Assembly: GCA_027483535.1 (NCBI GenBank)
Contig: JAIXUN010000002.1
Coordinates: 310,001-374,000, forward strand
From: a bacterium
Lineage (GTDB): Bacteria > Armatimonadota > Fimbriimonadia > Fimbriimonadales > Fimbriimonadaceae
Direction of reading: 5' to 3'
Length of the DNA stretch: 64,000 bases
The notes under the pieces were generated by a model, which saw nothing but the letters and a program-made list of their open reading frames with translations, ran no database searches and was not told the DNA's origin. Every line of letters begins with the position of its first letter. Positions within the stretch are counted from its first letter, which is position 1. This document shows, piece by piece, positions 1-64,000 of the stretch. A program made the translations under genes and the position numbers.

Positions 1-827
1 TCGATCGCGTGCAGGTGAACTCCACCGTAGCCGCCATCGAATCCGAACATGTTGCCAGAAAGGACCACCGTGTCTCGGTTAAAGCCGAATCCGGGGTAGT
101 CCAACCAGTAGTCGCCGAAGAAGTCTTCGGTCCGGTTCACAAATCGATACTGATACCAATCTCCGTTAGGGTCTCCGTCGTCAGAAACTCCCAAGAGGTA
201 GTGGCTCTCGCGGGTCTCAAAATTCACGTCCAGAGCGACCACGAAGTATCGGTTCGAGCCTGGATCGTAGAACGCCTTGGGGTCGAAGATAAAGCTGGAT
301 GGGTTCTGACCCGCAAAGAAGGTCGCAAACGGTTGTTGGAACTGTTCGTTGCCGTCCTTGTCGAACCACGCGAGCGAGGAGTTCACGACTTCCAGGACGT
401 GGTTCTGGCCAACCGCGATATCGGCGTCGGGTGGTTCCCAGCCGGTTGCACCGATGCCGGGGAACATTTTGGAGTTCTTCAGCGAGGTTCGGGGCGGGAG
501 CGAGCCAGGTCGGCGAACCAAAGAGTTCGCGGGTCCTTGCTTGTAGTCCCGTTTGAACTTGTGCTCGCGAACGAGTTTCTTGAACGGATTCTCCCGGTTG
601 ATCTGAGGCTGAATGCTGGTCGATCGGAACTTCTTGGCAGCAATCGGCTGCGAGAGGCCCTTGTCCTCGAACTTAACCTCTCCGTTGAGAACGTCTTGGA
701 TCAGGCTCACACTCCCCTGATCTTTTCCGGTACCGCTCCCCTGAACACTTGTGCTCTTCTGGGCGGCGCTGAGGGATACACACGCTAGGGCTAACCCCAA
801 CATCCCAATCTTTAAAAATTTTCGCAT
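1..827 (-). CDS. Secreted protein of unknown function, 3' end outside the window
   Basis: The reading frame on the minus strand opens with ATG at 827-825 and stays open to the window edge, giving about 275 residues with no stop. The first 22 residues (MRKFLKIGMLGLALACVSLS, then AAQ) form a typical signal peptide. The mature part contains DADIAVGQNHVLEVVNSSLA, then aromatic- and Asp-rich stretches such as YDPGSNRYFVVALD and GVSDDGDPNGDWYQY, which look like beta-propeller blades of extracellular proteins. I do not recognise a named family. A perfect TATAAT lies 35 bp upstream on the same strand. The plus-strand frame covering the same bases is a shadow. Being a signal-peptide protein, it should act in the periplasm or outside the cell. 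The true length is unknown. Confidence 0.85.
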   Translation of the reverse strand, partial: MRKFLKIGMLGLALACVSLSAAQKSTSVQGSGTGKDQGSVSLIQDVLNGEVKFEDKGLSQPIAAKKFRSTSIQPQINRENPFKKLVREHKFKRDYKQGPANSLVRRPGSLPPRTSLKNSKMFPGIGATGWEPPDADIAVGQNHVLEVVNSSLAWFDKDGNEQFQQPFATFFAGQNPSSFIFDPKAFYDPGSNRYFVVALDVNFETRESHYLLGVSDDGDPNGDWYQYRFVNRTEDFFGDYWLDYPGFGFNRDTVVLSGNMFGFDGGYGGVHLHAI

Positions 828-861
828 GACTAAGGACACATCTCGAACGTGAGATTTAGAG

Positions 862-867
862 ATTATA
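862..867 (-). promoter_or_regulatory. Candidate -10 box (TATAAT) for the secreted protein gene
   Basis: The minus strand reads TTTATAATC about 35 bp upstream of the start codon at 827, a perfect sigma-70 -10 hexamer. No good -35 hexamer sits at 17 bp (TAGCAG is the best there), so the promoter call rests on the -10 element and its position. Confidence 0.4.
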
Positions 868-1022
868 AACCCCGACTCGCGCTACTGCTAGACCCAAGTC
901 GTTCATTCGTCATTCCTTAACGAACATTTATGGTGGGCAACCAACGGACCCCACCGGTTGGGGATTTGCACAAGCCAGAGCCAGACTCAATACGTCCGGT
1001 CCGAAGAGGTATCTTTACCCCT

Positions 1023-2139
1023 ATGCTGAACTTAGAACAGCAGGAAGCGCTGTCCAGGGCCCGCGGTCGCCTGGACGCTATTGGAGGTCATCTTTGACCT
1101 CGATAGTCTACGCCTCCAAATCGCCTCGCTAGAGGACCTCTCAGCACAGCCTGAGTTTTGGAACGACCCGTCTTCCGCGAACAAGACCCTTCAAAAGCTC
1201 AGCCGACTAAAAAACATATTGCAGCCTTACAAGCAACTCGTCAAAACCGAGACGGATATTCGTGAGCTTTACGAGATGCTGAAGCTGGAAGAAGATCCCG
1301 CTACGGAAGCAGAAGCTGACGAAATGGCGCTCAAGTTACTCAAAGACTTGGATGCCTACGAGCTGAAGACCTTGCTGAGTGGGGAGCACGATGGCCGGAA
1401 CGCCATCTTCGAAATCAACGCAGGTGCGGGTGGTTCGGAAGCTTGCGACTGGGCATCGATTCTGTTCCGACTCTACAGCCGTTGGTGCGAGCAAAAGGGC
1501 TACAAGATGGAAGTCCTTTCCGAAACACCGGGCGACGTAGTTGGCTATCGATCTGTCCAAATGCAGGTGACCGGAGAAAACGCCTATGGCTTCCTAAAGG
1601 CCGAAGGTGGGGTTCACCGATTGGTGCGAATCTCGCCGTTCGACGCCGCGTCGAGGCGACACACGTCGTTTGCCAAGGTCGAAGTTCTTCCTGAAATTGA
1701 AGAAAACGAAGTGACGATCAACCCCGACGATCTGAAGGTGGAAACCCTTCGAGCAGGTGGCGCGGGTGGTCAGCACGTTAACAAGACCGAGTCGGCGGTG
1801 CGGATCACGCACTTGCCAACGGGCATCGTGGTGTCTTGTCAAAACGAACGGAGTCAGCACAAGAACCGCGCCAGTGCGATGTCGGTTCTTTTGGCCCGAC
1901 TCAGTGAGTTGGAGCGAGCCCAGTCGGCGGAAAGGGTGGCCGAAATCAAAGGAGAAGGAGGACCCGCCGCATGGGGTCGCCAAATCCGGAGCTACGTCAT
2001 GCAACCGTATACGATGGTGAAAGACCACCGTACCGGGTATGAGACGGCCAACGTCTCGGGCGTGATGGATGGGGACATCGATGGATTCATCGAAGCCTTC
2101 CTTAAGCAGAAACCATCCGAAGACGCCTACGTCGAATAA
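1023..2139 (+). CDS. prfB: Peptide chain release factor 2, expressed through a programmed +1 frameshift
   Basis: RF2 recognises UGA and UAA and triggers peptide release on the ribosome. The gene is in two frames. ATG at 1023 opens 24 codons ending in GGA GGT CAT CTT TGA at 1083-1097. After CTT (1092-1094) the ribosome must skip T1095 and continue with GAC in the +1 frame to the stop at 2137-2139, giving about 371 residues, close to the E. coli length. The Shine-Dalgarno-like GGAGGT, the slippery CTT and the in-frame TGA followed by C have the classical prfB spacing. RISPFDAA carries the SPF tripeptide that reads the stop codon, and [15 protein letters not shown] carries the catalytic GGQ loop. 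The shift should be autoregulated by RF2 level, as in E. coli. A hairpin terminator follows at once. Confidence 0.97.
1083..1098 (+). promoter_or_regulatory. prfB programmed +1 frameshift site
   Basis: The sequence GGAGGTCATCTTTGAC matches the E. coli arrangement: an internal Shine-Dalgarno-like hexamer, three bases, the slippery CTT codon, then a UGA in a weak context followed by C. Zero-frame reading stops at codon 25. A shift of one base joins the 24-codon leader to the RF2 body. Confidence 0.95.
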
Positions 2140-2143
2140 GTGT

Positions 2144-2162
2144 CGGCTCCTTAGCGGAGCCG
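2144..2162 (+). terminator. Hairpin terminator after prfB
   Basis: A perfect 7-bp stem (CGGCTCC / GGAGCCG) with loop TTAGC begins five bases after the prfB stop and is followed by the moderately T-rich ATCTTGTT. The weak T tract makes termination efficiency uncertain. Confidence 0.55.
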
Positions 2163-2219
2163 ATCTTGTTCCCAAAATTGAAACCGGAGCCCCGAATGGA
2201 ATTCGGAGCACCGGGTGGA

Positions 2220-3917
2220 ATGCGAACGATGGAAATGAGATTGTTAAGGACAACCTGGTTAAAAGTGGCACTTGCGGCCGCCCTCTTCACGATCACGTCT
2301 CTTTCTATCGCCCAGACATCTGAGCCTTCCCAGCAGCAAGCCCTTCCAAAAGAGCTTTCGGCGGTCATTCCGCCTGGGACAAACCCCGATTTCCATTCCA
2401 CCGTCAACGAGATCAAGCAACTGCTGACCGAGCAAAAGAACGCCCGGGCATTGTCCCTCTCTCAGGCGTTGCCGCGTCGACAGATTCGAGCCAAGTGGGA
2501 CGACAGTAAAGTTCCGGCTCCTCTCCGAAAGTCGTTCTTATTGGCAAGAGACAAAGCGGTTGGCAAGTGGGTGACCGTTCTCCGAAACATCTCGGTGGAA
2601 TGGGTGAAAGACAAGGCGAACATCGTCTTCAGTTTCACGCCCAAGCTCGGCATGCTGCCGAACAAGAAGGGAGTTCAAGGCCTTGCTCTTATCGGGACCG
2701 ATCTTGGTTACGATGCGGTGATCAGTCTTCAACGGGGTACCCCGGTGAGCAAAACGACGGACCGGGAAGTTCACAACGAGGTCGTTTACACCCTCGGTTC
2801 TTACTTTGGGCTCACCTCGACCAAATACTTTGGATCGGCGATGGGGAGGACAGATCAGCGGGCGACCGTGCTGCTCGATATCTCCAGCCGAGATAGCTAC
2901 CTGGCGCGCGAGACCCTCAATCTCAGCGAGAACCTACGGGAAGCGGCGGAGAAGAACTTTAAGCTTGCGGTGGGTGCGGCTCGGCTATCAACCGACACCA
3001 AAGCGATCGACCTCGGAACGGTATTCGAGGGTGACGTCGTTTCGACGCCGATCCAGGTGAACAACGTTGGCGCGGGAACACTTCGCTGGATCGCTTACGG
3101 AGATTGCGCCTGTGTCACCTCCGAGGGTCCCAACGAGACCATCGGTCAGTCCTCAGTTCTCATTCGCGCCGTGTACGACACCACCGACCAGATCGGCGAG
3201 GTGCGTCACGCACTCATCGTTCTCAACAACGACCCGGATAAATCGGAACTCATCATTCCCATCAAGGTCAAAGTCGTCCCCCGAGTTCGCTTGCTCCTGC
3301 CGGGAGGAGACAGCCGAACCGTGGTGCTCAAGCCGAATCAGACCAAGTTCGAAGCCATTCTTGTTCTAGCCGAATCCTGGAAAGGCTCCGTTTTGGCTTC
3401 CGGTTTGGTTGGAGGCCGGGGCACGGTGAGCATGCAAAAGTGGGAAGGCGAAGTTCCGGACACGTTCGGAGAATCCGGCAAGGTCGGCGCAATGGTGAAG
3501 CGTCGCGGTTATAGAGCCACTTTTGATCTCACCGGAGATCCCGTTCCGGGAAGGTCGTCGTTGGGGCTCTACGTGATCACGGGAGACGCACGTCGACCGC
3601 GTATTTCTTTGCCCCTCTACGTTCAAAGCGGTCTTGTGGCAATGCCAGAAGCGGTCTATTTCGGTTCCACCATGTCGGCGGCGGCGGAAGCCCAGGTTTA
3701 TCTCACCCGACCCGGATTCGACCTAAAAGTGAAGTCGGTCAAGTGTGAAGACAAAGAGGTATCGGTCAAGGTTGAGTACACGACCATCCGCGGCGAAGTT
3801 CGTCTGAGAGTGCGATTCCTCGGTGATGCCAAGCGGGTTCTTCGAACGGAAATTGTGGTGACGACCAACGATCCGCAACAGAAGACCGTCCGTATCCCTG
3901 TTCGAGCGGGCGGCTAG
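2220..3917 (+). CDS. Secreted DUF1573-domain protein
   Basis: About 565 residues with a signal peptide (WLKVALAAALFTITSLSIAQ). A DUF1573-like Ig-fold segment lies in the middle: DLGTVFEGDVVSTPIQVNNV, then GDCACV, then ALIVLNNDPDKSEL. The C-terminal 200 residues repeat the beta-sandwich style and end with IVVTTNDPQQKTVRIPV, so a second such domain is likely. DUF1573 proteins are exported and their role is not established. The start is uncertain: TTG 2166 opens the frame but overlaps the prfB terminator, while ATG 2220, 2229 or 2235 all leave an intact signal peptide. The next gene, a multiheme cytochrome, starts 18 bp after the stop, so the two are probably co-transcribed and may act together at the cell surface or in the periplasm (inference). 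Confidence 0.8.
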   Translation: MRTMEMRLLRTTWLKVALAAALFTITSLSIAQTSEPSQQQALPKELSAVIPPGTNPDFHSTVNEIKQLLTEQKNARALSLSQALPRRQIRAKWDDSKVPAPLRKSFLLARDKAVGKWVTVLRNISVEWVKDKANIVFSFTPKLGMLPNKKGVQGLALIGTDLGYDAVISLQRGTPVSKTTDREVHNEVVYTLGSYFGLTSTKYFGSAMGRTDQRATVLLDISSRDSYLARETLNLSENLREAAEKNFKLAVGAARLSTDTKAIDLGTVFEGDVVSTPIQVNNVGAGTLRWIAYGDCACVTSEGPNETIGQSSVLIRAVYDTTDQIGEVRHALIVLNNDPDKSELIIPIKVKVVPRVRLLLPGGDSRTVVLKPNQTKFEAILVLAESWKGSVLASGLVGGRGTVSMQKWEGEVPDTFGESGKVGAMVKRRGYRATFDLTGDPVPGRSSLGLYVITGDARRPRISLPLYVQSGLVAMPEAVYFGSTMSAAAEAQVYLTRPGFDLKVKSVKCEDKEVSVKVEYTTIRGEVRLRVRFLGDAKRVLRTEIVVTTNDPQQKTVRIPVRAGG

Positions 3918-3935
3918 AGAGCGAAACAGGTGGCG

Positions 3936-5267
3936 ATGAGGAAAGCGTTGACACGTTGGAGTGCATCCGGAATGGCAGGCGCCATGCTTGCCGCTGGGCT
4001 CTGGGTGTCACCCACTCCCAAGCAGGAGACTTCCTTTGAGACGGTGACCTTCTTTATTGCGGGTGGAGCCACTGGAGAATTGGCACCCTGCGGCTGCACC
4101 AAGCCAATGTCGGGCGGCATCAAGCGACTGGCGCGAGTGGTTCGCACCCGAATGGGAGAGACCCGCAATGCCTTCTTTTTGGAAGCGGGTCCGATCACGG
4201 CGGGTGAGGGTCGACAGAACGAGCTGAAAGCCGAGACTGTGGCCGAAATTCACTCCACGCTCAAAGCCTCTGCCGCGTTTTGGGGGAGCGAAGATTTGCG
4301 CCACCCGCTCGGCGTGAGAATGTCAGTGGCGAGGCTCATGGGTGCGCCTTTGGTGAACACGGACATGGCTCCACTGAACCTAGACCTCAAGCCATCTGTA
4401 ACGGTAGCAGGGTGGAAGGTTTACGGATTTTCGCGCCTATCGGGAGAAGCGATGCCCGGTTGGAAGCCGACCATGCGCGACCTTCCTAAAGGGGGCAAAC
4501 TCGTGATCCTCACCGATTTCACCAAGCAAGAGGCGACAGAATTCGCCGAGTCGGTCGGATCGCCCGCGATCATTGTCTACCGAACGGGTGGCGACGGTGA
4601 CGCCGGGGAAGAGGTGAGCCCAGGGAAATGGGTGCTCTCACCCGGAGGAAAATCGAAAAACCTGCTCACGGTATCGGTGGAGCCCTCGGGCAAGATGAAA
4701 GCCGAGGCGACGCTTCTAGACGAGAAAATCATCGATGACGCGATGACCGCTCGCCTCTACCGAATCTACTTAAAGCGCGTTGCCGAAGAGACTCTATTGA
4801 ACCGAGTCCCGCGAGAGCAAACCGCAGTTTATGCCGGGTCAGAGGCTTGCGTCTCGTGCCATCAAGAGATCTCCGAGCACTATCAAACCACGCGTCACGC
4901 ATCCGCCTTGGCGACCTTAGAAAAGGACGGTCACGATCGGGATCCTGATTGTGTTTCTTGCCACGTCACGGGCCTGGGCGCCATCAGCGGTTACTGGGAT
5001 AGAAAGTCTTCTCCAAAGATGGCGAACGTCGGATGCGAGAGTTGTCATGGGCCCTCCCGAGATCACGCGCGTGATCCAAAGATTCTCCCTGGGACTCCTT
5101 TAGTACTAAAGGGCAAGCCAGAACAAAAACGGGTCCAGCCGCTAGAAAGTTGCGTTCAGTGCCATACCCCAAACACGTCTCCAAACTTCCAATCTTTAAC
5201 GTTTTGGGAAAAGATTCGTCACCCGAAGGGTGGACAATCTGTGGACAACTCACAAAAATCTCGATGA
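3936..5267 (+). CDS. Exported tetraheme cytochrome c family protein
   Basis: About 443 residues (445 if GTG 3930 is the start; numbering here uses 445). After an N-terminal hydrophobic export segment, residues 40-280 resemble the metallophosphoesterase-like or 5'-nucleotidase-like N-terminal part often seen in such cytochromes, including APCGCTKPMSGGIKRLAR at 52-69. The C-terminal third has four CXXCH haem-binding motifs: CVSCH at 307 and 341, CESCH at 369 and CVQCH at 408, with further His residues (HYQTTRH, HPKGG) that could be axial ligands. This is the cytochrome c554-like arrangement. It should be periplasmic and take part in electron transfer; the partner is unknown. It lies directly behind the DUF1573 gene. 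The last codons carry two DnaA-box-like 9-mers. Confidence 0.85.
   Translation: MRKALTRWSASGMAGAMLAAGLWVSPTPKQETSFETVTFFIAGGATGELAPCGCTKPMSGGIKRLARVVRTRMGETRNAFFLEAGPITAGEGRQNELKAETVAEIHSTLKASAAFWGSEDLRHPLGVRMSVARLMGAPLVNTDMAPLNLDLKPSVTVAGWKVYGFSRLSGEAMPGWKPTMRDLPKGGKLVILTDFTKQEATEFAESVGSPAIIVYRTGGDGDAGEEVSPGKWVLSPGGKSKNLLTVSVEPSGKMKAEATLLDEKIIDDAMTARLYRIYLKRVAEETLLNRVPREQTAVYAGSEACVSCHQEISEHYQTTRHASALATLEKDGHDRDPDCVSCHVTGLGAISGYWDRKSSPKMANVGCESCHGPSRDHARDPKILPGTPLVLKGKPEQKRVQPLESCVQCHTPNTSPNFQSLTFWEKIRHPKGGQSVDNSQKSR
5229..5248 (+). promoter_or_regulatory. Two DnaA-box-like 9-mers in phase
   Basis: GGTGGACAA at 5229-5237 and TGTGGACAA at 5240-5248 are spaced 11 bp start to start. TGTGGACAA is the complement of TTGTCCACA, the high-GC form of the DnaA box. 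They lie in the end of the cytochrome gene, followed by an A-rich stretch to about 5320, and 158 bp before a DnaA-like gene. Two 9-mers can occur by chance, so this is only suggestive. Confidence 0.3.
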
Positions 5268-5405
5268 TTGCTTTTTGCGAAAATCGCCAAAAAACGGCGA
5301 AAAACGCAGAAACCGAACATCGCTACGAATGAGTTTTCGGCTTATCGGACCCTTGACCCACCGACCCCTAGGGTTCACAATTCTTAACGGGGAACTGATC
5401 GAGCA

Positions 5406-6425
5406 TTGGGGTTGAAAACAGATCGGTATTCATACGCTGCGGGGGTTGATTCTTCCCAACAAGAAGGTTCGGAAACCCTCTCGGAAGTCCTATTTCACCG
5501 ATCTACCCCGTCCTTCGCAAACTTTGCGGTTCTCCGATCGAACGTCCAAGCCGTTGAGGCCTGCCTTCTCTTCGCCAATCGAGGGCACGGTTTCGTCGCA
5601 CTCGGTGGTCCTTCCGGTTGGGGCAAGACCCATCTTCTCGATGCCACCGCGTTCCACATGGACCGGCTGCACGGCATTCGCCCTGAAGTGAGAAGCGCCG
5701 AGTCTTTCCTGACTCAGGGAGGTCGTTTCGACCAGCCGTCTGCCCTGCTGCTAGACGACTGTCAGTTGGTCGCCTCTAGACCGCGACTGAAACTGTCGCT
5801 GCGCTACCTTTTGGAGCAGAGAATCCGAACGGGCAAACCGACCCTTCTGGCGTACGCTTGCAACGCTTGCGATCGACCGATCACCAATCTGCTTCCGAGC
5901 AAGCGCTCGTGGATGGTGGCTCGCATCGAGCCCGCCGAGATCGCCGAGAAGGCTTCCTTGCTCACAAAACTTTCTGCGGCAGAGGACGTGCATCTTTCCG
6001 CCGCTCTCACAAAAGTGCTCGCCTCGCGATTGCACGGAAACGGTCGCACCCTAGTTGGAGCGCTTCGACGGTTACGGCTGGAGCGCAACGATTGGTCGGA
6101 GCGAGATTCGACCCTGCGCGCATGCGGCGTGCTCAATCCGTTTTTTGCCGACAACTCTGCCTGGGACCTCCGACACCGAATCTATCGAGAGGCCGAGCGA
6201 CGAGCGGGCGAGTTTTCCGGACTGAAAATCACCGAGCTCTCCGCCTACACCATGCTTTTCGAAGCCGATCTTAACGAACAGGCAGTGGCTCAGTATTTGG
6301 ATTGCGCACCCGCCGAGGCGTACTTGGCAGCCTCGCGCTTTAGAAGAATTCTTGAATCCGACGAGCAGGTGAAACGCCTCACGAAGAAGTTCGTCGAATA
6401 CGTCATTGACTCGATCACCAGATAG
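5406..6425 (+). CDS. DnaA/Hda-like AAA+ ATPase with a degenerate domain IV
   Basis: The 339-residue protein (TTG start, alternative TTG at 5412) has the DnaA-type ATPase core. SFANFAVLRSN resembles the entry to the domain, ALGGPSGWGKTHLL at 66-79 is the Walker A loop, and ALLLDDCQL at 113-121 is Walker B. The last 70 residues line up by eye with DnaA domain IV (AYTMLFEADLNEQAVAQYL for the helix-turn-helix, SRFRRILESDEQVKRLTKKF for the last helix). The DnaA signature (RDHTTV) is replaced by CAPAEA. So this is a DnaA paralogue or Hda-like regulator rather than an ordinary initiator. The CBS-GGDEF gene starts 11 bp downstream, so the two are probably one transcript. A standard dnaA is expected elsewhere in the genome. 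Confidence 0.72.
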   Translation: MGLKTDRYSYAAGVDSSQQEGSETLSEVLFHRSTPSFANFAVLRSNVQAVEACLLFANRGHGFVALGGPSGWGKTHLLDATAFHMDRLHGIRPEVRSAESFLTQGGRFDQPSALLLDDCQLVASRPRLKLSLRYLLEQRIRTGKPTLLAYACNACDRPITNLLPSKRSWMVARIEPAEIAEKASLLTKLSAAEDVHLSAALTKVLASRLHGNGRTLVGALRRLRLERNDWSERDSTLRACGVLNPFFADNSAWDLRHRIYREAERRAGEFSGLKITELSAYTMLFEADLNEQAVAQYLDCAPAEAYLAASRFRRILESDEQVKRLTKKFVEYVIDSITR

Positions 6426-6436
6426 GGAACCGATTC

Positions 6437-8155
6437 ATGACGTCTGAGAGACCTAACCGCCTTCCAATTGCAAATCCCGTATTACTACGCGGAACGAGCG
6501 TGAATAAGTACCGATACACTGAACCCAGGGTTTCGACGCCGGGGGGCGCCGTTCATGTTTCTGGGCTTATGTCTCAACAGTTTGTCGGTTATGGTGTTTT
6601 GAACGTCTGGGTTAGCCCCGACCACTTAGTGAGCACGGCCACCTACGTTCTAGTGGGGCACGGCTTGCGGGCCATGGGCGTCATCGATAACGATCGGAAT
6701 CTCATCGGCGTGGTCACCCTCGAATCCTTGGAGAGCCACAGCCCGGACGAGCCTGTTTCCAACGCGATGCTGGAACCGAGGCTGATTCTTCACGATGAAC
6801 CCCGGGCGAGACAAGCCGCCGACCTGTTCGTCAAGAAGAACGTGGATTACGCCCCGCTTCTTAAAGAGGGCAAGTACGCGGGCATGGTCACCTCGCACAT
6901 GCTCCTTGCCGCCTTGCGAACCAGTTTCGATCCGCTCACGGGACTGCCCTGGGCCGACGCACTGCGCAACTGGGGAATCGAGCGCTTGGAAGAGGGAACC
7001 GAAATTGCGATCATCTTCCTTGACCTCAACGACTTTGGCGGCTTCAACAAGAAGTACGGACACGTGGTTGGCGACCAGGTGCTCCGGCTCTTCGCACAGT
7101 TCCTGAACGACATGATCGACCCGCAGCAAGACCTTCTGGTCCGCTACGGTGGCGATGAATTCGCGATCGGGACCCTGCGAGACAGCGACCAGGTTCTCGA
7201 ACTCATGTCGGAACTCCTCTACCAAGGACAAACTTTGCGCCTGAGAGACGTTCCCGAACTCATCCAGTTTTCGGTTGGCAACTACGGTGGTCGACGTGCC
7301 AAAGAGCGGCTCGACGCTCACCACGGGGCGATGTTGGACAACCTCATCAACCTGGCGAGCAAGGATTGTCTGGCGAAAAAGCCCGCCGGAACCAAGTCGC
7401 AATACGTTTCAAGCTCCGAGCTGATGGCGTCTGAGTCCGAGAAAGCTGCGTTTGTCGCGGAGACAATCGAGACGCCGTTAGTCGATACGAATCCACCACT
7501 CCCGTCGGGTCACTCGGGCGATTCAACAGTCGCCGAATCCGTTTCGGAGCCGGAAGCTCCGAAGTCGCAAACCGACCTCCAAAACCTCACGGGTACGGCG
7601 GTGGTGCAGGTGGAGTCGAACGATGTTGACCCTTCCGTAGAAAACTCTGCAACCGATCTTTTGATCAATCGGGAAATCACGTCGGTCTCAGAGACGCCTA
7701 CCGTTTCTCAATCCGAAGCCGAAGAGCCTTCCTTAAGGCTGATCGACAACTCCGAAGTGGCCGTCCTTCCGGAGACAACGGTCTCCGTAGGCGAAGACGG
7801 CGAGCTTCCGAGCGTTTTCGCGGTGCAAACCGACGACTCCCCCAATAGCCTCACCCACGTCGCCCTTCGCCACAACGGCGAGGTGACGTTCGGCGTCGGT
7901 CTGCGCATGGGGCGAAGCCTGGAAGATTCCGTGGCGTACGCAACCGTGAAGGCGCTGGAGCGCATCTTCTCCAGCCGACAAATGACGGTTGATTCCGTCC
8001 AGGTCGAGCAGGTGGAAGGTTTGGATGCCGTCACCATCTACGCCCGAGCTTCGGATGGCTACACTGAGCGCAAGGTGGTTGCCCAGGCAGAAGTCGAAGG
8101 GTCGGTGGAGACCACCATCGCCCGAGCCACGATCGCCGCATTCTTTGCCGAGTAA
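6437..8155 (+). CDS. CBS-pair GGDEF protein (putative diguanylate cyclase)
   Basis: The 572-residue protein begins with two CBS-like motifs (about residues 43-160, e.g. GVIDNDRNLIGVVTLESL and YAPLLKEGKYAGMVTSHMLL). A GGDEF domain follows at about 163-330 with DPLTGLPWADAL, FLDLNDFGGFNKKYGH and an intact YGGDEF at 237-242. A cyclase with this motif makes cyclic-di-GMP from two GTP. No RxxD inhibitory site is visible just before GGDEF. Residues 340-470 are acidic and low in complexity. The last 100 residues form a separate alpha/beta domain (HVALRHNGEVTFGVG ... SLEDSVAYATVKALERIF) that I cannot name; it has the look of small regulatory domains such as that of LeuA. No signal peptide or membrane segment is present, so it is cytoplasmic. 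CBS pairs usually sense adenine nucleotides. Confidence 0.85.
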   Translation: MTSERPNRLPIANPVLLRGTSVNKYRYTEPRVSTPGGAVHVSGLMSQQFVGYGVLNVWVSPDHLVSTATYVLVGHGLRAMGVIDNDRNLIGVVTLESLESHSPDEPVSNAMLEPRLILHDEPRARQAADLFVKKNVDYAPLLKEGKYAGMVTSHMLLAALRTSFDPLTGLPWADALRNWGIERLEEGTEIAIIFLDLNDFGGFNKKYGHVVGDQVLRLFAQFLNDMIDPQQDLLVRYGGDEFAIGTLRDSDQVLELMSELLYQGQTLRLRDVPELIQFSVGNYGGRRAKERLDAHHGAMLDNLINLASKDCLAKKPAGTKSQYVSSSELMASESEKAAFVAETIETPLVDTNPPLPSGHSGDSTVAESVSEPEAPKSQTDLQNLTGTAVVQVESNDVDPSVENSATDLLINREITSVSETPTVSQSEAEEPSLRLIDNSEVAVLPETTVSVGEDGELPSVFAVQTDDSPNSLTHVALRHNGEVTFGVGLRMGRSLEDSVAYATVKALERIFSSRQMTVDSVQVEQVEGLDAVTIYARASDGYTERKVVAQAEVEGSVETTIARATIAAFFAE

Positions 8156-8204
8156 TCGCGGGACATTTCATCGAATGTCCCGTTTGCCGGCGTAGAACTA
8201 AGCA

Positions 8205-9941
8205 ATGGCTTTTTCGAACTCTGGCGGATCAGATACTCCGCAAGTGCCCGAGTCTCTGCTGCTGCTTGAAAAGCTGGCGGAGAGCGCACCCAAAGACAAC
8301 GTGCGCCTGCAAAACCTCATCGCCGGGTTGCGCCAAGCCATTCAAAAAGATCGACGTGAGGTCGAGAAGGCTCAGGAGTCGCTCAACGAGTACGCCGAGG
8401 CGTACGAGAAGCTCACTGCGCCTGCCAACCGACTGGGTCTTTTTCTGCGCAAACTAGACGCGGGAGACATCGGCGGTTCGGAAGAAGAAGCTCTGAATCT
8501 GGAACTCGTTCTCATCTCCGTGGGTGATACCGAGTTCGTCTCCACCGTCGATCCCAAGATCGATCGATCCGGGCTGGTTCCGGGCGCAAGAGTGCGAGTC
8601 AACGACGCCTATTCGGTGGTCGGCATCCTCCCCGCAACCGATCAAGGCATGACCGCCAAAGTCAGCGAGACGATGGAAGACGGCCGGCTGAAGATTGGTG
8701 GCGACGCCCCGGGTCAGGGCACCCGATTTGTCTACCGAGCCGACGCTCTTAAAGACACCAAGATCAAAGGCGGCGACGAGGTTCGGCTCGATCCGTCCGG
8801 TCGATTCGCCCTGGAGCACTTCGGCAGCAAAGAGAGTCGGGATTACTTCCTAGAAGACGTGCCCGAGATTCCGTGGGAGAAGGTCGGCGGGCAGAAAGAA
8901 GCCATCGCCCTTATCCGCGAGACCATCGAGCAACCTCTCCTCTATCCCGAGGTGTTCGAAGCGTACGGCAAAAAGCCTGTCAAAGGAATCCTGCTTTACG
9001 GACCTCCCGGCAACGGCAAAACTCTTATCGGCAAAGCCACCGCACACAACCTTGCCAAGGAATACAGTCAACGGAAGGGAACGGAGGTGAAGGAGTACTT
9101 CATGGCAATCTCTGGACCCAAGATTCTGAACATGTGGGTCGGCGAAACCGAGCGCATGGTGCGAGAGATCTTCTCCACCGCCCGCGAACGCGCAAAGGAC
9201 GGCTACCTGGTGTTCATCTTCATGGATGAGGCCGAGGCGATTCTCCGCACGCGAAGCAGCGGTCGCTACTTCTCGATGTCCAACACCGTGGTGCCGCAGT
9301 TCTGCGCCGAGCTAGACGGTCTGCAGTCGCTGGATAACGTGGTGCTTATCCTCACCAGCAACCGACCCGATTACATCGACCCGGCGATCCTTCGACCCGG
9401 TCGAATCGACCGCAAAGTCAAGGTGATTCGGCCGGATAAGGATGCTTCCACCCAGATCGCGGGCATCTATCTGCACGCCGCTTTGCCGCTCGATCCGGCG
9501 CTCATCGCCAAGTACGAGGGCGAGATCGACTGCGCTCGAAAGGAACTGATCGAAGGGCTGATCGAAAAGCTCTGGGCAAAAACGACTGAGAATGAGTTCC
9601 TCAAGGTCTCGCTGAGAACCGGATCGGTGGAGACGCTCTATCGCAAAGACATGATCTCCGGCGCCCTCATTGAATCCATCGTGGGTCGAGCCAAGGAGAA
9701 GGCGATTCGCCGAACCATCGCCGACTCTGTTGATGGGCCCGCCATTGCGAAGCACGGAATCACGCTCGAAGATCTGCTGGAATCGATGACCGAGGAGTAT
9801 CGGGAGAACGAAATCTTCCCGAAGTCGGACCAGTTGGAAGACTGGCTGCAACTGCTCGATCTGGAACCGGAGAAGGTCGTCGCAGTTAGGCCGGTGGGTC
9901 GGAATCGCGGGGAAGAAGTCGTGCGCAAGTCGATCGTCTGA
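8205..9941 (+). CDS. ARC/Mpa-family proteasome-type AAA+ ATPase
   Basis: The 578-residue protein has the layout of ARC/Mpa, the hexameric unfoldases that feed bacterial 20S proteasomes. A coiled coil lies at about 30-75, two OB-like domains at about 95-215, and an AAA domain from 220. Walker A is GPPGNGKT at 266-273, Walker B is FIFMDEAE at 337-344, and LTSNRPDYIDPAILRPGR is sensor 1 with the second region of homology. The pore-loop region is FMAISGPKILNMWVGE. The C-terminus is KSIV, not the GQYL-like tail by which Mpa docks on the proteasome. No proteasome subunit, pafA ligase or Pup/UBact gene is in the window, so the substrate-tagging partner is unknown. It follows the CBS-GGDEF gene after 49 bp on the same strand. 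Confidence 0.88.
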   Translation: MAFSNSGGSDTPQVPESLLLLEKLAESAPKDNVRLQNLIAGLRQAIQKDRREVEKAQESLNEYAEAYEKLTAPANRLGLFLRKLDAGDIGGSEEEALNLELVLISVGDTEFVSTVDPKIDRSGLVPGARVRVNDAYSVVGILPATDQGMTAKVSETMEDGRLKIGGDAPGQGTRFVYRADALKDTKIKGGDEVRLDPSGRFALEHFGSKESRDYFLEDVPEIPWEKVGGQKEAIALIRETIEQPLLYPEVFEAYGKKPVKGILLYGPPGNGKTLIGKATAHNLAKEYSQRKGTEVKEYFMAISGPKILNMWVGETERMVREIFSTARERAKDGYLVFIFMDEAEAILRTRSSGRYFSMSNTVVPQFCAELDGLQSLDNVVLILTSNRPDYIDPAILRPGRIDRKVKVIRPDKDASTQIAGIYLHAALPLDPALIAKYEGEIDCARKELIEGLIEKLWAKTTENEFLKVSLRTGSVETLYRKDMISGALIESIVGRAKEKAIRRTIADSVDGPAIAKHGITLEDLLESMTEEYRENEIFPKSDQLEDWLQLLDLEPEKVVAVRPVGRNRGEEVVRKSIV

Positions 9942-9950
9942 ACCATCGAA

Positions 9951-10556
9951 TCAAGGTTTAGAGGTTTCGCTTCTGCGCTTGGGCCACTCCAGCACCTTGT
10001 CTGTGTTGAAGTCGAAAAGTCCCTTCAAGCCGATGGATTTGAGTTTCTCGACGCGTGCCCGCTGCATTTCGCGGATCTGTTGGCTCGTTCCAGCTTTCTT
10101 GCCGACCTGGAACTCGGTCATCTGAATGCCTGCGTAAACGTTGGTGAGCGAAGTCTGGTAGTTCTTGGGCGTGAGTTCCAACAGCGAAAGCGCAAATTGC
10201 GACTCTGTGTTGTTCATTCGGCAAGGTGCCATAAAGTACATCTCGTAGTTACCTGGTAGAAACTTCTTCTCCGAGACTCGAACATTTAAGTTTCGATACG
10301 CCGGTACAAGAACTTCGGTCAAGATCCGCTCGGTCTGCTCTTTGGAGAGTCCCAACGCCTTTTGCTCATCGGGCAAAAGGAATCTGTAGAGCCCTCTTCC
10401 ATCGCCGGACTCCAGCGCGGAAAACATATCTTCCGCTGCAGAGGCCGGGGTTGCGGGTGGGCGCGTAAGGATCCAAAGGGCGGCAAGAGCTGGCGCCACC
10501 ACCAGCAAGGTAACGCCAATTTTCTTCTGTTTCCCGGTAAGTTGAGCCACTTGCAT
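9951..10556 (-). CDS. Membrane-anchored protein of unknown function, last gene of a coupled cassette
   Basis: About 201 residues starting at ATG 10556, which overlaps the stop of the preceding gene as TAATG. A longer frame from 10589 exists but the overlap argues for the shorter one. A single membrane segment (IGVTLLVVAPALAALWIL) lies near the N-terminus, so the rest (about residues 35-201) is probably periplasmic. It contains AEDMFSALESGDGRGLYRFL and LSLLELTPKNYQTSLTNVYA and no recognised domain; the fold may be of the small cystatin- or NTF2-like kind (guess). It ends 9 bp from the convergent ARC-type ATPase gene. Translational coupling to the Cys-rich protein gene suggests a fixed ratio between the products. 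Confidence 0.75.
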   Translation of the reverse strand: MQVAQLTGKQKKIGVTLLVVAPALAALWILTRPPATPASAAEDMFSALESGDGRGLYRFLLPDEQKALGLSKEQTERILTEVLVPAYRNLNVRVSEKKFLPGNYEMYFMAPCRMNNTESQFALSLLELTPKNYQTSLTNVYAGIQMTEFQVGKKAGTSQQIREMQRARVEKLKSIGLKGLFDFNTDKVLEWPKRRSETSKP

Positions 10557-10894
10557 TACGGACCGGGCGGAGGAGTAAGCGGATTGCAAGAAAATCCGTT
10601 CGGTGCCTCATTCGGATTGGTGCATTGCAAATTGATATGGCATTTGCGCCATGTTCTAAGGATGTTATTTGTGTCTCTAAAGGTCTTGTACTCGCAACAA
10701 CCGGGTAGTACCGTACATCCAGTACTGCACCCTCGACCTTCTACCCACGCATCGAGCTCTAAGGCTTCAGTGAAACAATCAGGCGGAGGAGTTGGATCGA
10801 ACTGCGCATGCGCTGTTCCGGTGGCAAGGATCGTGCCGAGTGCAATTCCTGCAACGGCCGCAAAGAGTGAGGTTCGTATCGATCTAGTGTTCAT
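10556..10894 (-). CDS. Small Cys-rich secreted protein
   Basis: About 112 residues. ATG at 10894 overlaps the stop of the upstream pilin-like gene by four bases (ATGA), and this start leaves a clean signal peptide (MNTRSIRTSLFAAVAGIALG ... GTAHAQ). The mature part of about 75 residues has eight cysteines, including CSTGC and GCC, and a Pro-rich tail. Eight Cys in an exported protein point to several disulphide bonds. The first gene of the same cassette is a thioredoxin-like CXXC protein, which could form or edit them (inference). No family is recognised. It could be a structural surface protein, a secreted peptide-like effector or an electron-transfer partner. Confidence 0.75.
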   Translation of the reverse strand: MNTRSIRTSLFAAVAGIALGTILATGTAHAQFDPTPPPDCFTEALELDAWVEGRGCSTGCTVLPGCCEYKTFRDTNNILRTWRKCHINLQCTNPNEAPNGFSCNPLTPPPGP

Positions 10895-11499
10895 TTCGTT
10901 GGCTCGTAGAAATTTGGGATCCACCAAGATTGACTATATGGATCCCCCTTGTCATCACGGGTGACGATATTGCCCGCTAAAGCGATCCCGTGTAATCGCT
11001 TGCGAGCATGACCAACATCTACGATCCAGTACCCGGTATACGAATCCCTTCCTGGTTCAAAACGATCCCAGTACATGATGCAGGCATCACCTCTAGCCTT
11101 CGTGCACTCTGACCATGTCGGTTTCAAACCGTCATGCTTCGCCGGAATCATAAACGTACTGTAATCGTTGTTCGGGGCCGATCTGAACGGGGATTTTATG
11201 CCTGCATACCAAGGTTTAATGTAACCGCCATTGTAAGGAAGCGGTCGCGTGGTTCCAAAGGAATCTGGCAACCCCATCTCCTCGATAGTTCCGGCCAGTG
11301 CCCCATGATAGTCGGCTTGGTACAACATCGCTCCCGCATGAAGAGATTTTAAGTTTTGCAACGTCTGCGTGATTTTCGCCGAGTTCTTCATGCTTGAAAC
11401 GACTGGAAAAGTAATCGCGGCGACCACTCCGATGATCGCAATCACCACCATCACCTCGGTAAGAGTAAAAGCTCGTGCTTTTCGATTTCGCATGATCAA
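10891..11499 (-). CDS. Pilin-like protein with prepilin-type N-terminal methylation site
   Basis: The 202-residue protein starts with a class III signal (MIMRNRKARAFTLTEVMVVI) followed by a hydrophobic helix (AIIGVVAAITFPVVSSM). Prepilin peptidase would cut before Phe, and the +5 Glu is present. The rest resembles the globular heads of pseudopilin-like secreted proteins (LKSLHAGAMLYQADYHGAL), where a Gly-Ala core and Trp-rich loops are common. Its start overlaps the stop of the upstream thioredoxin-like gene by four bases, and its own stop overlaps the next start by four. Such proteins may be parts of a type II secretion or type IV pilus-like system, or simply surface proteins using that export path. 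Confidence 0.85.
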   Translation of the reverse strand: MIMRNRKARAFTLTEVMVVIAIIGVVAAITFPVVSSMKNSAKITQTLQNLKSLHAGAMLYQADYHGALAGTIEEMGLPDSFGTTRPLPYNGGYIKPWYAGIKSPFRSAPNNDYSTFMIPAKHDGLKPTWSECTKARGDACIMYWDRFEPGRDSYTGYWIVDVGHARKRLHGIALAGNIVTRDDKGDPYSQSWWIPNFYEPTK

Positions 11500-11960
11500 T
11501 TCCTCCCCAGAAAAGTGCCGAGGGTTTCATTCAGCTTTTGCCAGTCTCGCAGTCGCTGATTCTTAAAGGCGTAGATCCTCGGCAATTTGTAGGCGTTCAG
11601 TTGTCGCTGAATGCTTCCGTCGGTATCAATAAGAACCCTTTCGCTCGCCAAGTTCGGCGGTATGTCGGAAGCGGTCTGTTTCACAAAAACTGCCCCTTTC
11701 ATTTCTGAAGGAAGTGGATCGGGGATGGGATCATCCACGGTGCAACCCGTACATTCGGGGAGGTAGATCACCAATTCGTTTTCTTCTTTGAGCGCAGTAC
11801 GGAGAGAGTCGGTCGCGAGGATAGCCACCTTTGGGTCGTCTGCTGAAGCCATTGAGAGCAGTTCTGCCTGTGTGGCCGGTGCCTGATACGCGTACTTGGT
11901 TTTGATCGCAAAACCAAGGAAGAGTATTCCGATAACTGCTATAACTACTCGTACCAGCAT
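11496..11960 (-). CDS. Membrane-anchored thioredoxin-fold protein, first gene of a coupled cassette
   Basis: About 154 residues from ATG 11960; TTG 11999 would add 13 residues but directly follows a run of ten T on the coding strand and has no ribosome-binding site. The N-terminus is one membrane helix (LVRVVIAVIGILFLGFAI). The periplasmic part has the elements of a thioredoxin fold: a strand and CXXC in ELVIYLPECTGCTVDD, and KLPRIYAF, where the Pro fits the cis-Pro before the last strands. Overall similarity to named thioredoxins is low. It should act on disulphides outside the cytoplasm. The Cys-rich protein two genes downstream is the obvious candidate substrate (inference from position). 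Confidence 0.7.
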   Translation of the reverse strand: MLVRVVIAVIGILFLGFAIKTKYAYQAPATQAELLSMASADDPKVAILATDSLRTALKEENELVIYLPECTGCTVDDPIPDPLPSEMKGAVFVKQTASDIPPNLASERVLIDTDGSIQRQLNAYKLPRIYAFKNQRLRDWQKLNETLGTFLGRN

Positions 11961-12075
11961 CGCTGAAGACACTGTAACACGGAAAAGGTCTCCGCGCAAA
12001 AAAAAAACGAGTTGTTAAGAAAATAGTGCGAAAAGGAAGACTAATCGCCATTAAAGTGCTTTTAAAGCAAAATCT

Positions 12076-13410
12076 TCAACCTTCATCTGGAAAGAGGATG
12101 ACCGGACGCTTGCTGCACGGCTCTTGCCGAAGGGTCAACGCCTCCAGAATCCGACGCTCCGCCTCTCTAGCCTCGCTCAGGTTGCGAGCATGAACGGTGG
12201 CGATCGCTTCCTCCGCGTCCACCTTGTCACCGACTTCCCGGTGAATCTCGATTCCCACCGACAGGTCGAGCACGTCCGCCTTCGTGATACGACCGCCACC
12301 CAGGTGAAGCACCGCTTCGCCGATGAGTCGCGCATCGAGGCCGTGAACATAGCCGCCCGTGGGGGCAAGAACGGGGTGACGCTCGTTCGCGGTCGGAAGG
12401 AACAGTTCGTACTCCTCAAGCGGAGATTCGCACCCCTGCGCCGTAAACCAATCTTTCGCCTTCTTCCACGCCCATCCGGTGGTGATGGCCCCTTGCGCCT
12501 GGGCCTGACCGTCTTGCTCGGTTTCCGCCATGCCCGCAGCGTGCAGAGCAAGCCCGGCGAAGTAGATCACCAGCTCCTTAAACCTCTGCGCCGGACCGGT
12601 ACGAATGCGCTTGTGATCCCGCAGAATATCCAACGCCTCTCGAATCTCCAGCGCGTTGCCACACGCCGAACCCAGGACCTGATCCATATCCGTGATGGAG
12701 GCACGCACTCGCAAACCCGCGTACTCGCCCACGCTCTTCAGGGCAGATGCCAGTCGTTTGGCCTTCTCCGGAGTGGGGTTGAAGGAACCCGACCCGCATT
12801 TCACGTCCAAAACAACTACCTCGGCTCCCCCGGCGATCTTCTTGCTGAGAATGGAAGAGACGATGAGCGGCAGACTGTCGACCGTTTCGGTCACGTCTCG
12901 CAGCGCATAAAGAGCTTTGTCGGCTGGGGCAAGATCAGGGGTTTGCCCGGTTAAGGCGATGCCGATGCGCTTGGCTTGTTCCACCATCTCGGTCGGACTC
13001 AGGTCGGTGCGGAACCCCGGCACCGAACCCAACTTATCGATCGTCCCGCCCGTTATGCCGAGTCCTCGCCCCGACATCTTGGTGACGCTCAGCCCGCAAG
13101 CGGCAAGGATCGGGAGCAGAGCGATGGTGGTCTTGTCCCCAATGCCCCCGGTGGAATGTTTGTCCACCCAAGGCTTCGGTACGCCCGTGAGGTCGAGCCG
13201 CTCGCCCGATTCTGCCATGGCAAGCGTAAGGTCGGCGGTCTCTTCGTCCGAAAGAGGTCGAAGGTACGCCGCCATCAGCCACGCCGCGAGTTGGTAATCG
13301 GGAACCGATCCATCCGCCGCGACTCGGCACAACTCGTCGAACTCGGGACGAATCTGACGCTCGCCTTCTCGGCGACGCCTAATGATGGTTCGAAAGTCGA
13401 TTTCGCTCAT
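12076..13410 (-). CDS. deoA: Pyrimidine-nucleoside (thymidine) phosphorylase
   Basis: This enzyme cleaves thymidine, or also uridine, with phosphate to give the base and (deoxy)ribose 1-phosphate in nucleoside salvage. The 444 residues have the usual family length and the signature region KHSTGGIGDKTTIALLPILA, followed by KMSGRGLGITGGTIDKLGSV. LSKKIAGGAEVVVLDVKCGS is the next conserved block, and the C-terminal domain carries GGGRITKADVLDLSVGIEIH. Whether it prefers thymidine (DeoA) or both pyrimidines (Pdp) cannot be told by eye. It starts 14 bp after mtnA on the same strand, so the two are likely one operon; both handle pentose 1-phosphate chemistry. Confidence 0.93.
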   Translation of the reverse strand: MSEIDFRTIIRRRREGERQIRPEFDELCRVAADGSVPDYQLAAWLMAAYLRPLSDEETADLTLAMAESGERLDLTGVPKPWVDKHSTGGIGDKTTIALLPILAACGLSVTKMSGRGLGITGGTIDKLGSVPGFRTDLSPTEMVEQAKRIGIALTGQTPDLAPADKALYALRDVTETVDSLPLIVSSILSKKIAGGAEVVVLDVKCGSGSFNPTPEKAKRLASALKSVGEYAGLRVRASITDMDQVLGSACGNALEIREALDILRDHKRIRTGPAQRFKELVIYFAGLALHAAGMAETEQDGQAQAQGAITTGWAWKKAKDWFTAQGCESPLEEYELFLPTANERHPVLAPTGGYVHGLDARLIGEAVLHLGGGRITKADVLDLSVGIEIHREVGDKVDAEEAIATVHARNLSEAREAERRILEALTLRQEPCSKRPVILFPDEG

Positions 13411-13424
13411 GGCTCTCGTGATTC

Positions 13425-14447
13425 TTAGGAGTGTACAGGCGAAAAATCGCTCTCGCCGAATCGGTACGGACCTTCAAACACGCCCTGCTCGGTAATGATT
13501 CCCGTGATCAGCTCACCGGGAGTGACGTCGAACCCGGGATTGAAGACCGGGCATCCTTCGGGAGCCACCGCGACTCCTTCTATTTGGGTGATCTCGCTGC
13601 TGTGCCGCTCTTCAATCGGAATCCCGGATCCATCGGCAAGTTCCAGATCGAAGGTGGAAACCGGAGCCGCGATGTAGAAGGGAAGTCCGTGGTGGTGGGC
13701 AAGCACCGCCAAAGAGTAAGTTCCGATCTTGTTTGCAGTGTCGCCGTTGCGAGCAATGCGGTCGGCCCCGGCGATCACGCAATCCACCTTGCCCGCTCGC
13801 ATCAGCGATGCCGCCATACCATCGGTGATGCTGTGGAAGGGGATGCCTTCTTTCATCAGTTCGTAAGCGGTGAGCCTCAAACCCTGTTGCCGAGGGCGGG
13901 TTTCGCAACTCCAAACGTGAATCCCCTTCCCGTCGGAATGGGCGGTCCGAATCACGCCCAGCGCGGTTCCGTGACCCGCCGTGGCGAGCGATCCGGTGTT
14001 GCAAACCGTCAAGACGTTCCACCCGTTCTTGATCAGCAGCGACCCAAACCGACCGATGCTGTAGTTCATCTCTAAATCCTCGGCTTCGATCTTCTTGGCT
14101 TCGGCGAGTACGGTGGCAAAGCTGTGGTCGGCAAGGTGCTGAATGCGGTGGATCGCCCAGAAGAGGTTTACGGCGGTTGGTCGGCTAGCGGCGAGATCGG
14201 CACAGGCTTGGGCGAAGTCGTCGCCGTTCTTTGCGGCGAGCGCCAAGCCGTACGCGGCAGCGATCCCGATCGCCGGAGCTCCTCGAACCGCCATGTCTTT
14301 GATGCCCTCGACCACTTGTCGATAGTCGTTCATGGGTAGCCACTCTTCTCGGGCGGGGATCACGCGCTGATCCAGCATATACAGCGTGTCGTCTTCCCAA
14401 ATGAGCGGGCGTACAAGATCGGGGCGAGCGGATTTCGGGGCGGACAT
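13425..14447 (-). CDS. mtnA: S-methyl-5-thioribose-1-phosphate isomerase
   Basis: MtnA converts methylthioribose 1-phosphate to methylthioribulose 1-phosphate in the methionine salvage pathway. The frame opens at 14552, but ATG 14447 gives the normal length of about 340 residues and the usual start (VRPLIWEDDTLYMLDQRVIP). Family landmarks are AVRGAPAIGIAAAYGLALAA, the catalytic Cys in VCNTGSLATAGHGTALG, ETRPRQQGLRLTAYEL and the catalytic Asp in GADRIARNGDTANKIGTYSL. It is divergent from the pseudo-receiver gene and upstream of deoA. mtnP, the step before it, lies about 2.2 kb away in another transcript. Confidence 0.95.
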   Translation of the reverse strand: MSAPKSARPDLVRPLIWEDDTLYMLDQRVIPAREEWLPMNDYRQVVEGIKDMAVRGAPAIGIAAAYGLALAAKNGDDFAQACADLAASRPTAVNLFWAIHRIQHLADHSFATVLAEAKKIEAEDLEMNYSIGRFGSLLIKNGWNVLTVCNTGSLATAGHGTALGVIRTAHSDGKGIHVWSCETRPRQQGLRLTAYELMKEGIPFHSITDGMAASLMRAGKVDCVIAGADRIARNGDTANKIGTYSLAVLAHHHGLPFYIAAPVSTFDLELADGSGIPIEERHSSEITQIEGVAVAPEGCPVFNPGFDVTPGELITGIITEQGVFEGPYRFGESDFSPVHS

Positions 14448-14520
14448 GGGCGTTCTTTGAAGGTACCCGCGAGGGCACGTCGGACTCCAAAGGCCTGCTA
14501 TGGCGTAGAGTGAGACGACA

Positions 14521-14853
14521 ATGAAAGTTTGGGTTTTTGAAGACAATCTCATGTGGTCGGCCCGATTGGTGAAGTCGATTCAGGCGCTCGGTCATGAGGC
14601 CGAGGTTTGTACCGCGCTTCCTAAAGAACCCGGCGCGCAGGTCGCCATTGTCAACCTGGGTTCCACCACCTTGCCCGGGGCAGAACTCGCGCCGCAAATT
14701 CAGGCACTGGGTGCCAAGGTGATCGCCCACGCGGGTCACAAAGAAAAGCCTTTGCTCGAATTGGGAAGGCAAGCGGGGGTCGACCGAATCGCCACCAACA
14801 GTGAACTCACCTTCAAAATCGAGGCTCTGCTAGAAGAGGTCGGGTCGGTTTGA
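14521..14853 (+). CDS. Pseudo-receiver (CheY-like) protein without the phospho-acceptor Asp
   Basis: The 110-residue protein follows the alternating strand-helix plan of a receiver domain: VWVFEDNLMWSARLVKSIQA, then HEAEVC, then VAIVNLGSTT, then KVIAHAG, then GVDRIATNSEL. In a true receiver the third strand ends in the phosphorylated Asp; here the equivalent stretch is VAIVNLG, with Asn where the Asp should be. The acidic pair at the first loop is reduced to ED. It therefore probably does not take phosphate in the usual way and may act by binding a partner. It reads away from mtnA with 73 bp between the starts. The start has a purine-rich site (AGAGTGAG) six bases before ATG. Confidence 0.7.
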   Translation: MKVWVFEDNLMWSARLVKSIQALGHEAEVCTALPKEPGAQVAIVNLGSTTLPGAELAPQIQALGAKVIAHAGHKEKPLLELGRQAGVDRIATNSELTFKIEALLEEVGSV

Positions 14854-14879
14854 ACCTGCCCCGTAAATTTTCTTAACAT
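14850..14879 (+). promoter_or_regulatory. Candidate promoter for a structured RNA
   Basis: TTGAAC at 14850-14855 and TAACAT at 14874-14879 each match four of six consensus bases and are 18 bp apart. The predicted start, near 14886, is just before a run of three hairpins that ends in a strong terminator. Confidence 0.3.
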
Positions 14880-14885
14880 TTCTCG

Positions 14886-15016
14886 AAAATCGCGGAACAT
14901 CCTTCGCGCCTTGTTCGACTAACCCTGTGTAGCCGGAAACGTAAGAATCCGGTTCCTTACACTGGAATCATTCGTTTAGGGGCGCTCGCGTTGTTGCGGC
15001 GCCTCTTTTTAATTTT
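14886..15016 (+). ncRNA. Candidate structured small RNA or leader ending in a strong terminator
   Basis: This stretch has no open frame and holds three successive hairpins. CGCGGA/TTCGCG lies near 14891-14908. A two-part stem GTGTA (14927-14931) with TACAC (14958-14962) encloses CCGGA (14933-14937) with TCCGG (14948-14952). The terminator is an 8-bp stem, 14978-14985 with 14999-15006 and one G-U pair, followed by TTTTAATTTT. It lies between the pseudo-receiver gene and scoA (ATG 15079). It could be an independent RNA of about 125 nt, a 3' UTR of the upstream gene, or an attenuating leader of scoA. I do not recognise a known riboswitch class. Confidence 0.4.
14978..15016 (+). terminator. Rho-independent terminator upstream of scoA
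   Basis: The stem AGGGGCGC / GCGCCTCT pairs over eight positions (one G-U) around a 13-base loop and is followed by TTTTAATTTT. It is one of the strongest terminators in the window and ends any transcript from the pseudo-receiver gene or the candidate RNA before the scoA start. Confidence 0.8.
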
Positions 15017-15078
15017 GCGGTCCGCTCCGTCCAGCCCGAATCCTCTGCCAAACTATCAGTACCGGCCTGGTGTCAACG

Positions 15079-15783
15079 ATGAACAAGGTGTACGCAAACG
15101 CAACTGAAGCCCTCAGCGGGCTGCTTTTCGATGGAATGACGATCATGTCCGGCGGTTTCGGACTGTGCGGAATCCCTGAGCACCTTATCCTTGCCCTTCG
15201 CGATTCCGGCGTCAAAGACATCACCGTCATCTCCAACAACTGCGGCGTCGACGATTTTGGTCTGGGCATCCTGCTCCAAACCCGCCAGATCAAGAAGATG
15301 GTGAGCAGCTACGTCGGCGAGAACGCCGAATTCGAGCGGCAATTCCTCAGCGGAGAGCTGGAACTGGAGTTCAACCCGCAAGGCACCCTCGCCGAGCGGA
15401 TTCGAGCCGGGGGCGCGGGAATCCCTGCCTTCTACACCAAAACGGGCTACGGAACTCTGGTTGCGGAAGGGAAGGAGACCCGAGAATTCAACGGCGACAT
15501 GTACGTCATGGAGACGGGACTGATCGCCGACCTTTCTATCGTGAAAGCCTGGAAGGGCGACGAGTCGGGCAACCTTATCTATCGCAAGACGGCTCGCAAC
15601 TTCAACCCGATGATGGCGACCGCCGGGAAGGTATGCATCGCCGAGGTCGAAGAACTCGTGCCCGTGGGCACTCTCGACGCGGACCAGATTCACACCCCGG
15701 CGATCTACGTGAACCGGATTGTGAAGGGCGAGAACTTCGAGAAGCGGATCGAGCGGCGCACCACGCGTAGCAAGGTTTCTTAA
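15079..15783 (+). CDS. scoA: 3-oxoacid CoA-transferase subunit A
   Basis: Subunit A of succinyl-CoA:3-ketoacid (acetoacetate) CoA-transferase or a close relative such as AtoD. With subunit B it moves CoA from succinyl-CoA or acetyl-CoA to a 3-oxoacid. The 234 residues from ATG 15079 (GTG 15070 is an in-frame alternative) carry the family start [20 protein letters not shown], then [16 protein letters not shown], and [20 protein letters not shown]. The substrate cannot be fixed by eye. The B subunit gene is not next to it but about 3 kb downstream on the same strand, behind four other genes; usually the two are adjacent. It converges on the DprA-like gene with 3 bp between the stops. Confidence 0.9.
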
Positions 15784-15786
15784 ACC

Positions 15787-16659
15787 TCAGGGCAGTAGCA
15801 CAGCGCCTTGCTCCAGCAGTCGCCGATACCCAAGAATGGTATCGGAGATTCTCACGCGTCGCCGAGCGGCCAGACCCATCGCCACCAGTTTCGCCATTCC
15901 GCCTCCTTCTTCCACCTTCACAAAGTCGAGCCTATTGGAAAGTCCGGCGACCAGCTTGTCTCGGCGCTTGTTGAAATCCGCTCGAAAGGGCGCATCGGGT
16001 CGGAAGGGAGAGATCACCAGATCGGTGTTGGGGTCAAATTCGTATCGCCAAAGTCGGGCGGCGCGGAACGGTTCGTTCCGATAATCGGACCCCAGAACAT
16101 CCTCAAACCCTCGATCCAGGCAAAGAATCCGAGGCACTCCCCATCTCAAAGGCACCACCGCCGCTCGCTGATACTCGGGCCGATCGTGTCCGGCGACGAG
16201 AATTTGACCCTCCAACACCGACTGCTCCACCGTCCTCTCGATCCGGTCGAGCTCGGCGGGCCGAGCATTGCGGCTAGAGAGCACACAAAACTTGTTGCTC
16301 GCTTCCAAAAGGGCCGTGTTGCCGTACACAAACAACGCTCCCGGCGCTTCGGGGTCGAACTCCTCTAGCAGTCGCGGATAGTGCGAGTCTGTGGCGAGAA
16401 TGAGGCCCACGCCGCGAGCGTTGAGCTTCGCTTCCATGTCTTGAAACAAGTGGAGTTCGGATTTGGCCTTGAGAATGGCGGTGGCCTGCGCCGCTTTCAA
16501 GGAGTACTCCTCTTTGAGTGCTTCCGGAGATAGCTGCAAGAACTCGTCCGGGCGAATCCCCAGCAGTTCGTTTCGTGCGACTATGCGCGACACGGTCTTC
16601 CCACCGATTCCTCGGGTGAGAGCCAATATGGTGGCAAAAGACCGCTTGGTCAGCGTCAT
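15787..16659 (-). CDS. DprA/Smf-like protein, divergent
   Basis: The 290-residue protein has the two-part layout of DprA, which loads RecA on incoming single-stranded DNA. An N-terminal helix-hairpin-helix region (ALTRGIGGKTVSRIVARNEL) is followed by a short linker and a Rossmann-like domain. That domain opens with the DprA-like phrase DSHYPRLLEEFDPEAPGALF and continues with VYGNTALLE. In DprA the next strand ends in a conserved GSR; here it reads CVLSSRNARPAE, and the later conserved pieces (GIDxxAH, the Gly-rich turn) are not recognisable. It is therefore a divergent paralogue, perhaps without the usual DNA-binding role, and a real dprA may be elsewhere. It follows mtnP after 12 bp on the same strand. 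Confidence 0.7.
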   Translation of the reverse strand: MTLTKRSFATILALTRGIGGKTVSRIVARNELLGIRPDEFLQLSPEALKEEYSLKAAQATAILKAKSELHLFQDMEAKLNARGVGLILATDSHYPRLLEEFDPEAPGALFVYGNTALLEASNKFCVLSSRNARPAELDRIERTVEQSVLEGQILVAGHDRPEYQRAAVVPLRWGVPRILCLDRGFEDVLGSDYRNEPFRAARLWRYEFDPNTDLVISPFRPDAPFRADFNKRRDKLVAGLSNRLDFVKVEEGGGMAKLVAMGLAARRRVRISDTILGYRRLLEQGAVLLP

Positions 16660-16671
16660 AACCGCAAATTC

Positions 16672-17406
16672 CTAACCGGAGGCGAGTTTACTCGCCGCCG
16701 AGAGAAGAATTTGTACCGCTTGTTCGCCACGCACGTTCATCACATCCTCTACTTCCTGGTGATTCAGTAGTGTTTCAGACAACCCGGCGGCAAGATTGGT
16801 GACCACCGCCAAACATCCGTACGGCACACCCGATTCGCGCATGAGCACGCTTTCGGAAGTGGCGGTCATGCCAACCACGTCCCCGCCCAACTTCATCACG
16901 ACTCCGATCTCGGCCGGGGATTCGTACCGAGGACCGTTCCAGGCAAGGTAGCAACCCTTGGGTTGGATGGGCAAACTCTTTTCGGCCGCCGCATCCAGGA
17001 TCGCCTGGTGACAGAGCGGATCGAAAGGAGTGGTCATGTCCGTGTGCTTCACGTTCGCATCGAACATGGTGAGGTTCCGGAAGGTGAGGTCGATCATGTC
17101 CGAGCAGGCGACAAACGTTCCGATCTCCCACTCTTTACGAAGGCAACCCACCGCAGCGCTGGCGAGCACGCCCTTTACGCCCACTCGTTTCACCGCCTCG
17201 GCAATGCCTCGATAGTTCACATGGTGCGGTGGAACCTTGTGCCCGGCGCTGTGCCGGCTGAGCAGAAGCAGGCGATATCCTTCATGATCCAGCTCTCGCG
17301 CGCGAACCATGCCGTACGAGGTGGGGATATGAACCGACTTTCCCGCGATCTCAAGAAGCCGCGAGCCAATGCCCGTTCCACCGATAATGCCCACGTCGTA
17401 CTTCAT
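16672..17406 (-). CDS. mtnP: S-methyl-5'-thioadenosine phosphorylase (or related purine nucleoside phosphorylase)
   Basis: MtnP cleaves methylthioadenosine with phosphate to adenine and methylthioribose 1-phosphate, the substrate of MtnA. The 244 residues show the family marks DVGIIGGTGIGSRLLEI, LSRHSAGHKVPPHHVNYRGI, ASAAVGCLRKEWEIGTFV, CYLAWNGPRYESPAEI and GGDVVGMTATSESVLMRE. The usual GMTTVPE is GMTATSE here, so the base or sugar preference is not certain. The presence of mtnA nearby supports MtnP. ATG 17406 is preceded by AGAGGA at good spacing; TTG 17412 is an alternative. The DprA-like gene follows after 12 bp. Confidence 0.88.
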   Translation of the reverse strand: MKYDVGIIGGTGIGSRLLEIAGKSVHIPTSYGMVRARELDHEGYRLLLLSRHSAGHKVPPHHVNYRGIAEAVKRVGVKGVLASAAVGCLRKEWEIGTFVACSDMIDLTFRNLTMFDANVKHTDMTTPFDPLCHQAILDAAAEKSLPIQPKGCYLAWNGPRYESPAEIGVVMKLGGDVVGMTATSESVLMRESGVPYGCLAVVTNLAAGLSETLLNHQEVEDVMNVRGEQAVQILLSAASKLASG

Positions 17407-17453
17407 TTTCAACTGATCCTCTTAAGAGTATAGGCGGGCGTATACTTCCGCCT

Positions 17454-17846
17454 GTGACTCTGCGCGAGGTTGTCCACGCTCATATTCCGGTGTTGTACGA
17501 AGACAGCACCATACGCGATGCCGTGGACAAAATGGATATCTATCAGTTTCCCGCTCTCGTGGTTGTCAATTCCGATCACGAGCCCATTGCGGTGATCACG
17601 GAAGGCGATGTTGCCCGTGCGGTGACCATGAAGGGCAGCCTCACCGCCATCGCAAAAGATCCCGCCCATGTTTACGGTTCGAAGGACCCCCGAACCGCCC
17701 GCGCCGACACTGAGGTTTCGGATGCTTTGCACATGATGCTCAACTCTGGAACGACGCTTTTGCCCGTCACTGATCGAGACCGTCTGGCCGGTGTGGTCCT
17801 CCGTGTCGACCTCATGCAGGCGATGTTGCAAGACTCTGGACTCTAG
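17454..17846 (+). CDS. Stand-alone CBS-pair protein
   Basis: The 130-residue protein (GTG start) is two CBS motifs and nothing else. The first is IPVLYEDSTIRDAVDKMDIY ... FPALVVVNSDHEPIAVITEGDVARA. The second is ARADTEVSDALHMMLNSGTT with LLPVTDRDRLAGVVLRVDLM. CBS pairs bind adenine nucleotides or S-adenosyl compounds. Here it is divergent from the methylthioadenosine phosphorylase gene, 47 bp away, so a role tied to adenosine derivatives is possible but not shown. No catalytic domain is attached. Confidence 0.85.
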   Translation: MTLREVVHAHIPVLYEDSTIRDAVDKMDIYQFPALVVVNSDHEPIAVITEGDVARAVTMKGSLTAIAKDPAHVYGSKDPRTARADTEVSDALHMMLNSGTTLLPVTDRDRLAGVVLRVDLMQAMLQDSGL

Positions 17847-17915
17847 CTGTCCAAGCCTGGGAGGGGGCGTAGCCGAGCATCTTAAACAACCCGGAACTCG
17901 GATATCATTGAAGGA

Positions 17916-18743
17916 ATGATTCGGACGGTTTCCCGATCGGCTACGGCCTTGGCTCTCTTGCTGGCAACCCAGACTTTTGCCGCTCAAGACGCCAACAAAT
18001 ATCTTCTGCGCATCAATGTGCAGGAAGGGGATCGTTACGAGTACGTCATCCGATTCAATGTCGATGGCGGTGATTCGCTGGGTCGACTCGGGGCGCAAGT
18101 TCACATGGCTCAACGAGTCACGGGCGTCAAGGCGGATCAAGTCGACTGGTCGGTGTACGTTGCGGGGCAATCCGTAAAGGGCAAGGGCATGATGACCACC
18201 GCCGAGACGATGGTTTCTGACCTGGACGAACTCAAGTACAAGCGATCCACCGATCGAAGAGGAAGTGCAGGCAAGATCGGAATGAGCGACGATCCCGGCG
18301 CGGCATTGGCTACCTCCAGTCCGGAAGTTCAATTCCCCGAGCAACCCATCGCCGTCGGCGATTCTTGGGGCTACGAGATCGATATGTCGGGGACTTCTTT
18401 GCAAGTAACGTCGAAACTCGTTGCGGTCAGAGACGGGCTCGCGATCATTGAATCGGTCTTCGGTGCGAACGATGTGGTGACCCTTGTGGAGCCGTATCGC
18501 TACGAATACGATCTCAAGACCGGAATGCTTCGGCTCAGCACGGGCAAAGCGAAGGTGAATCAGATGGGTGTGGAACTGAGCCTGAACTTCACGATGTACC
18601 GATTGGTCCCGAATCCGGTTTACGGCTTGAAGCCGCTCAACGCGAAGAACCAGGGTCGCACCCAGAAGAAGCAAATCGGCGTTCAGGGCGTGCTTGATCG
18701 GTTCCTGATCGCGGGTGCGAATGTCGCTCCGGGCTGGATGTAA
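17916..18743 (+). CDS. Secreted protein of unknown function
   Basis: The 275-residue protein has a signal peptide ([20 protein letters not shown], cut after FAA). The mature part is beta-rich with Gly turns ([49 protein letters not shown]). It is laid out like the DUF6263-type exported proteins that begin with a strand followed by GDxYxY, but I cannot confirm the family. The C-terminus ([20 protein letters not shown]) is basic. It is followed after 40 bp by scoB on the same strand, with no terminator seen between them. Confidence 0.8.
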
Positions 18744-18783
18744 CGCCCCCTTCAATCTTCAAAGAAACGCAGTCGAGGAAGCA

Positions 18784-19446
18784 ATGGCGCTAACACGAGA
18801 ACAACTTGCCCAAAGAGCCGCGAAAGAACTTCGCGATGGCTTTTACGTCAACCTAGGGATCGGTATCCCAACCTTGGTGGCGAACTACATTCCGGAAGGG
18901 ATGGATGTTTGCTTGCAGAGCGAAAACGGAATGCTCGGCCTGGGTCCTTTCCCGTACGAGGGGGAAGAAGACGCCGACCTGATCAACGCGGGCAAGCAAA
19001 CCGTCACCGAGATCGAGGGCTCCTCTTACTTCAGCAGCGCCGATTCTTTCGCGATGATCCGAGGCGGACACATTGATCTTTCGATTCTAGGCGCGATGGA
19101 AGTCTCTGCCGAGGGCGATCTTGCCAACTGGATGATTCCAGGCAAGATGGTGAAAGGCATGGGCGGGGCGATGGATCTTGTCGCAGGCGTTAAGCGGGTG
19201 GTGGTGGTAATGGAGCACACCAACAAGGCGGGCGACTCCAAAATTCTGCCGCAGTGTTCTTTACCGCTCACGGGCAAAGCCTGTGTTGATCTGGTGGTTA
19301 CCGATCTTTGCGTGTTCTCGGTCGAACGTGGGAAAGGTCTTACTCTTCTGGAATTGGCTCCGGGAGTCACCCTAGAAGAAGTGCAGGCAAAAACGGCGGC
19401 TTCGTTTGAAGTGGCTCCGACGCTTCACGAAATGGCTTTCGCATAG
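18784..19446 (+). CDS. scoB: 3-oxoacid CoA-transferase subunit B
   Basis: Subunit B carries the catalytic Glu that forms the CoA thioester. The 220 residues from ATG 18784 (GAGG five bases upstream) show the conserved [20 protein letters not shown], the catalytic Glu in [31 protein letters not shown] and [20 protein letters not shown]. The length fits the AtoA/ScoB group. It is 3 kb away from scoA. A weak GC hairpin followed by TTTTTT near 19464-19483 may end its transcript. Acetoacetate made by the fumarylacetoacetase encoded at 27.9 kb is a plausible substrate (inference). Confidence 0.93.
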
Positions 19447-19522
19447 CCAAAAACCAAAGGAGCGTTCGGTGGCGGACGTTTTTTAGGAGCGCATCGCGCG
19501 GAATTCACGTTAAGATGTAATT

Positions 19523-20827
19523 GTGAATCTCGCGTCTGTAACCCTTGCCCTTATCTCCCTCGGCTGGTCCGGCGGAACGCCACTGACTGAGGAGCAAGTC
19601 GATAGCTTCATCAAGAAGGTCGTTAATGCGGTGCCCGCCAACGAGCGCATGCAGCCTGCGAGCGTTCCGAAAATGGAAGCTGCCGTTAAGGAAGCCCTCG
19701 CCGAAACACCCCTGGAAGAGGCCACCGTCGAGCAACTCCGAAAGATTGCCGTCGGCGCGAATGCGATTCGGCTCGAGGCTCTGCGAGAAGCTCTCGCTCC
19801 GCAGTTGACGAAGCATGCAGGCGCTCCCACCGTGGACGGTGCCGTTGCTTCTGTCCTCAAGTTCCAGTTTTATCCGGGTATGAGCCGACGCCAAGCAACG
19901 GGTCCGGCTGTGGAAGGCATGGCCGATGCGTACGCAACCGCTCTGAAGCATGCGAAGCTGGGCGACCTTCTTAACTCTGAGCATGTCTCCGCAAGTACGG
20001 TTCTGAGCGGCTTTGCCGCGTTCCCAGCGTCGTTGATCGAGAGCAAAGGAATTGCCGAATCGGTGGTTGCGGCTTACAAGATGCCGATGTCCGGTCCGGC
20101 TCGCCGATCGCTGATCAACAACTTCGGCAGCGCCTCGCGAGAAGGCTCTGGCTTTACGAAGGGTCAAGTCGAGCAACTTCGCGCTGCAACACTTAGCCAA
20201 GTCAAAACCCACCTCGCTTCCCTGAACGGTCAAACGTCGGAAGCAGCGGTTCGTGAGACCAAGTACATGCAAGACGCAGAGAAGTTCCTAGACGGTCCTG
20301 CCGCCAAGGGAACCCTGGTTGGCAACCCTAGCCCGAACTTCACTTTCACCTGGTCGAGCAACGGCAAGATTTCGTCCCTTGCCGATCTCAAGGGCAAGGT
20401 CGTGGTCATCGACTTCTGGGCAACCTGGTGCGGTCCGTGCATCGCGTCGTTCCCCGAGATTCGAGCGATGAAGGAGCGATACAAGAACGCGCCCGTCGTG
20501 ATCCTCGGTGTCACCAGCCCGCAGGGATATCACATCGACCGATCCGACAAGAACGCTCCGAAGCGAGTGATGACGGAGAAGGCGGAGATGGAGTACGAAC
20601 TCATGCCGAGCTTCATGAAGGATCTGGAAATGACCTGGGACGTCGCGTTCTCCACCGATAACGTGTTCAACCCGTACTTCGGCGTTCGAGGCATCCCGCA
20701 CATGGCGATCATCGATGCGAAGGGCAACGTTCGGTACAACGGCATCCACCCGGCTGCCGATCCAACCGGAACCGTGAACAAGGTCGACGCTCTCTTGAAA
20801 GAGATCGGCGTCACCGTTTCCAACTGA
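19523..20827 (+). CDS. Exported protein with C-terminal TlpA/ResA-type thioredoxin domain
   Basis: The 434-residue protein starts with GTG and a short signal-like segment (MNLASVTLALISLGWSGG). Residues 20-260 are mostly helical and not recognised. Residues 270-430 are a TlpA-like thioredoxin domain: NPSPNFTFTWSSNGKISSLA, then KVVVIDFWATWCGPCIASFP with the redox CGPC, then the typical TlpA inserted stretch and FNPYFGVRGIPHMAIID with the cis-Pro. Such proteins reduce or form disulphides outside the cytoplasm, often for cytochrome c maturation. A perfect bidirectional terminator follows. Confidence 0.88.
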   Translation: MNLASVTLALISLGWSGGTPLTEEQVDSFIKKVVNAVPANERMQPASVPKMEAAVKEALAETPLEEATVEQLRKIAVGANAIRLEALREALAPQLTKHAGAPTVDGAVASVLKFQFYPGMSRRQATGPAVEGMADAYATALKHAKLGDLLNSEHVSASTVLSGFAAFPASLIESKGIAESVVAAYKMPMSGPARRSLINNFGSASREGSGFTKGQVEQLRAATLSQVKTHLASLNGQTSEAAVRETKYMQDAEKFLDGPAAKGTLVGNPSPNFTFTWSSNGKISSLADLKGKVVVIDFWATWCGPCIASFPEIRAMKERYKNAPVVILGVTSPQGYHIDRSDKNAPKRVMTEKAEMEYELMPSFMKDLEMTWDVAFSTDNVFNPYFGVRGIPHMAIIDAKGNVRYNGIHPAADPTGTVNKVDALLKEIGVTVSN

Positions 20828-20845
20828 TTCTAGGGATCCAAACTG

Positions 20846-20877
20846 AAAAGCCCCGGTCGATATCGACCGGGGCTTTT
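20846..20877. terminator. Bidirectional terminator between convergent genes
   Basis: A perfect 32-bp palindrome, two 16-bp arms (AAAAGCCCCGGTCGAT and its complement) with an A tract on one side and a T tract on the other. It sits between the TlpA-like gene and the PEP-CTERM gene that converge here, so it can stop transcripts on both strands. Confidence 0.9.
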
Positions 20878-20893
20878 AAATTTCAAAGGACGA

Positions 20894-21472
20894 TTACTTG
20901 TTCTTTCGTCGTCGAGCGAATGCGGCGAGTCCAATACCCATCACCGCAAGGCTGGCGGGCTCTGGAACGACCTGAATCGACAGACCGCCTTGGTTGTCAG
21001 AAAAGTTGTCATCCCACCAGTGGAAGAAGACTTCTTGGCTGGAACCCAAGTTCAACGTGATCGGGCTGAACAGCGACTCCGCTTCGGTGAATGCCGCGGC
21101 CGCGGTCGGCTCGTAGTAGCCCGGCGTACTGTTGATTCCACCGCCCGTCCCGTATTGGGTGTAGTTCGTAGAAGGGTCCAGACCACCAAGGGTAACGCGA
21201 AGTGCCCACTCCCATCCGCGACCCGAGGAAACGGTTCCAAATCGATTCACCGCAGTGAAGTTTGCCCCTGGGGTTGGTGGGGCGACGGGCGTGATCTCGT
21301 AAGTGCCCGGTCCGAGCATCATCTTCGTGCCGACGTACTTCAACGCACCGACAGTGACCTCGTCGGGGTTCTGACCAAGCTGTGAACTGATGTTAACAAT
21401 AGTTGCTTGCGAACTAGCCGCAACAACAAAAATTCCTGTGCTGAGCACAAGTGTAAAAAGCCGATCTTTCAT
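20894..21472 (-). CDS. PEP-CTERM sorted extracellular protein
   Basis: The 192-residue protein has a signal peptide (MKDRLFTLVLSTGIFVVAAS) and ends with a PEP-CTERM signal: VVPEPASLAVMGIGLAAFA then RRRKNK. PEP-CTERM tails are recognised by an exosortase that anchors or releases the protein at the envelope. The middle part (SNYTQYGTGGGINSTPGYYE, FHWWDDNFSDNQGG) is beta-rich and unassigned. The start is ATG 21472; TTG 21478 is six bases earlier. Two PEP-CTERM proteins in this window mean the host should carry an exosortase, which is not in this window. Confidence 0.9.
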   Translation of the reverse strand: MKDRLFTLVLSTGIFVVAASSQATIVNISSQLGQNPDEVTVGALKYVGTKMMLGPGTYEITPVAPPTPGANFTAVNRFGTVSSGRGWEWALRVTLGGLDPSTNYTQYGTGGGINSTPGYYEPTAAAAFTEAESLFSPITLNLGSSQEVFFHWWDDNFSDNQGGLSIQVVPEPASLAVMGIGLAAFARRRKNK

Positions 21473-21592
21473 TCTCAAATCCTAAACACAACCCTCGCCA
21501 GCGCAGGGGTCACAGTTAGTTTAGGCGCAATTTTCGTACCGAGGGTTCCGCATATGCAGAACCCGGTACTACCACGAGGCTGAAGGTCGTTA

Positions 21593-24025
21593 CTACTCGC
21601 CGAACTGGGCGAGCACGCCCTTCACCTGATTGCGAATGAAGTGCAGTGAGTGGTTTTTCAACGGTCGAAGCACCTTCACCGCCGCAGGATCGCCGTAGAT
21701 CGACAGACCCGTGATCGCGGTTGAAAGGATTCCGTAAGATCGGTTGCGAGCGCCCTGCTCAAGCATCTCATAAACCGATCGGTCGCCCTTCTCATCCTTC
21801 ATCACCGCCAATTGGATCATCGCCGCCTTGCGGACCGGGGCCGGAGCCTTGGCTCGAATCGCCTCCCAAGCAAGCGATCGGGCAAGCTTGGCGTTCTTTC
21901 GCGTCAGCCAACCAAGCGCATCGGTGCGAATCCCCATATCGTAGGTTGGGGTCTTCCACCCTTGCTGAGCCAATTTCTCGTCGTTCGTAAGCGAGAGCAG
22001 CGAGTTGAAGGCGGTCCGCTTGAGAGCCTCGTTCGGGTGAGACTCGAACACCTGCTTGAGCTTGGTCAGGACTCGCTCCTCGTTCTTGAACCGACCGAAC
22101 TTGCCCAAAATCGAGTTCACCAGTCGGAGATCGGTGTTTCCATCGACCATCGCCATGAGCGTTTCCAGGTTCTCGATCTGCTCGATGAGGGCAATCTTCA
22201 ACCCGATTGCGGGCTCACGTGCGAGCAACTCGGTGGCGACCTTATCGCCAATAGGCTGACCCGGAATGCCGAGCACTCGCTCACGGTCGCCTGAGTTCTC
22301 AGCCGCCTTCCAGAGTCTCAGTCGCTCCTCCGAGGTGATGGTTGGGTAGTTCACTCGGCACATGAGCCAGCTACCCGGATCGACAAAGAAGGTCTCGCCG
22401 TCGGCAATGTCCAGCGACTGTGAACTGTTCGGCCCGTAGGTCACTTTTTCGGTTCGAGAAGCACCGTTAGCGCCCACAATCTTCACCGAGACTTCGCCAG
22501 AAAACCCTTCCGTCTTCTGAGCGATGGTGAGCTTCTTGTTCGATTTCGTTACTTGGAACTTCGGATATCCGGCGGTGTAGAACCACTGCTTGCGAAAGGC
22601 GTCCAGAGACTTGCCGGAGCTCTTTTCAAACGCCTTGAAGAAGATCTCGGTATCGGTGTTCTTGTAGCCCCACTCTTGCAGATACTCCTTGGTCGCTTTC
22701 CAGAACGCCTCTTCTCCCAGGGTGTTCATCAGCATGAACATGCGGGTCGCGCCGCCCGGATAGGCGTTGCCATCGAACATCTCGATCGGGTCTCCGTAGT
22801 TTTTGAAGACCATGGGCCGATTCGCACCGTCCATGCCGCCTAGGCCCCCGTCGTAGATTCCCACTCGCTCCAGATGGAACTCATCATCGCCCTGGTCTTT
22901 TCGAGTCCAAAACGCGGGCAAGAAGCTCGCCCACCCTTCATTCACCCAAATATGAGCCCATTCGGAGGTGGTGATGAGGTCTCCAAACCACTGGTGAGCA
23001 AGCTCGTGCGCAACCAGCCCGGTCGCGCTTTGAAGCGGATTGACCTCCTTCGGGAAGGTCGCGGTGATGGTGTTGGTGGTGCAGGAGACATTCTCCATGC
23101 CCCCGAACATGAATTCGGGCACGGCCGACTGGGCATATTTCTCCCACGGATACTTCACGCCCACAAGCCCGGAAAAGAACTCGACAATTTTGTGCGTCCC
23201 GCCGAACGCGTTTTCTACCCACGGCTCCACTCCTTTGGGAGCCCAGTTGGTGACCTCGATTCCCTCCCAAGTACCGTCGACGAGTTGCTTGTAATCTCCG
23301 CCAACGAACGAGATGAGATAAGTGGCGTGCGGCTTGGAGATCTTCCAATGCCAAATGGCCTGAGTGCCTTCTTGCTTCTTGGCGATGAGCGCCCCGTTGC
23401 TAAGAACGCTCCAGTTGGAGGGCACGCGGATGATGCCTTCCGAGGTCGCCTTGTCGTTCGGAGAGTCGTAAGTCGGCAGCCAGTAGCGAGTGTCTTCCAT
23501 CTCACCCTGGGTGAACACCACGGCGGTCTGTGCGGGGTAGGCATTGGCTTCCGCGACAAAGTAAACGCCCGCATCGGGGCGGGTCGAGTATCGAATCTCA
23601 ACCTTCAACGTCTCGCCCGCGGCGCGGTTTTTGACCGTGGTGGAAGTCTTCTTGGTCTTGGCGTCTACCTTGGTCACCAAGTGTGGGAGCACCTCTAAGA
23701 CATCGCCCAGGACTTTGTAAGAAACGGTTTCGCCGTTCACTTTTACCGACCCGATGCTGAGCCTCGCGGCATCGAAGTAAAGCTGAGCGTTCTTAAGAAG
23801 CGTCTTGACGGTGTTGGTGGCAACGCCCGAAATGGATTCTTGAGCGGGGTCCACCGTGATGTCCCACCGAATGTCGAGCAGATCGTACTCGTGCCTATCT
23901 CGCGCTGTTTTGGGGAAGTTAGCGGGTTTGCTGCCTGGAGTCGGGTCTCCATCTTTTTGGGCAAAACGAGAAGGCTGGGCATCTACCAAAAGAGAGCCTG
24001 CGAGTAGGAGACTAATGCCGAACAC
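21593..24025 (-). CDS. M1 family metallo-aminopeptidase with C-terminal repeat region
   Basis: An 810-residue exported zinc aminopeptidase. The N-terminus is a signal peptide (FGISLLLAGSLLVDAQ). The beta-rich N-domain leads to GGMENVSCTTNT, a variant of the GxMEN substrate-binding motif, and to the zinc site VAHELAHQWFGDL with the third ligand in NEGWASF. Residues from about 600 on form helical, HEAT-like repeats (LGIPGQPIGDKVATELLARE and further), as in several M1 enzymes. It removes N-terminal residues from peptides. The frame opens with GTG 24025. No close neighbour suggests a specific substrate. Confidence 0.92.
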   Translation of the reverse strand: MFGISLLLAGSLLVDAQPSRFAQKDGDPTPGSKPANFPKTARDRHEYDLLDIRWDITVDPAQESISGVATNTVKTLLKNAQLYFDAARLSIGSVKVNGETVSYKVLGDVLEVLPHLVTKVDAKTKKTSTTVKNRAAGETLKVEIRYSTRPDAGVYFVAEANAYPAQTAVVFTQGEMEDTRYWLPTYDSPNDKATSEGIIRVPSNWSVLSNGALIAKKQEGTQAIWHWKISKPHATYLISFVGGDYKQLVDGTWEGIEVTNWAPKGVEPWVENAFGGTHKIVEFFSGLVGVKYPWEKYAQSAVPEFMFGGMENVSCTTNTITATFPKEVNPLQSATGLVAHELAHQWFGDLITTSEWAHIWVNEGWASFLPAFWTRKDQGDDEFHLERVGIYDGGLGGMDGANRPMVFKNYGDPIEMFDGNAYPGGATRMFMLMNTLGEEAFWKATKEYLQEWGYKNTDTEIFFKAFEKSSGKSLDAFRKQWFYTAGYPKFQVTKSNKKLTIAQKTEGFSGEVSVKIVGANGASRTEKVTYGPNSSQSLDIADGETFFVDPGSWLMCRVNYPTITSEERLRLWKAAENSGDRERVLGIPGQPIGDKVATELLAREPAIGLKIALIEQIENLETLMAMVDGNTDLRLVNSILGKFGRFKNEERVLTKLKQVFESHPNEALKRTAFNSLLSLTNDEKLAQQGWKTPTYDMGIRTDALGWLTRKNAKLARSLAWEAIRAKAPAPVRKAAMIQLAVMKDEKGDRSVYEMLEQGARNRSYGILSTAITGLSIYGDPAAVKVLRPLKNHSLHFIRNQVKGVLAQFGE

Positions 24026-24079
24026 CCGACTATTTTATGCGGGTACGCCCAATTTTGGTTAAGGCACCTCCGAAAATGG

Positions 24080-24700
24080 TTAAGAGTTGCTCGTGTATTC
24101 CCGCTCTTTCTCTACCAACTTCTGAGCCGCTTCCCAGGCGCGGGCGATGTCTTCGACCAACAACGAGTAGCCGCCATCCGACCCCGAATGAGCGTTTCGA
24201 AGAATGTAAGACGGGTGGAGCGTAGCGATCGCGGTCTTTGCCATTTCGCACGGGAAGTACTTGCCGCGCTCTTTCGTGATGGCAAAGTTGCGCTTGATGA
24301 GGTTCTTGGCGCTAGGAGCCCCCACGCACAAGATCACCTTCGGCTTGATGAGCATGAGTTGCGGCGTCAACCACCTTCTGCAAGCCAAAACCTCTTCCTC
24401 CGTGGGCGGTCGATTCTGCGGCTTGCCTGTCGACCAATCTGCCGCACGACACTTCACTGTGTTGCAGATGTAAACGATCTCCCTGGAGAGCCCGGCTTCC
24501 ACAAGAGCCTTATCCAAAAGCTGCCCCGCTTTGCCCACAAAGGGTCGTCCGGTTTTGTCTTCGTTGTCTCCCGGACCTTCGCCGACAAGAACGAGGGGCG
24601 AAAGCGGATTCCCCTCGCCAAAAACCACGTTGGTTCGCTTTTCAGATAGAACGCAATCGGTGCAGGTCGATGCCGCGACTTGTAACTCTTGAAGGGTCAA
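24080..24700 (-). CDS. Uracil-DNA glycosylase family 4 (iron-sulphur type)
   Basis: This enzyme cuts uracil from DNA to start base excision repair. The 206 residues show the family 4 pattern: STCTDCVL gives the first two Cys for the 4Fe-4S cluster, VLVGEGPGDNEDKTGRPFVG is the catalytic motif, and TVKCRAA and a later Cys complete the cluster ligands. LHPSYILRN is the second active-site motif. It starts with TTG 24700, overlapping the HIT-protein stop by four bases (TTGA), so translation is coupled to that gene. Confidence 0.92.
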   Translation of the reverse strand: MTLQELQVAASTCTDCVLSEKRTNVVFGEGNPLSPLVLVGEGPGDNEDKTGRPFVGKAGQLLDKALVEAGLSREIVYICNTVKCRAADWSTGKPQNRPPTEEEVLACRRWLTPQLMLIKPKVILCVGAPSAKNLIKRNFAITKERGKYFPCEMAKTAIATLHPSYILRNAHSGSDGGYSLLVEDIARAWEAAQKLVEKEREYTSNS

Positions 24701-25215
24701 GGCTTGCTCTCTCCTGAATTCGAAAGGGAAGAGTCGGCAAGCGCAAAAGCCCGAATCTTTTGGTAGCTTTCATCCATGGCCTGAGGCATCACCCGAACCT
24801 CGCCCACGGTCGTCATGAAGTTGGTGTCACCGTTCCATCGAGGCACGATGTGCCAATGCAAGTGCTGCGGAATGCCCGCTCCGGCCGCTCGACCCAGGTT
24901 CAGCCCGACGTTGAACCCGTCTGGGCGATAGATTTCGGTGAGCCAACTGATGCAGCGAGCGATGAGGCGGTGGATCTCCAGCAGTTCATCGTCGGACATG
25001 GTTGTCATGTCGTTGGTCTGCCGGTACGGAGCCACCAACAAATGACCATTGGTGTAGGGGAACGCATTCATGATCACGAACGCGGTTTGCCCTCGGAAGA
25101 CGATGAGGTTCTTCTCATCATCGTTTTCAGCGGGAAGATCCGCAAAGATGTTGCCGGACCCACTCGGCTTTTCGATGTACTGCATTCGCCAAGGAGCCCA
25201 TAGCGTTTCCCGCAT
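24697..25215 (-). CDS. HIT-family protein (Ap4A phosphorylase-like)
   Basis: The 172-residue protein has the HIT motif as QHLHWHIVPRW, where the three His are spaced as usual in nucleotide hydrolases and transferases. The N-terminal MRETLWAPWRMQYIEK and NGHLLVAPYRQTND match the branch of short HIT proteins annotated as Ap4A phosphorylase or diadenosine hydrolase. The exact nucleotide substrate is not visible. It is the first gene of a two-gene unit with the uracil-DNA glycosylase. Confidence 0.9.
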   Translation of the reverse strand: MRETLWAPWRMQYIEKPSGSGNIFADLPAENDDEKNLIVFRGQTAFVIMNAFPYTNGHLLVAPYRQTNDMTTMSDDELLEIHRLIARCISWLTEIYRPDGFNVGLNLGRAAGAGIPQHLHWHIVPRWNGDTNFMTTVGEVRVMPQAMDESYQKIRAFALADSSLSNSGESKP

Positions 25216-25418
25216 GGATATATTTTATCCAGGGTGAGATAAATCTGGAATGTCCTTTATCTTCGCTCCACCGACATCGGTGCTCTCATGCTCAGAAGAT
25301 TCTTTCCAGACAGCCCAACTTTGAGGGCTGAAAAAATCCTAACAAGGCGGAGCTTCTGAAACCGCGGTCCTCCTCGTCTGGTAGTGACTTCTGAGCACTG
25401 AACGTAGAGAGTGAGGCC

Positions 25419-25817
25419 GTGATCGAAGTTGTATTGTTCTGGGCATCCGCTTTCGGTCCATTGTCCTTCCTCATTTGCTTGTGGGCTCTCAGCCCACTGC
25501 TCGTTCCCGCTCTGCTTTTGATTCGACTCCGCGTTGACCCACGTTCGGTATCGAAAACCGCTTGTATCGTTGCATCCATAGCCGCCATGCCTTATGCCTT
25601 GGCCGAAAAATGGCTTGGAGGTCCCGGAATCGTTTTGGTAATCCCATTGATCGCGGTTTGTCCCTGGGCAAGTTTGTGGGCTTTTCGGCAGAAGGCGGTT
25701 GCAGCATCAGAGAGGTCATCAGGTGCTGACCGGAGATGGGCGTTGGTGATGCTGGTTCCCTATGCGCTTATTGTCGCCGTAAAGCTCCTTGGTCCGAAAG
25801 GGAGCGCAGTCGGCTGA
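25419..25817 (+). CDS. Small membrane protein of unknown function
   Basis: The 132-residue frame from GTG 25419 (GAGG just upstream) encodes three or four hydrophobic segments: VVLFWASAFGPLSFLICLWA, LLVPALLLIRL, GIVLVIPLIAVCPWASLWAF and ALVMLVPYALIVAVKLL, with basic loops between. That distribution is typical of a real membrane protein. No family is recognised. It stands alone between the HIT-gene promoter side and the palindromic repeat at 25896. A minus-strand frame over the same bases is less protein-like. Confidence 0.55.
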   Translation: MIEVVLFWASAFGPLSFLICLWALSPLLVPALLLIRLRVDPRSVSKTACIVASIAAMPYALAEKWLGGPGIVLVIPLIAVCPWASLWAFRQKAVAASERSSGADRRWALVMLVPYALIVAVKLLGPKGSAVG

Positions 25818-25895
25818 GGACCTCGTTACCGTCTTGTGTGAACGTCGAAGGGGAGAGATATAGGTTCGGGGTTCCTATTCGCTCGGTGGGACTTC

Positions 25896-26057
25896 ATTCC
25901 CCTCTATGGAGGGGTGGCGCGAAGCGACGGGGTGGTCTCCGGGAAATCCTACTGTGCCTCTTCGGCTTGCATGGGACTTTCAAGGCGGAAAGATGTTGGA
26001 TGGCTTTTGCTACTGCCGACCACCCCGCCCTGAGGGCACCCCTCCAGGGAGGGGAAT
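25896..26057. repeat. Palindromic REP/MITE-like element
   Basis: A left arm at 25896-25937 begins ATTCCCCTCTATGGAGGGGT and ends CGGGGTGGTC. A right arm at 26018-26057 is nearly its complement, beginning GACCACCCCG and ending CCTCCAGGGAGGGGAAT. An interior of about 80 bp separates them. Each arm is itself palindromic (CCCCTC ... GAGGGG), so the single strand folds into a branched hairpin. Similar arms are common as dispersed intergenic repeats in several phyla (recalled, not searched). It lies between genes and has no frame for a transposase, so it would be moved in trans or be a relic. Confidence 0.75.
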
Positions 26058-26137
26058 CATCTCCGTCCCGCATGCCCAACACGTCACATGGACCGACAAG
26101 AAGATGACACCGCTGGGAGTGCTCATTCCAAACAAAA

Positions 26138-26167
26138 AGCCCCCGACGCCAAACGGCGTCGAGGGCT
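26138..26167 (-). terminator. Terminator after the ANTAR regulator gene
   Basis: A 13-bp stem (26138-26150 with 26155-26167, one mismatch) around the loop AAAC. On the minus strand the hairpin is followed by GCTTTTTGTTT, so it serves the ANTAR regulator gene ending at 26189. The plus strand has a weaker T tract. Confidence 0.8.
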
Positions 26168-26188
26168 CTTTGTAATAACTGAGTTGCC

Positions 26189-26764
26189 TCAGATCGACTT
26201 GGCGAGAATGATCGCCTCGGCGACCTCGCGCATCGTCTTCCGCAGGTTCATCGACTGAATCTGAATGCGGCGATAAGCCTCTTGCTCGTTCAGCTTGTGC
26301 TCGTCCATCAGAATGCCCTTCGCTCGGTCCACCAGCTTACGAGCCTCGAGTTTCTCGTTGAGGTTGGTCACCTCTTTGCTGAGCTGGACGTTTTGCTCAA
26401 AACGGGCTCGTGCGACTTCGATGCTCGGCGTAAGATCGCTCGGCTTGAACGGCTTGACGAGGTAAGCGAAGACACCCGCGGCTTTCGCCCGATCCACGAG
26501 CTCCTTGTCGCTGTAAGCGGTCAAGAGAATCGTCGGTGCGATGTTCTCCTCGGTGATGATATCCACGGCCTCGATGCCGTCCATCACGGGCATCTTGACG
26601 TCCAAAATGCAAACGTCTGGCTTGATCTCGCGAGCAAGATCTACCGCCGCCTTGCCATCGCCCGCTTCTCCGATCACTTCGTAATTCAGGCTTTCAAGCA
26701 TCTGGCGAAGGTCTAGCCGGATAATCGGGTCGTCATCTGCAATCAATACTCGAATCTTTGACAT
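26189..26764 (-). CDS. Response regulator with ANTAR RNA-binding output domain
   Basis: The 191-residue protein has a receiver domain (residues 1-120) with the acidic pair in LIADDDPIIRL, the phospho-acceptor Asp55 in CILDVKMPVMDG, Thr82 in LLTAYSDKE and Lys104 in LVKPFKP. A coiled linker at about 120-135 leads to an ANTAR domain at about 140-188 (KLVDRAKGILMDEHKLNEQE ... REVAEAII). ANTAR proteins bind twin hairpins in nascent RNA and prevent termination. The partner kinase and the target RNAs are not in the window. No other gene is co-transcribed. Confidence 0.95.
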   Translation of the reverse strand: MSKIRVLIADDDPIIRLDLRQMLESLNYEVIGEAGDGKAAVDLAREIKPDVCILDVKMPVMDGIEAVDIITEENIAPTILLTAYSDKELVDRAKAAGVFAYLVKPFKPSDLTPSIEVARARFEQNVQLSKEVTNLNEKLEARKLVDRAKGILMDEHKLNEQEAYRRIQIQSMNLRKTMREVAEAIILAKSI

Positions 26765-26800
26765 ACTCCCAACTCTTCAACACGGCGGTGTGTTTCTGAA

Positions 26801-26941
26801 ATGAACCTTCAGAATACCACGGTACTTCTGAACCCGAAAGAGCCTGTTATTTGGGTCGGCTTGAACCTGAGACACCCGGGCGCAAGCTGGGTCCTTGTGG
26901 ATGCGACGGTGGAACGCGGGCTTCTCGGGGTTTACTCCTAG
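26801..26941 (+). CDS. Possible small protein of 46 residues
   Basis: A short frame from ATG 26801 to TAG 26939-26941 reads MNLQNTTVLLNPKEPVIWVG and goes on LNLRHPGASWVLVDATVERG. The composition is protein-like, with alternating hydrophobic residues as in a beta-sheet, unlike the frames beside it. It ends two bases before the ATG of the next gene at 26944, so the two could be coupled. There is no clear ribosome-binding site upstream (CTGAA), which lowers the confidence. It is divergent from the ANTAR gene, whose start lies 37 bp away. Confidence 0.4.
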   Translation: MNLQNTTVLLNPKEPVIWVGLNLRHPGASWVLVDATVERGLLGVYS

Positions 26942-26943
26942 AT

Positions 26944-27840
26944 ATGAGCGCAACTCGGCAACTGTTGGAGAACATTATTGACTTCGCGGGAACCTATCCT
27001 CCCGCCCAGCTAGCGCCCGAAATTGCGTTTGCTCAATATCTTGACTACATCAAAAATCCCGACCAACAATGGCTTGTTGGACACCTGGTTTGGGGCGCGG
27101 ACAAGTTAGACCTGCTTGCCGAGCTTCTGCTGAGAAGCGAAAGCAAGCTGGAGTCCACCATCGGTGTAACCGTTGTAGGGCGGCCCTCTACCAATATGGG
27201 CTCTTGGGAAGAATCTCGGGTTGCGGATGCAGGTTCCATGAATGCCTTCCAGGATCGCGTGGATCAGCTTGCCGCCATCGAGGGGTACGAGGTTCGACCG
27301 CCCTCCTTCGAAGAGTGGGAAGAGTATCTAGACGGGCTTCAAGGGTTCGCCGAAGCCGACGTGTTTGTGGAGCTTCCCGGCCACGAAGGGTTTGAGGACG
27401 CCCTTTCTATCCTTGCCGAAGCCGAATGGCCGATGGTGAAGTTCCGCACCGGAGGAACGAAAGTGGACGCCTTCCCAACCTCCAAGCAACTTGCCAATTT
27501 CCTAACTCAAACGGTCGGATTGGAGCTTCCGTTCAAGCTCACCGCCGGACTCCACGAGCCGATTGCTCATCACGACGCCGCTTTAGGTGTTCCGTTCCAC
27601 GGATTCCTCAACGTGGCTTTTGCGGTGGGTCAGATTCTAGAGAACGACGCCTCGCCCAGCGAGGTCGCGCGAATCCTGGATGTCACCGATGCCAAGCGAT
27701 GGAGCATTTCGCCGGAAGTGTGCCTAGATCAGGCAGGGCTGAAATCGGAGACCGTGGACGAGGTGCGAAGCCTCTTCCTCTCGTTCGGGTCCTGCTCGGT
27801 ACTTGAACCGCTTGCCGGGTTGGATCGTTTGCGCGCTTAA
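26944..27840 (+). CDS. Protein of unknown function upstream of fumarylacetoacetase
   Basis: The 298-residue protein from ATG 26944 has no signal peptide or membrane segment. The N-terminus (TRQLLENIIDFAGTYPPAQL) and repeated pieces such as FVELPGHEGFEDALSILAEA and KVDAFPTSKQLANFLTQTV give a mixed alpha/beta soluble protein that I cannot assign. HHDAALGVPFHGFLNVAFAV has a His pair that could bind a metal. The fumarylacetoacetase gene starts 59 bp downstream on the same strand, suggesting a shared transcript. A frame from 26851 would add residues that do not look like protein. Confidence 0.75.
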   Translation: MSATRQLLENIIDFAGTYPPAQLAPEIAFAQYLDYIKNPDQQWLVGHLVWGADKLDLLAELLLRSESKLESTIGVTVVGRPSTNMGSWEESRVADAGSMNAFQDRVDQLAAIEGYEVRPPSFEEWEEYLDGLQGFAEADVFVELPGHEGFEDALSILAEAEWPMVKFRTGGTKVDAFPTSKQLANFLTQTVGLELPFKLTAGLHEPIAHHDAALGVPFHGFLNVAFAVGQILENDASPSEVARILDVTDAKRWSISPEVCLDQAGLKSETVDEVRSLFLSFGSCSVLEPLAGLDRLRA

Positions 27841-27899
27841 CCGATCTGGAAAGCGCTTAGGGCGATCGAAGCGGGTTCGGATTCATACTGTAACCAGTT

Positions 27900-29147
27900 A
27901 TGTTCATCGTTCCCGCAACGGCGCGGTCGTGGGTGGCCGTTGATCCATCTTCGGATTTTTCCTTACAGAACCTTCCGTTCGGACTGCTGGCGCCAGAAGG
28001 ACGTCACGTCACCCTGGCAACCGCTATCGGCGATTTTGCGGTCGATCTCACCGTTCTTCGAGACGCTGGGTACCTCAGCATTCACAAGTACCGCGTTCTG
28101 GACGCGTTTGAAGAGTTCACCAAAGAGGATCTGCAGGAGCTTCGCCGAGAGCTTTACGAGCTGTTTGTCGATACAAACAGCGAACTGAGGAACGACGCGG
28201 ACACAAGGTCCAAAGCGTTCGTGCCTTTAGAAAACGCTCGGATGCTTTTGCCCATTCGCCCCCCGGCGTTTGTCGACTTCTATTCAGGCATCCACCATGC
28301 CTCCAACGTGGGCATGATGTTCAGGCCCGACCAACCTCCACTTCTGCCCAACTACCGCCACCTTCCGGTGGGCTACAACGGTCGAGCCTCAAGCGTAGTG
28401 GTTTCGGGAACGCCCATCCACAGGCCAAGCGGACAAACGAAGCCCAAGCCAGAAGAGCCACCCGTGTTCGGACCCACGAAAGAGTTCGATTTTGAGCTCG
28501 AAATGGGCTTCTATACGTCCCGCCCAAGTGCAATGGGGCACCCGGTTCCTATCGAAGAGTGCGAGGACCATATCCTCGGCTTCGTGTTGGTGAACGACTG
28601 GTCGGCACGAGACGTTCAGCGGTGGGAGTATCAGCCTCTCGGTCCGTTCCTCGCAAAGAGTTTCGCCACCTCTACGAGCCCCTGGGTGGTGCTTCCCGAC
28701 GCTCTTGAGCCGTTCCGGATCACGACTTACGAGCAAGACCCCGAACCGCCTGCCTATCTAAACTCTCCGAAAGGGATGCGGTACGACTTGCGCTTGGAAG
28801 TCGAACTGAAAACGGCAAAGGCAGAAAGTTACCAGCGAATCTCCGCTTCGAACGCGAAGTACCTCTACTGGGGTTTTGAGCAGCAGTTAGCCCATCAAGC
28901 TTGTAATGGAACGCCGCTAGGATACGGCGACCTCTACGCGAGCGGAACGATCAGTGGTCCTCTGGAAGGGAGCTTTGGAAGCTTGTTGGAGCTGACCTGG
29001 CGAGGAACCAAGCCGATTACCGTAACGGAAACGGGCGAAACGCGAACCTTCTTGGAGGATGGAGATTCCATTCGCTTCTCGGGATACGCCCAGGGAGATG
29101 GGTTCCGAGTGGGGTTTGGAAACGTCGAAGGAACGGTTGGGGCCTAG
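27900..29147 (+). CDS. fahA: Fumarylacetoacetase
   Basis: The last enzyme of tyrosine (homogentisate) degradation, cleaving fumarylacetoacetate to fumarate and acetoacetate. The 415 residues match the FAH length. The metal- and active-site segments are visible: DFYSGIHHASNVG holds the metal Asp and the catalytic His, FDFELEMGFY holds the metal Glu pair, and LVNDWSARDVQRWEYQPLG holds the further metal Asp. PFLAKSFATSTSPWVV and SASNAKYLYWGFEQQLAHQA are also family marks. The other tyrosine genes are not in the window. The CoA-transferase at 15-19 kb could use the acetoacetate produced. Confidence 0.95.
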   Translation: MFIVPATARSWVAVDPSSDFSLQNLPFGLLAPEGRHVTLATAIGDFAVDLTVLRDAGYLSIHKYRVLDAFEEFTKEDLQELRRELYELFVDTNSELRNDADTRSKAFVPLENARMLLPIRPPAFVDFYSGIHHASNVGMMFRPDQPPLLPNYRHLPVGYNGRASSVVVSGTPIHRPSGQTKPKPEEPPVFGPTKEFDFELEMGFYTSRPSAMGHPVPIEECEDHILGFVLVNDWSARDVQRWEYQPLGPFLAKSFATSTSPWVVLPDALEPFRITTYEQDPEPPAYLNSPKGMRYDLRLEVELKTAKAESYQRISASNAKYLYWGFEQQLAHQACNGTPLGYGDLYASGTISGPLEGSFGSLLELTWRGTKPITVTETGETRTFLEDGDSIRFSGYAQGDGFRVGFGNVEGTVGA

Positions 29148-29181
29148 CTCCCAACCGTTTTCAGGTCCGTTTTGGATCGAT

Positions 29182-29556
29182 CTACTCGTCTTGAGTGAGT
29201 TGATCGGCTTGTCGTTGGAAAACGGCATGGACGAATTCGGCAATCGACATTCGCTCTTCGTGGTTTTCCGGCACGAACCGAATACCTGCGGCGTGAAGTT
29301 CACTGCCGGGAATGGGGCTCACGTGGCGAATCTCGCCGCGCAAGTCCAAATTCTCGCCGTCTACAACGGCTACGGTGATCATGCATCGCGCTCCAAGAGC
29401 AAGCTCGGACTTCGAGCGAACTTGAAGGCCACCCAGACCGATGTCTGTGATGACGACGTTGATGCTGTCTTTCGATCCGTCGAGATTCAAGATGGCGTAA
29501 TCAAGAAGTTCGTATCGGATGTATCGACGTTTGTCGGTGTTAAACGCTAGGCTCAC
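29182..29556 (-). CDS. PilZ-domain protein (cyclic-di-GMP receptor)
   Basis: A single PilZ domain of 124 residues. DKRRYIRYELLDYAI carries the RxxxR motif and ITDIGLGGLQVRS the D/NxSxxG-like motif (here DIGLGG, with Gly for the usual Ser), the two elements that hold cyclic-di-GMP. The Ser substitution could weaken binding. It is followed upstream on the same strand by an HD-GYP protein gene (26 bp between), so a cyclic-di-GMP effector and a degrading enzyme are neighbours. Confidence 0.88.
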   Translation of the reverse strand: MSLAFNTDKRRYIRYELLDYAILNLDGSKDSINVVITDIGLGGLQVRSKSELALGARCMITVAVVDGENLDLRGEIRHVSPIPGSELHAAGIRFVPENHEERMSIAEFVHAVFQRQADQLTQDE

Positions 29557-29582
29557 GGTTTTTCCTCTGGTCTGGTTGAAAG

Positions 29583-30845
29583 CTAAGCGGCAAGGCTCGT
29601 TTCAATCCAGTGGTAACCCTTACTTCTAACTATTTCGGCAAATGTAGCCACAACCTCAGGGTCAAATGCTCCTGACATTACATCTGCTTGTAGCTGTTTA
29701 AGGGCGTCTTCGGCACTCATGCCTTGTCGGTAGGCTCGGGAAGATGTCATCGCATCGAACGCGTCCGCTACAGAAGCAATTCGAACGATCATCGGCAAGT
29801 CGTCTCCTCGCAGGCCGTTCGGATAACCGCGACCGTTGAGTCTTTCGTGATGATCCCGCACAACGGGGATGCAGCCCGCAATGGTAGGAATTCCTTCAAG
29901 GATTCTTGCACCGATGGTTGGGTGTTCCTTCACAAGTCGAAACTCCTCTTCGGTAAGTTTGTCGGGCTTGGTCAAAATGGAATCTGGAATGCCGATCTTG
30001 CCGATGTCGTGCATGAGGCAGCCCACCTTCAGATCGTTTCTCTCTTCTTGGCTGAGCCCCATTGTCTCGGCGATCCAAAGCGCGTACGCCATCACCCGCT
30101 CGCTATGACCCGCGGTGTACGGATCCTTCGCCTCCACGGTCTTGACCAGGGTGTGAACCATCGCCTCTAAATGGCGTTCCAAATTGAAAACGGCCCGATG
30201 GAGAAGCTCGTTCGACTCCGAAAGTCGTTCTTGCCGATCCCGCAATTCGGCCTCGTACGTCCTGCGCTCGGTGAGGTCGCGCAAGAATGCGACCACCCGA
30301 GGATGCTGTGCCCGTTCGTCTGCGATAGCGGTTGCCTCAAAAGAGATATGCCGAATCTGGTTCGGCCCGGTCTCGACGCGAAACTCCATGAGAACGGACG
30401 CGAGATTGGTGCGACAATCCTCGATCGATTCTTTAAGGTGAGAAATCGCGGTCTTGCCGATGGACCGGAATAGGTCGTCAATCTCTTTCGCCTCTACATT
30501 GGAGCCGAGCAGTTGAACAGCCTTGGGGTTCACGTAATCAACGCTGTCATGCGAGAACGAAACGAACCCGATGGGGAGGTGTTCGGTAAGCCGAACAAGG
30601 GTTGCTCGCGTCGCCTCTGCTTCTTCTTGAATGCTTTGCAGACGATCCGTTTGCACTTTGCGAGTGCGTGCCGCCAAGACAATGTGAGGAACGCTCGCAA
30701 ATGCGGCAACGCTGGCATAGGTGGCGAAGTTAGGCTCGGTCCAAGAACTGCCTAGCAGTCCGACCAAAGCGCTGATCCCCAGCGTTATGGCTAAAGCCAC
30801 GATTACTCGCTCTTTGCCATCGTTATGGTTGTGCAACCATCCCAC
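29583..30845 (-). CDS. Membrane-anchored PAS/HD-GYP phosphodiesterase
   Basis: The 420-residue protein (GTG start) begins with two membrane segments (VIVALAITLGISALVGLLGS and FATYASVAAFASVPHIVLAA). A coiled linker and a PAS-like domain (HLPIGFVSFSHDSVDYVNPK ... VVAFLRDLTERRTYEAEL) follow. The HD-GYP domain has HSERVMAYALWIA, then MHDIGKIGIPDSIL (the HD pair and metal ligands), HPTIGARIL, DHHERLNGRGYPNGL (the GYP motif) and DAFDAMTSSRAYR. HD-GYP enzymes hydrolyse cyclic-di-GMP. It is co-transcribed with the PilZ gene. Confidence 0.94.
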   Translation of the reverse strand: MGWLHNHNDGKERVIVALAITLGISALVGLLGSSWTEPNFATYASVAAFASVPHIVLAARTRKVQTDRLQSIQEEAEATRATLVRLTEHLPIGFVSFSHDSVDYVNPKAVQLLGSNVEAKEIDDLFRSIGKTAISHLKESIEDCRTNLASVLMEFRVETGPNQIRHISFEATAIADERAQHPRVVAFLRDLTERRTYEAELRDRQERLSESNELLHRAVFNLERHLEAMVHTLVKTVEAKDPYTAGHSERVMAYALWIAETMGLSQEERNDLKVGCLMHDIGKIGIPDSILTKPDKLTEEEFRLVKEHPTIGARILEGIPTIAGCIPVVRDHHERLNGRGYPNGLRGDDLPMIVRIASVADAFDAMTSSRAYRQGMSAEDALKQLQADVMSGAFDPEVVATFAEIVRSKGYHWIETSLAA

Positions 30846-30926
30846 AGAAGCCCCGTTTGTGCCAACTCAAAGTTGGGTCCCCAATGTTTATATGGGGAAT
30901 TTCAGAGATTCCTTTAGGTTAAACAT

Positions 30927-30957
30927 GATCAAGGCTCCCTTAATGGGAGCCTTGATC
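30927..30957 (-). terminator. Terminator after the envelope protein gene
   Basis: A perfect 13-bp stem (GATCAAGGCTCCC and its complement) around the loop TTAAT, 23 bp after the stop of the minus-strand gene at 30980. The T tract on that strand is short (ATGTTT). Confidence 0.7.
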
Positions 30958-30979
30958 GTTTGGAAAGGTCGAGAAGACC

Positions 30980-32422
30980 TTACTTCTTGTTCGTGATGAG
31001 AACGTGTCCGGTGGTTGGGTCGAACTGAACGTTGACCTTGAGGACGTCGCTGATGAAGCTAAGCGGAACGATTGTTCGGCCTCGATCCACGTAAGGAGCG
31101 ATCTCCAGGCTGATCACGGAGTCGTTGACTTTCGCGTTCTTGTCGCCAACCTTGAACCAGACGTTTGCGCCCTCAGCATTTGCCGATACCGACTTATCGT
31201 CGTTCAACCAATCTACCGATCCGCCTGCCTTCTCGATCAGGTGTCGGAAAGGAGTCATCGGCACGCCGCCATCCACTCGGGGGGCAACGTCGAATTCGAC
31301 GAATCGATTGTTGAGCAGTACGTTGAAGGTGGTGACGCCGCTGAGTCGCTGACCGCGAGTGATCGCGAGAAGACCTGCGGTGTTCATCGGCTGAATGGTA
31401 ACCACGCGAGTTCCAGTCGGGGTCATGTGTCGGTTGCCCATGGCAATCGCACCGTCCACCGGAACCGGCTTGGTTCCAGCCGCTCCATCGACTCGGGTTT
31501 TTGTGCCCGTGCCTGCCGTGTCAAGATCGATCGGCTTGCGATCCAGGACCTTGGTGGCAACCGGCTTCACTACGGGAGCTGGCTTGACGGGAGTCGTGGT
31601 CGACTTAACCGGAGCTGCGGGAGGAATCGCGCCAACCTTCGGAGCGGTTGGGTCGAGCTTAACGTTGGAAGCGACGCTACCAGAGACTTGCGTGTCCTTT
31701 ACGCCCGCGGCGTTCTCTGCGGTGGTCTTTCCGCCCGTGCTTGCCGGGGTGTACTCAGCGCCAAGTCCTTGTCGCTCGGTTCGGCCGTTCGGGTTGTTGA
31801 CAAAAACGCGAATCTTCTTGGACTTGAACGTGGTTGTGGTCTCGTCTACGACCCACGCCTCAAGCTCGTGCCAGCCGTTCGCTTCCTTGGAGGTGTCCCA
31901 AACGTAGTCGAACGGAGGATAGTTGGAAAGTCGCTTGAAGTTGTTGTCGACAAAGAAGCTGACGTAGGTGCTCTTGAACTCTCGTCCAAAGCCAACCTTC
32001 ACTTCAACGGCACCCTGAAGAGATTGACCTTGCTTGACTCCCATCAAGTAGACCGGACCCTTGTCCGCAACCTCGGTTGCGATGGTGCTCTTTTGAGTGG
32101 AGAGAAGCTTGCCCGTCTTGTCGAACAGGCGAATCTCGATCTCGTTGTCGCCTTCGCGAAGGTCGCTCAACGTGAGAGTGAAGTTTGTTTCACCCTTGTT
32201 GGCAGCCTCGTCCAAGCTCCGAGTCGAAACACTTTGACCGTTGACTCTCAGTTCAATAAGCGCTGCAAACGCGCCGTCATACTTGACCGTCAGCGTTGGG
32301 CTGTTGGTCGGTCGGTCGATCTTGATCGATGCGTCCCAGAATCCTGCGGAACCTATCGATGCAATGGCTAGAACACCTGCGACCATGCAAGTGCGGCGGA
32401 AGTTCGAAAAACGAGCGCGCAT
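30980..32422 (-). CDS. Envelope protein with Ig-like segment and copper-amine-oxidase-N-like domain
   Basis: The 480-residue exported protein has a signal peptide (TCMVAGVLAIASIGSAGF). Residues 130-220 look like an Ig-like domain (VYLMGVKQGQSLQGAVEVKV, then YVWDTSKEANGWHELEAWVV). A Pro-, Ala- and Thr-rich linker at about 225-335 holds repeated KP and VKP units. The last 125 residues resemble the copper amine oxidase N-terminal-like domain, which is often a cell-wall or stalk module: VLLNNRFVEFDVAPRVDGGV, MTPFRHLIEKAGGSVDWLND and SLEIAPYVDRGRTIVPLSFI. The role is structural or unknown. Confidence 0.82.
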   Translation of the reverse strand: MRARFSNFRRTCMVAGVLAIASIGSAGFWDASIKIDRPTNSPTLTVKYDGAFAALIELRVNGQSVSTRSLDEAANKGETNFTLTLSDLREGDNEIEIRLFDKTGKLLSTQKSTIATEVADKGPVYLMGVKQGQSLQGAVEVKVGFGREFKSTYVSFFVDNNFKRLSNYPPFDYVWDTSKEANGWHELEAWVVDETTTTFKSKKIRVFVNNPNGRTERQGLGAEYTPASTGGKTTAENAAGVKDTQVSGSVASNVKLDPTAPKVGAIPPAAPVKSTTTPVKPAPVVKPVATKVLDRKPIDLDTAGTGTKTRVDGAAGTKPVPVDGAIAMGNRHMTPTGTRVVTIQPMNTAGLLAITRGQRLSGVTTFNVLLNNRFVEFDVAPRVDGGVPMTPFRHLIEKAGGSVDWLNDDKSVSANAEGANVWFKVGDKNAKVNDSVISLEIAPYVDRGRTIVPLSFISDVLKVNVQFDPTTGHVLITNKK

Positions 32423-32579
32423 CCCCTAAATCCTTCTGAACGCACCCAAGGCGGTCCGTTCTGTCCTCGCTATTGTCGCATTAACTGCGCAAGATGTCAA
32501 CGCCTGAATGACCGCTATCTCGCGATTTGACCGGCCTTAACCTTTGTTCGGGCACCAGCGTATTCAACTTTACGTCAAG

Positions 32580-33893
32580 ATGAGTGATATGACCGCTGCG
32601 CTGGCCGCTTATGCAAGCCTGATCGTTGCCACCTACCCCCAGGCTGGGTCAGACTCGCTTCAAACCTATCTCCAAAGGCGAGACAACACCCCTTTTAACG
32701 CGACGCTTTCGAAAACTCCGACCGGATTGCTCGAAATCGACTTCCAGAGTCAGACCTGGCAAGGCATTGTTTGGAAGCACAAAATGTTGGTCTCCCTCCC
32801 CGGGAAAGGGGCCACCCCTTCGCCGTTAGATCCTCAAACCGCGATTCTGTTCATTACAGGCGACGGACCCCGCAATGGCGACTACTTGGATCTCGCCCTT
32901 CTGGCGCGAGCAACGGGAATGCCGATCGCAATGCTTTTCAATATTCCCAATCAACCCATTTGGGACATGAAAGAAGACGATCTGATCGCCCACACCTTTC
33001 AGAAGTATCTCGAGACGGGAGATGAATCGTGGCCGCTACTTTTCCCGATGACGAAATCTGCGGTTCGAGCGATGGACTGCTTGGGAGTCATGGCGCAAGA
33101 CCTCGGCATTCTCCTCAATAAGTTTGTGGTTACGGGGGCCTCTAAACGAGGATGGACCACTTGGCTCAGCGCCGCCACCGGGGACAAGCGCGTGGTCGGT
33201 ATTGCGCCGATGGTCTACGACAACCTCAATTTGAACGCCCAGATGCCGGGTCAGATTGCCAACTGGGGCGAATACTCCGAGCAGATCGCCGACTACACCC
33301 GGCGTGGGCTCCAAGCGAAATTAGGAACCGTTGAAGGGAAGCGGCTCAGCCAGATGGTCGACCCCTACACTTACCGAGCGGGCATCACGATTCCGACGAT
33401 GATCGTCAACGGTGCTAACGATGCCTACTGGGTGGCGGATGCACACACTCGTTATTGGAACGATTTACGGCAACCGAAGTGGCTTTTACAAGTGCCTAAC
33501 AGCGGACACGGACTCGAGGATCGAAACCGAGTCGTCGCGTCGGTGGGAGCTTTTGCGCGATCTCTCGCGGGTGAGTTTCCGATGCCCAAAGTCGGTGGGG
33601 CATGGTCTTTCGAGCTAGACGGTTCGCGTTTGAACTACAAGATTCAGTGGGATGGGATCCCATTTGACCAGGTCACTCTTTGGCGAGCCCAGACGACCAA
33701 CAAGCTCGACTTCCGAAAGTCGAAGTGGGAGCGGGTGCAAACTCTCCCGAGCGCGACAACCGTCACGATCGACTTGGAACGGGAAGTATCGGAGGCGTAC
33801 ATGGTCGAATTCCGTGTCCGATCGTTTGGACGGATATTCACCGTCACCTCAACTGTCTGCCAAGTCCCAAAAAAAGAAGCAGGACGCCGCTAA
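32580..33893 (+). CDS. PhoPQ-activated pathogenicity-related (PqaA-type) alpha/beta hydrolase
   Basis: The 437-residue protein matches the PqaA family: DSLQTYLQRRDNTPFNATLS, then WKHKMLVSLPGKG, LFNIPNQPIWDMKEDDLIAH and the nucleophile elbow FVVTGASKRGWTTWLSA. The later IPTMIVNGANDAYWVADAHT and VPNSGHGLEDRNRVVASVG supply the acid and His. The start is uncertain: TTG 32544, ATG 32580 or ATG 32589. The segment AALAAYASLIVATYPQAGS may serve as an export signal. The substrate is not known. The stop codon lies inside the loop of a terminator hairpin. Confidence 0.88.
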   Translation: MSDMTAALAAYASLIVATYPQAGSDSLQTYLQRRDNTPFNATLSKTPTGLLEIDFQSQTWQGIVWKHKMLVSLPGKGATPSPLDPQTAILFITGDGPRNGDYLDLALLARATGMPIAMLFNIPNQPIWDMKEDDLIAHTFQKYLETGDESWPLLFPMTKSAVRAMDCLGVMAQDLGILLNKFVVTGASKRGWTTWLSAATGDKRVVGIAPMVYDNLNLNAQMPGQIANWGEYSEQIADYTRRGLQAKLGTVEGKRLSQMVDPYTYRAGITIPTMIVNGANDAYWVADAHTRYWNDLRQPKWLLQVPNSGHGLEDRNRVVASVGAFARSLAGEFPMPKVGGAWSFELDGSRLNYKIQWDGIPFDQVTLWRAQTTNKLDFRKSKWERVQTLPSATTVTIDLEREVSEAYMVEFRVRSFGRIFTVTSTVCQVPKKEAGRR

Positions 33894-33902
33894 GCGTCCT
33901 GC
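33879..33902. terminator. Terminator hairpin containing a stop codon
   Basis: A 9-bp stem (GCAGGACGC / GCGTCCTGC) with loop CGCTAA. The TAA in the loop is the stop of the PqaA-like gene. On the minus strand the hairpin is followed by TTCTTTTTTT, so it also ends the queF transcript. Confidence 0.8.
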
Positions 33903-33926
33903 CCTTGGGGATGGTCAGCGAAGACC

Positions 33927-34274
33927 TTACTTGACTCGCGATCCGGCCTCGACCGTCAGCACCGAACTGATGCCGCCGCGCACGTTGAAGTGGCCCGTGA
34001 TTCGCATCCAGCGAGGATTGCAGGCACCCGCCAATTCATCGATGAGGCGGTTGATGACGCCTTCGTAATAGATCCCTTGATCGCGATACGAGTAGTAGTA
34101 GAGCTTGAGAGCTTTTAGCTCGATGCAGACCTCGTCGGGAATGTATTCCAACTCGATGGTGGCGAAATCGGGCTGACCCGTCTTGGGGCAAACGCTGGTG
34201 AATTCCGGGCAGATGTGCTTGATGATGTAGTCGCGATGTGGCGCCGGATTCGGGAACGTTTCAATAGCGGACAT
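33927..34274 (-). CDS. queF: NADPH-dependent 7-cyano-7-deazaguanine reductase
   Basis: QueF reduces preQ0 to preQ1 in queuosine synthesis. The 115 residues from ATG 34274 match the short (type I) form. CPEFTSVCPKTGQPDFATIE holds the catalytic Cys and Asp, and EYIPDEVCIELKALKLYYYS holds the QueF motif that binds NADPH. RDQGIYYEGVINRLIDELAG follows. The frame extends upstream to 34487, but that part is not protein-like. No preQ1 riboswitch was seen upstream. Other queuosine genes are not in the window. Confidence 0.95.
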   Translation of the reverse strand: MSAIETFPNPAPHRDYIIKHICPEFTSVCPKTGQPDFATIELEYIPDEVCIELKALKLYYYSYRDQGIYYEGVINRLIDELAGACNPRWMRITGHFNVRGGISSVLTVEAGSRVK

Positions 34275-34338
34275 TGCCCTTAAGGGTACCGCCCAGCCCC
34301 GTTTCCGGTCTCGCTCAGAGGCTGGGAATGTAAAGCAA

Positions 34339-34370
34339 CAACCCCCGGATTCGGTGGAATCCGAGGGTTG
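34339..34370 (-). terminator. Terminator between the PEP-CTERM subtilase gene and queF
   Basis: A 13-bp stem (34339-34351 with 34358-34370, one mismatch) with the loop CGGTGG lies 20 bp past the subtilase stop. On the minus strand it is followed by TTGCTTT. Confidence 0.7.
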
Positions 34371-34390
34371 AAGTTGCCTGTCAGAGGGTC

Positions 34391-36112
34391 TTAAGCCTTC
34401 TTGCGTCGTCGCATCGCGGCAACGAGACCAAGGCCAAGTGCGGCGAAGGTCGCGGGCTCCGGCACAGCAGACGGAGTTGCGTTCCACGACACACCGTAGA
34501 AGTCGGTCGTATCGTCTGCGCCGAAGTCGTACAACTCAGAACCGAATCGGACTCGGAGCATGTACTTCCCAGTGGACGGAAGCGTGATGTGCATGTGCTC
34601 GCGGGCGATGTACTGGGCCGAGGATTCGGCGACGAGTACGGGAGCATTCACGTTGTCGACGTTGTACAGCAGGAGATCGAAGTTCGAGAACCGATCGTAG
34701 CCCGCAGAGGTGAGGTCTTGATTCGCGGTGAAGTAGGTGTAGTTGACCTTCGCGTTCCAAACCAGAGACGCCGTGAACTTCGTACCACCCTCAAGAAGTT
34801 GGGCGAACGTGTAGTCGTTGTCTTGCCCAACTACCGCTCCACCAAAATCCCATCCCTTTGCGGCGATGGTGCCACCCGAAAGCCCGGAAACGTCGGTTGT
34901 TCCGTCGCTGTAAATCGACAGCGAGGTGCCTACATCCATTCGGCCCGCGCCTGTTTCGTAGTCCAACGCTTGGGTGGTCTTCAATACTCCACTCACGTTT
35001 GTAGTGCCGTTGTCCCAACCTGCGGTCTTGGTCGCTCCCGTTTGCAGGACCGATTGGATGACCATGTTAGAACGTGCGTTCGCGTTGGTCGCAAACTTGT
35101 CCTTCCCGGCGTCGGCGATCAGAGCCGCTCCGCCTGCCACGATCGGTGCCGAGAAACTGGTGCCGGAGACAGACGCATAGCCGGTCGCGTTTGTGGTTGA
35201 CCAGGCAGCTATCACAGCCTCACCCGGTGCAGCAATATCTACCCTTGCCCGCACCGAGTTGATCACCGAGCCGTTCACAGGGTTGTAATAGTCCGTGGGA
35301 CCGAAGTTAGAGAAACCGGATCGAGTGTTGTAGCCGTCCGGTGCAAGCGCGCCAACTGCAAAGCCGTTGAGTCCGCCTGCATATCCGCGCACTTGACCGT
35401 TGTCGTTACCCGTTGAAATGGCACTGACCACGCCCGTTTGGTGGATGAGTCCATCGTGGGCAAGCGTTTGAAGGTAGAAGCCGGTTCGACCCGCAGAGCC
35501 ACCAAAGCCCCAGCTCGAATTCGTGACGTCGGCCCGCTTGGTGTTGATACCGTTTACGACGGCGCCGTAATAGGCTGAAAACTCGGAATCTTCCGTTGTG
35601 AAGAACGATCCACCCGAACCGAATCCGGTGGCGATCGATGCACTTCGGAGGGCCGCATCGTACGCAACACCGCTCGCGAAGCCATTGACGTTGGCTCCGG
35701 CTGCATTCGAAGCGGTTCCGGTTGCGTGAGTGCGGAAGCTGTTGGCTGCGCCGAGACCAAGTAAGAGATCAGCATTGGTCATTTTCGGCGAAAGGGCTTG
35801 GTGTCCAACCCACGCGAGTCCGCCTTCTACGATCGCGACGGTGGATCGGGTGCCTGTGTATCCAAGCGAGTGGGCACCATTCGCGCCGACCACGGGGAAG
35901 AGGTTGATGTTGGAGGAGTTACCACCGACCAAATAGTTCTCGTTGCCCGTGAAGTACCCGTCCTGAAGGAGAAGCTCAGCGTGCTTTTCTTGGGTGATCA
36001 CGGAAGAAGCGGGGCGGAACTGACGATCAATCTCGTCCAGCGGGAGACTCTGTGCCATCACCACCGGTGCGCAAGAAAACACGAGCGAAAGGGAAAGAAA
36101 TCGAAGTTTCAT
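34391..36112 (-). CDS. PEP-CTERM subtilisin-like (S8) protease with Glu at the Asp position
   Basis: The 573-residue protein has a signal peptide (MKLRFLSLSLVFSCAPVVMA), an S8 domain and a PEP-CTERM tail (VPEPATFAALGLGLVAAM then RRRKKA). The catalytic His is His129 in FRTHATGTASNAAG, the oxyanion Asn is in AISTGNDNG, and the nucleophile is Ser319 in SVSGTSFSAPIVAGGAALI. The strand that normally ends in the catalytic Asp (VAVIDTG) reads VAIVEGG, with Glu96 in its place. So the triad would be Ser-His-Glu, or the enzyme may be weakened. A C-terminal beta-sandwich (about 400-540) may be a P-like domain. The start is placed at ATG 36112; 36115 and 36133 are in-frame alternatives. It should be surface-anchored by an exosortase. 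Confidence 0.9.
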   Translation of the reverse strand: MKLRFLSLSLVFSCAPVVMAQSLPLDEIDRQFRPASSVITQEKHAELLLQDGYFTGNENYLVGGNSSNINLFPVVGANGAHSLGYTGTRSTVAIVEGGLAWVGHQALSPKMTNADLLLGLGAANSFRTHATGTASNAAGANVNGFASGVAYDAALRSASIATGFGSGGSFFTTEDSEFSAYYGAVVNGINTKRADVTNSSWGFGGSAGRTGFYLQTLAHDGLIHQTGVVSAISTGNDNGQVRGYAGGLNGFAVGALAPDGYNTRSGFSNFGPTDYYNPVNGSVINSVRARVDIAAPGEAVIAAWSTTNATGYASVSGTSFSAPIVAGGAALIADAGKDKFATNANARSNMVIQSVLQTGATKTAGWDNGTTNVSGVLKTTQALDYETGAGRMDVGTSLSIYSDGTTDVSGLSGGTIAAKGWDFGGAVVGQDNDYTFAQLLEGGTKFTASLVWNAKVNYTYFTANQDLTSAGYDRFSNFDLLLYNVDNVNAPVLVAESSAQYIAREHMHITLPSTGKYMLRVRFGSELYDFGADDTTDFYGVSWNATPSAVPEPATFAALGLGLVAAMRRRKKA

Positions 36113-36260
36113 CATTGAACCAACCAAATGCAACTTTCGAGCCGAAACCCGAAGAGACCTCCATCATTTTACGGCAATGACCCTTTCGCATAGCCGGCAA
36201 TTTAGCGAGAACTGTTAAGGCAACCGAACGATACAGGGTTCAAACTTTGGAAAAAATGGA

Positions 36261-36293
36261 AAAAGGCCCACTCGTAAACCGAGTGAGCCTTTG
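36261..36293 (-). terminator. Terminator after lpd
   Basis: A 10-bp stem with one mismatch (36265-36274 with 36280-36289) around TAAAC, flanked by AAAA on one side and TTT on the other. On the minus strand it is followed by GGCCTTTTTCCATTTTTT. Confidence 0.8.
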
Positions 36294-36317
36294 GTCTGTT
36301 TAGGTGAACCGGAGTTC

Positions 36318-37736
36318 TTAGAACTTGTGGATTGCGTGACCCATGGCATCCTCGAACGCCTCGATCACAGCCTCAGCCATGGTCGGGTGAGCGTGGATGG
36401 TATCGGCCATCGACTCCAGGGTTGCTTCCAGCTTGATCGCCACAACCGCTTCGTGGATGAGGTCGGTGACGTGTCCGCCGAGCATGTGAACACCCAACAC
36501 CTGACCGTACTTCTTCTCGGCGACAACCTTGACGAACCCTTCCGTCTCGTTCGATGCCATCGCCTTGGCGAAGATCATGAACTTGGAGCGACCCACGACC
36601 ACGTCGTAGCCCTTCTCCTTCGCCTGACCTTCGGTGAGACCTACTGAAGCCACTTCCGGAGCGGTGTAAACCGCGTTCGGTACCGTGTTGTAGTCGACGG
36701 TCTTGTTGGCGCCTTGGAGAATGTTGGCAACGGCGACCAGGCCCTCTTGCTGAGCAACGTGTGCCAGCTGAATTCGACCCGTGACGTCTCCGATCGCCCA
36801 AATGTTGTCGGCGTGGGTGCGAAGGGTGTCGTCCACCACCTCAACTCCTCTTCGGTGAAGCTTGACTCCAACGCCCTCAAGATTCATACCCTCGGTGTTC
36901 GCCTTTCGACCAACGCCAAGCAGAAGCACTTCGGCTTCGATCTCTTCGACCTCGGCTCCCTTCTTCACGTACGCCTTCCAACCGTTGGCGGTCTTTTCGA
37001 CCTTTTCGATCGTCGCGCCGGTCTTCACCGCGATGCCAGACTTCGTGAAGATCTTGCCGAGTTCCTTGCCCAGATCATCATCCATGACCGGAAGAAGTTG
37101 CGGCATCATCTCGACCAGCGTGACCTTCGATCCGAGACCGGAGAACACGTAAGAGAATTCGCATCCGACTGCGCCGCCGCCCAGAACGATCATGCTCTTG
37201 GGAACGTGGGTTGCGGTAACGGCCTCATCGCTGGTCCAAACGCCTTCCGCGCGGCCGCCTTGCAGTCCAGGGATCGGAAGGTGAATGACCGAAGAGCCCA
37301 TTGCCAGAATGAAGTTCTTTGCGCGAAGGGTTTGGCTCTTGCCGTCTTTGGTGACCTCAACGGTGTTGCGGTCGACAAACTTGGCGAAGCCTTCTACGTG
37401 CGTGACCTTGTTCTTCTTGAACAACATCCCGATGCCACCGCGCTCGGTGAGAACGATCTTATCTTTGCGCGCGATGAAAGCGTCAAAGTCCATCTCGACG
37501 TTCTCGATCGGCTTAAGACCCCAATCCTTCGCCTTCTTCGCTTTGTTGAGCATCTCAACCGAGGCGATCATGGCCTTCGAAGGGACGCATCCCCAGTTCA
37601 GACAGGTTCCGCCGAGATACTCTTTCTCGACGCAGATAACCTTCGCTCCAAGTTGCGCAGCGCGGATAGCGGCGAAATAGCCGCCAGGGCCCGCTCCGAT
37701 AACGATAAGATCGGCGTCAAAGTTCTCGTTGGCCAT
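36318..37736 (-). CDS. lpd: Dihydrolipoyl dehydrogenase
   Basis: The E3 component of 2-oxoacid dehydrogenase complexes and of the glycine cleavage system, reoxidising dihydrolipoamide with NAD. The 472 residues from ATG 37736 begin with the FAD fold LIVIGAGPGGYFAAIRAAQL. The redox disulphide is in GGTCLNWGCVPSKAM, the NAD fold has MIVLGGGAVGCEFSYVF, and the C-terminal acid-base pair is in HAHPTMAEAVIEAFED. AAAGGAG-like AAAGGAG lies 13 bases upstream of the start (complement at 37749-37755). The frame stays open upstream to 38033, but those 98 residues are Ser-, Pro- and Asn-rich and not a lipoyl domain, so the shorter start is preferred. Confidence 0.95.
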   Translation of the reverse strand: MANENFDADLIVIGAGPGGYFAAIRAAQLGAKVICVEKEYLGGTCLNWGCVPSKAMIASVEMLNKAKKAKDWGLKPIENVEMDFDAFIARKDKIVLTERGGIGMLFKKNKVTHVEGFAKFVDRNTVEVTKDGKSQTLRAKNFILAMGSSVIHLPIPGLQGGRAEGVWTSDEAVTATHVPKSMIVLGGGAVGCEFSYVFSGLGSKVTLVEMMPQLLPVMDDDLGKELGKIFTKSGIAVKTGATIEKVEKTANGWKAYVKKGAEVEEIEAEVLLLGVGRKANTEGMNLEGVGVKLHRRGVEVVDDTLRTHADNIWAIGDVTGRIQLAHVAQQEGLVAVANILQGANKTVDYNTVPNAVYTAPEVASVGLTEGQAKEKGYDVVVGRSKFMIFAKAMASNETEGFVKVVAEKKYGQVLGVHMLGGHVTDLIHEAVVAIKLEATLESMADTIHAHPTMAEAVIEAFEDAMGHAIHKF

Positions 37737-38275
37737 GGGTTGGGGTTGCTCCTTTGTAACGGGAATTCCAGAAATCGCCTCAATAATTGAGGGCGAGGGC
37801 TTGGGGGTAAGAGTGGCGCTTGCGGCCGAGACCGTTAAGCCTGGCTCACCCGCGTTCGGCGCGGATGTAGATTGGTGAGACGAATCGTTCGCCTCTGCTC
37901 GATCCTGAATGTGATCGTTCTCCATCCTCAAATCTTCCAAACGTCTGGAATGCTCCCAAAATTGTACCTGCGTGGAAGAATTCATGCCTTCCGGCAAGGA
38001 TCGATGAAGACGTGGTTTCGTCGAATCGCTCACTCACGGCCGGCGGGAGAAGAATCCGGTCTTTATTGCCCGTTTTTTACGTGGCATCTGCGGTTGAGGC
38101 ATCCTGTCTAGACCGCAAAGGTGCAATATTGAACAGGATTCACCGAGCCAACGGGTTCGATGAAAGTTGACGAACGCGAGGTTTCGCTCCCTTTTAGTGT
38201 TGCGATATAACGTTTGCTAACATAAACTAAATGCCCCTAGGCGGCGATGATGGCGATGATGGACGTGGCAATCCG
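37737..38275. other. Intergenic region between lpd and the sugar transporter
   Basis: About 540 bp between divergent genes. The minus-strand frame in phase with lpd is open to 38033. The rest holds two interleaved short stems: TGCGGT (38089-38094) with ACCGCA (38112-38117), and ATCCTGT (38101-38107) with ACAGGAT (38133-38139). Together they could make an H-type pseudoknot. A GATATAACG box sits near 38204, about 70 bp before the transporter start. No tRNA or other gene is visible. Confidence 0.5.
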
Positions 38276-40684
38276 ATGAAAGGTCTCTTGAAGGCGATCG
38301 CAATCGCCGGGTTGGCGCTATTTGCCGCCTTAGCTCCCGCACAGGTGCGACTGCGCTTAAGCGTGTGGGACGGAGACGAGGCGCTTCGGATCATTCGTGA
38401 TCGCATCGTTCCCGAGTTCGAGCGTCGCAACCCTGGCATCAAGGTGAAGCTGGAGAACTATCCGGATTACAACCTGTATCACCAAAAGATGCTCATCACC
38501 TACGCGGCGGGTATCGCCCCCGACGTGGTGATGATGGACCTCAACTTCCAGCGCCTTGCCAAGCGCGGAGCCCTTCTCCCTCTGAACACCTTCTGGGAGA
38601 AAACCCCTGGGTTCGATATCAACGACTACTACAAGGAGATCGTTGACTCGCACTCTTACAAAGGCGTTTGCTATGTCCTTCCCAGAGACATTGCTCCCGT
38701 TGGAATCATCTACTACAACAAGAAAGCGTTCGACGAAGCGGGCATTCCTTATCCGGATGGAACCTGGACTTGGGATTTTCAAGAAAGACCCGAGTTGCGC
38801 GAAAAAGACTTCCTTTGGGTTTGTCGACAGCTCACGAAGAAAACTAAAGCGGGCAAAGTAACCCGATGGGCCTACTCCAACGGCTGGCCCGAGATTTGGG
38901 CGAACCAAGTCGCCTTTTCCACGGGGGCATACCCAGTGGACAATCCCGAAGACCCCACGAAGGTTCTGATCAACGATCCGAACTACATTCGGGGTTACCA
39001 GTTCGCCTCGGACTTGATGAACAAGCTCAAGTACCAGCCGAGCGTTTCCGAACTAACGACATCGTTGATGGCGACCGGACAGCAGTTGTTCGTCCAGCAG
39101 CGCGCCGCGATGTACCAAAACGGCATTTGGGAAGTCCCCAACATGCGAAAGATGCTGAAGCCCGGTTCGCCGGACTTCTTCGAGTGGGACATCTGTCTGG
39201 CGCCTGCTTACGGCCCGGCTTCCACGAATGGCAAGCGAGTTTCTCAAACCGTAACGGGTGGTTCAGGTTACGGCATCATGGCTTCCACCAAGCATCCGGA
39301 AGAAGCATGGAAGCTGACTCAGTTCATGGGTGGCGAATACGCCATGACCGAAATGGCGAAGGCGGGCATCGCTCAGCCGGCCATTAAGGAACTGGCGACT
39401 CGACCCGGCGTCTGGTGCCCTGGTCCGGAGACCCCCCTCGAGGAGCGTTATCCGGCTAACCGAATTGCCACGCACCAAGCCGTTCCGTTCGTCCGATTCG
39501 CCCCGACCTCCGACCTGTACCCCGAGATCAACAACCTCGCCATCAAGGGTCTGGAACTCCTCTGGCAAGGGAAGAAGTCTGCGAAAGACGTTCTGACCGA
39601 AAATCAGAAACTTGCCCAAGACCGTCTGGACACGCTTCGAGAGGAACAACAGCTTGCCCCGTTCAACTGGGGTCTCGGCGGTTTGGTGGCGCTGGCGATC
39701 ATCGGCAGCATTCTCTTCTGGGTTTACAAACCGGAATTCGGTCGAAAATTGACCCGAATGGAGACCGGAGACAACCGAGCGGGTTACCGATTCATTCTCC
39801 CTTGGATTATCGGTGCGGTGGTCTTTGCGACCGGTCCCATGATCCTCTCGCTCCTCATGGCCTTCGCCGACTGGGATGCGATTCGACCCGCGAAATTCCG
39901 CGGTGTGCAGAACTTCGTCGAAGCTGGAACACGAGATCCGTTCTTCTGGAAGTCGCTCCAAGTCACCTTCACCTACACGTTCTGGGCGGTTCCGCTAGGC
40001 ATCATCGGTTCGATGCTGCTGGCGATGCTGTTGAACCAAAAGGTGAAAGGCGTTACCGTTTTTCGAGCCATCTACTACGTCCCGTCGATCGCCTCCGCGG
40101 TTGCAGGAGCGCTCATTTGGCGCCGAATCTTCAGCAAAGACAACGGGTTGTTGAACAACCTGCTTTACGGTCCAAACGAGACCTGGCCCGTAGGTAAGTG
40201 GCTGACGTCGATTTATGAAAAGCCGGACAACATGGTTGACTGGCTTAACAACGAGCAAACCGCGTTGCCCGCTCTCGTCATCATGTCGCTATGGGGACTC
40301 GGCTCCGGGACGGTGATCTTCCTTGCGGGTCTGCAAGGCATTCCGCAGTTCTATTACGAAGCGGCAACCCTAGACGGGGCGAACAACTGGAAGAAGTTCC
40401 GCAACATCACTTGGCCGATGTTGACCCCGACGATCTTCTTCACTGCGGTCACGGGCTTCATTGGAACGTTCCAATCGTTCACGCAGGCGTTCATCATGAC
40501 CCAGGGCGGACCGAACGGATCCACGATGTTCTATGCCCTGCACCTTTACAACAACGCTTTCGCGAACGTTCGAATGGGCTATGCCTCGGCGCTTGGATGG
40601 GTCCTCTTCGTGATCATCCTCATCTTCACCGCCTTCCAATTTGCAATGCAACGATTCGTCTACTACGAAGGAGACTCTCGCTAA
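38276..40684 (+). CDS. Fused sugar-binding protein and MalF-type ABC permease
   Basis: One frame of about 802 residues carries two usually separate transporter parts. After a signal or anchor (MKGLLKAIAIAGLALFAALA), residues of about 25-445 are an extracellular solute-binding protein of the sugar type (LSVWDGDEALRIIRDRIVPE, YAAGIAPDVVMMDLN, GGSGYGIMASTKHPEEAWKL). A membrane helix (GGLVALAIIGSILFWVYKPE) joins it to a MalF-like permease of about six membrane helices with the EAA loop (YEAATLDGANNWKKFRNITW). The reading frame is continuous and the linker is a proper helix, so this is not a sequencing artefact that I can see. The binding protein would stay tethered to the channel. The partner permease follows with a TAATG overlap. 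No ATPase is in the window; a shared MsmX/UgpC-like one is likely. Confidence 0.9.
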   Translation: MKGLLKAIAIAGLALFAALAPAQVRLRLSVWDGDEALRIIRDRIVPEFERRNPGIKVKLENYPDYNLYHQKMLITYAAGIAPDVVMMDLNFQRLAKRGALLPLNTFWEKTPGFDINDYYKEIVDSHSYKGVCYVLPRDIAPVGIIYYNKKAFDEAGIPYPDGTWTWDFQERPELREKDFLWVCRQLTKKTKAGKVTRWAYSNGWPEIWANQVAFSTGAYPVDNPEDPTKVLINDPNYIRGYQFASDLMNKLKYQPSVSELTTSLMATGQQLFVQQRAAMYQNGIWEVPNMRKMLKPGSPDFFEWDICLAPAYGPASTNGKRVSQTVTGGSGYGIMASTKHPEEAWKLTQFMGGEYAMTEMAKAGIAQPAIKELATRPGVWCPGPETPLEERYPANRIATHQAVPFVRFAPTSDLYPEINNLAIKGLELLWQGKKSAKDVLTENQKLAQDRLDTLREEQQLAPFNWGLGGLVALAIIGSILFWVYKPEFGRKLTRMETGDNRAGYRFILPWIIGAVVFATGPMILSLLMAFADWDAIRPAKFRGVQNFVEAGTRDPFFWKSLQVTFTYTFWAVPLGIIGSMLLAMLLNQKVKGVTVFRAIYYVPSIASAVAGALIWRRIFSKDNGLLNNLLYGPNETWPVGKWLTSIYEKPDNMVDWLNNEQTALPALVIMSLWGLGSGTVIFLAGLQGIPQFYYEAATLDGANNWKKFRNITWPMLTPTIFFTAVTGFIGTFQSFTQAFIMTQGGPNGSTMFYALHLYNNAFANVRMGYASALGWVLFVIILIFTAFQFAMQRFVYYEGDSR

Positions 40685-41604
40685 TGCCTGAAACGACTCC
40701 CCTTGGGACAACCGGGCCGATCAAGCCCATCCTCTCTGATGAAGAGAGGTACAAGCGCGCAGCAAGGCAGGCGGCGGTCGGTGCCGCAACCGCACGGTTC
40801 TTAATGTGGGCGACCCTCATGATCGGAGCGGTGCTCTTCATGCTCCCGCTCTACATCATGATGGTGATGGCGCTGAAGACCCCCGCAGAGGTCTCCGGAT
40901 CCTCCGTTTGGGCGTTGCCAAAGGTTGCCCAGTGGAACAACTTCAACATCGTTCTCACCAACCCGAACGCGCCCTTCTTCGCCTTCGCTAAGAACACGAT
41001 CACCATCGCAACCCTTTCGACGTTGGGTGTGATCTTGAGCTCTTCACTGGTGGCGTACGGTTTTGCACGAGTGGACTTCCGGGGTCGAGATCGGCTCTTT
41101 GTGCTTCTCCTCAGCACAATGATGCTCCCGGCGGCGGTGACCCGCGTTCCAACCTTCGTGCTCTACACGAAACTCGGCTGGGTCGATACCTTCTATCCGT
41201 TTATCATCCCCGCCTTCCTTGGCAGTGCTTGGAACATCTTCTTGCTCAGGCAGTTCTTCCGAAGCATTCCGCGTGACTTGGACGAAGCCGCCATTCTGGA
41301 CGGTGCCAACCACCGGATCATCTTCTGGAAGGTCATCATGCCGAACAGTGGTGCGGCGCTGGCGACGGTTGGAATCCTGAGCTTTATCTACACGTGGAAG
41401 GACTTTGAGGGTCCCCTCGTCTTCCTTAACTCGCCCGAGAAGCAGACGCTGGAACTTGGACTGAACACCTACCGCTCGTTGCGAGCGGAGCAGTGGGAAC
41501 TCCTCATGGCGGGTTCGGTGCTGGTCATGATTCCTCTGTTGGTGATGTTCATTGCGGGTCAACGCTACTTCGTGAAGGGCATCGTCATGAGCGGAATCAA
41601 GTAA
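40684..41604 (+). CDS. MalG-type sugar ABC transporter permease
   Basis: The second permease of the same importer, 306 residues, starts with ATG 40684 inside the stop of the fused protein (TAATG). Six membrane helices are visible (MWATLMIGAVLFMLPLYIMM, TIATLSTLGVILSSSLVAYG, FVLLLSTMMLPAAVTRVPTF and others). The EAA loop reads DEAAILDGANHRIIFWKVIM, the contact to the ATPase. The tail RYFVKGIVMSGIK is the usual MalG C-terminus that approaches the ATPase. It completes a carbohydrate uptake type 1 (CUT1) system apart from the ATPase. Confidence 0.95.
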   Translation: MPETTPLGTTGPIKPILSDEERYKRAARQAAVGAATARFLMWATLMIGAVLFMLPLYIMMVMALKTPAEVSGSSVWALPKVAQWNNFNIVLTNPNAPFFAFAKNTITIATLSTLGVILSSSLVAYGFARVDFRGRDRLFVLLLSTMMLPAAVTRVPTFVLYTKLGWVDTFYPFIIPAFLGSAWNIFLLRQFFRSIPRDLDEAAILDGANHRIIFWKVIMPNSGAALATVGILSFIYTWKDFEGPLVFLNSPEKQTLELGLNTYRSLRAEQWELLMAGSVLVMIPLLVMFIAGQRYFVKGIVMSGIK

Positions 41605-41651
41605 CGGGCTGCATCTCGCAAGCGGCTTCGACCGTCTGTAAGGTCACGACT

Positions 41652-42173
41652 GTGGAGCAATCTACCGGGAAGCAGGTTTACACGGCGGGATACGGGAATC
41701 GTGGGTTCGACGGCTTCGTCGAACTCATGCGCCGTTTTGGGGTGACCCACCTTGTCGATGTTCGGAGTGTTCCCCAGAGTTCTTATTGGGAAGACTTTCG
41801 CAAAGAGCGACTCCAGCGAATCGTTCCGCCGACGGGGCTGAAGTACGTCTACATGGGTGACACCCTCGGGGGAGTCCGAAACAGTCCTGTACTCTGCAAA
41901 GACCCCGAGGCAGTGGACATTCATCCGTTGTTCAACGATCCGGATTTTCGCAAAGGTCTGACTGTTCTCATCAAAGCACTCGACCACCCGGACCGGGTGA
42001 TTTGCCTGATGTGCGGATGCAAGCGTCCTCACGGTTGTCACCGATCTCGCCTCATTGGCACCGCGCTCGAAGACCTTGGCGTTGGAGTGGTCCACATCGA
42101 TGCGGATGAATCGCTCGTGCCGCAGTCGGCGGTGGCTGAGTCACAGCGTGAAATCCAGGCGTCTCTCTTTTAG
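41652..42173 (+). CDS. DUF488 family protein
   Basis: The 173-residue protein from GTG 41652 (AAGG eight bases upstream) matches the DUF488 pattern: VYTAGYGNRGFDGFVELMRR at the start, VTHLVDVRSVPQSSYWEDFR, the core YVYMGDTLGG, and LMCGCKRPHGCHRSRLIGTA near the end, where the Cys and His residues could hold a metal. The biochemical role of the family is not known. An in-frame extension overlaps the permease gene, but it is not protein-like. It lies between the sugar importer and the GH78-like gene, so it may be just a neighbour. Confidence 0.9.
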   Translation: MEQSTGKQVYTAGYGNRGFDGFVELMRRFGVTHLVDVRSVPQSSYWEDFRKERLQRIVPPTGLKYVYMGDTLGGVRNSPVLCKDPEAVDIHPLFNDPDFRKGLTVLIKALDHPDRVICLMCGCKRPHGCHRSRLIGTALEDLGVGVVHIDADESLVPQSAVAESQREIQASLF

Positions 42174-42189
42174 AAAATCACGTAGAACG

Positions 42190-42221
42190 TACAAGTTCGG
42201 TAGCCAATACTTATACTTGTA
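42190..42221 (+). promoter_or_regulatory. Inverted repeat upstream of the GH78-like gene
   Basis: TACAAG at 42190-42195 and CTTGTA at 42216-42221 form an inverted repeat with 20 bases between, enclosing TATACT, a possible -10 box. It lies 17 bp before the start codon at 42238, so it could be an operator or a weak hairpin. Confidence 0.25.
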
Positions 42222-42237
42222 ATTCAGCGCGAAGCAA

Positions 42238-44538
42238 ATGGGTGAGGTAGCGGGAAGACTAATTGGGCGAGAATGGCCCGCAAAATGGATAACCGTTGAA
42301 GGCGTGGATCCGTTTGGGTACTCGGTTGCGATCTTCCGGCGACATTTTGATCTCGAATCCGTCCCCGATCACCTCCCCGTTCACATCTCGGCGGACAACG
42401 GATACAAGCTTTACGTCAACGGTCGATTTGTCGGCTTCGGTCCGGCCCATGGCGACCTCCGAAACTGGCGATTTGAAACCTACGACCTCGCGCCTTATCT
42501 GGTGCCCGGCCAGAACCTAATCGCCGCCATTGTCTGGAACCACGGCGAATTCCGCCCGATGGCAAGAATCAGCCATCGCCACGGCTTCATCTTGCAACCT
42601 GATCAGGAAGAGTTCGATTTCCTTGCTTCAGGCTCTAGCTGGCGCGCTCGATCGCTTCGCTCCTACTATCCAAACGCCTATCAAGACAACGACCCCCGAC
42701 TGGGGTGGCAGTACTACGTTGCCGGATCCACCGAAACATTTTTAAGCTCCGAACACCCTTGGGGATGGCAACTGCCTGGATTCGACGATAACGGGTGGCC
42801 AGAAGCGTGGGTGATCGATGCAGGAGCCCCGATTGGCGTGGAAAGTCACCAAAAGTGGCTTTTGACGCCCCGAACAACCCCGCTCCAACGCATCTCCGAG
42901 CCCACCGAACTCAAGGTGGGGCGCATCTATGGTCAAGACGTGATCGTCACCCAAGGTCCAAGAGGCAACGTTTACTCGGTGGACCCCGGTCGAGACGTGC
43001 GTCTCCTCTTGGATGCAGGAGAACTGGTCACCGGTTTCCCAACTCTCGACTTCCTCAAAGGCTCGGGAGCAGAAGTGCGGCTCGCGTACGCGGAGGCTCT
43101 CCAAGATGCTTCCGGTAAGCGATATCAACGTTCTGTGACCGAGGACCTGGAACTGGTGGGAGTGGAGGACGTTGTGCGGCTGGATGGGCTCGGCGCTCGC
43201 CGATACGAGCCCCTTCTGCCACGAAGTTTTCGGTGGATCGAACTCCGAATTCTCACCGCCGATGAACCGGTTGAATTTGGGTCGGTGGGGATACGTCGAG
43301 TTGGCTTTCCCACCGAGTTCCTCACGACGTTCCAATGCGACGATGCCGCGTGGAATGGCGTTTTTAAGGTCTCCGCGAGGACCCTGCAACTCTCCGCGCA
43401 AGACTCCTTCATCAGCGACCTCTATTGGGAGCGGATGCAGTACGTGGGAGACACGCACATTCAAGCCCAGTCTTGGCACGTTCTTACGGGCGACGGGTCC
43501 TTGTATAAGAACGCGATTCTCGATTTCGCGAATAGCCTCGTGCCCTCGGGGCTGATCCAAAGCCGATTTCCAGCCGATCTAGAGCAGTTCTCGCCCGCAT
43601 ATGCTCTCATGTTCGTCCGAATGGTCCGCGACTACGTTGCTCGGACCGGAGATACCTCCGTGCTGCCCATCGTGCAGCGAGCCCTGGATTCGGTGGTGAT
43701 GTGGTTTATGGATCGCCTGAATTCACGAGGCGTTCTTGAGGTGCAACCCTATCTCGACTTCGTCGATCATCCTTATGCCGAACGGCGAAGCGAGTTTGAA
43801 GCGATTACCGGAGATCGGTCGAGCTGTGTCCATACCTGTCTCTTGATCAACGCGCTGAACGCCTATGGTCAGTTGGGACCCTATCTTCCTCATCAGCACC
43901 TCGTCCAAACCGTGTCCGAGCGTCTACGGGCCGTGAAAGAGGCCGCATTTAAGACATTTTGGGATTCTGAACAGGGCCTCTTCCGCGACCACCCAGATCG
44001 TCCAGATTGGACCTCTGGACAGGCTCAAGTTGCCGCAGCAACCGCTGCCATCGCTCCGGCAGATATTCGCGCCGAGTTGTTCAGACGCGCTGCCATCGAG
44101 AACGAGTTCTCACCAAAGGTGGACCTTTACATGCGCTTCTTTGCGATGCAGCGAATGTCGGGCGAAATGCTCTTTGACGCATTTGGTCCCTGGAAGCAGA
44201 TGCTGAACATGGGGATGACGGCGTGCGCAGAGACGGAAAACAATCCCCGATCCGAATGTCATCCTTGGAGCGCGTACCCAGTCCAGATGATGATTGAAAA
44301 GATCGCGGGCCTCCGGCGAAGACCCTTCACGAACATAGTTGAGGTCAACCCCGACCTCGGCAAGCTGAACAAAGTTCGCGTGGTGATGCCCATGGTCCCC
44401 GGCCGAGATAGCCTGCTTGAGTTCAAAGCAGAACGAAAAGGGAACACGGTGCACATTGTCGCCGAAGCACCGCAAGGCTGGGCCCTCGCTCTGCCCGACG
44501 GGCGAATTGTGGAAGGTAAGACCGAGTTCAACCTCTAG
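42238..44538 (+). CDS. GH78-like (alpha-L-rhamnosidase-type) glycoside hydrolase
   Basis: The 766-residue protein follows the GH78 plan. An N-terminal carbohydrate-binding-like beta-domain (AKWITVEGVDPFGYSVAIFR, SADNGYKLYVNGRFVGFGPA) is followed by a second beta-domain with GELVTGFPTLDFL. The (alpha/alpha)6 barrel starts near FQCDDAAWNGVFKVSARTLQ. SDLYWERMQYVGDTHIQAQS aligns with the conserved catalytic region of GH78 (usually DCPxRxExxGWxGD), where Glu and Asp fall in comparable places. No signal peptide is visible, so it acts in the cytoplasm. With the importer upstream it would hydrolyse rhamnosides or similar sugars after uptake (inference); the sugar is not proven. Confidence 0.85.
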   Translation: MGEVAGRLIGREWPAKWITVEGVDPFGYSVAIFRRHFDLESVPDHLPVHISADNGYKLYVNGRFVGFGPAHGDLRNWRFETYDLAPYLVPGQNLIAAIVWNHGEFRPMARISHRHGFILQPDQEEFDFLASGSSWRARSLRSYYPNAYQDNDPRLGWQYYVAGSTETFLSSEHPWGWQLPGFDDNGWPEAWVIDAGAPIGVESHQKWLLTPRTTPLQRISEPTELKVGRIYGQDVIVTQGPRGNVYSVDPGRDVRLLLDAGELVTGFPTLDFLKGSGAEVRLAYAEALQDASGKRYQRSVTEDLELVGVEDVVRLDGLGARRYEPLLPRSFRWIELRILTADEPVEFGSVGIRRVGFPTEFLTTFQCDDAAWNGVFKVSARTLQLSAQDSFISDLYWERMQYVGDTHIQAQSWHVLTGDGSLYKNAILDFANSLVPSGLIQSRFPADLEQFSPAYALMFVRMVRDYVARTGDTSVLPIVQRALDSVVMWFMDRLNSRGVLEVQPYLDFVDHPYAERRSEFEAITGDRSSCVHTCLLINALNAYGQLGPYLPHQHLVQTVSERLRAVKEAAFKTFWDSEQGLFRDHPDRPDWTSGQAQVAAATAAIAPADIRAELFRRAAIENEFSPKVDLYMRFFAMQRMSGEMLFDAFGPWKQMLNMGMTACAETENNPRSECHPWSAYPVQMMIEKIAGLRRRPFTNIVEVNPDLGKLNKVRVVMPMVPGRDSLLEFKAERKGNTVHIVAEAPQGWALALPDGRIVEGKTEFNL

Positions 44539-44541
44539 TCG

Positions 44542-46422
44542 TTAGGTCTCAACCAAGTATTCACGCACTTTTTCGGCGAGCGTACGCGTCATTGTCGGCA
44601 CGGCCGCAATCTGATCCACCGTTGCCCGGCGAATCGACTCCACTGACCCGAAGGTTCGGAGAAGAATACGACGTCTTCTAGGACCGATTCCGGGAATCTC
44701 ATCGAGCGACGATCCGTTCATCCGCTTGTCGCGAATCTTTCGGTGGAAGGTCAACGCGAATCGGTGGGCTTCGTCCCGAAGTCTACGGAGCAAAATCAGC
44801 CCCGGTGAGTTCAAAGGAAGCACGACTTCTCGGAAGGAATAGCTTGGCGGCAGATCGGCTCGACCCTCGGGATACTCCGCAATGGGAACGAACAGAATTT
44901 CCTGCTTCTTCGCCAGCCCCACCATGGGAACCGTCAAGCCAAGCTGGTCGCGAGCCTTCAGAGCCGCGCCCAATTGCCCCTTGCCGCCGTCGATCATGAA
45001 CAGATCGGGCAGCTTGGCAAACTTCTCATCCCCGTCCAGATATCGCCGAAGTCGCCGTAGGATGACCTCGTTCATCATCGCAAAGTCGTTCGGGGTTTCG
45101 GGAGAAAACTTGATCTTGAAGCGCCTGTACTCGGCCTTTGCGGGCTCTCCGCTCTCGGTGACGACCATGGAGCCCACGGGTGCCGTCCCTTGGATGTTCG
45201 AGATGTCGTAACCCTCAACGCGCATGGGCAGATTCGGGAGTTCCAACTCCTCTTGAAGTTGAGCCATCGCTTCCGCCGCCCAACTTTCTTTCGCAGCGAG
45301 CTCTTGGGTCATAGCGTCGAGAGCGAGTTGCGCGTTGTTCGCCGCCATATCGACCAAGCGAAGCTTCTCGCCGCCCTGAGGGACCTCTACGTTCACCGCC
45401 GCCCCTCGCTTCTGTCGCAGCCAGCTTTGAACGATGTTGCGCTCTTCTATCTCCACGGGCAACAGGATCTCGCGTGGGACTTCGGGAGCTTCGGCGTAGT
45501 ACTGCTTCACAAACTCCTGAACCGCCTCCCCCGGGGCAGAATCGGCCGACCCGTCCAAGATGAACTGTCTTTGCCCGATCAGCTTGCCGTTGCGAATGTA
45601 GAGCATCTGAATCGCGGCGCCACGTTCGTCTTTGACCACCGCGATCACGTCCTGATCCGCCTCGCTATCGGAAAGCACCTTCTGCTTTTGAAGGATGTGA
45701 TCCAACGCCTGGAGACGGTCTCGAAGTTTCGCGGCTCGTTCGAATTCAAGATTCTCCGCCGCCTCGGCCATCTCCGAACGAATCTCTTCCACCAGGCCGT
45801 CTTCCTTGCCCTTCAGGAATCGGTCCACCTTATCCACAACCTCGGCGTATTCCTTCGCTTTTGCCAACCCGGCGCAAGGGGCAAGGCATTGTCCAAGGTG
45901 GAAGTACAGGCAGGGGCGTTGTTCCTCTCTCCCGGACCAACTCTTGCCGCACGGGATCAGAGGGAACACCTTGTGCAAGATCTGCAAGGTGTCTCGTACA
46001 GAGAACGCACTGGTGTAGGGACCGTAATATTTGCCGCCATCCTTCTTGGGACGGCGCGTAAAGAGCACCCTCGGAAACTTTTCGTTGGTGATCGTGATGT
46101 ACGGGTAGCTCTTGTCGTCTCGCAGCCGAACGTTATACGGCGGACGGTGCTCTTTGATCAGATTACATTCAAGAACAAGCGCTTCGATTTCGGAGTCGAC
46201 CACGATCCATTCAAGGTCTCGAACCTTTTGCACCAAACGGCTGATTCTAAGTCCGTGCTTCGCAGACGGCTGGAAGTAGCTACGAACGCGGTTGCGAAGA
46301 TTGATCGCCTTCCCAACGTAAAGGACCTCTCCCTTTTCCCCTTTGTGGATGTAGCACCCGGGCTGAGCAGGGAGTTGCTCCAGTTTTTGGGTAACCGTAT
46401 CGGGAAGCGCCTTTTTGGGCAT
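44542..46422 (-). CDS. uvrC: Excinuclease ABC subunit C
   Basis: UvrC makes the two cuts in nucleotide excision repair. The 626 residues have the family length. The GIY-YIG nuclease is at the N-terminus (QPGCYIHKGEKGEVLYVGKA), the Cys-rich stretch around GQCLAPCAG follows, the UVR motif is at about 205-240 (AAENLEFERAAKLRDRLQAL), and the RNase H-like second nuclease follows with RVEGYDISNIQGTAPVGSMV and the Asp in LFMIDGGKGQLGAA. The helix-hairpin-helix end is LDEIPGIGPRRRRILLRTFG. It converges with the GH78-like gene, 3 bp between the stops, and lies downstream of the PfkB kinase gene. Confidence 0.97.
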   Translation of the reverse strand: MPKKALPDTVTQKLEQLPAQPGCYIHKGEKGEVLYVGKAINLRNRVRSYFQPSAKHGLRISRLVQKVRDLEWIVVDSEIEALVLECNLIKEHRPPYNVRLRDDKSYPYITITNEKFPRVLFTRRPKKDGGKYYGPYTSAFSVRDTLQILHKVFPLIPCGKSWSGREEQRPCLYFHLGQCLAPCAGLAKAKEYAEVVDKVDRFLKGKEDGLVEEIRSEMAEAAENLEFERAAKLRDRLQALDHILQKQKVLSDSEADQDVIAVVKDERGAAIQMLYIRNGKLIGQRQFILDGSADSAPGEAVQEFVKQYYAEAPEVPREILLPVEIEERNIVQSWLRQKRGAAVNVEVPQGGEKLRLVDMAANNAQLALDAMTQELAAKESWAAEAMAQLQEELELPNLPMRVEGYDISNIQGTAPVGSMVVTESGEPAKAEYRRFKIKFSPETPNDFAMMNEVILRRLRRYLDGDEKFAKLPDLFMIDGGKGQLGAALKARDQLGLTVPMVGLAKKQEILFVPIAEYPEGRADLPPSYSFREVVLPLNSPGLILLRRLRDEAHRFALTFHRKIRDKRMNGSSLDEIPGIGPRRRRILLRTFGSVESIRRATVDQIAAVPTMTRTLAEKVREYLVET

Positions 46423-46488
46423 GGGACCTCGTTTCTACGACGAAGCGTACCGTGCGGATGCTTATGAACGGTCTGCCAAGGAAAGAGG

Positions 46489-47409
46489 CTAAACGCAGGC
46501 CGTAATGCGGCGATACTGTTCTGCCAAGGCGGGGTGGGCGTTGATATGAGCCTGCACTTCGGACATGGTCGGAATCCCCTCGGTCGCGCCGATGTGACCG
46601 ACGCTCAGGCTACCGGCCGCCGAGCCGATCAAAAGCGACTCTCCAAGGGTTCGGCCTCGTTCAAGCCCGTGCAGGACACCCGCTCGAAACGCGTCGCCCG
46701 TTCCCGTCGAGTCAACCACGGCGGGTGCTGGGATCGTCGGCAAAAAGGTTGCTTCGCCCGAGGGCAATGACACAAACAGTCCGTCGCCGCCGTCGGTGAG
46801 AATCGTGAACACCTGATGCTTGCGGCTCCAGTCAGAGACCCAGGTCATGTTCAGATCGTTGCTTCGCCGAGTGCCAACCCAGTCGGTGGAGTACTGGCAG
46901 ATCGAACCCGGAGGCAGAAATTCGTTCTCACGGAAGAAGTCCATCAGATACAGCTTCATCCCGTGCGCGTGCGCTCCACGGACCGCCTGTCGTGCAATCT
47001 CTGACATGTTCGGTTCGGCGGTAAACCACCCACCGACTTTCCAGGGCAGCATGGAAAGGTCCGTTGCGGGGGACATGGTGGAAAAGCCGCTCCCGAACAT
47101 TGTGCGGTCTCCGTCTGCCGAGACGTAAACATCGCAAACGGGAGTCGAGCCCAATCGAGCCAGGTACTGATCGCTGAGACCCTTTTCTAGCACCAACAGC
47201 CGAAGTCTTTCGCCCTCAAAACCAGACCCAAGCGAGTTCCCCGCGAGCACAACATCGTCGCGCCACATGGTGAGATGGCATGCGGTATTCGCTGCCTCCC
47301 CTCCCAAAATTTCACGTTGTTCGGTAACCTCAGCATAACCCCCGGGACGCGGGAGCTTTTCGATGCGCCGTATGCGGTCTACGCAGACGGTACCGAAGAC
47401 GAGGATCAT
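46489..47409 (-). CDS. PfkB/ribokinase-family sugar kinase
   Basis: The 306-residue protein has both PfkB marks: GGEAANTACHLTMWRDDVVL with the N-terminal Gly-rich motif, and PAVVDSTGTGDAFRAGVLHG with the catalytic Asp and anion hole. Between them are TILTDGGDGLFVSLPSGEAT. The substrate of this family (ribose, adenosine, fructose phosphates and others) cannot be fixed by eye. It begins MILVFGTVCVDRIRRIEKLP. It is upstream of uvrC on the same strand, 66 bp apart, probably co-transcribed by position only. Confidence 0.88.
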   Translation of the reverse strand: MILVFGTVCVDRIRRIEKLPRPGGYAEVTEQREILGGEAANTACHLTMWRDDVVLAGNSLGSGFEGERLRLLVLEKGLSDQYLARLGSTPVCDVYVSADGDRTMFGSGFSTMSPATDLSMLPWKVGGWFTAEPNMSEIARQAVRGAHAHGMKLYLMDFFRENEFLPPGSICQYSTDWVGTRRSNDLNMTWVSDWSRKHQVFTILTDGGDGLFVSLPSGEATFLPTIPAPAVVDSTGTGDAFRAGVLHGLERGRTLGESLLIGSAAGSLSVGHIGATEGIPTMSEVQAHINAHPALAEQYRRITACV

Positions 47410-47501
47410 GCGTCCAAATAGGGTACCGGATCAAAGCCAAGCTGTCACGCCGGGAACATTCCCGGTTAGGCCCGCATCGCAGAGAGTGGGAAAAGAGAAC
47501 T

Positions 47502-48143
47502 ATGAAGATCAATCATCGTCAGGCGCTACGTTTCAAATGGATGCTGATGGGGAGCCTGTTTGTTACCCTCGCCGTCACTTCCCCCGTCGCTCTTGCGCAG
47601 GTCCGACCGACCCCGGAAATCACTCGTCAGACTGAAACGCTCAAGAAAATTGCCCAACTGGAAATTCTCACGAAGATTCTCCCGATCGCTCTTGATAAAA
47701 AACAGTTAGAAGCCCTTCTTCCTGCGATCGAAAAGGGTCGCCAGAAACGGCAGGAGATCATTCAGAAAGACGCTGAGGAGCTAGCCAAGGTCGAGAAGGA
47801 AGTGGAAGAGGCTCTCAAGAAGGCCATTAAGGAAGAGCGGATTCCACCGGGGGAGTTTCAAACCAAGATCGCGAAGGTCACGAACGCGCTTGGCGTTCGA
47901 CGCGCGATTGCGCTTGATGAGATCGTCGCCAATCTGGTGACCTTCTGCAAATCATCTTGGAACGAAGGTCAAGTAAAGGCGGCGGTGGGCAGCTTCGATC
48001 CTCGTCTCTTCGATCCCAAAATGGGCTGGGATAAGCTCGGTACGGACGACAAGCTGGCTTACTACGTGCGAACCGTCATGCTCGACGACCTCACCTACGA
48101 CGTGCTGAAGCAACTTCTCCGCTCGAAGAACTCGGGCGGCTAG
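47502..48143 (+). CDS. Secreted coiled-coil protein of unknown function
   Basis: The 213-residue protein has a signal peptide (WMLMGSLFVTLAVTSPVALA) and a helical, charged body with a long heptad-like run (KGRQKRQEIIQKDAEELAKV, then EKEVEEALKKAIKEERIP). It is probably an exported helical-bundle protein. No family is recognised. The plsC gene follows 24 bp later on the same strand. Confidence 0.8.
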   Translation: MKINHRQALRFKWMLMGSLFVTLAVTSPVALAQVRPTPEITRQTETLKKIAQLEILTKILPIALDKKQLEALLPAIEKGRQKRQEIIQKDAEELAKVEKEVEEALKKAIKEERIPPGEFQTKIAKVTNALGVRRAIALDEIVANLVTFCKSSWNEGQVKAAVGSFDPRLFDPKMGWDKLGTDDKLAYYVRTVMLDDLTYDVLKQLLRSKNSGG

Positions 48144-48167
48144 GTATCTTTACTCGCACATAAGGTT

Positions 48168-48824
48168 ATGAAAGGCAAACACCCAACCTGGTATGCATTC
48201 TGCCGTTGGGTGGTCACCCAGTTCTACAATGTCCGGGGCGGATTTTCTGCCGTGGGACGAGAGCACATCCCCAAAAAGGGACCGATCATCTTCGCCCCCA
48301 TTCACCTTAGCCATCTTGATCCCCCGGCAGTTGCCGCAGGGAGCACCCGTCGCCTGCGATTCATGGCGAAGGACGACCTGTTCAAGGGCATTTTCGGCAC
48401 CCTCATCACCAGTCTGGGAGCCTTCCCGGTGCGAAGAGGGGAGACCGACTCCGAGTCGATCCGGCTTTCCTTGCAGTTACTGGACGAAGGGGAAGCGGTG
48501 CTCATCTTCCCGGAAGGGACCCGTGGAGATGGCAAAACCCTCCTGCCGATGAACCGAGGCGTTGCGATGCTCGCGAAACGGTCTAAGGCGATCGTGATTC
48601 CGGTCGCGATCATTGGAACGCACGTGCTTCTGCCAAAGGGTCAGAAGAAACTCGGGAAGGGGCGCACTAAGGTCGCCTTTGGCAAAGGGTTCACCTACGA
48701 GCAATTCCTTTCCGAAGAGGGTGGCGACAAGAAAGCCCGCGAGGAGTTTACGAACCACATGGGCAATGAAATAGCCCGCCTCTGCCAAGAGAACGGGCTG
48801 AACATCGTTCGGTCAGAAGCCTAG
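48168..48824 (+). CDS. plsC: 1-acyl-sn-glycerol-3-phosphate acyltransferase
   Basis: PlsC adds the second acyl chain in phosphatidic acid synthesis at the inner membrane. The 218-residue protein has the catalytic HX4D motif as His46 and Asp51 in FAPIHLSHLDPPAVAAG. The second acyltransferase motif is LGAFPVRRGETDSESI and the third is VLIFPEGTRGDGKTLLPMNR. The N-terminal WYAFCRWVVTQFYNV is a membrane-associated helix. It overlaps the convergent downstream gene by four bases. A member with another acyl acceptor is possible. Confidence 0.93.
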   Translation: MKGKHPTWYAFCRWVVTQFYNVRGGFSAVGREHIPKKGPIIFAPIHLSHLDPPAVAAGSTRRLRFMAKDDLFKGIFGTLITSLGAFPVRRGETDSESIRLSLQLLDEGEAVLIFPEGTRGDGKTLLPMNRGVAMLAKRSKAIVIPVAIIGTHVLLPKGQKKLGKGRTKVAFGKGFTYEQFLSEEGGDKKAREEFTNHMGNEIARLCQENGLNIVRSEA

Positions 48825-49435
48825 AATCGGCTACTGAATTGGACGGTCGCCAGGGCGCGCTCTTCTTGCACCAGCAGCCGAAACGCGAGCGGCTTGATCG
48901 GTCGAAACTCAACGCCCGCCGTAATTCGGTAGCCGTTGTGCTCCGCCATCAGCGAGAACATGTCGGTAAACGGAGCCACGAAACCACCAAAGAATCCATC
49001 CTTTCGCCCCGCTTGAATACCGACGGTGAGATCGAGATTCTTCGTGCCACTGATCAGCTCAAAAGGCAGGCGATAGGTGGAAGTGATGAAGGATCGCCGA
49101 CCGTCTGGCGTCTCGTCGAGTGCGTCGAGCACACCCACGGCAAAACCGGGGATAACGCCTGCAATCGGCGAGATGATGTTGAAATTGAGGTCGGTGGTGA
49201 TGCGTTCGTCGAAACCGGGGCGCTGCCAGGTTCGAACCTCAGCCTCCAGCAAACGGTTCATGCCGATTCCAATGAATCGATCAGTGGTCCGCTCGGCTCG
49301 GAGCCCTTGGGCGTACTCAAACCGAATCGAGCCTTCTGTAAGCTTGCGCGCGGTGGGAACGTTGAACAACCGATCCGCCGACGATAGGGCGACGACTCCC
49401 GCACCCAATACCAACACCATCCCTAGCTTTCTCAT
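48821..49435 (-). CDS. Secreted protein, probably an outer-membrane beta-barrel
   Basis: The 204-residue protein has a signal peptide (LGMVLVLGAGVVALSSADRL) and then alternating hydrophobic strands, many with aromatic ends (GSIRFEYAQGLR, RFIGIGMNRLLEAEVRTWQR, TTDLNFNIISPIAGVIPGFA, GYRITAGVEFRPIKPLAFRL), ending in VQFSSRF. A terminal Phe is common in outer-membrane barrels. YjbH-like or small-barrel families are possible. It is convergent with plsC with overlapping stops. I cannot name a function. Confidence 0.7.
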   Translation of the reverse strand: MRKLGMVLVLGAGVVALSSADRLFNVPTARKLTEGSIRFEYAQGLRAERTTDRFIGIGMNRLLEAEVRTWQRPGFDERITTDLNFNIISPIAGVIPGFAVGVLDALDETPDGRRSFITSTYRLPFELISGTKNLDLTVGIQAGRKDGFFGGFVAPFTDMFSLMAEHNGYRITAGVEFRPIKPLAFRLLVQEERALATVQFSSRF

Positions 49436-49550
49436 GATTCTCAGCGATTCTCGCTACCCCGTAACTTACCTGGACACGTGACTTACCAGGATGGACGAAC
49501 GAACCTTCCTGCAGGTATCGCTCGAACGCTTCAGATTGGTTGACGCGGGG

Positions 49551-50639
49551 TTATCCCCGACCAACGGAGATGGTGCCCGGACCGCCTTCTGAACCTCGGA
49601 CCACGATGCGAACCGGGAGAAACTGTTTCATCACCCAGACAATGCTCAGGAGTCTCGGAGTGATCTCGGAAATTTTGAACTCCGAGAAGTTATCCGAGAA
49701 GCACGCCAAGAAGAGCACCGTCTCCGCGCTGAACGGATCGAGGGTGGCGTCTCCGGTCATCCAGTCAAAGGTGGCATCAAAAGCCTGTTGAACGATGGAT
49801 TCCACCCGAACCCCCTTGGCTCCGATCGCTCCGAATCCTGCGAGCCCACCTTTTCTGCCCGTTCCAGACTTGTTGCCCTCGTACTTCGTCCAAACCGTCG
49901 CGTACATTCCTGTTCCGTGGCCCGGAACATCCACCACGTCGATCTCGATGGGTAAATGGGCAGACTGCGCAAGCCGGGTGAGGTGATTCCTTGCCCGCTC
50001 ACCGATGCTGTGCTCCAATCGGCAGAGTGCAACAACTGCGTGTAATCCGGTTGGGCGCCCCCGCTCGGTCCATGTCAAACCTTGGAATGAGCAAGGTTCC
50101 ACCGCCATCGAAACCAGTCCGGCTTCATCGCGTGAGAAAGAACTTTGCTTCAGCTCTACTTCGGCGTACACGTTCATCGCCCTGGTGACGCCAAGGATGA
50201 CGTTCTCAAAGTAGTCGAAGCTGAGGCTCGCCCGGCCGTAAGTTTCACCTTCGATATTGATCTGCGAATACGCCCCGGATCGAGCCAGGACGGGAAGCAG
50301 CGTCGATAGGACGATGAGTGCGTTCGCGCCTCGACCGTTGTCGTTACGGTCGCTGACGAACGAACCCTCGAGTTTCTTGGGGAGACATTTTGGTGCGAAG
50401 AGTAACGACTGCGAGCCTATCTGGGCACCCGTAACGTCGGCATCGACACTGCGCGCAAGGGTTTTCGCGATGGTTAGGTCTTCCGCATCCAAGCCTGGGA
50501 ACTTGGTGCCTGCCCGAACGCCTTCAATGCGAACCGCTTGCTGGGTCATTGCCGCCATAACAAGAGCGGCCCTTACAATGGCTCCTCCCGCTTCGCCGTG
50601 CGACCCGTCGATGGTGATAATGCCGACGGTTCTTGACAT
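49551..50639 (-). CDS. RtcA-like RNA 3'-phosphate cyclase homologue lacking the nucleophilic His
   Basis: The 362-residue protein follows RtcA closely. IDGSHGEAGGAIVRAALVMA is the first conserved block, VDVPGHGTGMYATVWTKYEG is central, and GLAGFGAIGAKGVRVESIVQ follows. In RtcA the His that takes AMP is in the block SCHLLTNIAV before the Phe-Leu-Pro-Val-Arg; here the same block reads ITPRLLSIVWVMKQFLPVRI, so Arg329 stands in the His position. Without His it may be like eukaryotic Rcl1, which is RtcA-like but not a cyclase. The alignment is by eye. It starts immediately after the stop of the two-CW-like gene and probably belongs to the efp operon. Confidence 0.85.
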   Translation of the reverse strand: MSRTVGIITIDGSHGEAGGAIVRAALVMAAMTQQAVRIEGVRAGTKFPGLDAEDLTIAKTLARSVDADVTGAQIGSQSLLFAPKCLPKKLEGSFVSDRNDNGRGANALIVLSTLLPVLARSGAYSQINIEGETYGRASLSFDYFENVILGVTRAMNVYAEVELKQSSFSRDEAGLVSMAVEPCSFQGLTWTERGRPTGLHAVVALCRLEHSIGERARNHLTRLAQSAHLPIEIDVVDVPGHGTGMYATVWTKYEGNKSGTGRKGGLAGFGAIGAKGVRVESIVQQAFDATFDWMTGDATLDPFSAETVLFLACFSDNFSEFKISEITPRLLSIVWVMKQFLPVRIVVRGSEGGPGTISVGRG

Positions 50640-51707
50640 TTAGACCTTCAGGCGGAAGATGGCAAACTCAAGCACCTTGAGGGCATAAGTCGCAGCCACC
50701 ACCACAATGGTGAGAACCAAGAACTGGGTGAACCACTCACCCGTGGTGACATCCTTAATGGCTCCGCCCGTAGCGGTATTCATGGTGCTGCTTGCCGATC
50801 CGATCATTCGGTTGATCGCGTTAGCCGCAGGCTCACGAATGATGATGTAGAGCCCGACCGAAGAGAGCATCAGCAAAGGCAAAGAGAGTCGATACTTGTG
50901 CTTTTGGTGCTCGTTGTAGATCACGCAGTTGTAGCACCGCTCCTTTTTAGCGGAGTTGCTGATTTTGTTGTTTCTCGGGATCGCGGCCCCCGAAAGCAAG
51001 GCGTCTTTCGAAACCACCTTGTTCTCCATCGCGTTTCGAATGACCGATTCCTCGCACATGCAACCCACCAGTTCCTTCCAGCAGGTTCGCTTGGCGTGGA
51101 AGATCGGGCAGCGCTCGCGAACAAACTTTCGACAGTAGGGCAGTTGCCAGCATTTGCCCATGAAGACGTTCTGCTTGTCAGTCTCCTGCTTGATCCCTTT
51201 TCCGTACTTGAGCTGATCGGCTTTGGTGCCTTGGGTCGCGCGGTTCTTCACCCGAATGGTGATGTCGCCCACGAGAATCAGGAGCCCCAGGATGAGGGTG
51301 GAGATTCCAATGGATGAAACTCCGCTGACACCCGTATTGAAAGCGGGTGAACCCGCCCCGGTCCCGTTGATCGCAAGAGGGATCCAACTCGGAGCCAGGT
51401 AGAGACCGATTCCGAGGATGATGTTCGTCGCCACCATGATCTCCTCTTCCCAGAAGGTAAAGGCGGCTCCAATAACCATCAATACCGCACCCAGAATGCC
51501 AACTTGTTTGGCCTTCTCCATGTTGCCGATGAGGGTGGCGGCTACCTGAGGATCGGCGGCGGCTCGGTTGATGAGAATAAACAGAAAGGCGAGGGAACCG
51601 ATAAACACGATTGCCCCGCCGATCATCGCATAACGCGCGATGGTTGAACCCAAATCTCCAAGAAGGTCGGAAGACCCGTTTTCGTCCTTAAACGCGCGCT
51701 TGATCAT
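50640..51707 (-). CDS. Membrane protein with two-CW-like Cys-rich domain
   Basis: The 355-residue protein has about five membrane segments (YAMIGGAIVFIGSLAFLFIL, VGILGAVLMVIGAAFTFW, IMVATNIILGIGLYLAPSW, ISTLILGLLILVGDI, and C-terminal ones such as FLVLTIVVVAATYALKVLEF). Between the fourth segment and the C-terminal ones is a cytoplasmic or lumenal domain with eight Cys: GKCWQLPYCRKFVRERCPIF, then RTCWKELVGCMC, and later KERCYNCVIYN. The paired CW plus CP spacing resembles the two-CW domain, which can hold a metal or a cluster. Function unknown. It lies between efp and the RtcA-like gene, with 6 bp and 0 bp spacing. Confidence 0.75.
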   Translation of the reverse strand: MIKRAFKDENGSSDLLGDLGSTIARYAMIGGAIVFIGSLAFLFILINRAAADPQVAATLIGNMEKAKQVGILGAVLMVIGAAFTFWEEEIMVATNIILGIGLYLAPSWIPLAINGTGAGSPAFNTGVSGVSSIGISTLILGLLILVGDITIRVKNRATQGTKADQLKYGKGIKQETDKQNVFMGKCWQLPYCRKFVRERCPIFHAKRTCWKELVGCMCEESVIRNAMENKVVSKDALLSGAAIPRNNKISNSAKKERCYNCVIYNEHQKHKYRLSLPLLMLSSVGLYIIIREPAANAINRMIGSASSTMNTATGGAIKDVTTGEWFTQFLVLTIVVVAATYALKVLEFAIFRLKV

Positions 51708-51713
51708 AGAAGA

Positions 51714-52283
51714 TTATTTCTTGACTCTTTCAAGGTAGGCATCCGTTCGGGTGTCTACCTTAACAATATCGCCGATATTGATGTGGAAAGGCACTTGGAT
51801 TACCGCACCCGTTTCAAGGGTCGCGGGCTTCGTTGCGCCGCCACTTACCGTGTTGCCTCGCTCGCCGGGATCCGTTTGGGTCACCTCAAGCTCAACAAAG
51901 TTAGGTACTTCATATCCTAACACTTCGTTGTTCGCTTGTAGGCAAACGATTTCCATATCTTCTTTAAGGTACTGACCTTGATCGCCCAGCGATGACATTT
52001 CCACCGGAATCTGCTCGTAGGTGTCGAGGTCCATCAGGATCGCTTCCGAGTTCTGCTTGTACAGGAACTGCATCTTCAGCTTCTCCACAAAAGCAGGGTC
52101 GACCTTTTCACCGGATCGGAAGGTCTTTTCCAAGGTTTGTCCGGTGCGGACTTTGCGGAGTCGGGTGCGAACAAAGGCGCCACCCTTGCCCGGTTTGACG
52201 TGTTGGAACTCGATGATCGTCCAGACCTCTCCGTCCATGTAGAAGTTCAGACCGTTTCGAAAATCACTGGTATCGATAGCCAA
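51714..52283 (-). CDS. efp: Translation elongation factor P
   Basis: EF-P rescues ribosomes stalled at polyproline runs. The 189 residues match the three-domain length. The N-terminal domain has EVWTIIEFQHVKPGKGGAFV with the tip Lys33 in PGKGG, the position that is modified in many bacteria. Then come RTGQTLEKTFRSGEKV, the OB domains EIVCLQANNEVLGYEVPNF and the C-terminal GAVIQVPFHINIGDIVKVDT. No Lys-modification genes (epmA, epmB) are seen. It is the third gene of an apparent operon after purE and the SGNH esterase. Confidence 0.97.
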   Translation of the reverse strand: MAIDTSDFRNGLNFYMDGEVWTIIEFQHVKPGKGGAFVRTRLRKVRTGQTLEKTFRSGEKVDPAFVEKLKMQFLYKQNSEAILMDLDTYEQIPVEMSSLGDQGQYLKEDMEIVCLQANNEVLGYEVPNFVELEVTQTDPGERGNTVSGGATKPATLETGAVIQVPFHINIGDIVKVDTRTDAYLERVKK

Positions 52284-52361
52284 GGTTGTTCTCCAAAAGG
52301 GCGATCCGCGCTTGACAAATCACCGCTGCGAAATCATTTTGACACGGACGGGCAATTGACC

Positions 52362-53417
52362 TTACAGACGCAGATCACGTTTCAGTGCCGTAACAAGCCG
52401 ATCCGCCATGTTTTTCTGGGTGGTTTGGTTGGGGTGCCACGCTGAACCCGATCCGTCGCGTTCAACGTTTTGGGTTTCGAATTCCAGGTAGTGAAGCTTT
52501 TTGTCGCTCGCATTCGCGTCGATCATCGAAGCGATATACCGTCGAATGGTGGAAAGCGCCTTGTTCTGAGGCGGCCAGTTGTCGCTCATCATCGACCCCA
52601 CCGCAAAGTAGATGTGCGCGGAGGGGTTGACCTTTCGAACCTTTTTGTAAAAGGCGGTGTAGCCCGCTTTCCAGCCAGCTTCTTCCGGGTTGGTCTTGCC
52701 GAAATCATTGGTGCCGAGGTTGATGACAATCGCATCGAAGGGCTTCTCTTGCCCAGGCTTAAGTTGCGTCGATCGGTCCTCCGGCAGAATGAAGTCAAAG
52801 ATCTCCGGGATCGTGTTATCGGGCCACATTTTCTTGCCCGACCACGCGATATCGGTGCACTCCAACCCGAGCTTTCGACTCGCAATGGCGCCGTAGGTCA
52901 TGTAAGCATTCGCCGTTTCAAACGAATAAGCCTCGTTCTGATTCTTGCCGTCGACCCCAAACCCGGCGCTGATGGAATCTCCCACGACCAGCAGGCGCTT
53001 GGACCCCAGTTTGGGAGATTGGAATCTCGCTCCTTTATTGGCGTAAATCGCGATAAACCGCGTTGGTTTGCTCATCGCCTCGGTTCGGCGCACCAAACGC
53101 ACCGTTCGAACCTTCTTGGACGGGGACCGAACGATCGAGTAGCGCTTGCGACCTTGTACGAGCTTCACAACTCCCGATACCGTCCCATCCACTTCAATCT
53201 GCCAACGGTCGTTTGCGGTCTCGGCTTCGAACTCCACTTCCAGATCGTCAAACACACCCTGCAGAACGATCGTGCTGAGCGGCCAAGCGCACCGGGGTTG
53301 AGGCTCGCTCGTAAAACGACCTACGTACCCCGCCTTGCCGGTGGCGGGGGTGAAAGAGGAAAGCGGCGTTTGGGGCACGCCAACAAGAAGGAGGGTCGAA
53401 ACGAGAAGTGAGGTCAC
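52362..53417 (-). CDS. Exported SGNH/GDSL hydrolase, CE2-like esterase
   Basis: The 351-residue protein has an N-terminal export segment (VTSLLVSTLLLVGVPQTPLS), a beta-sandwich of about 120 residues, then an SGNH hydrolase. The nucleophile Ser is in LLVVGDSISAGFGV, the oxyanion Gly-Asn in IVINLGTNDFGKTN, and the His in SGSAWHPNQTTQKNMADRLV. The sandwich plus SGNH layout is that of CE2 acetyl-esterases, which remove acetyl groups from plant polysaccharides; the substrate is not proven. GTG 53417 is preferred; GTG 53459 would overlap purE by 32 bp. Confidence 0.87.
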   Translation of the reverse strand: MTSLLVSTLLLVGVPQTPLSSFTPATGKAGYVGRFTSEPQPRCAWPLSTIVLQGVFDDLEVEFEAETANDRWQIEVDGTVSGVVKLVQGRKRYSIVRSPSKKVRTVRLVRRTEAMSKPTRFIAIYANKGARFQSPKLGSKRLLVVGDSISAGFGVDGKNQNEAYSFETANAYMTYGAIASRKLGLECTDIAWSGKKMWPDNTIPEIFDFILPEDRSTQLKPGQEKPFDAIVINLGTNDFGKTNPEEAGWKAGYTAFYKKVRKVNPSAHIYFAVGSMMSDNWPPQNKALSTIRRYIASMIDANASDKKLHYLEFETQNVERDGSGSAWHPNQTTQKNMADRLVTALKRDLRL

Positions 53418-53427
53418 TTCGCTTAGC

Positions 53428-53928
53428 CTAAGAGGAGGACCGCTTGGAGTCAAGCTCACGGTTCATCTCTTCAACCTTGGCCTCGAGTCCTTTCCGGTAT
53501 TCGGCAAGTTGATTGGCAATGGACGAATCGGATGTTCCAAGGATTCGCAGGGCGAGCAGACCCGCATTGAGTCCTTGCCCGATGGCAACGGTTGCAACCG
53601 GAATTCCGCCTGGCATCTGCACGATCGAGAGAAGCGAGTCTTGACCACCTAGATTTCTTGTCGCCACGGGCACACCGATGACGGGCAGGGTCATCATGGA
53701 GGCGACCATCCCTGGCAGGTGAGCCGCGCCGCCCGCTCCAGCGATGACCACTTGCAGACCTCGGTCGCGGGCGGTCTCAGCGTATTCCACCATCGCCTGC
53801 GGAGTTCGGTGCGCGCTCACTACCTTGACTTCGTGGTCGACCCCGAATTGAGTAAGAATCTCCGCCGCTGGAGCCATGGTCTCCCAATCAGAGATGCTGC
53901 CCATGATGATTCCCACTCGTGCCGACAT
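53428..53928 (-). CDS. purE: N5-carboxyaminoimidazole ribonucleotide mutase
   Basis: PurE moves the carboxyl group of N5-CAIR to give CAIR in purine synthesis. The 166 residues from ATG 53928 show [36 protein letters not shown] with the catalytic His, [20 protein letters not shown] and [20 protein letters not shown], with [20 protein letters not shown]. The class I (bacterial) pattern fits. The SGNH gene follows 10 bp later. purC, another purine gene, is about 2.2 kb away in another operon. Confidence 0.96.
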
Positions 53929-54024
53929 GAGATCATTATGGTGATCGTTCACGGAGAATTGGAATCGCCAAATCCTTGTTCAGATTCGTCCGAAACCAAC
54001 TTGGTCGATAATGAGGTTCTGCGC

Positions 54025-54837
54025 ATGTCCCGATTTCCGGCAAGGCTTCATGTTCTGCTCGCTCTCCAGGCCCGAGTTGGTGTCGTTATCCGCCGAGGTC
54101 CTGCCGAGCGTGTCGCCACTATTCTCTGGGACCGCAGCAACGACACGTTTACTTTAGGGCAATGGCTGAAAGGTCGGATTTTTGACTGGCGAAGTGATCT
54201 CTCATTCGACGGGAAGTACATGATCTATTTCGCGTTTAACGGGAAGTATGGGTTCGAGTCCGCACCATCTTGGACTGCCATCTCCAAGGCCCCTTATCTC
54301 AAAGCGATCGCATTCTTTCCGGGCGGAGACACCTACGGCGGAGGTGGTCTCTGGACGAACGAAAACTCTTATTGGTGGAACAACGTGTCCATACACGAGG
54401 TCGCCCGCGACACGAATCTCGTGAAGCGAGACAACACTTTCGAGCCGCCGCTGCGCTTTGGTACGGGGGAAAAGGATGTCTACTACTATCGACTCTACCG
54501 TGACGGCTGGGAGTGGATCTCGCTCGAAAGCTCAGGCGATGTATTTGAGAAGAACGTAGGGCATGGGTGGGTTCTCAGAAAAACTGTTAAAGGCCGCGGA
54601 GACAACTGGCAAGGTCGGAAATGGTTTTGGGAAGAACATCGACTGATCGGTCCAGAAGAGGGTCAACTCATTGAGTGCCCAAATTGGGAGTGGGCGGACC
54701 TCGACGTTGATCGCCTTGTTTGGGCGGAGGGCGGAAAACTCTACGCCGCCAACGTCGCTGAGGATGGGTTGCAAGACGTCAAGGAACTCTGTGACTTCAA
54801 CGATATGGAATTTGAGGAGCGAATCGCCCCGTACTGA
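54025..54837 (+). CDS. Trp- and Tyr-rich protein of unknown function
   Basis: The 270-residue protein starts at ATG 54025, with GAGG eight bases upstream; ATG 53938 is an alternative that would overlap the purE start. It is rich in Trp and Tyr (GRIFDWRSDLSFDGKYMIYF, YGGGGLWTNENSYWWNNVSI, KDVYYYRLYRDGWEWISLES). The Asp-Gly-Lys-Tyr-Met-Ile-Tyr motif is the start of a WD40 or TolB-like blade, so a small propeller is likely. There is no clear signal peptide. It converges with waaA (stops 4 bp apart). Confidence 0.75.
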   Translation: MSRFPARLHVLLALQARVGVVIRRGPAERVATILWDRSNDTFTLGQWLKGRIFDWRSDLSFDGKYMIYFAFNGKYGFESAPSWTAISKAPYLKAIAFFPGGDTYGGGGLWTNENSYWWNNVSIHEVARDTNLVKRDNTFEPPLRFGTGEKDVYYYRLYRDGWEWISLESSGDVFEKNVGHGWVLRKTVKGRGDNWQGRKWFWEEHRLIGPEEGQLIECPNWEWADLDVDRLVWAEGGKLYAANVAEDGLQDVKELCDFNDMEFEERIAPY

Positions 54838-54841
54838 ACTC

Positions 54842-56149
54842 TCAGCCCAGAGCATCGACAATCGCCTGTGCGTACCGAGCCCCGGCGCCTTGATTCACCG
54901 CGACCAACTTTCGACCCGCCGCGCTCGCCTTCGCAAGAGTGGGCTCGTCGTTCATCAACCGCAACACCTCACTCGCAAGAGCGTGAACGTCTTGAGCACT
55001 CCGCTTTGAGACATCTCCAGAGGGCAACTCTACGCGAAATGCTGCTCCGGCTTTGTCGGCAAGATCGGTGACGTCGCGGAAGTTGTGCATGTACTTTCCG
55101 TGAAGAACGGGTAGCCCTGCCGCCAGCGCCTGAATCAGGTTCTGACCGCCCATCTTAGAGAAGCCTCCGCCAATGATGGCGACGGTCCCGAGCCGATACG
55201 CCGAACTCAGTTCGCCAAAGGTATCCAGGATCATGTAATCGAGCGGGACGGTCGAAGTAGCCGAGGAGCGTTTTCCAACTTTGTCAGCACCAAACGCTTT
55301 CGCCGCCTGCTCAACCAGCCCTTCGGTCGATTCCAAGTGTCGCGGCGCGTGAATCACTTGAATCGGCACCGACTTCGCAACCTCGGCGAGTGCCTGAACC
55401 GTCAGCCACTCTTCATCCGCCGAACGGGTCGATCCAACCACCACCACCGGGCGACCGTCGAGCGGTAGCTCGTTCTTGAGTCGAGCAATCACTTCATCGT
55501 CTTCAGTGCCCGCCTCATCGAACTTGGTGTTTCCGAAAACCTCCACATTCGAAGCTCCTAGAGATTTCAGACGCTCGGCGTCCATCTCGGTCTGAACCAA
55601 CGCTCGATCGAAGAACTTCACCAAAGATCGGTAGAACGGCTTCACGTAACCCATTCGCGAGTAGCTGCGATCGCTCACTCGACCGTTCAAAAGCAGAATC
55701 TTGGCGTCGAAGTGCTTGGCGTTGTAGAGCACGTTGAACCAAAACTCGGTCTCCATCATCGCCAACACGTTGGGGCGAATCTTGAGCATTGCGTACAACG
55801 CAAACCGGGGCATGTCGATAGGGAAGTAGATCAGGTGATCGTAGAGGCCGCTCGCTCGCTCGATGGCGGTCGCATGTCCGGTGGACGTGGTCACGCTCAA
55901 GACGATCTCTGTCTGCGGAGACCGTTTGCGAAGCTCGCGCAAAACTGGAAGGGCGGCAATGACCTCACCGACGCTCACGGCTTGAATCCAAACCCGCTTG
56001 GTCCCCTTCTTCTTACCCGGCACGTGCGGGTACGCACCCAGCCGCTGATTCCAATCGGGCTTTTCTTTGCGCTTGGAAGTTCTCCAAAGCATCCACCCCA
56101 CCCAAAGAGGCGACAGCAGAAAGAGGAGCGTGTTGTAGAGCAGAACCAT
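54842..56149 (-). CDS. waaA: 3-deoxy-D-manno-octulosonic acid transferase
   Basis: WaaA (KdtA) attaches Kdo to lipid A, so the cell has LPS. The 435 residues have an N-terminal membrane segment (LLYNTLLFLLSPLWVGWMLW), then the GT-B domain with VWIQAVSVGEVIAALPVLRE, SVTTSTGHATAIER and AMMETEFWFNVLYNAKHFDA. The C-terminal half has VVVVGSTRSADEEWLTVQAL, HAPRHLEST and GGGFSKMGGQNLIQALAAGL. It lies downstream of purC, 18 bp between. The number of Kdo residues it adds cannot be told. Confidence 0.93.
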   Translation of the reverse strand: MVLLYNTLLFLLSPLWVGWMLWRTSKRKEKPDWNQRLGAYPHVPGKKKGTKRVWIQAVSVGEVIAALPVLRELRKRSPQTEIVLSVTTSTGHATAIERASGLYDHLIYFPIDMPRFALYAMLKIRPNVLAMMETEFWFNVLYNAKHFDAKILLLNGRVSDRSYSRMGYVKPFYRSLVKFFDRALVQTEMDAERLKSLGASNVEVFGNTKFDEAGTEDDEVIARLKNELPLDGRPVVVVGSTRSADEEWLTVQALAEVAKSVPIQVIHAPRHLESTEGLVEQAAKAFGADKVGKRSSATSTVPLDYMILDTFGELSSAYRLGTVAIIGGGFSKMGGQNLIQALAAGLPVLHGKYMHNFRDVTDLADKAGAAFRVELPSGDVSKRSAQDVHALASEVLRLMNDEPTLAKASAAGRKLVAVNQGAGARYAQAIVDALG

Positions 56150-56167
56150 GGGCGCGAAAGGAACCGA

Positions 56168-57076
56168 CTAGAGAACCAGATCCTTTCCGGTAATACGCCG
56201 ATACGCCTCGAAATACTTCTCTCGCGTCTTCGCCACGATCTCGGCGGGCAAGGTTGGACCAGGAGGGGTCTTATCCCAATCTGTGGTCTCCAGATAGTTG
56301 CGCACGAATTGCTTGTCGAAGCTGGGCTGAGCGACCCCGGGCGTGTACTGATCGGCGGGCCAGTATCGGGACGAGTCGGGGGTCAACACCTCGTCGATCA
56401 AGATGATGCCATCCTCGGTCTCGCCGAACTCAAATTTGGTGTCCGCGAGCAAAATGCCCCGCTCGGCGGCGTGAGCGGAGGCCTTTGCGTACAACTTCAG
56501 CGTCCAGTCGCGAAGCAGTTCGGCGGTCTCTTTACCCACCGTATCGACCACGTGGTCGAATCCGATGTTCTCATCGTGCCCCGTCTCCGCCTTTGTAGCG
56601 GGGGTGAAAATCGGTTCGGGAAGTTGGGAGCAGTCGACTAGAGTGGGAGCGAAATCGTGCCCGTGGAGCGATCCACCCGTGGCATCGAGCCCAGCGGCTT
56701 TGTACTCTTTGAACAGCGATCCCGTGATGTAGCCTCGCGCCACGCACTCCACCGGAATGGTCTTCGCTTTCTTGCAGATCATTGCCCGACCCTTCAGTTC
56801 GGGTTGCGCTTGCTTGCATCGACCTTGAATCTCGTCGAAGTCCACCGAGATCATGTGGTTTGGGCAGATGTCAGTCAGCAGGTCGAACCAGAAAACGCTC
56901 ATCTGAGTGAGCACGACCCCTTTGTCGGGAATGCCGTTCGCCATCACCGCGTCAAACGCGGAAATGCGGTCGGTGGCGACCATCAGCACTTCCGAGCCGA
57001 GATCGTACATCTCTCGAACCTTGCCGACTCGCGGAGCGGGCAAGCCGAAAACGGCGGTGTGAAGCAGTTCAGCCAT
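56168..57076 (-). CDS. purC: Phosphoribosylaminoimidazole-succinocarboxamide synthase
   Basis: PurC joins aspartate to CAIR using ATP in purine synthesis. The 302 residues fit the longer form. RVGKVREMYDLGSEVLMVAT at the start, SAFDAVMANGIPDKGVVLTQ, the signature CVARGYITGSLFKEYKAAGL, and FGETEDGIILIDEVLTPDSS with SRYWPADQYTPG are visible. ATG 57076 gives MAELLHTAV; ATG 57085 is three codons earlier. It follows coaD after 33 bp and leads to waaA in one minus-strand run. Confidence 0.96.
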   Translation of the reverse strand: MAELLHTAVFGLPAPRVGKVREMYDLGSEVLMVATDRISAFDAVMANGIPDKGVVLTQMSVFWFDLLTDICPNHMISVDFDEIQGRCKQAQPELKGRAMICKKAKTIPVECVARGYITGSLFKEYKAAGLDATGGSLHGHDFAPTLVDCSQLPEPIFTPATKAETGHDENIGFDHVVDTVGKETAELLRDWTLKLYAKASAHAAERGILLADTKFEFGETEDGIILIDEVLTPDSSRYWPADQYTPGVAQPSFDKQFVRNYLETTDWDKTPPGPTLPAEIVAKTREKYFEAYRRITGKDLVL

Positions 57077-57109
57077 CGAACCCAAAGATTACCGGGTCCG
57101 GCTTTCCAG

Positions 57110-57658
57110 TTAGGATCGCGCGTTCCGGTCCGAAACAACCGCTTCAAGAAGGGTGGCGACGCTCGGGGGCACCATCGAAGAGATATCGCCGCCCAGCGTG
57201 GCGACCTCTCTAACAACCGACGAGCTCAGGAAGCTGTACTCCCAACTGGTCATGAGAAACACAGAATCGACATCCGGATTGAGCTTACGGTTCGCCATCG
57301 CAATCTGAAACTCATACTCGAAGTCGGCGACGGCCCGGAGTCCACGGACAATGCTGTGCGCCCCCACCGATCGGCAGTAGTCCGCGAGCAACCCCTTAAA
57401 GGTCGCAACCTGGACGTTCGGATACTTCGCCGTCAGGTCAGAAAGAGCTTCGAGACGCTGGTCCACGTTGAGCAATGGCGACTTCGAACTGTTCACGCCA
57501 ACCGCAACGATCAACTCATCGAACAAGTGAGCCGCTCGCTCGATGATGTCAAGGTGCCCCAGCGTGGGAGGATCGAAAGTGCCCGGATAAACCGCGATGC
57601 GAGTGCCAACTTCGTAGGGCTCGCGGCCAAAGACTTCCGGACCTGAATGTTCACTCAC
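57110..57658 (-). CDS. coaD: Phosphopantetheine adenylyltransferase
   Basis: CoaD transfers AMP to 4'-phosphopantetheine in coenzyme A synthesis. The 182 residues have the nucleotidyltransferase motif in IAVYPGTFDPPTLGHLDIIE, the VRGLRAVADFEYEFQIAMAN block and the C-terminal SFLSSSVVREVATLGGDISS. An extra N-terminal 17 residues precede the usual start at TRIAVYPG. Its start overlaps the stop of the upstream binding-protein gene by four bases (ATGA), so translation is coupled. Confidence 0.96.
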   Translation of the reverse strand: MSEHSGPEVFGREPYEVGTRIAVYPGTFDPPTLGHLDIIERAAHLFDELIVAVGVNSSKSPLLNVDQRLEALSDLTAKYPNVQVATFKGLLADYCRSVGAHSIVRGLRAVADFEYEFQIAMANRKLNPDVDSVFLMTSWEYSFLSSSVVREVATLGGDISSMVPPSVATLLEAVVSDRNARS

Positions 57659-59289
57659 TTCGCAGCCTCGACCGTGGTCTTGGAATGCGGCAAGGTCCCC
57701 AAAAGATTTCTTCGCACCCCTTTCACCTTCTTGGACACCAACGTGTAGTCCATGCCAAAGTAAAGCGGAATGCGGGGCACTTCGTCCAGCACAATCTGCT
57801 CGGCCTGAAGATAAAGAGCGTTTCGCTTCGCGGGGTCTTTCTCAGAATCAGCCGCGGCGGTGAGGCGATCAAACTCCGCGTTCGACCACCCGTCAAAGTT
57901 CAACTTCGCGTCTGACCTCAGCAACAAACTCAAGAAGTTTTGCGGATCCACATAGTCGGCGTACCAGGAAAGAAACGCGGACGGGAGCTTGCCCTCGTTG
58001 CGCAGCTTGAGCATCGTTCCCCAGTCCAAGGTTTGCGGTTGAACCTTCACGCCCAGATTCTTTTTAAGATCAGCCGCGAGCGATTCGGCGATGATCTTCG
58101 CATCCACGTTATCGGCCCGAACCGCCAAAGGAAGCGGCGGCATGGTGGCTGGATTGAATCCGGCGCTGGCAAGTTCTTTTTTGGCGGCCTCGGGGTTGAA
58201 CGCCAATACTTTCAAATCCCCAGGGAGAATGGTTTCGGGAACCCACGCCCGAGCCGCGGTTTGTCCTTTCAAGATCTCTCCCGCTATCCGATCCCGGTCG
58301 ATCGCCATCATGAACGCTCGGCGGACGCGGCGATCTTTGAAGGGCGCGTACCGCTTACCGTTCAAAAGAATGTAGAAAATGGCCGGGCGTGGAATGGGAA
58401 GCACGAGTTCTTTCAACTCCGGGTCGCCCATCACGGCGGGAATGTCTTGCTTTTCCACAGTGACCATGTCCAAGTTGCCGCTGCGGAACTTGTTCAACCT
58501 GGTTGCGGCGTCCATGATCACGGGTCGCTCAATCGCGGTCAGAGTCGGCTTTCCTTCCCAGAACCTTTCATTCGCCTTCAGACCCACCGACTGCATGTTC
58601 CGATACTCGCTTAAGACAAAGGGTCCGGTGCCGATGGCTTGCTTGATATCGGTGATCGGCTCCCCTTTCGCTACATCCGTGTTGACCACCGAGGCGCATA
58701 GGTAAGTGAGCTTGCCCAAGAAATAGGGCTTGGGTTCCTTGATCGTGATCTCCAGCGTCGTATCGTTTTTGATCTTGATCCCGCTGAGCGTTGTTGCGGA
58801 ACCGCTTAAGATCTCCTCCGCTCCGACAATGTCGTCCAAGTACGTTCCCGCGACCGGAGAGGCGATCGTCGCCGAAAGGGCCCGTTCGAAAGATTCCTTG
58901 ACGTGCTTGGCGGTCACCTTGGTGCCATCCGAGAACCAAGCCGACCTGAGCCTGAAGGTGTAGACCCGTCCGTCTTCAGAAACGCCCCAGTTTTCGGCAA
59001 GGCGACCAAAAACTCGGTTGTCCTCGCTGTAGGAAACGAGACCCTCGAAAACGTTCCCGAGCAGATCGGAAGTCTCCGTATCTTGCACAACCGCCGGATC
59101 GAGCGAGGTTGGGTTGGTCGCCATCGCGACGCGCAGAATCGAGGACCCTTCTTCGCCTGCTCCAGAGCGCTTCGAAAATCCGCTGCCGCACCCACCTACC
59201 ACCAACAAACTCAGCGCGCCGAGCGTTAACAAAGCCGGAGCGACCCGAAAAGGGCGCGAGCAGGAGAAGACGGTGCCGCGATCAAGCAT
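57655..59289 (-). CDS. Oligopeptide-type ABC transporter substrate-binding lipoprotein
   Basis: The 544-residue protein has a lipoprotein signal (LSLLVVGGCGSG, Cys as the lipid site). The SBP_bac_5 (OppA/DppA) domain follows: LRVAMATNPTSLDPAVVQDT, SDGTKVTAKHVKESFERALS, AIGTGPFVLSEYRNMQS, and RRAFMMAIDRDRIAGEILKG. The end VPRIPLYFGMDYTLVSKKVK is typical. No permease or ATPase lies next to it. It is the first gene before coaD, purC and waaA, an odd grouping that suggests a shared transcript only. Confidence 0.92.
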   Translation of the reverse strand: MLDRGTVFSCSRPFRVAPALLTLGALSLLVVGGCGSGFSKRSGAGEEGSSILRVAMATNPTSLDPAVVQDTETSDLLGNVFEGLVSYSEDNRVFGRLAENWGVSEDGRVYTFRLRSAWFSDGTKVTAKHVKESFERALSATIASPVAGTYLDDIVGAEEILSGSATTLSGIKIKNDTTLEITIKEPKPYFLGKLTYLCASVVNTDVAKGEPITDIKQAIGTGPFVLSEYRNMQSVGLKANERFWEGKPTLTAIERPVIMDAATRLNKFRSGNLDMVTVEKQDIPAVMGDPELKELVLPIPRPAIFYILLNGKRYAPFKDRRVRRAFMMAIDRDRIAGEILKGQTAARAWVPETILPGDLKVLAFNPEAAKKELASAGFNPATMPPLPLAVRADNVDAKIIAESLAADLKKNLGVKVQPQTLDWGTMLKLRNEGKLPSAFLSWYADYVDPQNFLSLLLRSDAKLNFDGWSNAEFDRLTAAADSEKDPAKRNALYLQAEQIVLDEVPRIPLYFGMDYTLVSKKVKGVRRNLLGTLPHSKTTVEAAK

Positions 59290-59371
59290 CGAAGCAGATT
59301 GTACGACGAACTGGAATCAGGTTTGGCGATCAACGGGCACCAACCAGTCTTCCCATCGTTACAATAATGGA

Positions 59372-59926
59372 ATGAGCAGATTCCGCTTACGAACCAACGT
59401 TCCTCTTCTGCTTGGAATGTTCGTCTTTACCTGCTCTCTTGCACCCGCTCAGAAGTCGGTGACCCCACTCCAAACCAAACCGGAATCGGCAACCACCCCC
59501 GAACAAAAGAATGCCGATCTAGACACCGTTCCTGTCGTTGGCAAATGGCTCGGACGTCTGGAGCTTGGCCCTAGCCAAGTGAAGGGAACGGTCTCTATTG
59601 GCGACGCCCAAAATTTGGCGCTCAGTAAAGCGTTCTTAAAGCAGGTCAAGCTGGATCTTGTTCTCAAACCGAACGGAGATCTCGAGATGACGGCGTCTTG
59701 TTACAGCGAGAAGCCACGACTATCTAAGGGCAGGTGGAGCCGACTCGGAAAAGTCATCACGCTCAAAGTTTTGGAAGAGAACGGGAAGCCCGCTCAGCGG
59801 TTCTTACAAGGCTTCCTGGCGGACCCGTCTCGATTCGTGGTCAACCTTCCGAACGAAAAAGACCTTCCGGCGACGAAATTCGTGTTTCGCCGAGGACCCG
59901 CCAAGGCTGTGAAAAAGGGAGCCTAA
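59372..59926 (+). CDS. Small secreted protein with a GKW-type beta domain (paralogue 1)
   Basis: The 184-residue protein from ATG 59372 has a signal peptide (VPLLLGMFVFTCSLAPAQ). The mature part has VVGKWLGRLELGPSQVKGTV, then VLKPNGDLEMTASC, then LSKGRWSRLGKVITLKVL. The same order of GKW, a KDG-like turn and a second GxW with a TL strand recurs in the two genes at 60.8 and 61.3 kb. The fold looks like a small lipocalin-like sheet. The function is unknown. Its stop overlaps the convergent DUF2071 gene by four bases. Confidence 0.75.
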   Translation: MSRFRLRTNVPLLLGMFVFTCSLAPAQKSVTPLQTKPESATTPEQKNADLDTVPVVGKWLGRLELGPSQVKGTVSIGDAQNLALSKAFLKQVKLDLVLKPNGDLEMTASCYSEKPRLSKGRWSRLGKVITLKVLEENGKPAQRFLQGFLADPSRFVVNLPNEKDLPATKFVFRRGPAKAVKKGA

Positions 59927-60732
59927 ACGGCTCGAATGGGCCAAACGCTCACGTCAACCCCTTCGCAAACCATTCCGTGATCCCATTTGGACGTCGAAAG
60001 CGCGTCTCGGAACGTTTTTGGAGCCATGGATGAAAGAAGGGTCGGGGTATCCGCCACGATTGCCTCTTTAGGATCGGTTGCCATTCGCACCTTGTACGGC
60101 TCGTGCCAAACTCTGCCCGAATAGAGCTTGCCGTACCGATCGCAAGAAAACAGGGTGTACCGCTCGGCAAGAAAGAACTCGAGGGTGCCCGGGTTGGCAT
60201 GCGTCTCTTCACCAAAGTGCCGCAGATCGCACTTCACGGTGTAGCGCCCTTCCCCCCTTTCCGCATCGAGCCGATCCCAGACGGCGGGCATTTTGGCGCC
60301 CGTCAATCGTCCCTCGTAGGTCCACTCGCTTGGTCCGAGGTTGGCGGTCATATTCGCGTGAAAGTAGGGCAGAGCAAATCTAGACCGAGCCACTTTGCAG
60401 CCTAACAAATCTGAGGCGTCCAGACTAAAAAACCAAACCCCAGGTCGACCCTTGTGGTGGACGTACGTGCGAATGTTGGTTTCAAAGAAGTTGGGATAGG
60501 AAAGGGCTCGGGGAAACGGAGAGGGTCTCACTCCACGCATCACGAAGGGCACAAATCCAAGAAAGGTTTCACCCTCCCACGTATCGACCTCTAGACCAGG
60601 TGGCAGAAGGGCTTGAACAATTTCAGGATCGATCCGAACGTGGGCAAAGGTCAAATGCGTCCATTGCTGAGACATGATGGGGCGAGCTTGCGGCTTCTCC
60701 CGTTCGCTCAAATAGGACTCGACATTCAGCAT
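59923..60732 (-). CDS. DUF2071 family protein
   Basis: The 269-residue protein matches the DUF2071 (YqjF-like) family, with an acetoacetate-decarboxylase-like fold. QQWTHLTFAHVRIDPEIVQA, LPPGLEVDTWEGETFLGFVP, NFFETNIRTYVHHKGRPGVW and FFSLDASDLLGCKVARSRFA are in order, and RYTLFSCDRYGKLYSGRVWH near the end. The reaction is not known. It is divergent from the second GKW gene and overlaps the stop of the first by four bases, sitting inside the paralogue cluster. Confidence 0.9.
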   Translation of the reverse strand: MLNVESYLSEREKPQARPIMSQQWTHLTFAHVRIDPEIVQALLPPGLEVDTWEGETFLGFVPFVMRGVRPSPFPRALSYPNFFETNIRTYVHHKGRPGVWFFSLDASDLLGCKVARSRFALPYFHANMTANLGPSEWTYEGRLTGAKMPAVWDRLDAERGEGRYTVKCDLRHFGEETHANPGTLEFFLAERYTLFSCDRYGKLYSGRVWHEPYKVRMATDPKEAIVADTPTLLSSMAPKTFRDALSTSKWDHGMVCEGVDVSVWPIRAV

Positions 60733-60787
60733 GATCCTCTCACGTCTACGAAACTCTGATCCCGGCGCATTCGTTATAACTGAGGTT

Positions 60788-61258
60788 ATGGCAATCTACG
60801 GCGCCTCGTCCACCAAGCAAACTCTGAAACGCACGGGTCTCGTCCTTGTGTCGTTGGCATTCGCGCAGGCCGCCTTTGCCCAAACGGTCGACGTCACCGG
60901 CAAGTGGTACGGACGGATCAATGTGAGCGTCGACGAGCAAGCCATTCGAGAGAAGGCGGGAGAAAAGCTGGACGACAGAATGATTGCGACGCTTCGGACC
61001 CGTATTCAAGAAGCCAAGAAAATCCTCGTCATTCTCACCTTGACCAAAGATGGTTCGTTCAGCGCGATGATCAAGAATGCCCCCAAGGGAATGACGCCCG
61101 TGAATACGGGCAAATGGACCCTTAAGGGATCAGAATTGACCCTCACCGGATACAAATCCGACTCTCAGCGGCTGACCATCAACACCAAAACGGCTTCCTT
61201 GGGGAGCGTGGTCAAAACTGGGGCGATGACGGTCACCACGGTGTACACCCGTCGGTAG
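60788..61258 (+). CDS. Small secreted protein with a GKW-type beta domain (paralogue 2)
   Basis: The 156-residue protein has a signal peptide (GLVLVSLAFAQAAFAQ). DVTGKWYGRINVSVDEQAIR starts the domain, a helical stretch follows (KLDDRMIATLRTRIQEAKKI), then LTLTKDGSFSAMIKN and NTGKWTLKGSELTLTGYKSD. The helical insert is shared with paralogue 3. Function unknown. ATG 60788 has GAGG only two bases before it, an unusually tight ribosome-binding site. Confidence 0.78.
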   Translation: MAIYGASSTKQTLKRTGLVLVSLAFAQAAFAQTVDVTGKWYGRINVSVDEQAIREKAGEKLDDRMIATLRTRIQEAKKILVILTLTKDGSFSAMIKNAPKGMTPVNTGKWTLKGSELTLTGYKSDSQRLTINTKTASLGSVVKTGAMTVTTVYTRR

Positions 61259-61323
61259 GTCTTGCTACCTTTTTTATCTGATCGTGAAACTTTCGGTCTC
61301 TGGTCGCCGATAATAGCTTTGAC

Positions 61324-61779
61324 ATGAAAGTCGTAACCCGAATCGCGCTGGCGACCAGCCTCTGCGCCATCGCAATCCCGGCGTTCGCCCAAGACTCTAA
61401 AATCGTCGGGAAATGGACGGGCAAGGTCGAGATGAAACTCGACGAGGCAAAGATCATGGCTTCAGTGCCAAAGGAGCAGCAAGCTCAAGTCAAAACCATG
61501 ATCAAGGCCCAAATGGACGGGCTGAAGAAGATGGCCATGAACTTTGTGTTCGCAAAGGATGGCACCTATACCGTCAAGTATTCAGGCGTGCCTCAAATGC
61601 CAGGCCGACCCGCTCCGAAGGACGGGAAGGGAACCTGGAAGTTCTCTGGCGGAACCCTCACGCTCAAGGGATCCGAGGGCAAGCAAGAGCAGAAGGGAAC
61701 TCTGAAGGGCAATAAGGTCGAATTCACGATGCCTTCCAACCCTCAGGCCTCCGGCAAGATGATCCTCACCAAGGGCTAA
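61324..61779 (+). CDS. Small secreted protein with a GKW-type beta domain (paralogue 3)
   Basis: The 151-residue protein has a signal peptide (MKVVTRIALATSLCAIAIPA, cut after FAQ). KIVGKWTGKVEMKLDEAKIM, a helical insert (AQVKTMIKAQMDGLKKMAMN), FAKDGTYTVKYSG, and GKGTWKFSGGTLTLKGSEGK follow the same plan as paralogue 2. The end is TMPSNPQASGKMILTKG. A strong terminator lies just downstream. These proteins are likely periplasmic or surface proteins; the role is unknown. Confidence 0.8.
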   Translation: MKVVTRIALATSLCAIAIPAFAQDSKIVGKWTGKVEMKLDEAKIMASVPKEQQAQVKTMIKAQMDGLKKMAMNFVFAKDGTYTVKYSGVPQMPGRPAPKDGKGTWKFSGGTLTLKGSEGKQEQKGTLKGNKVEFTMPSNPQASGKMILTKG

Positions 61780-61799
61780 TTTTTCGAAGAACAGAAAGC

Positions 61800-61838
61800 G
61801 AAAGAGGCTCGATTCCGAATTGGAATCGAGCCTCTTTC
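61800..61838. terminator. Bidirectional terminator after the third GKW gene
   Basis: A perfect 17-bp stem (61800-61816 with 61822-61838) around GAATT. T-rich bases follow on the plus strand and an A-rich flank serves the minus strand, so it ends both the GKW gene and the small lipoprotein gene that converge on it. Confidence 0.88.
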
Positions 61839-61861
61839 TTGTGTCAGCTTTCGACTTCGGA

Positions 61862-62101
61862 CTATTGGCCGCGAAGGCTGTTGTTGTTTTGCGGTGCTGC
61901 CGAAACTTGGCCCATCGTGGCCTCCTTCTGCTTTGCTCGCTCTGCCATTGCAGCGTTGTTGGCGGTATCGCCAACAACTTGCTTAGCCGCTTCGTTGTCA
62001 CCTACGACAGGGGCAGGGTCACCGCCGGAGCAACCGACCAGAGCACCGCTCACCGCTACTACGCCCGACAAGAGAATGGTCCACTTCTTCATGCTCTTCA
62101 T
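61862..62101 (-). CDS. Small lipoprotein downstream of the pilin-like gene
   Basis: The 79-residue protein from ATG 62101 (second ATG at 62092) has a lipoprotein signal: KKWTILLSGVVAVSGALVGC with the lipid-bearing Cys. The mature 55 residues are polar and Ala-, Asn- and Gln-rich (DNEAAKQVVGDTANNAAMAE), probably disordered or helical. It starts 5 bp after the stop of the pilin-like gene, so the two are one unit, a pairing also seen in related phyla (recalled, not searched). Confidence 0.8.
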   Translation of the reverse strand: MKSMKKWTILLSGVVAVSGALVGCSGGDPAPVVGDNEAAKQVVGDTANNAAMAERAKQKEATMGQVSAAPQNNNSLRGQ

Positions 62102-62106
62102 CTCCG

Positions 62107-63045
62107 TTAGACGCCAGGGGTTGCCCAGGGGGTCGGAATTCCGTAGTTTTGGAAGTCGAAGTCCGGCTGGAACATCAGCGCGTGACAGAAGAACTGATCT
62201 TGCCATTGACCGTTCGGTTGTCCTTGCGCGTCGTAGTTGAAGTAGAAGTCGGTGCGGAAGTCGGTGAGAACCGTCGCGGTCGAACCTTGCGGACGAACGT
62301 TACCGCCCGTTCGCATGAACTTGGCGCTCGTGTCTGCCATCGCGGAAACGATGCCTTGACCGTGTACCCATCGAGATCGCGAAGCCGATCCGCCAAGGAG
62401 CTGGCTCCATTGACCGTTACCTGCTCCGCAAGTCGGGGAAGACGGTACGTATCGGCAAGGGGTGTTTGGATCTGGGCAGTTGAGCGTCGGGTTGGCGATC
62501 GCGTAGCCTTGAATGTTCTCGCGACCTCGCGTTTGAGAGAACATCACGAGTTGGCTCGGAGCGTTGACCGCGGTTGCGTTGTAGGTGTGCAACAGACCGT
62601 TGTACTGGTAGCCCGTCACGCCGATCGGTCGAACCGCAACCGCAAAGTTGTCGTTGAACAGGTTTCGGTCGTCTCCGCCCGGGGTTTGGAGCATTTGAAT
62701 GTTCTTTCGATACGGCTCGGTGTTGTTTGCCCAGCTACCGTTCGCGAACTCTCGGTATTGGGGTCCAACGCCCGGGAACCAGTCGGCAGGAACGTCGTGG
62801 ACGTAGGTCCACATGTGTCCGACGCCCGGGAAGTAGCCAAATGCGCGCGGGAAGGTGTCGTCAGAATCCGCGAGGTAGATGGCGACTGCCGTGCCCGTCT
62901 GCTTGACGTTGGACAAAGAAGCCGTCTTCTTCGCCGCTGCCTTTGCCTGAGCGAAGACCGGGAAGAGAATTGCCGCCAGAATTGCAATAATTGCGATAAC
63001 CACCAATAGCTCAATAAGAGTAAAGGCGCGATGCTTATTAAACAT
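62107..63045 (-). CDS. Pilin-like secreted protein with prepilin N-terminal methylation site
   Basis: The 312-residue protein starts MFNKHRAFTLIELLVVIAII, the class III signal with Glu at +5, followed by AILAAILFPVFAQAKAAAKK. This N-terminus is typical of the large pilin-like families of Armatimonadota and Planctomycetota. The globular part has SNVKQTGTAVAIYLADSDDT, Trp-rich loops and ASRSRWVHGQGIVSAMADTS near the end, a relative of the usual His-x9-Asp-Gly motif. It is exported by a type II or type IV pilus-like machine. ATG 63045 is preferred to GTG 63057. Confidence 0.92.
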   Translation of the reverse strand: MFNKHRAFTLIELLVVIAIIAILAAILFPVFAQAKAAAKKTASLSNVKQTGTAVAIYLADSDDTFPRAFGYFPGVGHMWTYVHDVPADWFPGVGPQYREFANGSWANNTEPYRKNIQMLQTPGGDDRNLFNDNFAVAVRPIGVTGYQYNGLLHTYNATAVNAPSQLVMFSQTRGRENIQGYAIANPTLNCPDPNTPCRYVPSSPTCGAGNGQWSQLLGGSASRSRWVHGQGIVSAMADTSAKFMRTGGNVRPQGSTATVLTDFRTDFYFNYDAQGQPNGQWQDQFFCHALMFQPDFDFQNYGIPTPWATPGV

Positions 63046-63135
63046 AGCCACGTTCACGATGACGTGATTTGTTTCAAAAAGATTAGTAGATATTTAGAAA
63101 TTAGGTAAAAAGTTGAACCTAAATGCACGGATGAT

Positions 63136-63164
63136 GAATTAAAAGCAGGGCTGCGATCAGTCAA
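63136..63164 (-). promoter_or_regulatory. Candidate sigma-70 promoter for the pilin-like gene
   Basis: On the minus strand TTGACT (complement 63159-63164) and TAATTC (complement 63136-63141) are 17 bp apart, in a notably A+T-rich stretch. The 5' leader would be about 85 nt. Confidence 0.45.
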
Positions 63165-63243
63165 TAACTTCAGCCTGATTTCTGCAATAGACGATATATT
63201 GAAACGAGGGGTATCAAACTAGTTCGGTAAGCAAATGAATAAT

Positions 63244-63258
63244 GTTCACTTAATGAAC
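63244..63258. promoter_or_regulatory. Short palindrome in the AT-rich leader
   Basis: GTTCACTTAATGAAC has 5-bp perfect arms (GTTCA / TGAAC) around CTTAA, about 80 bp upstream of the candidate promoter. It is the size of a dimer-binding operator, but nothing confirms binding. Confidence 0.25.
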
Positions 63259-63274
63259 TAATTTTGAAAAAGAA

Positions 63275-63305
63275 TGGGGGTGTGGACCACATGTCCACAC
63301 CCCCA
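63275..63305 (-). terminator. Terminator after the GH109-like gene
   Basis: A 12-bp perfect stem (63275-63286 with 63294-63305) around CCACATG. On the minus strand it is followed by TTCTTTTTCAAAATT, so it ends the gene whose stop is at 63328. Confidence 0.85.
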
Positions 63306-63327
63306 TCCGCCAGGACCCTGAGTGACG

Positions 63328-64000
63328 TTAGGAAACGATGTCGAGCGGCTTCATGGTCTTCCATTGACCCCGAGTGAAGTCCGGAACATCCATCGAGCGT
63401 CCTCGCTTGGCAACCGACTGCTCGCTGAGCGGTCCAACCACCGACCAAGATGCCGCGTCGTACACGTCCTGATCGAGCGGCAACCCGTTTCGCAGACAAT
63501 AGACGATTCTCCAGAGCATCAAGAAGTCCATTCCGCCGTGACCGCCGTTCCGCACCGATTCCTCGCCCATGCGCTTGAACAGCGGGTGATCGTACTTGGC
63601 GTAAAGGGCCTCCAGGTCCTTTGCCGTCTTCCAAGACTCGGCTTTGCCGTCGCCCGGCTTCTCTTCGACCGCAAATCGGTTAGGGAAGCCGCCCCAAGCC
63701 CCTTTGGTGCCTTGGATGTAGTTGTGGCGAGTGTACGGACGTGGAAGTTGTTCGTCCCACTGCACCATGATCGTGTTGCCCTTTACCGTCTTGATGATGG
63801 AGGTGTTGATGTCTCCGCACGTGAATTTGAGCTTGCGGCGATCATGCCCTTCTGGGAATTCTTGCGCCGCATAAATCTCTCGGGTGCGAGCGTTCGAACT
63901 CACCGAGCAGAGGAAGTCCATGCGGTCTCCTCGGTTGATGTTCATGAATTGGGCAACCGGGCCAAGTCCGTGGGTGGGATAAAGGTTGCCGTTGCGCTTC
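63328..64000 (-). CDS. GH109-like NAD-dependent oxidoreductase-type protein, 5' end outside the window
   Basis: The frame enters from the right edge already open ([20 protein letters not shown]) and runs to the stop at 63328, about 223 residues; the ATG at 63945 is internal. The sequence matches the C-terminal part of Gfo/Idh/MocA-type proteins of glycosidase family GH109 (alpha-N-acetylgalactosaminidase type): [20 protein letters not shown], then [35 protein letters not shown] and [20 protein letters not shown]. These enzymes use a bound NAD for an oxidation-elimination-addition-reduction hydrolysis. The Rossmann half with NAD motif is outside the window. Confidence 0.88.

Follow-up and report, generated by a model that had tools for sequence, protein, structure and literature searches.

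A Fimbriimonadales family of RtcA-like proteins without the adenylate-forming histidine that may work like Rcl1

The genes considered here lie within a 64,000-nucleotide stretch of DNA (hereafter, the window) from a genome of the Fimbriimonadaceae. The features of interest, all on the minus strand, are as follows:

51714..52283, minus strand: gene for elongation factor P (efp), the first of a three-gene run (Pfam EFP_N, EFP and Elong-fact-P_C).
50640..51707, minus strand: gene for an unnamed Cys-rich membrane protein of 355 amino acids, the upstream neighbour of the RtcA-like gene (no Pfam or NCBIfam match).
49551..50639, minus strand: gene for an RtcA-like protein of 362 amino acids without the adenylate-forming His, Fimbriimonadales family 'D' (Pfam RTC, AlphaFold2 model).
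50478..50483, minus strand: codons of Glu53 and Asp54, which stand where RtcA has Gln51 and His52 (alignment).
49653..49655, minus strand: codon of Arg329, which stands where RtcA has His309 (alignment with canonical RtcAs and E. coli RtcA).

A first-pass annotation of this DNA had described an RtcA-like gene within an efp operon, and this arrangement was confirmed: the genes for EF-P, the membrane protein and the RtcA-like protein follow one another, and the TAA of the membrane-protein gene abuts the ATG of the RtcA-like gene. The RtcA-like reading frame likewise stands with its coordinates and strand as annotated, beginning with ATG, encoding 362 residues and matching Pfam RTC at 138.6 bits. 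The main point of the annotation was that the His that forms the adenylate in RtcA has been replaced by Arg329. Indeed, the R of ITPRLLS is residue 329 and lies opposite the HLLTN-block His of the E. coli and Pyrococcus horikoshii RtcAs. RtcA residues are numbered here as in the literature, one higher than in the E. coli RefSeq protein, where this His is residue 308.

A search for RtcA-like proteins in 291 genomes of the phylum found the divergent protein both in Fimbriimonadaceae (f1), the family of the window, with 83 of 85 genomes, and in a sister family (f2), with all eight; in another sister family (f3), 14 of 18 genomes have an RTC match, which is of the canonical type wherever it was read. 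The alignment of related genomes that the annotation had proposed as a check shows Arg in the H309 column of every readable f1 genome (79 of 79, with 69 in the first set and 10 added) and Thr in all eight f2 genomes (7/7 in the first alignment). All 76 canonical RtcAs from the phylum in which the column could be read have His309 (38 plus 38 added), and so do 59 of 59 RtcAs from outside the order, taken from the best 80 of 532 relatives in a scan of GTDB genomes; one of these 59 is labelled Armatimonadota and may be double-counted. Two f1 genomes (G115 and G147) are unread at this column, and the copies in two others (G124 and G146) stop before it. Among broken canonical copies, that of G019 was counted by its His-bearing piece, and the piece in G236 falls short of the column. 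Some of the 21 Fimbriimonadia loci in the range L123-L202 come from genomes counted before, and these were not added to the counts.

Because Arg recurs in all readable f1 genomes, from many separate assemblies, it is not a sequencing error, and the substitution at H309 is real, old and fixed. Read as a sign of changed function, as in the first-pass annotation, the Arg itself holds for f1, where it is fixed, but not for the f2 branch, which has Thr; what the two branches have in common is a conserved replacement of the catalytic His, which probably means a different job. The annotation had also named another His in the active site as an observation that would speak against its claim, and none is conserved. 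H14, which lies beside E16, was considered as a replacement nucleophile and rejected, being His in only 45 of 69 f1 and 6 of 7 f2 sequences and otherwise mostly Tyr or Phe.

The relatives from outside the order come from an alignment-based scan of genome contigs; a scan with a single sequence returned no relatives, and one scan of viral sequences gave no match. As far as found among the best 80 of 532 relatives, the divergent family is limited to two families of Fimbriimonadales. As the scan gave this best-scoring part of the relatives, RtcAs without the His may exist outside the order.

The statement that all RtcA blocks are present proved true of the fold and not of the active site, where R43, Q51 and H52 are replaced along with H309. 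Positions that hold one residue in at least 95% of 38 canonical RtcAs and another in at least 80% of 69 f1 sequences (type-II sites) number exactly six in f1: Q18A, Q51E, H52D, G124E, P131L and H309R. Three of these, Q18, G124 and P131, presumably line the adenylate pocket. At the place of Q51, Glu is found in 69/69 f1 sequences and Val, Ile or Met in f2, with Gln in 37 of 38 canonical sequences; at the place of H52, 68/69 f1 and 7/7 f2 sequences have Asp, and all 38 canonical sequences have His. R43 has been replaced in all 76 aligned members of the family, by various residues. The f2 sequences have lost R43, Q51, H52 and H309 as in f1, and they retain Q104 (six of the seven aligned), G124 and P131. 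Three acidic residues, E53, D54 and E132, are newly fixed in f1. Shared with RtcA throughout the family are E14 and R40 (76/76) and, in 75 members, R21; the D287 place is acidic (Asp or Glu) in every one of the 76 members, Q288 is mostly retained, and the G-x-G-E block is kept. The window copy is also replaced at Q18, Q104, G124, P131, D287 (to Glu) and Q288 (to Thr). Type-II sites and the conservation ranks given below were computed on the 69 f1, seven f2 and 38 canonical sequences, leaving out later additions.

According to PMC9048941, Q51, H52 and H309 are on the list of residues essential to the cyclase, and maize RCL1 lacks five of the seven residues essential for cyclisation, namely E14, R43, Q51, H52 and the His. 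The bacterial family has lost four of these same five (R43, Q51, H52 and the His) and, unlike the maize protein as described there, retains E14 (PMC9048941). Across the seven essential cyclase positions, the mean conservation rank in f1 is 30.9 of 352, and 0 of 100,000 random draws of seven positions were as low; the exception among them is R43, at rank 112. We take R21 and R40 to be the other two of the seven. Values of dN/dS are also low, at 0.014-0.159 in 10 of 15 close pairs with unsaturated dS (Nei-Gojobori), and the high conservation of the essential positions together with these values indicates that the ancestral pocket is still of importance. Purifying selection on the gene is strong. 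The sequence evolves quickly, with 39-49% identity within the window's own genus, as a decaying pseudogene or a sequencing artefact might show; against this, intact genes occur in many genomes, dN/dS is far below 1, and across the 83 of 85 f1 and eight of eight f2 genomes the frames are open except at contig ends and in split copies of a few drafts, so that decay or artefact has practically nothing left to recommend it.

An AlphaFold2 model of the window protein (mean pLDDT 93.3, from 21 sequences) gives the RtcA structure 4o89 as its best fold match, with the predicted structure superposing at Z 44.0 and 1.7 A over 339 residues with 29% identity. The model matches E. coli RtcA at Z 38.5-39.9 and Rcl1 at Z 33.1-35.2 (35.2 for 4clq), so the fold is common to all three. 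Sequence identity to Rcl1 in the structural alignments is 13-17%, and the family is bacterial; local alignments with Rcl1 end before the R329 column. Profile scores point the same way. The window protein reaches 179.7 and 169.9 bits against the two NCBIfam RtcA models (cut-offs 352 and, for TIGR03399, 250.05), and 6/6 family members tested fall below the TIGR03399 cut-off (170-215 bits), with 4/4 canonical proteins above it. Against the Rcl1 model TIGR03400 (cut-off 227.95), the window protein scores 24.9 bits, and of five further members one has no match and the others score at most 47.9 bits; in a profile comparison, RtcA scored 198.7 bits and Rcl1 45.7 bits. The protein thus has the RTC fold (PF01137) of an RtcA without its His309, R43, Q51 and H52 or its equivalog score, and the fold without nucleophile His of an Rcl1 without the Rcl1 equivalog score. 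The comparison with Rcl1 drawn in the first-pass annotation is apt for the residues that were lost, but by sequence the protein does not class as an Rcl1: it is nearer RtcA in sequence and predicted fold, keeps E14 and branches with the RtcA of its own order. EPSP synthase and MurA show a distant fold relation (Z ~13-14 over ~190-205 residues) but no full-length match to the RtcA-like protein. Their chemistry and residues are not known to be related to those of RTC proteins.

Full retention of the fold, together with E14, R21, R40 and mostly D287 and Q288, would also suit a protein that is still an RNA 3'-phosphate cyclase, in which ATP is attacked directly and no enzyme-AMP intermediate forms. 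We consider this improbable, given that R43, Q51 and H52 were lost along with H309 and that four f1 genomes (G080, G094, G131 and G155) and two f2 genomes (G067 and G071) hold a canonical RtcA in addition to the divergent protein, as expected if the two have different jobs. The canonical-type RtcA of G155 (L103) has all examined catalytic residues and a very long branch (1.81).

The origin of the family was examined in a tree of 76 sequences, from which residue X had been removed (19 of 69 f1, 7 of 7 f2, 35 of 38 canonical and 14 of 59 outside-order sequences, plus E. coli; no Rcl1 sequence was included). The divergent family forms a single clade (100/100), inside which f1 (100/99) and f2 (100/99) are each recovered. 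A branch with support of 100/97.8 has on one side the divergent family and the canonical RtcAs of four f1 and five f3 genomes, with weak branching order within that side (91/63). As the family lies on the same side of this branch as the order's canonical RtcA, it most likely descends from Fimbriimonadales' own RtcA; it is vertically inherited. The canonical RtcAs of the two f2 genomes (L004 in G071 and L029 in G067) group with Nitrospirota and other sequences at 97/96 and look horizontally acquired, beside a native divergent copy. In G071, the canonical rtcA adjoins an rtcB.

No rtcB neighbour was seen beside the divergent family members, unlike canonical RtcA. RtcB was matched in only 57 of the 85 f1 genomes; the RtcA-like gene is present in 26 genomes of this family that gave no RtcB match, among them G077, which is a single contig and 99% complete. 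A link to RtcB was rejected for the family on these counts and on distance, as the nearest pair on the same contig, by eye, is ~118 kb apart (G145). As a side observation, the RtcBs of the window genome and other f1 genomes are strongly divergent, with best matches scoring ~140-240 bits against PF01139 compared with 510-604 for most f3 copies, and at one locus (L225, G000:C1:1896300-1907400) the divergent RtcB adjoins a Trp/Tyr-type class I tRNA synthetase.

The arrangement seen in the window is common in f1. EF-P, the Cys-rich membrane protein and the RtcA-like protein are encoded together at 58 of 69 f1 loci, and six more have the membrane protein and the RtcA-like protein only (three of these end at the edge of the available DNA, and three are without EF-P within the 4 kb fetched), which brings the membrane-protein neighbour to 64/69. 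The remaining five loci lack both neighbours; in three of these genomes, EF-P and the membrane protein are paired elsewhere. In f2, CorC is encoded directly upstream at 7/7 loci, with an 8-base overlap in the two that were read (L092 and L097), and YbeY and/or DgkA precede CorC at six of the seven, as a ybeY-dgkA-corC run. YbeY has a role in rRNA maturation.

That a membrane-protein gene, abutting or overlapping, stands immediately upstream in both f1 and f2, although the two genes are unrelated, would fit a cytoplasmic ligand sensor that is co-translated with its membrane partner, the Cys-rich protein in f1 and CorC in f2. The partner differs between the two families, however, and the Cys-rich protein is spread across the whole phylum (269 of 291 genomes, and 108 of 113 within the order); such a partner or regulator is therefore an explanation to which we give little credence. 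Since most of the genomes with the Cys-rich protein are without the RtcA-like family, the former does not need the latter, and an obligate link between the two was rejected. The Cys-rich protein is helical, and eight Cys and several His do not vary in an alignment of ten of its sequences; its structure model is poor (pLDDT 65.3). It adjoins EF-P at f1, f2 and f4 loci and is a candidate for an Armatimonadota signature protein. Two small f1 genomes (G132 and G133, ~1.5 Mb, 97% complete) have neither the RtcA-like nor the Cys-rich protein, which suggests that both are jointly dispensable on genome reduction.

Taken together, these findings describe an RTC-family variant that may work like Rcl1. 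The nucleophile and the ATP-site residues were replaced in concert and the new residues are fixed, and RtcA-type adenylation has very probably been lost in the divergent family, judging from its residues. A protein that forms no covalent AMP would not carry out RtcA-type cyclisation. Its pocket has been remodelled rather than eroded and so presumably still binds something, most likely a phosphate ligand such as an RNA end: E14, R21 and R40, which were kept, could form a pocket for it along with the new Arg or Thr, and the new acidic residues E53, D54 and E132 together with R329 would disfavour ATP. With Rcl1 as a model, the protein might then be an RNA binding or assembly factor in or near the ribosome, not a repair enzyme. 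Rcl1 is the partner of Bms1 and a factor of small-subunit rRNA maturation. What lies behind the guess is operon context, EF-P in f1 and YbeY in f2, which makes a role in the ribosome or in translation a tentative proposal, somewhat weaker than an even bet. As a whole, the account in which a family derived from RtcA gave up covalent adenylyl transfer and has RNA at or close to the ribosome as its target, in the manner of Rcl1, is one that we hold with belief and doubt in equal measure. Its boldest form, a bacterial Rcl1 by convergence that would be central to ribosome assembly or to the quality control of translation and would use the former active site to read an RNA end, seems unlikely to us.

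Several observations weigh against this account. The linkage to EF-P may mean shared regulation only, the RtcA-like gene is away from efp in at least three f1 genomes, the direct partner in f2 is CorC and not YbeY, and the small genomes G132 and G133 do without the gene. Moreover, that E14, D287 and Q288 are mostly kept could mean that some catalysis persists. The main rival is an enzyme built on the RtcA scaffold whose pocket would catalyse a different reaction on an RNA or small-molecule phosphate, for instance hydrolysing 2',3'-cyclic phosphates, removing 3' phosphates or carrying out a transfer without a covalent intermediate; Arg329 may bind phosphate in such an enzyme, and the new carboxylates may act as a base or metal ligands. 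Pocket positions that are fixed and not drifting would suit it, as would the family-wide E14 and the acidic residue at the D287 place, the mostly kept Q288 and the newly fixed E53, D54 and E132 of f1. On the other hand, the scan for newly fixed residues gave no newly invariant His, Cys or Lys, the closest being K338 (Lys in 62 of the 69 f1 sequences and Arg in the other seven), and f1 and f2 differ at H309 (Arg or Thr) and at Q51 (Glu as opposed to Val, Ile or Met), which speaks somewhat against one shared new chemistry. We regard a new enzyme as possible but rather doubtful, and favour the Rcl1-like account.

For Rcl1 itself, PMC4914098 describes a requirement in 18S maturation, a mutation of the proposed RNA site that is tolerated in human cells and a claimed nuclease activity that was not reproduced, which has left the role of the protein less clear. 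What RNA cyclases act on in vivo is likewise described as still ambiguous (PMC9048941). In the bacterial family the same catalytic residues have been lost a second time, apparently independently, and the few genomes in which the old and the new protein coexist offer a way to compare the capacities of the RTC fold once adenylation is gone. None of the titles and abstracts of the open-licence papers searched describes a bacterial RtcA that lacks the His, and the two matches for Fimbriimonadia there use rTCA for the reverse citrate cycle. For annotation, a PF01137 match alone is not enough to call an RNA cyclase in Armatimonadota.

The window copy is itself among the most deviant members of the family. 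It carries a nine-residue Gly/Lys-rich insert (residues 255-263) that is found in none of the 75 other aligned members, and its residues 306-307 are Glu-Thr, where most members have Asp-Gln.
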